Shown in pieces: positions 1 through 10,212 of a stretch of DNA of 10,212 bases. Source of the DNA: Candidatus Peregrinibacteria bacterium RIFOXYB2_FULL_32_7 (lineage in GTDB: Bacteria > Patescibacteriota > Gracilibacteria > UBA1369 > GWF2-33-10); contig MFXJ01000034.1 of assembly GCA_001787465.1 (NCBI GenBank), positions 357-10,568 of the forward strand. The letters are read 5' to 3'. Numbering within the stretch: the first letter of the stretch is position 1; the number at the start of each line of letters is the position of its first letter. Made by a program: the position numbers and the translations under genes. Below the pieces are notes generated by a model, which did no database searches, was not told the DNA's origin, and saw only the letters and a list, made by a program, of their open reading frames with translations.

Positions 1-314
1 ATGATTTCGAAAATTTGTTGATAGCTGATGTATTGAATAACGTTTAAATTAAATATCGCTTTGCCTACGGTTCCAACTATAAATACTGAAACTATCGTCA
101 GAATTAATCCAAGAATCGCATGACGTATTGTTCCGATTGCTTGTTTAACTTTATCTTCCTGTCCTGAAGCCGTAACAAAACTTATCGCACCGATAAACAC
201 ATAAACTAGACATAAAGCTCCGGCGATAATAATAACAAACGCTATCGCTCTATTTATTATATCAATAGTGTTGTAATTTTCTAATTGTTCCAAAATTGTG
301 TCTGAAGAAGCCAT
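1..314 (-). CDS. TrbC/VirB2-like pilin-family small membrane protein (partial, C-terminus beyond window)
   Basis: Reading the minus strand from an ATG at 314-312 gives an open frame of at least 104 codons that runs off the left edge without a stop. Residues about 22-47 and 66-85 are two hydrophobic helices joined by a short polar loop (TASGQEDKVKQAIGTIRHA). That two-helix hairpin with a G/S-x-x-E/D-K-x-K-x-A loop is typical of the small TrbC/VirB2-like pilin proteins that are frequent in Patescibacteria genomes. A role in a type IV secretion or surface-pilus machine is family inference; no other T4SS gene is in view. The first about 20 residues are polar and not a classical signal peptide. 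It lies 43 bp downstream of khpA, and the gap is almost entirely a 7-bp-period repeat. No Shine-Dalgarno sequence precedes the ATG. The membrane topology is more certain than the family assignment. Confidence 0.7.
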   Translation of the reverse strand, partial: MASSDTILEQLENYNTIDIINRAIAFVIIIAGALCLVYVFIGAISFVTASGQEDKVKQAIGTIRHAILGLILTIVSVFIVGTVGKAIFNLNVIQYISYQQIFEI

Positions 315-321
315 TTATTTT

Positions 322-353
322 AATTATGAATTGTGAATTAACGAATCACGAAT
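322..353. repeat. Degenerate 7-bp-period tract between khpA and the pilin gene
   Basis: Successive heptamers read aattatg, aattgtg, aattaac, gaatcac, then gaat. The tract fills most of the 43-bp gap between the khpA stop and the pilin start. It resembles the tract at 2732-2784, which shares the gaatcac and gaattat words. Function unknown. Confidence 0.6.
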
Positions 354-357
354 ATTT

Positions 358-621
358 CTATTCTGCTGGTTCTTCTATTTTTAAATTTACTCGATTTTGT
401 TCTTTTGAGCCGATAATATGCAGTAATATGCGTATAGCTTTTACGGTTTGTCCATTTTTGCCTATTATTTTACTCATATCATTTTTAGCTACTTTTAAAA
501 TAATTAAAATTCCCATGTCATCTGTTTGTCGTGTAATTACAACTTTATCAGGTTCATCAACTATATTCTTAATGATAAATTCGATAAACTGAATATCTTT
601 AAATTGATTATCATCTGTCAT
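358..621 (-). CDS. khpA: KhpA-type single KH-domain RNA-binding protein
   Basis: This 87-aa protein is the length of the KhpA (YlqC/YloC-like KH) family and is essentially one KH domain. Residues 34-48 form the beta strand (DDMGILIILKVAKND), followed by the RNA-gripping loop KIIGKNGQTVKAIRILL, with the GxxG motif as GKNG at 54-57. KhpA proteins bind RNA broadly, often with KhpB, and affect division and envelope gene expression in Gram-positive bacteria; no KhpB is visible here. It sits 25 bp downstream of rpsP in the same direction, matching the widespread rpsP-khpA order, but the usual following rimM and trmD are replaced by a pilin-like gene. The ATG at 621-619 has no Shine-Dalgarno sequence upstream. 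Confidence 0.92.
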   Translation of the reverse strand: MTDDNQFKDIQFIEFIIKNIVDEPDKVVITRQTDDMGILIILKVAKNDMSKIIGKNGQTVKAIRILLHIIGSKEQNRVNLKIEEPAE

Positions 622-646
622 ATTGTAAAAATTAAAAAATTAGAAA

Positions 647-1057
647 TTATTCAGATTTAGTTTCCTCTTCTTTAACTTTTTCTTCAACTTTTTCTTCTTT
701 TGGCTCTTCTTTTACTTTTTTTACTTCTTCTTTATTTTCTTGTGGCTTTTTAGCTTCTGCCGCAGTTTCTTTTTTCTTTCCTCTCTTCTTTGAAGGTTTT
801 GTTAAATATTTTTCCATGCTTTCCATACCAAGATTTTTTAGAAGTGACGCTACTGTAGGAGTTGGAATTGCTCCTTTTGAAATCCAATATTTAATACGGT
901 CTTGTTTTACTTCAATTTGTTTAGATCGAAGAATAGGATTGTAATGTCCTAGAATTTCTTGGAAAGCGCCTTTTATAGGAGCGTCCTTTTCTGCAACTAC
1001 TATTCTATAAATGGCCACATTATGACGACCGCGACGAGTAAGACGAATTTTTAACAA
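647..1057 (-). CDS. rpsP: 30S ribosomal protein S16 with a long charged C-terminal tail
   Basis: Residues 1-83 match S16 throughout: the N-terminal MLKIRLTRRGRHNVAIYRIV strand, then the VVAEKDAPIKGAFQEILGHYNP segment and the IKYWISKGAIPTPTVASLL helix. S16 binds 16S rRNA and helps assemble the small-subunit body. The start is a TTG at 1057-1055; it is chosen because it puts the family N-terminus exactly at residue 1 and no nearby in-frame ATG exists. S16 is commonly about 80-90 aa, but this one is 136 aa because residues about 88-136 form a low-complexity K/E/P-rich tail, first basic (KPSKKRGKKK), then alternating KEE repeats. The tail is probably disordered and may contact rRNA or neighbouring proteins. 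The gene is 25 bp upstream of khpA and 55 bp downstream of the DUF721 gene. Confidence 0.95.
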   Translation of the reverse strand: MLKIRLTRRGRHNVAIYRIVVAEKDAPIKGAFQEILGHYNPILRSKQIEVKQDRIKYWISKGAIPTPTVASLLKNLGMESMEKYLTKPSKKRGKKKETAAEAKKPQENKEEVKKVKEEPKEEKVEEKVKEEETKSE

Positions 1058-1112
1058 GATTGAAAAATTTAGAAATTAATAACCCTTTGGATTCTATGTA
1101 AAATAGTGTTTA

Positions 1113-1409
1113 TCAGTCAAGAGCAAAACGTAAATCTGTTACTTTTTTATCAAAATTCTTTTCTTGTATCTTATTTAAAATTTCGAGTTTTAGCATTTCT
1201 AGTTCTTGCATGCAACTGCTACTGCCACATTTAATCACAATTTTATTTTTTTTAAAAGAAGCTACTTTTGGCGGTCTACCTCTATTATCTTGCCAGAATG
1301 AATTTATAATTTTTTGAATTTCATAACACATTTGACTGCTGGAAATTTCTTGAAATATCCCTTTTTTTAAAGCTGTCTGTGGAATGATGTTTTTTAGTTG
1401 GGTGAACAA
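1113..1409 (-). CDS. DUF721 (DciA-like) protein
   Basis: This 98-aa protein has the DUF721 layout: an N-terminal helical part, then a short beta-alpha-beta core in which a positively biased strand (VASFKKNKIVIKCGSSSCMQEL) is followed by the helix EMLKLEILNKIQEKNF and the closing strand VTDLRFAL. DciA proteins of this family load or assist the replicative helicase DnaB, but short DUF721 proteins are diverse, so helicase loading is a family-based guess. The start is a TTG at 1409-1407. The next in-frame Met is residue 27, which would cut into the N-terminal helix, so the TTG is kept with moderate confidence. A 7-bp repeat tract and a hairpin lie directly upstream, and rpsP follows 55 bp downstream. 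Confidence 0.72.
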   Translation of the reverse strand: MFTQLKNIIPQTALKKGIFQEISSSQMCYEIQKIINSFWQDNRGRPPKVASFKKNKIVIKCGSSSCMQELEMLKLEILNKIQEKNFDKKVTDLRFALD

Positions 1410-1413
1410 ATTA

Positions 1414-1440
1414 GGACAAAGGATAAAGGATAAAGGATAT
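1414..1440. repeat. 7-bp tandem repeat upstream of the DUF721 gene
   Basis: Plus-strand units read ggacaaa, ggataaa, ggataaa, ggatat in uninterrupted tandem. On the coding (minus) strand this is a TCCTTTA-type pyrimidine-rich repeat ending a few bases from the TTG start, so it would lie in the 5' leader of the DUF721 gene if that is cotranscribed. It runs directly into the hairpin at 1440-1465. Confidence 0.75.
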
Positions 1441-1465
1441 CCTTCTATGCTAAAGCTTCGAAGGA
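1440..1465. repeat. Imperfect palindrome (intergenic hairpin element)
   Basis: TCCTTC at 1440-1445 pairs with GAAGGA at 1460-1465. Between them an inner GCT-AA-AGC pairing (1449-1456) leaves a small internal loop. The element sits between the PEGA-like gene and the DUF721 gene. It has no T-run on either strand that would make it a convincing intrinsic terminator. A short dispersed intergenic repeat is the likeliest identity, but a second copy is not present in this window. Confidence 0.5.
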
Positions 1466-1489
1466 CAGGAAGAAAAAATTATTATCTAT

Positions 1490-2707
1490 TTACTCTCCCA
1501 TTTTAATTTCATAAATAACTCCTTCAGACAGGAAATAAAATTTTCCGTCTTTAGTTTCAAATCTTTCTAGTTTCATTTCCTTATCTAAAGTTGTCGTGTG
1601 CGAAGTAAAGGTGTTTTCTTTTGTATTATAAATATCGAATATTATTTCTTTTTCTTTAGTTCCATATTTAATAGCAACTTTGTTTGAACTTGTTTCGCCA
1701 ACAAAGACACCATCTCCACTTTCATCAAGAATATTTTTTATAAAAATTATTTCGTTATTATTTAAAGTTAAAGCTAATTTACAATTTGGCAATTGCAGAT
1801 CTTTAAAAATTTCATCTCGCGGATCAAAACTCCATACAGAATTTGCATCGCCAATAAATAATAAATTTTCATCTTCGGTCCAAGTTTGAAAGGTTGGATT
1901 TAGATTTTCAGGTAAATCTATTTTGCGGCGGGATTTCGTTTCTGAATTTACTAAATAAAAAAAATCTTTTTCATAAATTAAAACAAAAAGACCATTTGGA
2001 CTTAAGGCAATTTTCGGATTCTCAATTTCTTTTAAGAATCTAACTATCGTTTGTTTACCTCCATTAATAGTCGTTGTTTCAAGCAACATTTGTTTATCAT
2101 CTTCGTTTAATTCTAAATAAAAAAGCCTGTTGCCTGATTTTGAAAAGGCAAATGAGTCTATGCTATCAGCACTTAATTTTGTAGCGATGTTTTTTGTAAC
2201 ATCAAAAAGCCAATAATCACCATCCGAATTAATAAATGCACTTTTCCCATTATCACTAAAAAATATTTTATTAAAATTTTGTGGAAGATCTTTTAAATTA
2301 TAATTTTGTTCCAAAAGAAAGGTTATTTGATCTAGATTATGTGAGTAGTTTTCTTCTAAATCAGGGAAAATTATATAAAATCTTTCTTTTATTTTTTCTG
2401 TTTTTGGAAGATATAAAAAATTAGGCTCCCAGTACATTTCTGTTCCCCGCTCAATCTGAATTTTAATGCTGTCTTCAGTGTAAGCATCTTTAAAAGCTTT
2501 TAAAGAATATGTTCCTGGGGGGAGCTTATATTTGCATTTGTTTTGATCGCAAAGCTTATTAGTAATTTTTCCTAAATCAACATAAAAAGGCGATTTGCCG
2601 TTTATTACAATTGAGCCTTTATTTAAAAAAATCATCCATAGCAGTATCAGCGCTATGAAGCTAATCATAACGACTGAAACTAGAATAAGTTTTTGACGAA
2701 GAGACAT
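1490..2707 (-). CDS. Membrane-anchored PEGA-like domain protein with beta-propeller-like repeats
   Basis: The start is placed at the ATG at 2707-2705, giving 405 aa that begin MSLRQKLILVSVVMISF. An earlier ATG at 2776 would add 23 residues encoded almost wholly by a 7-bp repeat tract, so it is rejected. Residues about 7-28 are one transmembrane helix or uncleaved signal anchor. Residues about 31-90 look like a PEGA-type small beta domain (GSIVINGKSPFYVDLG, then LPPGTYSLKAFKDAY) with a CDQNKC pair that could form a disulfide outside the cell. The rest contains repeated strand-rich segments with TolB/WD-like phrasing (SFAFSKSGNRLFYL, KIALSPNGLFVLIY, FQTWTEDENLLFIGD, SVWSFDPRDE), consistent with an extracytoplasmic propeller. 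PEGA-plus-propeller proteins are common surface proteins of uncertain function in Patescibacteria. It is in the same direction as nadE, 72 bp downstream of its stop. Confidence 0.72.
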   Translation of the reverse strand: MSLRQKLILVSVVMISFIALILLWMIFLNKGSIVINGKSPFYVDLGKITNKLCDQNKCKYKLPPGTYSLKAFKDAYTEDSIKIQIERGTEMYWEPNFLYLPKTEKIKERFYIIFPDLEENYSHNLDQITFLLEQNYNLKDLPQNFNKIFFSDNGKSAFINSDGDYWLFDVTKNIATKLSADSIDSFAFSKSGNRLFYLELNEDDKQMLLETTTINGGKQTIVRFLKEIENPKIALSPNGLFVLIYEKDFFYLVNSETKSRRKIDLPENLNPTFQTWTEDENLLFIGDANSVWSFDPRDEIFKDLQLPNCKLALTLNNNEIIFIKNILDESGDGVFVGETSSNKVAIKYGTKEKEIIFDIYNTKENTFTSHTTTLDKEMKLERFETKDGKFYFLSEGVIYEIKMGE

Positions 2708-2731
2708 TATAAAATTAGTAATTGGCTTTGA

Positions 2732-2784
2732 ATAATGGTGAATTATGAATGGTGAATTATGAATTTCACGAATCACGAATCACG
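2732..2784. repeat. 53-bp degenerate 7-bp-period tract between nadE and the PEGA-like gene
   Basis: Heptamers in phase are ataatgg, tgaatta, tgaatgg, tgaatta, tgaattt, cacgaat, cacgaat, cacg. There are two sub-families (tgaatta-like and cacgaat-like), the same two seen at 322-353. The nadE stop codon (TGA at 2782-2780) lies inside the tract. On the coding strand the tract makes a spurious in-frame N-terminal extension to the downstream gene. Confidence 0.72.
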
Positions 2785-3553
2785 TTTTTATTATTGGTGG
2801 CATTTCTCTTTTGTGTTTACTTGTCTCCATCAATCTAAATACTCTACTAACTAGAATCGCGTCCATGCCTTTATCAATTAATTCTTCTTTTGTAGCTGGA
2901 AGTTTTTCTAAAATTGCGTCTAATTTTTCATAACTTGCTCCAAGTTCTTCCTCATCTGTTTGATTTAATTTTAGTTCAGCTGACGGTGTTTTTTTAATAA
3001 TTTCATCTGGCAAGTTTAAAAATTTTGCTAATTCCCAAACCTGAGTTTTGAATAAATCGCCGATAGGTAGAATATCGGCCGCGCAATCACCGTGCTTTGT
3101 CCCATAACCGAGTAAAATTTCACTTTTGTTTGAGGTGCCAACTACCAAGGCATTTAAAGAATTTGCTAAATTATAAAGCAAAGTCATTCTGATTCGCGGT
3201 TTTGTATTCATTTTCGCAAGTTCAATTTGTCGCCAAGGAAGTAAATCATATTCAATTAAAAAATTATTTATCGCCACTTCATAAAATTTAATTCCAAAAA
3301 ATTTTGCTAATCCTTTGGCGTGATAAGTATTTTCATCGGCAGTTAAGCCTCTTTGTGGCATTAAAATTCCGTAAACGTTTTCAGAAGAAAGCGCATCAAC
3401 TGTTAATTTCAAAACCAAAGAAGAATCAATTCCGCCACTTAAACCGATTACGGCTTTGAATATGCCAGCAGTTTTGAAATAAGATTTCAGATCAGTAAGA
3501 ATTTTATCGTAGATTTGTTGCATAGTTTTTAATTTTAAGTCACGAGCCATCAT
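2780..3553 (-). CDS. nadE: NH3-dependent NAD+ synthetase
   Basis: The enzyme amidates nicotinic acid adenine dinucleotide to NAD+ using ATP, the last step of NAD synthesis. The PP-loop is GLSGGIDSS at 37-45. Other family signatures are the IRMTLLYNLAN helix (121-131), GTSNKSEILLGYGTKHGD (139-156), the ADILPIGDLFKTQVW segment (159-173) and TPSAELKLNQTDEEELG (189-205). At 257 aa there is no room for an amidohydrolase domain, so it should use ammonia rather than glutamine. The ATG at 3553 starts 1 bp after the smpB stop, which suggests translational coupling. An alternative ATG at 3523-3521 (MQQIYDKIL) gives 247 aa and fits the usual family N-terminus about equally well; the intervening codons look like AT-rich spacer. 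The stop codon is TGA at 2782-2780. Confidence 0.93.
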   Translation of the reverse strand: MMARDLKLKTMQQIYDKILTDLKSYFKTAGIFKAVIGLSGGIDSSLVLKLTVDALSSENVYGILMPQRGLTADENTYHAKGLAKFFGIKFYEVAINNFLIEYDLLPWRQIELAKMNTKPRIRMTLLYNLANSLNALVVGTSNKSEILLGYGTKHGDCAADILPIGDLFKTQVWELAKFLNLPDEIIKKTPSAELKLNQTDEEELGASYEKLDAILEKLPATKEELIDKGMDAILVSRVFRLMETSKHKREMPPIIKT

Positions 3554-3554
3554 A

Positions 3555-3989
3555 TCATATTTTTTTTCTCATTTCTCTATCTAAATCTCTTTTTTTAATC
3601 GTTTCTCTTTTATCATATTTTTTCTTGCCTCGCCCGATAGCTATTTCGAGTTTTATAAATTTTCCTTCAATCTCAATTGCCAAGCCAATTATCGTTTGTC
3701 CTTTGTCATGAAAAGCCTTAGTTAATTCCTCAATTTCTTTTTGCTTAAGTAAAAGTTTTCTTTTTCTTGTTGGGTTATAATCTTTTTGATTATTTGGCTG
3801 GTATGGAGACACATGCATATTTTCAATCCACATGGCATTTTTATCAGGCGTGACATAAGAACCTTTGAGATTTACTTTTGATTGTCTGATAGATTTTACT
3901 TCCGCGCCAGTTAATAAAATTCCGGCCTTGAATTTTTTTAGAATCTCATAATCAAAGAGAGCTTTTTTATTTTGAGCGACAATTTTCAT
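3555..3989 (-). CDS. smpB: SsrA-binding protein SmpB
   Basis: SmpB binds tmRNA and brings it to stalled ribosomes for trans-translation. With the ATG at 3989-3987 the 144-aa protein begins MKIVAQNKKALFDYEIL, the normal family start, and carries the family landmarks GAEVKSIRQSKVNLKGSYV, MHVSPYQ, the RKRKLLLKQKEIEEL helix, AIGRGKKKYDKRE, and a basic C-terminal tail ending RDLDREMRKKI. A GTG at 4019 would add ten residues and overlap the upstream peptidase gene by 11 bp; it is less likely. The tail ends at a TGA exactly where SmpB proteins normally end, good evidence that UGA is a stop in this organism. It is in an operon with nadE (1-bp gap). The ssrA RNA itself is not in the window. Confidence 0.95.
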   Translation of the reverse strand: MKIVAQNKKALFDYEILKKFKAGILLTGAEVKSIRQSKVNLKGSYVTPDKNAMWIENMHVSPYQPNNQKDYNPTRKRKLLLKQKEIEELTKAFHDKGQTIIGLAIEIEGKFIKLEIAIGRGKKKYDKRETIKKRDLDREMRKKI

Positions 3990-4008
3990 GAATGTAGGAT
4001 AAGGAAAG

Positions 4009-4734
4009 TTACGAACCACTATTTCTTAATAATTTTCTTCTTTTTTTATGTTCTGGACAAACTTTTTTTACCAAATCCCAAAATTTTTGAGAATGGTTTT
4101 TGATTTTGATGTGAGCAAGCTCGTGAATAATTACATATTCAAGCAATTCTTTTGGAACAAATAAAAGTCTTGAACAGATAGCAATATCGTTTTTGGAAGT
4201 GCAGTGTCCAAATCGTGATTTAAAATTTTTCCATTCAATTTTACCATATTTAAAATTAAAATATTTGTGATTTATTTCAGAGACAAGATTTTGTAAATAA
4301 ATTTGATTTTCTTGTGCTAAAATTTTTCTAATTAAATTAAAAATTAAAATTTGTTTTTTGGAATTTGATAAATTTTTTGGGATTTTGATTGTTAATGGCA
4401 CCGTTGGTATGCCCCAGCGGGGCATACCAACGGTGCCGGTTTTTCTATTTTCCTCATGAATTTGTAAAACATATTTTTTCTCACAAACATCTATTATATC
4501 ACCATCCATCCAAATTTTTTTCTTAGGAGGATCTTTCTTCTCCAGGGATTTAATCATTCTTTTTAATAAATTTTCTGCATGGGCATTTTGTAATTTTCGG
4601 GAAATTCTTGAACTTAAACGAATATTAATCGTATCCCCCTTTATCGTAGCGGAGGAATTTCTTTTTGGAAAATCGTAAACATCGACATTAAAGAAGCGGT
4701 TTTTGATTTGGATTTGTTTTGTGTATAATTGCAT
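4009..4734 (-). CDS. YgjP/DUF45-family zinc metallopeptidase interrupted by an in-frame palindrome
   Basis: The C-terminal third is a clear DUF45 (YgjP-like, M48-related) catalytic domain: FKSRFGHCTSKNDIAI (171-186), ICSRLLFVPKELLEYVI, the zinc-binding HELAH at 204-208, and the downstream third-ligand candidate His214 in KNHSQKFW. No transmembrane segment or signal is seen, so it should be cytoplasmic. Its substrate is unknown, as for most of the family. Residues 100-113 (GTVGMPRWGIPTVP) are encoded by a GC-rich perfect palindrome at 4397-4437 that sits between the N-terminal beta region (KKYVLQIHEEN) and LTIKIPKN. It looks like an insertion tolerated in a loop, leaving the frame intact. The gene is the first of the minus-strand run and faces the sigma-factor gene across a 229-bp divergent spacer. 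Stop TAA at 4011-4009. Confidence 0.88.
   Translation of the reverse strand: MQLYTKQIQIKNRFFNVDVYDFPKRNSSATIKGDTINIRLSSRISRKLQNAHAENLLKRMIKSLEKKDPPKKKIWMDGDIIDVCEKKYVLQIHEENRKTGTVGMPRWGIPTVPLTIKIPKNLSNSKKQILIFNLIRKILAQENQIYLQNLVSEINHKYFNFKYGKIEWKNFKSRFGHCTSKNDIAICSRLLFVPKELLEYVIIHELAHIKIKNHSQKFWDLVKKVCPEHKKRRKLLRNSGS
4397..4437. repeat. Perfect 19-bp-stem palindrome inside the DUF45 peptidase gene
   Basis: The left arm GGCACCGTTGGTATGCCCC (4397-4415) is perfectly complementary to 4419-4437, with a 3-nt AGC loop. It is strikingly GC-rich against AT-rich flanks. It is 41 bp long, and on the coding strand its first base coincides with the first base of codon 100, so it adds residues without a frameshift. 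It has the shape of a mobile palindromic repeat such as the in-ORF Rickettsia palindromic elements, but no relationship to a named family can be shown from this window. Confidence 0.9.
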
Positions 4735-4963
4735 TATGGAAATTTTTAAAATTTATTTAATATTTTGCTATTTCTGAGTATTAAAGATAAATTTAGCTAT
4801 ATTATTGCATTTATCAGCATGAATAATCAAGAATCTCGTAATTTTAGGACGATATATTGAAATTATTAACAAGCAGTTTTAGCGTTGATAATTTAAAAAA
4901 ATAATAATTTTTGTTACTTTTATATAAATTTATCGTAATAAATAATGTCTAATAAATTAATTT
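4735..4963. promoter_or_regulatory. Divergent intergenic region with probable promoters for both gene runs
   Basis: This 229-bp AT-rich region is the only long spacer and the only place from which both the minus-strand housekeeping run and the plus-strand sigma/DUF3160/Memo-CapA unit can be transcribed, so promoters should lie here. No strong consensus is visible. A weak candidate for the plus strand is ttgtta at 4911-4916 followed by gtaata or taataa near 4935-4941. If the sigma factor regulates its own gene, a non-standard promoter is to be expected and could not be recognised by eye. No tRNA, hairpin or small ORF was found. Confidence 0.4.
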
Positions 4964-5527
4964 ATGGATGACTTAGAAATAATTGTAGACTGCCAAGAAG
5001 GTCGACTTACAGAGTTTACTGTTCTTTATGAAAAATATTTAAGGAAAATTTATAATTATATATATTTTCGGACGTGTTTCAAAGAAACAGCTGAAGATAT
5101 ATGTAGCCAAACTTTTATAAAAGCTTTGGAGAATATAAATAAATTCAATCCTAAAAAAGGTAATTTCAATTCATGGCTTTACGCTATTGCTAGAAATTTG
5201 ATAATCGATCATTTCCGAGCTTTAAAGCACACGGAGGATATACATTCTTTTTGGGATTTACCTTCAAGTGAAAACATTGCAATTAGTGTAAACAATAAAT
5301 TTACAATTCAAGAAGTAAAAAAATATTTAGAAAAGTTAAAACCCGAACAAAAAGAAATTGTTTTACTTAGGATATGGGACGGAATGAGTTTTCGGGAAAT
5401 TGCAGATTTAACTTCTAAAACTGAAGAGAATTGTAAGGTTATTTTTTTCCGTAGTATGAAGTTTTTAAGAAGTAATGTTGAATTTTTATTATTTTTAATT
5501 TTGTTAAAATCTAACTTTAAAATATGA
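4964..5527 (+). CDS. ECF-like RNA polymerase sigma factor
   Basis: This 187-aa protein has only sigma regions 2 and 4, the ECF (group 4) plan. Region 2 spans about residues 20-86: LYEKYLRKIYNYIYFRTC, ETAEDICSQTFIKALENI (the conserved AEDi.Q.tFi.al core-binding pattern), then FNSWLYAIARNLIIDHFRA (-10 recognition). Region 4 spans about 117-170: LEKLKPEQKEIVLLRIWDG, MSFREIADLTSKTEENCKV (helix-turn-helix for the -35), then FFRSMKFLR. An unusual short hydrophobic tail, NVEFLLFLILLKSNFKI, follows region 4. The stop overlaps the next start (ATGA, 5524-5527), the arrangement expected for a sigma factor and a cognate membrane regulator. The start ATG has no Shine-Dalgarno sequence. Its targets are unknown; autoregulation of this three-gene unit is a reasonable inference. 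Confidence 0.93.
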   Translation: MDDLEIIVDCQEGRLTEFTVLYEKYLRKIYNYIYFRTCFKETAEDICSQTFIKALENINKFNPKKGNFNSWLYAIARNLIIDHFRALKHTEDIHSFWDLPSSENIAISVNNKFTIQEVKKYLEKLKPEQKEIVLLRIWDGMSFREIADLTSKTEENCKVIFFRSMKFLRSNVEFLLFLILLKSNFKI

Positions 5528-8223
5528 CCCCTCAAATTCAAGAAATTTTAAATGATCTTTATCTCATTGATTCAAATTTTAAAAAAATGGAAAAAGAATT
5601 AATAGAAATTATAAAAAAGCTTTTAGAAACAAAGCCTGATGTTGAATTCACAAAAGAATTTAAAGATTCTCTGACAAGAGAAATTTTGAATATAATAGAT
5701 AAAAAGATGGAAAATAAATTTTCTTATAAAGATTTTTTTAGCAATTTTTTCTTATCAAAAAAATATGTTTTTAGTTTTGCTTTATTAATTTTATTAATAG
5801 GAACTTCTTTAATTTATTTAAATTTTGAAAGTACTAAGAAAATTCGAGTGGCAAATGTTCAAATTAATCAAGCTTTAGAAACTGGTTTATCATTAGCTGA
5901 TATTTTAAAAACTCAAATTGTTTTTGCTAATGCTAATTTAGCCTATAATCCTATTCAAATAAGTCCAGATATGAAAGAATCAGAAAATAATCCTCTGAAA
6001 GCCAATAATATTGATTACATGCAAAAAGCTTTAAATATTAAATTTACTGATGATCAAATTAAATTTTTGGAAGAAAACAAATTTTTACTTTTGGATATTT
6101 TTAAAAATAAAAATAACTTTTGTTTTTTTCAATTAAACAATTCCGAAGGATGTATGGGTAATCCGGTGGGGGGATATTTATCTTATGATCAAATGGTCAG
6201 CTTGTTTAGCTCGTTTGCGGGCTCAAGTGTTGATTACGGACGAGCTCCTTCTAATGCTTTATACGTAAATTCAGATATAATTTTACATTCATATCATCTC
6301 TTTTTTGATAGATATTTAAAAAGGTTAGAAGAAAAAAATTTATATCCTTTATTAAATAATATTATATTTGCTTTACAGCAAAAAGCATTTATTGAAATTA
6401 AAAATTCTAAAGATCCACAGGAAAAAGATTCTTTAAATAGGATTGCCGCATATTTAACAATTGGGAAAGTCTTATTAGATACTTCAGCTTCTAAGCCTGA
6501 AGCTTTTAATTCAATTGAAGATGAAGAAAATTGGAAAAGCAATGATAAATTTATCGATCAAAATTCTGAAGCTTTTTTGAAAAATTTAGAAAAATATAAA
6601 GATAATTTTGATTCACAAATTTATGAGAAAATGAAATCTGAAATAGTTTTGATCTCAGACTCAAAAAGTACAAATTCTTCGCCTTTATTTGGAGCTTATA
6701 ATCCAAAAGGGATTACTGATTATACCCAATTCACCCCAAGAAGCCATTATAATGAAACTTCAGTTTTAAGGGCATATTTTCGAGCAATGATGCTTTTTGG
6801 AAGGCAGACTTTTTATTTCGGATCAGAAACAGGGTTTAAAGATGCAGTTACTTTAACTTATTTACTTTCTGATCCTCAAATAGAACATAATTGGGAAAAA
6901 TTATTTGATGTAACAAATTTCATAGCTGGCGCTTCTGATGATATTACTTATAATCAGCTAGCCAAAATAACCATTCATGATGTCATCAATGACTGTCAAG
7001 AAAGTTGTAGCGGTGGTTTGCAAATAAAAGACGTATCTTTGACTGATTTATTAAATAATGAAAATTTTGAAAAAATTAAAGATCAAGCAAAAAAACTTCC
7101 AAATCCGAAAATATTTTCTGAAATAGTGTTTGATGAAAATATGGGTGATATGACTAAAGATGATTTATTATTAGCCTCAAAAGGGTTAAGATTGTTCGGT
7201 CAGAAATTTACATTTGATGCTTATGTTTTAAATCAGACGTCAGCAGGAGTAGAAAGTACAGAAATAGGTCTTCCATCAACTCCTTCTTCAGTTTTTGTAG
7301 CTGGTGTTATTGGATCAGATTTAGTTAAAAATATTTTACCTCAGTGGGTTGAGAATCAAAATAATTCAAATCTTAATTCAGATAGTATTTGGAATAAAAT
7401 TTTAAGTTTAAGAGTTGAATTTAATAAATTATCACCTCAAGAATGGCTTTCGAATATAAGCTCAGCTTGGTTATGGTCTTTCTCACCATTACTTCAAAAT
7501 TATGGAGCTGGTTATCCAGCTTTTATGCAAAACGAATTATATCAGACAAAAAATTTGCAATCTGTACTTGGTTCATATACTGAACTTAAACATGATACTT
7601 TATTATATGCGAAACAAAGTTACGCTGAGCTTGGAGCTGGCGGTGGTCCTGAGACAGAAAAACCTGAAATTGTTAAGGGTTTTGTAGAGCCAGATATAGA
7701 GTTTTGGAATAGGATGATTGCTTTAACACGTTTTACTGAAGAGGGTCTTCAATCAAGAGATTTGCTTGATTCTGATGCTCAAGGTAGGCTTGACACATTT
7801 CTGGAAGAACTTAATTTTTATCAAGGTTTAGCCTCAAAAGAATTGCAAAATCAAGAAATTACTGATGATGAGTATGAACAACTTAGAACTAATTTCTGGA
7901 AAGTTTCTCAAATTATTGCTCCTTTTGATAATGCAATTTTAGAAGAAGATGATAAAAAATCACCTTTAGTGGTTGATATACACACTGACGCACTCAAAGA
8001 TCAAATTCTTTATGAAGCTACAGGCTATCCGCTTATAATGCTGTCATTTGTGTCAGATCAAGGCACTCCAAGATTAGTAATAGGTGTTACCTTTAGACAT
8101 TTTGAATTTACTGAAGCTTTGAGCGGACAAAAAAGACTTACCGATCAAGAATGGAAAAAACGCGTAGAAGAAGATAAAATTCCTGAAACTCCATTTTATT
8201 ATAAAGAATTGTTTGTAAAATAA
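5524..8223 (+). CDS. DUF3160 single-pass membrane protein with possible anti-sigma N-terminus
   Basis: The protein has 899 aa. Residues 1-80 are polar, helical and lysine/glutamate-rich (LETKPDVEFTKEFKDSLTREIL), residues 81-100 form one transmembrane helix (YVFSFALLILLIGTSLIYLN), and about 800 residues should lie outside the membrane. The outer part matches DUF3160 along its length: HSYHLFFDRYLKRLEE (255-270), FTPRSHYNETSVLRAYFRAM (403 on), GLRLFGQKFTFDAYVLNQ (about 553-570), TELKHDTLLYAKQ (about 687-699), and the C-terminal ATGYPLIMLSF and FRHFEF (857-862) segments. The biochemical activity of DUF3160 is not known. Placement directly after an ECF sigma gene with a 4-nt overlap, plus the N-in topology, suggests that the cytoplasmic segment is the anti-sigma factor and DUF3160 the sensor or effector; this is inference. 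It overlaps the next gene by 1 nt (TAATG). Confidence 0.88.
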   Translation: MTPQIQEILNDLYLIDSNFKKMEKELIEIIKKLLETKPDVEFTKEFKDSLTREILNIIDKKMENKFSYKDFFSNFFLSKKYVFSFALLILLIGTSLIYLNFESTKKIRVANVQINQALETGLSLADILKTQIVFANANLAYNPIQISPDMKESENNPLKANNIDYMQKALNIKFTDDQIKFLEENKFLLLDIFKNKNNFCFFQLNNSEGCMGNPVGGYLSYDQMVSLFSSFAGSSVDYGRAPSNALYVNSDIILHSYHLFFDRYLKRLEEKNLYPLLNNIIFALQQKAFIEIKNSKDPQEKDSLNRIAAYLTIGKVLLDTSASKPEAFNSIEDEENWKSNDKFIDQNSEAFLKNLEKYKDNFDSQIYEKMKSEIVLISDSKSTNSSPLFGAYNPKGITDYTQFTPRSHYNETSVLRAYFRAMMLFGRQTFYFGSETGFKDAVTLTYLLSDPQIEHNWEKLFDVTNFIAGASDDITYNQLAKITIHDVINDCQESCSGGLQIKDVSLTDLLNNENFEKIKDQAKKLPNPKIFSEIVFDENMGDMTKDDLLLASKGLRLFGQKFTFDAYVLNQTSAGVESTEIGLPSTPSSVFVAGVIGSDLVKNILPQWVENQNNSNLNSDSIWNKILSLRVEFNKLSPQEWLSNISSAWLWSFSPLLQNYGAGYPAFMQNELYQTKNLQSVLGSYTELKHDTLLYAKQSYAELGAGGGPETEKPEIVKGFVEPDIEFWNRMIALTRFTEEGLQSRDLLDSDAQGRLDTFLEELNFYQGLASKELQNQEITDDEYEQLRTNFWKVSQIIAPFDNAILEEDDKKSPLVVDIHTDALKDQILYEATGYPLIMLSFVSDQGTPRLVIGVTFRHFEFTEALSGQKRLTDQEWKKRVEEDKIPETPFYYKELFVK

Positions 8224-9890
8224 TGAAAAAATTAATATTGAGTTTAGGATATTACCGAGGCTGGAAAATTTTATTTTCCAGCCTCGTATTGATTTTGCTT
8301 TTTTTGATATTTTTTCTAAAATTTTTAAATCAAAAAAATCCTGAAACAGCAGTTCATATTCAGAATGAAAATTCAAAATTTTTTTATGAAAATTTATTAA
8401 AAATCTCTAATAAAGAAAGCATTCGAAATAGTACTGAAATTTTTACAGTAACAGTTCCTCATCATTTATTGGCATCTGATTTAATTGCAAAAACTTTTAA
8501 ACAAATAGAAGATCAACAGCCCAAAAATATTTTCATTTTATCGCCTGATCATTTTGATAGAGGTAAAACTAAAATAACAATTTCAAATATTCCTCTTGAG
8601 ACCCCTATTTCTAAGACTTTGTTAAATAAGTCTTTAATTAATAAATTAAAAAAAATAAAAAATATAGAAGTAAATAATGAAGTTTTTAAATATGAACATG
8701 GGATTGGAGCTGTCCTTCCTTTTGCACAAATAGTTTGGCCGAAAGTAAATTTTATACCAATCTTAATAAGAAAAGACGCAAAAAAGGAAGATTTGGAAGA
8801 TTTAATAAGATTTTTAAATGAAAATATTAAAAATAATTTGATAATAGAAAGTTCAGATTTTTCACATTATTTAAATGAAAAAGATGCAAATAAAAAAGAT
8901 CAGGAAACTATTAATATTTTTTCAAATGAAAATCCTGAAAAGATTTGGAACTTAAATCAGCCTGATAATTGCGATTCAGTAAATATCCTTTATATAATAA
9001 AGAAATTACAAACTTTAAATAATTGGGATACGGAATTTTATCTTAATCGAAATTCTCAATTTTATACAAAAGACAATGTCAATGAAACAACAAGCTACAT
9101 AACCTTTTTTAATTCTGGGGAGGAAATGGAAATTTTTGATAAAGCTAATGAAATTTTATTAGCAGGTGATTTTTTTACTGGAAGATATAATTTAGAAAAT
9201 TTTAGAAATCAGGAATTTTTAAATAAAAAAATAAATGAAATTTTAAACAAAACAAAAGATAGAAAAATGATTTTAAATTTTGAAGGTTATTTAGATCAAC
9301 AATGTGTTTTTGATCAATTAAAGCTTTGTATGGAAGAAAAACCCACACTTGAATTTTTGAAAGAATTAAATGTAGTAGCTGTTAGTCTTGCTAATAATCA
9401 TTCTTTAGATGGTGGTAAAGATAAATATAATTTTACAAAAAATTTATTGGAAAAAAATGAGATTTTGGTAGTTGAAGAGAATGAATATGAAAAAATAATT
9501 TTGAATAAATATAATTTTGAAATTTTAGGGTTAAATGATATAAATCCAATTACAAAAGAAAGAAATAATATTTATTTAAAATCTTTATCTGAATTTTTAG
9601 ATCAAAAAAAGGATAAATTTTTTAAAAAATTTATTTTTATACATTGGGGTAGAGAAAACTCAAATTCTTTAGATACAAGAGATGAATTAATTTTAGCAAT
9701 TTTGGGAAAATATAACTTTGATGGCATTTTTGGAGCACATACTCATATAGCTTCAAACTTAAGTTATATTAATGATTTACCATTTGTTTTTTCTTTGGGG
9801 AATTTCTTCTTTGATCAAATCAATAACTCTGAACAAATGATAAGAATTAAATTTTTTGATACAGGGAATTTCTCCTTAAAAAATATATAA
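8223..9890 (+). CDS. Membrane-anchored fusion of a Memo-type domain (AmmeMemoRadiSam B) and a CapA-like metallophosphatase
   Basis: The protein has 555 aa. Residues about 15-35 form a transmembrane anchor. Residues about 75-297 are a Memo domain: VPHHLLAS with His80/81, ILSPDHFDRG with His110, YEHGIGAVLPF (158-167), ESSDFSHY (209-216), DNCDSV with Cys250, and the closing YTKDNVNETTSYITFF. The candidate metal-site histidines and cysteine are present. Residues about 309-548 are a CapA/PGA_cap fold of the calcineurin-like class: LLAGDFFTG, NFEG (352-355), VVAVSLANNHSLDGG (385-398), FIHWGRE (472-478), GAHTH (504-508) and FSLGNFFFDQ (523-532). Both domains look complete. Function is unproven; CapA proteins act in poly-gamma-glutamate capsule formation, and Memo proteins are metal-binding, dioxygenase-like proteins. 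The ATG at 8223 overlaps the DUF3160 stop (TAATG). A strong palindrome occupies codons 12-22; a TTG at 8289 is an alternative start that would leave it untranslated. Confidence 0.88.
   Translation: MKKLILSLGYYRGWKILFSSLVLILLFLIFFLKFLNQKNPETAVHIQNENSKFFYENLLKISNKESIRNSTEIFTVTVPHHLLASDLIAKTFKQIEDQQPKNIFILSPDHFDRGKTKITISNIPLETPISKTLLNKSLINKLKKIKNIEVNNEVFKYEHGIGAVLPFAQIVWPKVNFIPILIRKDAKKEDLEDLIRFLNENIKNNLIIESSDFSHYLNEKDANKKDQETINIFSNENPEKIWNLNQPDNCDSVNILYIIKKLQTLNNWDTEFYLNRNSQFYTKDNVNETTSYITFFNSGEEMEIFDKANEILLAGDFFTGRYNLENFRNQEFLNKKINEILNKTKDRKMILNFEGYLDQQCVFDQLKLCMEEKPTLEFLKELNVVAVSLANNHSLDGGKDKYNFTKNLLEKNEILVVEENEYEKIILNKYNFEILGLNDINPITKERNNIYLKSLSEFLDQKKDKFFKKFIFIHWGRENSNSLDTRDELILAILGKYNFDGIFGAHTHIASNLSYINDLPFVFSLGNFFFDQINNSEQMIRIKFFDTGNFSLKNI
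8256..8286. repeat. Palindrome in the first codons of the Memo-CapA gene
   Basis: CGAGGCTGGAAAA (8256-8268) pairs perfectly with TTTTCCAGCCTCG (8274-8286). One further T-A pair closes the loop to 3 nt, making a 14-bp stem. Flanking TA/TA pairing resumes outside an unpaired C at 8255. The element starts exactly on codon 12. It is not followed directly by a U-tract, so an intrinsic terminator is unlikely. It may be an inserted palindromic element, or a hairpin tuning translation or mRNA stability at the DUF3160/Memo-CapA junction. Confidence 0.85.
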
Positions 9891-9914
9891 ATTTATTTTG
9901 TTCCAGTGCCTTAT

Positions 9915-9935
9915 TTTAGAATTTAGAATTTACAA
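9915..9935. repeat. Three 7-bp repeats abutting the M20 peptidase start
   Basis: Units tttagaa, tttagaa, tttacaa run directly into the ATG at 9936, occupying the place where a ribosome binding site would lie. No GGAG-like sequence is present. This is the same 7-bp spacing as in the other intergenic tracts of the window. Confidence 0.65.
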
Positions 9936-10212
9936 ATGTCAGAAATTATTTATCAAAATTTCGAGCAATATCTAATTTATTTACGTGAACTTTTAAAATT
10001 TCGTACGGTTTTTACTGAGCCGGAAAATGTGAGAGAAGGTATTGATTATTGTAAAAAAGTTTTTGAAGAGAATTTAGAAAATTATAAAATTTATTTTGAT
10101 GCGGAAAATAATTTGATTGCCGTTCCAAGTGAAGTAAATTTTGAAGAAAATATTATTTATTTAAGTGCTCACATTGATACTGTAGGTGCTGATGAAAATG
10201 AATGGGATAGTC
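9936..10212 (+). CDS. M20-family metallopeptidase (partial, N-terminal 92 residues)
   Basis: The open frame starts at ATG 9936 and runs off the right edge without a stop. Residues 7-50 are an amphipathic helical start typical of M20 dipeptidase/deacetylase proteins (YLRELLKFRTV, then GIDYCKKVFEEN). Residues 58-64 give the NNLIAVP strand, and 75-83 give YLSAHIDTV, the first metal-binding H-x-D motif (His79, Asp81), followed by an EW-D segment like the W.-DPF sequence after it in the family. M20 enzymes are zinc or cobalt hydrolases of peptides or N-acyl amino acids. The specific substrate cannot be judged because the other metal ligands and the lid domain lie outside the window. It follows the Memo-CapA gene by 45 bp in the same direction and may be read from the same transcript. 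Confidence 0.8.
   Translation, partial: MSEIIYQNFEQYLIYLRELLKFRTVFTEPENVREGIDYCKKVFEENLENYKIYFDAENNLIAVPSEVNFEENIIYLSAHIDTVGADENEWDS

Follow-up and report, generated by a model that had tools for sequence, protein, structure and literature searches.

The window, by which we mean the whole stretch of 10,212 nucleotides that was analysed, belongs to a 1.11-Mb draft genome of 116 contigs that is 74% complete. We located the following features in it:

4908-4943, + strand: ECF-type promoter TTGTTAC-N16-CGTA, with TTAC at 4914-4917 and CGTA at 4934-4937 (23.8 bits)
4964-5527, + strand: ORF1, ECF sigma factor with regions 2 and 4, 187 aa (PF04542, PF08281, TIGR02937)
5524-8223, + strand: ORF2, anti-sigma-like domain and membrane helix fused to DUF3160, 899 aa
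5524-5823, + strand: anti-sigma-like N-terminal domain and membrane helix of ORF2, residues 1-100, helix at about 75-99 (A2 profile, hydropathy)
6055-8193, + strand: DUF3160 domain of ORF2, residues 178-890 (PF11369)
8223-9890, + strand: ORF3, membrane-anchored Memo-CapA protein, 555 aa
8256-8286, + strand: 14-bp hairpin within the 5' end of ORF3 (fold z-score -5.0)
8445-9023, + strand: Memo domain of ORF3, residues 75-267 (PF01875 and TIGR04336, both above their cut-offs)
9153-9818, + strand: CapA/PGA_cap domain of ORF3, residues 311-532 (PF09587)

The three overlapping genes that the sequence-only reading had placed here were all re-found, with overlaps of 4 nt between ORF1 and ORF2 and of 1 nt between ORF2 and ORF3, and with the letters ATGA and TAATG at the junctions. 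Their identities (ECF sigma factor, DUF3160 protein, Memo-CapA protein) were confirmed as well by matches to the family profiles. ORF1 has the size of an ECF sigma factor (about 190 aa) and carries regions 2 and 4 alone; its profile matches had E-values of 1.7e-18 for PF04542 and 4.3e-11 for PF08281, and a score of 93.2 bits for TIGR02937, against a cut-off of 42.9. ORF2 matched PF11369 with 450 bits (cut-off 25) over profile positions 4-629 of 632, and it retains the invariant DUF3160 columns of our alignment A5, indicating that this domain is not decaying. For ORF3, the scores were 73 bits against the Memo family PF01875 and 60.6 bits against the PGA_cap/CapA family PF09587, each with a cut-off of 27. 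The Memo domain keeps H80, H81, H110, H159, D212 and H215, which are invariant in 46 relatives; the conserved H and D residues are, from what is known of the family, presumably metal-binding. The CapA domain keeps D316, N352, E354, N391, N392, H393, H474, E478, H506 and H508, invariant in 23 relatives, and its phosphatase-like polar signature residues are intact, with F353 and N498 deviating at other columns that are invariant in the relatives. In the same Memo/CapA comparison, S130 of ORF3 also deviates at a conserved column. The hairpin, a strong one, lies inside the Memo-CapA gene and is followed by a U-rich tail. It is possibly an attenuator or the remnant of a repeat, and it could uncouple ORF3 from the genes upstream, which counts against the explanation that we prefer below; the stoichiometric expression suggested from the gene overlaps may thus not hold. 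Another gene on the same strand, peptidase-like with a weak match to ArgE/DapE-type models, begins 45 nt after ORF3 (9936-10211) and may be on the same transcript.

ORF2 proved to be made of two parts, an anti-sigma-like domain with a helix in residues ~1-100 and a stretch similar to DUF3160 from residue ~120. The ~75 residues ahead of the membrane helix are homologous to a domain that adjoins ECF sigma genes in other Patescibacteria. When 286 genomes of the phylum were searched with ORF2, the matches fell into two classes: DUF3160 proteins, matching from residue 144 onward, and others, matching over the first ~120 residues only. At all 10 loci recognised, the proteins that match just the N-terminus sit directly 3' of an ECF sigma gene. 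We then made a profile (A2) from the N-terminal stretch and ran it genome-wide, blind to sigma genes and with a threshold of E 0.001 or better. It matched in 40 of 148 relatives and in 40 of 379 genomes of the phylum; these sets share members, and the window's genome is in each of them. Scoring was possible for 50 distinct pairs, that of the window among them, and in all of these the domain starts between -7 and +124 nt from the stop of the ECF sigma gene, on the same strand. By its arrangement across these genomes, the ECF sigma gene with its anti-sigma-like partner is a module of the Patescibacteria. Distances between sigma factors and distances between partner domains are correlated (r 0.61 for 48 pairs; maximum of 0.26 over 2000 permutations), shared ancestry not being controlled for in this comparison, and shared ancestry alone could explain the correlation.

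The partner proteins range from ~180 to 1,850 aa and their outer parts are varied: a beta-propeller (L024, L027), DUF333 (L222), an alpha-2-macroglobulin (L196) or nothing that Pfam recognises. Among the sigma partners examined, the window's is the only one with DUF3160 as its outer part. In two bacterial alpha-2-macroglobulins located directly 3' of ECF sigma genes (L195:5136-10412, 1758 aa; L196:7116-12665, 1849 aa), a Hint/intein-like domain separates the bait region from the A2M domain; the anti-sigma-like profile matches the protein in L196 weakly and that in L195 not at all. It would be unusual for a sigma partner to have an outer domain that processes itself. For the N-terminus of ORF2, helices are predicted at residues 3-15, 17-36 and 44-76, then at 82-99 in the membrane, with a mean pLDDT of 73 (51-63 after residue 60). 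ORF2 had been read from the sequence as a DUF3160 protein with a membrane anchor and nothing more. This view had to be given up, since the protein starts with an anti-sigma-like module that is in frame with DUF3160, which explains why a sigma gene is present here.

The promoter lies 20 nt ahead of the start codon of the sigma gene. It scored 23.8 bits with a 29-site matrix made without the window and 22.6 bits in the leave-one-out scoring; the runner-up site in the window reached 8.2 bits. For sites of at least 14-16 bits, the null rate is 1-2 per Mb on each strand. TTGTTAC-N16-CGTA is common upstream of the sigma genes of this family, the dyad TTAC-N16-CGTA being exact in 19 of 45, and five rounds of shuffling gave no dyad above 10. 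Leave-one-out scores were at least 14 bits for 31 of the 45 sigma genes and lower for the other 14. Of 66 stretches taken from upstream of other genes at these loci, one reached that level, as did none of the shuffled sequences. The family motif resembles the SigW promoter of B. subtilis, TGAAAC-N16-CGTA. The idea that the unit has an ECF sigma gene of its own was thus supported by the motif search, in that the window's sigma gene has a specific promoter of the family type. Given the presence and specificity of the motif, the sigma factor would drive its own operon from this promoter.

To look at the surroundings of DUF3160, we took 102 loci, 95 of them distinct and 84 of these with at least 300 nt downstream or a recognised neighbour. 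The adjacency to Memo/CapA noticed in the window turned out to be widespread: the next gene on the same strand is Memo at 25 of the 84 loci, Memo-CapA at 23 and CapA at 5, that is, one of the three at 53. The gap to DUF3160 is 10 nt or less in 39 of these 53, and, going by the record titles, the pair is present in Patescibacteria, Riflebacteria, Deltaproteobacteria, Verrucomicrobia, one Spirochaetia and one Holophagaceae. The 31 loci where the next gene is none of these are 18 distant relatives (L139-L160), 10 Patescibacteria, most of which have a small unrelated protein after DUF3160, and three others. Upstream, 84 loci had 600 nt or more of sequence, and at none of them was a sigma gene found on the same strand within 1 kb. 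The ECF sigma gene is therefore not a conserved neighbour of DUF3160, and conservation of the whole three-gene unit is ruled out. These comparisons indicate that DUF3160-Memo/CapA is a recurrent, uncharacterised putative operon in its own right.

The predicted structure of DUF3160 is confident (mean pLDDT 84.5), and no convincing relative of the model was found among solved structures. Among the openly licensed papers searched, one was found to name DUF3160, and it enters the family as a secreted enzyme (PMC4158269). One 980-aa protein (P0006) combines DUF3160 with an SLH (S-layer homology) domain, which is another sign of DUF3160 acting at the cell surface. Two genomes from the order to which the window belongs also have a Memo gene that stands alone and ends 6 and 44 nt ahead of a same-strand ECF sigma gene (L194:3291-4682 and L195:3500-5139). 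A modest promoter-motif site of 12.3 bits is present at the Memo start in L194, and none was found at Memo in L195.

The reach of the promoter motif was followed beyond the sigma genes. General control of DUF3160 operons by the motif was rejected: in 105 upstream stretches, some of them duplicates, no site exceeded 11.4 bits, and the one with this score was inside coding sequence. No DUF3160 gene of an 11-locus set is preceded by a site of at least 14 bits; the only such case is G201, where the site stands behind an extra small gene. Five genomes were found to have both the sigma family and a DUF3160-Memo operon (G201, G376, G398, G410 and G166). The motif is upstream of DUF3160 in G201 alone, so control of DUF3160-Memo by this sigma family is not general. 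In G201, the motif (26.6 bits) precedes the small gene, DUF3160 and Memo, 7.6 kb from the genome's own sigma promoter (30.9 bits). A third strong site in this neighbourhood (L084:9509-9544, - strand, 25.0 bits) stands before a 279-aa gene with a hydrophobic start.

In the window's genome, a large regulon was set aside for now: the motif occurs at 26 places with at most two mismatches, versus 65 for the reversed control. Matrix scoring was confined to these places, and among them the window promoter is the only strong intergenic site in the assembled genome; the other exact match, with 14.2 bits, falls within a permease-like gene, and the next match between genes (L245) scores 12.0 bits. A 20.8-bit site in L124 was dropped, being within an 826-aa frame. 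An exact search of 37 genomes with a stringent form of the motif gave 11 occurrences in 10 genomes, against one for the reversed control. Six of the 11 are sigma-gene promoters, and three more, scoring 18.6 to 21.2 bits in three Patescibacteria genomes, precede genes for an M23 peptidase, an SLH-domain protein and a SIMPL/DUF541 protein (L266, L272, L275). Of the remaining two, one is the G201 site ahead of the small gene, DUF3160 and Memo, and the other, in G242, has no clear target. The ECF promoter sites before envelope-type genes hint at an envelope regulon.

Altogether, we consider that the locus most probably encodes an autoregulated ECF sigma/transmembrane anti-sigma switch, the outer part of which is DUF3160 from a DUF3160-Memo-CapA envelope operon, and we give this explanation a probability of roughly 0.6. 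At the level of sequence, ORF2 joins a sigma-partner domain and a helix to DUF3160, the family promoter is in place and the DUF3160-Memo-CapA pair is recurrent. Residues 1-75 of ORF2 would tether the sigma factor at the membrane, and DUF3160 would be the sensor outside the cell. An event sensed by DUF3160, or acting on it, would free the sigma factor, probably by proteolysis, for which we propose an intramembrane step. The freed sigma factor would then transcribe its own gene, the anti-sigma/DUF3160 gene and Memo-CapA from 4908-4943, and the sensor and its co-expressed effector Memo-CapA would be raised together. A site-2-type protease family (PF02163) is present in the window's genome, and since it is also present in 14 of 14 control genomes, this says little for the mechanism of release. 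The cell-surface sensing circuit that had been suggested for these genes is thus the reading that we judge best. The presence of the same promoter ahead of DUF3160-Memo in G201, a member of an unrelated Patescibacteria family, points the same way. Against it stand the occurrence of the fusion in one lineage, the N-terminus that no Pfam anti-sigma family matches and, among the five genomes named above, the occurrence of a promoter before DUF3160 just in G201. A wider proposal, to which we give somewhat less than even odds, is that DUF3160-Memo(-CapA) is an undescribed and widespread envelope system whose physiology the fusion in this genome reveals, and that DUF3160 serves here as the sensor of a dedicated ECF switch, the condition that it meets outside the cell being the signal for making the system. 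The G201 promoter speaks for this proposal too.

The origin of the fusion bears on the other explanations. Each of the four proteins closest to ORF2 (54-56% identical) carries a lipoprotein box, whose cysteine falls within residues 18-22, and their clear similarity to ORF2 starts at residue ~120, behind the membrane helix; the anti-sigma-like module with its helix therefore occupies the place of the lipoprotein signal. The anti-sigma-like domain is absent from the 51 other DUF3160 proteins of the protein search, some of which are fragments without an N-terminus, and from all 95 distinct DUF3160 loci. No second fusion was found among 353 genomes of the class, where the matches fetched or listed span either the N-terminus or DUF3160. 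In a tree in which 26 of 45 inner branches are weak, the window's sigma factor is placed together with the sigma factors of G290, from its order, and G410, from its class (support 95/91). In G410, the sigma-partner gene and the DUF3160-Memo-CapA operon are separate, so the fusion is probably derived. Its restriction to one lineage and the separate genes in G410 also suit the idea that a rearrangement joined the two by accident. DUF3160 would then function as an ordinary envelope protein, held in the membrane by an anti-sigma part with no other role, and the sigma factor would be unregulated or decaying. We hold this to be rather unlikely, because the sigma gene, promoter, N-terminal domain and DUF3160 look intact, the frame is open throughout and exchanged outer domains are the rule in the partner family. 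Some genomes of the same class have in-frame TGA codons, and we infer that the window's organism is a Gracilibacteria-type Patescibacterium with the standard code.

An assembly chimera, in which the DUF3160 operon would have another genomic location or another organism as its source than the sigma/anti-sigma part, might be suspected in so fragmented and incomplete a draft, and the GC content varies from 0.22 to 0.33 along the window. This explanation is very improbable, as the junction lies within one open frame and the sigma gene clusters with those of other members of the window's order and class. Moreover, an identical 899-aa protein is recorded with a longest contig of 29.7 kb, versus 10.6 kb for the window's contig, so the junction in ORF2 is no artefact of the ends of this contig. 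It would also be conceivable that the sigma/anti-sigma part works with DUF3160 riding along as an enzyme or scaffold, the signal being received at the linker near the membrane and Memo-CapA accompanying DUF3160 as elsewhere. The pairing with Memo/CapA in other genomes without any sigma gene is in accordance with this, as is the entry of the family as a secreted enzyme in one paper (PMC4158269). In PMC7406223 and PMC12203970, however, the membrane anti-sigma factors described are thought to sense their stimulus via the outer domain, even one derived from an enzyme, and we regard a passenger role for DUF3160 as improbable.

The switch that we favour has known counterparts. Class I anti-sigma factors bind sigma with their N-terminal domain, which is followed by further domains (PMC7406223). 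Like the transmembrane members of this class covered there (RseA, RskA, RsiW), ORF2 is encoded directly after an ECF sigma gene and has a small, helical, cytoplasmic N-terminal domain, one membrane helix, an exchangeable domain behind it and a putative autoregulated operon (PMC7406223). The adjoining sigma gene overlaps by 4 nt here, and the adjacency is family-wide in the 50 pairs scored. The class I (ASDI) fold consists of four helices, three of them bundled and the fourth following a linker, and the helices predicted for ORF2 neither prove nor exclude it. Unlike class I factors, ORF2 has an N-terminus that matches no Pfam anti-sigma family, and its outer domain is DUF3160. A further comparison is offered by SigI, which is not known as an ECF factor. 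Its partner RsgI from Clostridium thermocellum has outer domains that sense substrate and an N-terminal fragment freed by proteolysis (PMC12203970). ORF2 resembles RsgI in being a putative anti-sigma factor of the membrane whose outer domain is large; in RsgI, this domain may be a hydrolase or peptidase-like. The ECF partner of ORF2 differs from SigI, which is treated there as a sigma-70 family factor apart from the ECF families considered (PMC12203970).

As in the other DUF3160-Memo and DUF3160-Memo-CapA pairs, the window's Memo-CapA gene directly follows DUF3160. Elsewhere, DUF3160 starts with a lipoprotein signal or with a short anchor, and no sigma gene was found ahead of it at any of the 84 loci. 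ORF3 shares with the AmmeMemoRadiSam system protein B (TIGR04336) a Memo domain that scores above the cut-off; unlike that protein, it has a membrane anchor and its Memo domain is joined to CapA. Among the proteins profile-scanned here, which are a part of the genome, neither a radical-SAM nor an AMMECR1 protein was found. Among the openly licensed papers searched, we found none on ECF/anti-sigma switches in the Candidate Phyla Radiation or Patescibacteria. What is new, in our judgement, is a putative sigma/anti-sigma switch of known type with a new outer domain that comes from a recurrent uncharacterised operon.

The outcome is a sigma/anti-sigma family that spans the phylum, has a defined promoter and can be put to the test. 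DUF3160 and the enigmatic Memo proteins are, moreover, linked to an envelope operon that recurs. In one lineage, this operon appears to have been turned into its own sensor circuit, which would open the function of DUF3160 to study via a reporter of its signal.
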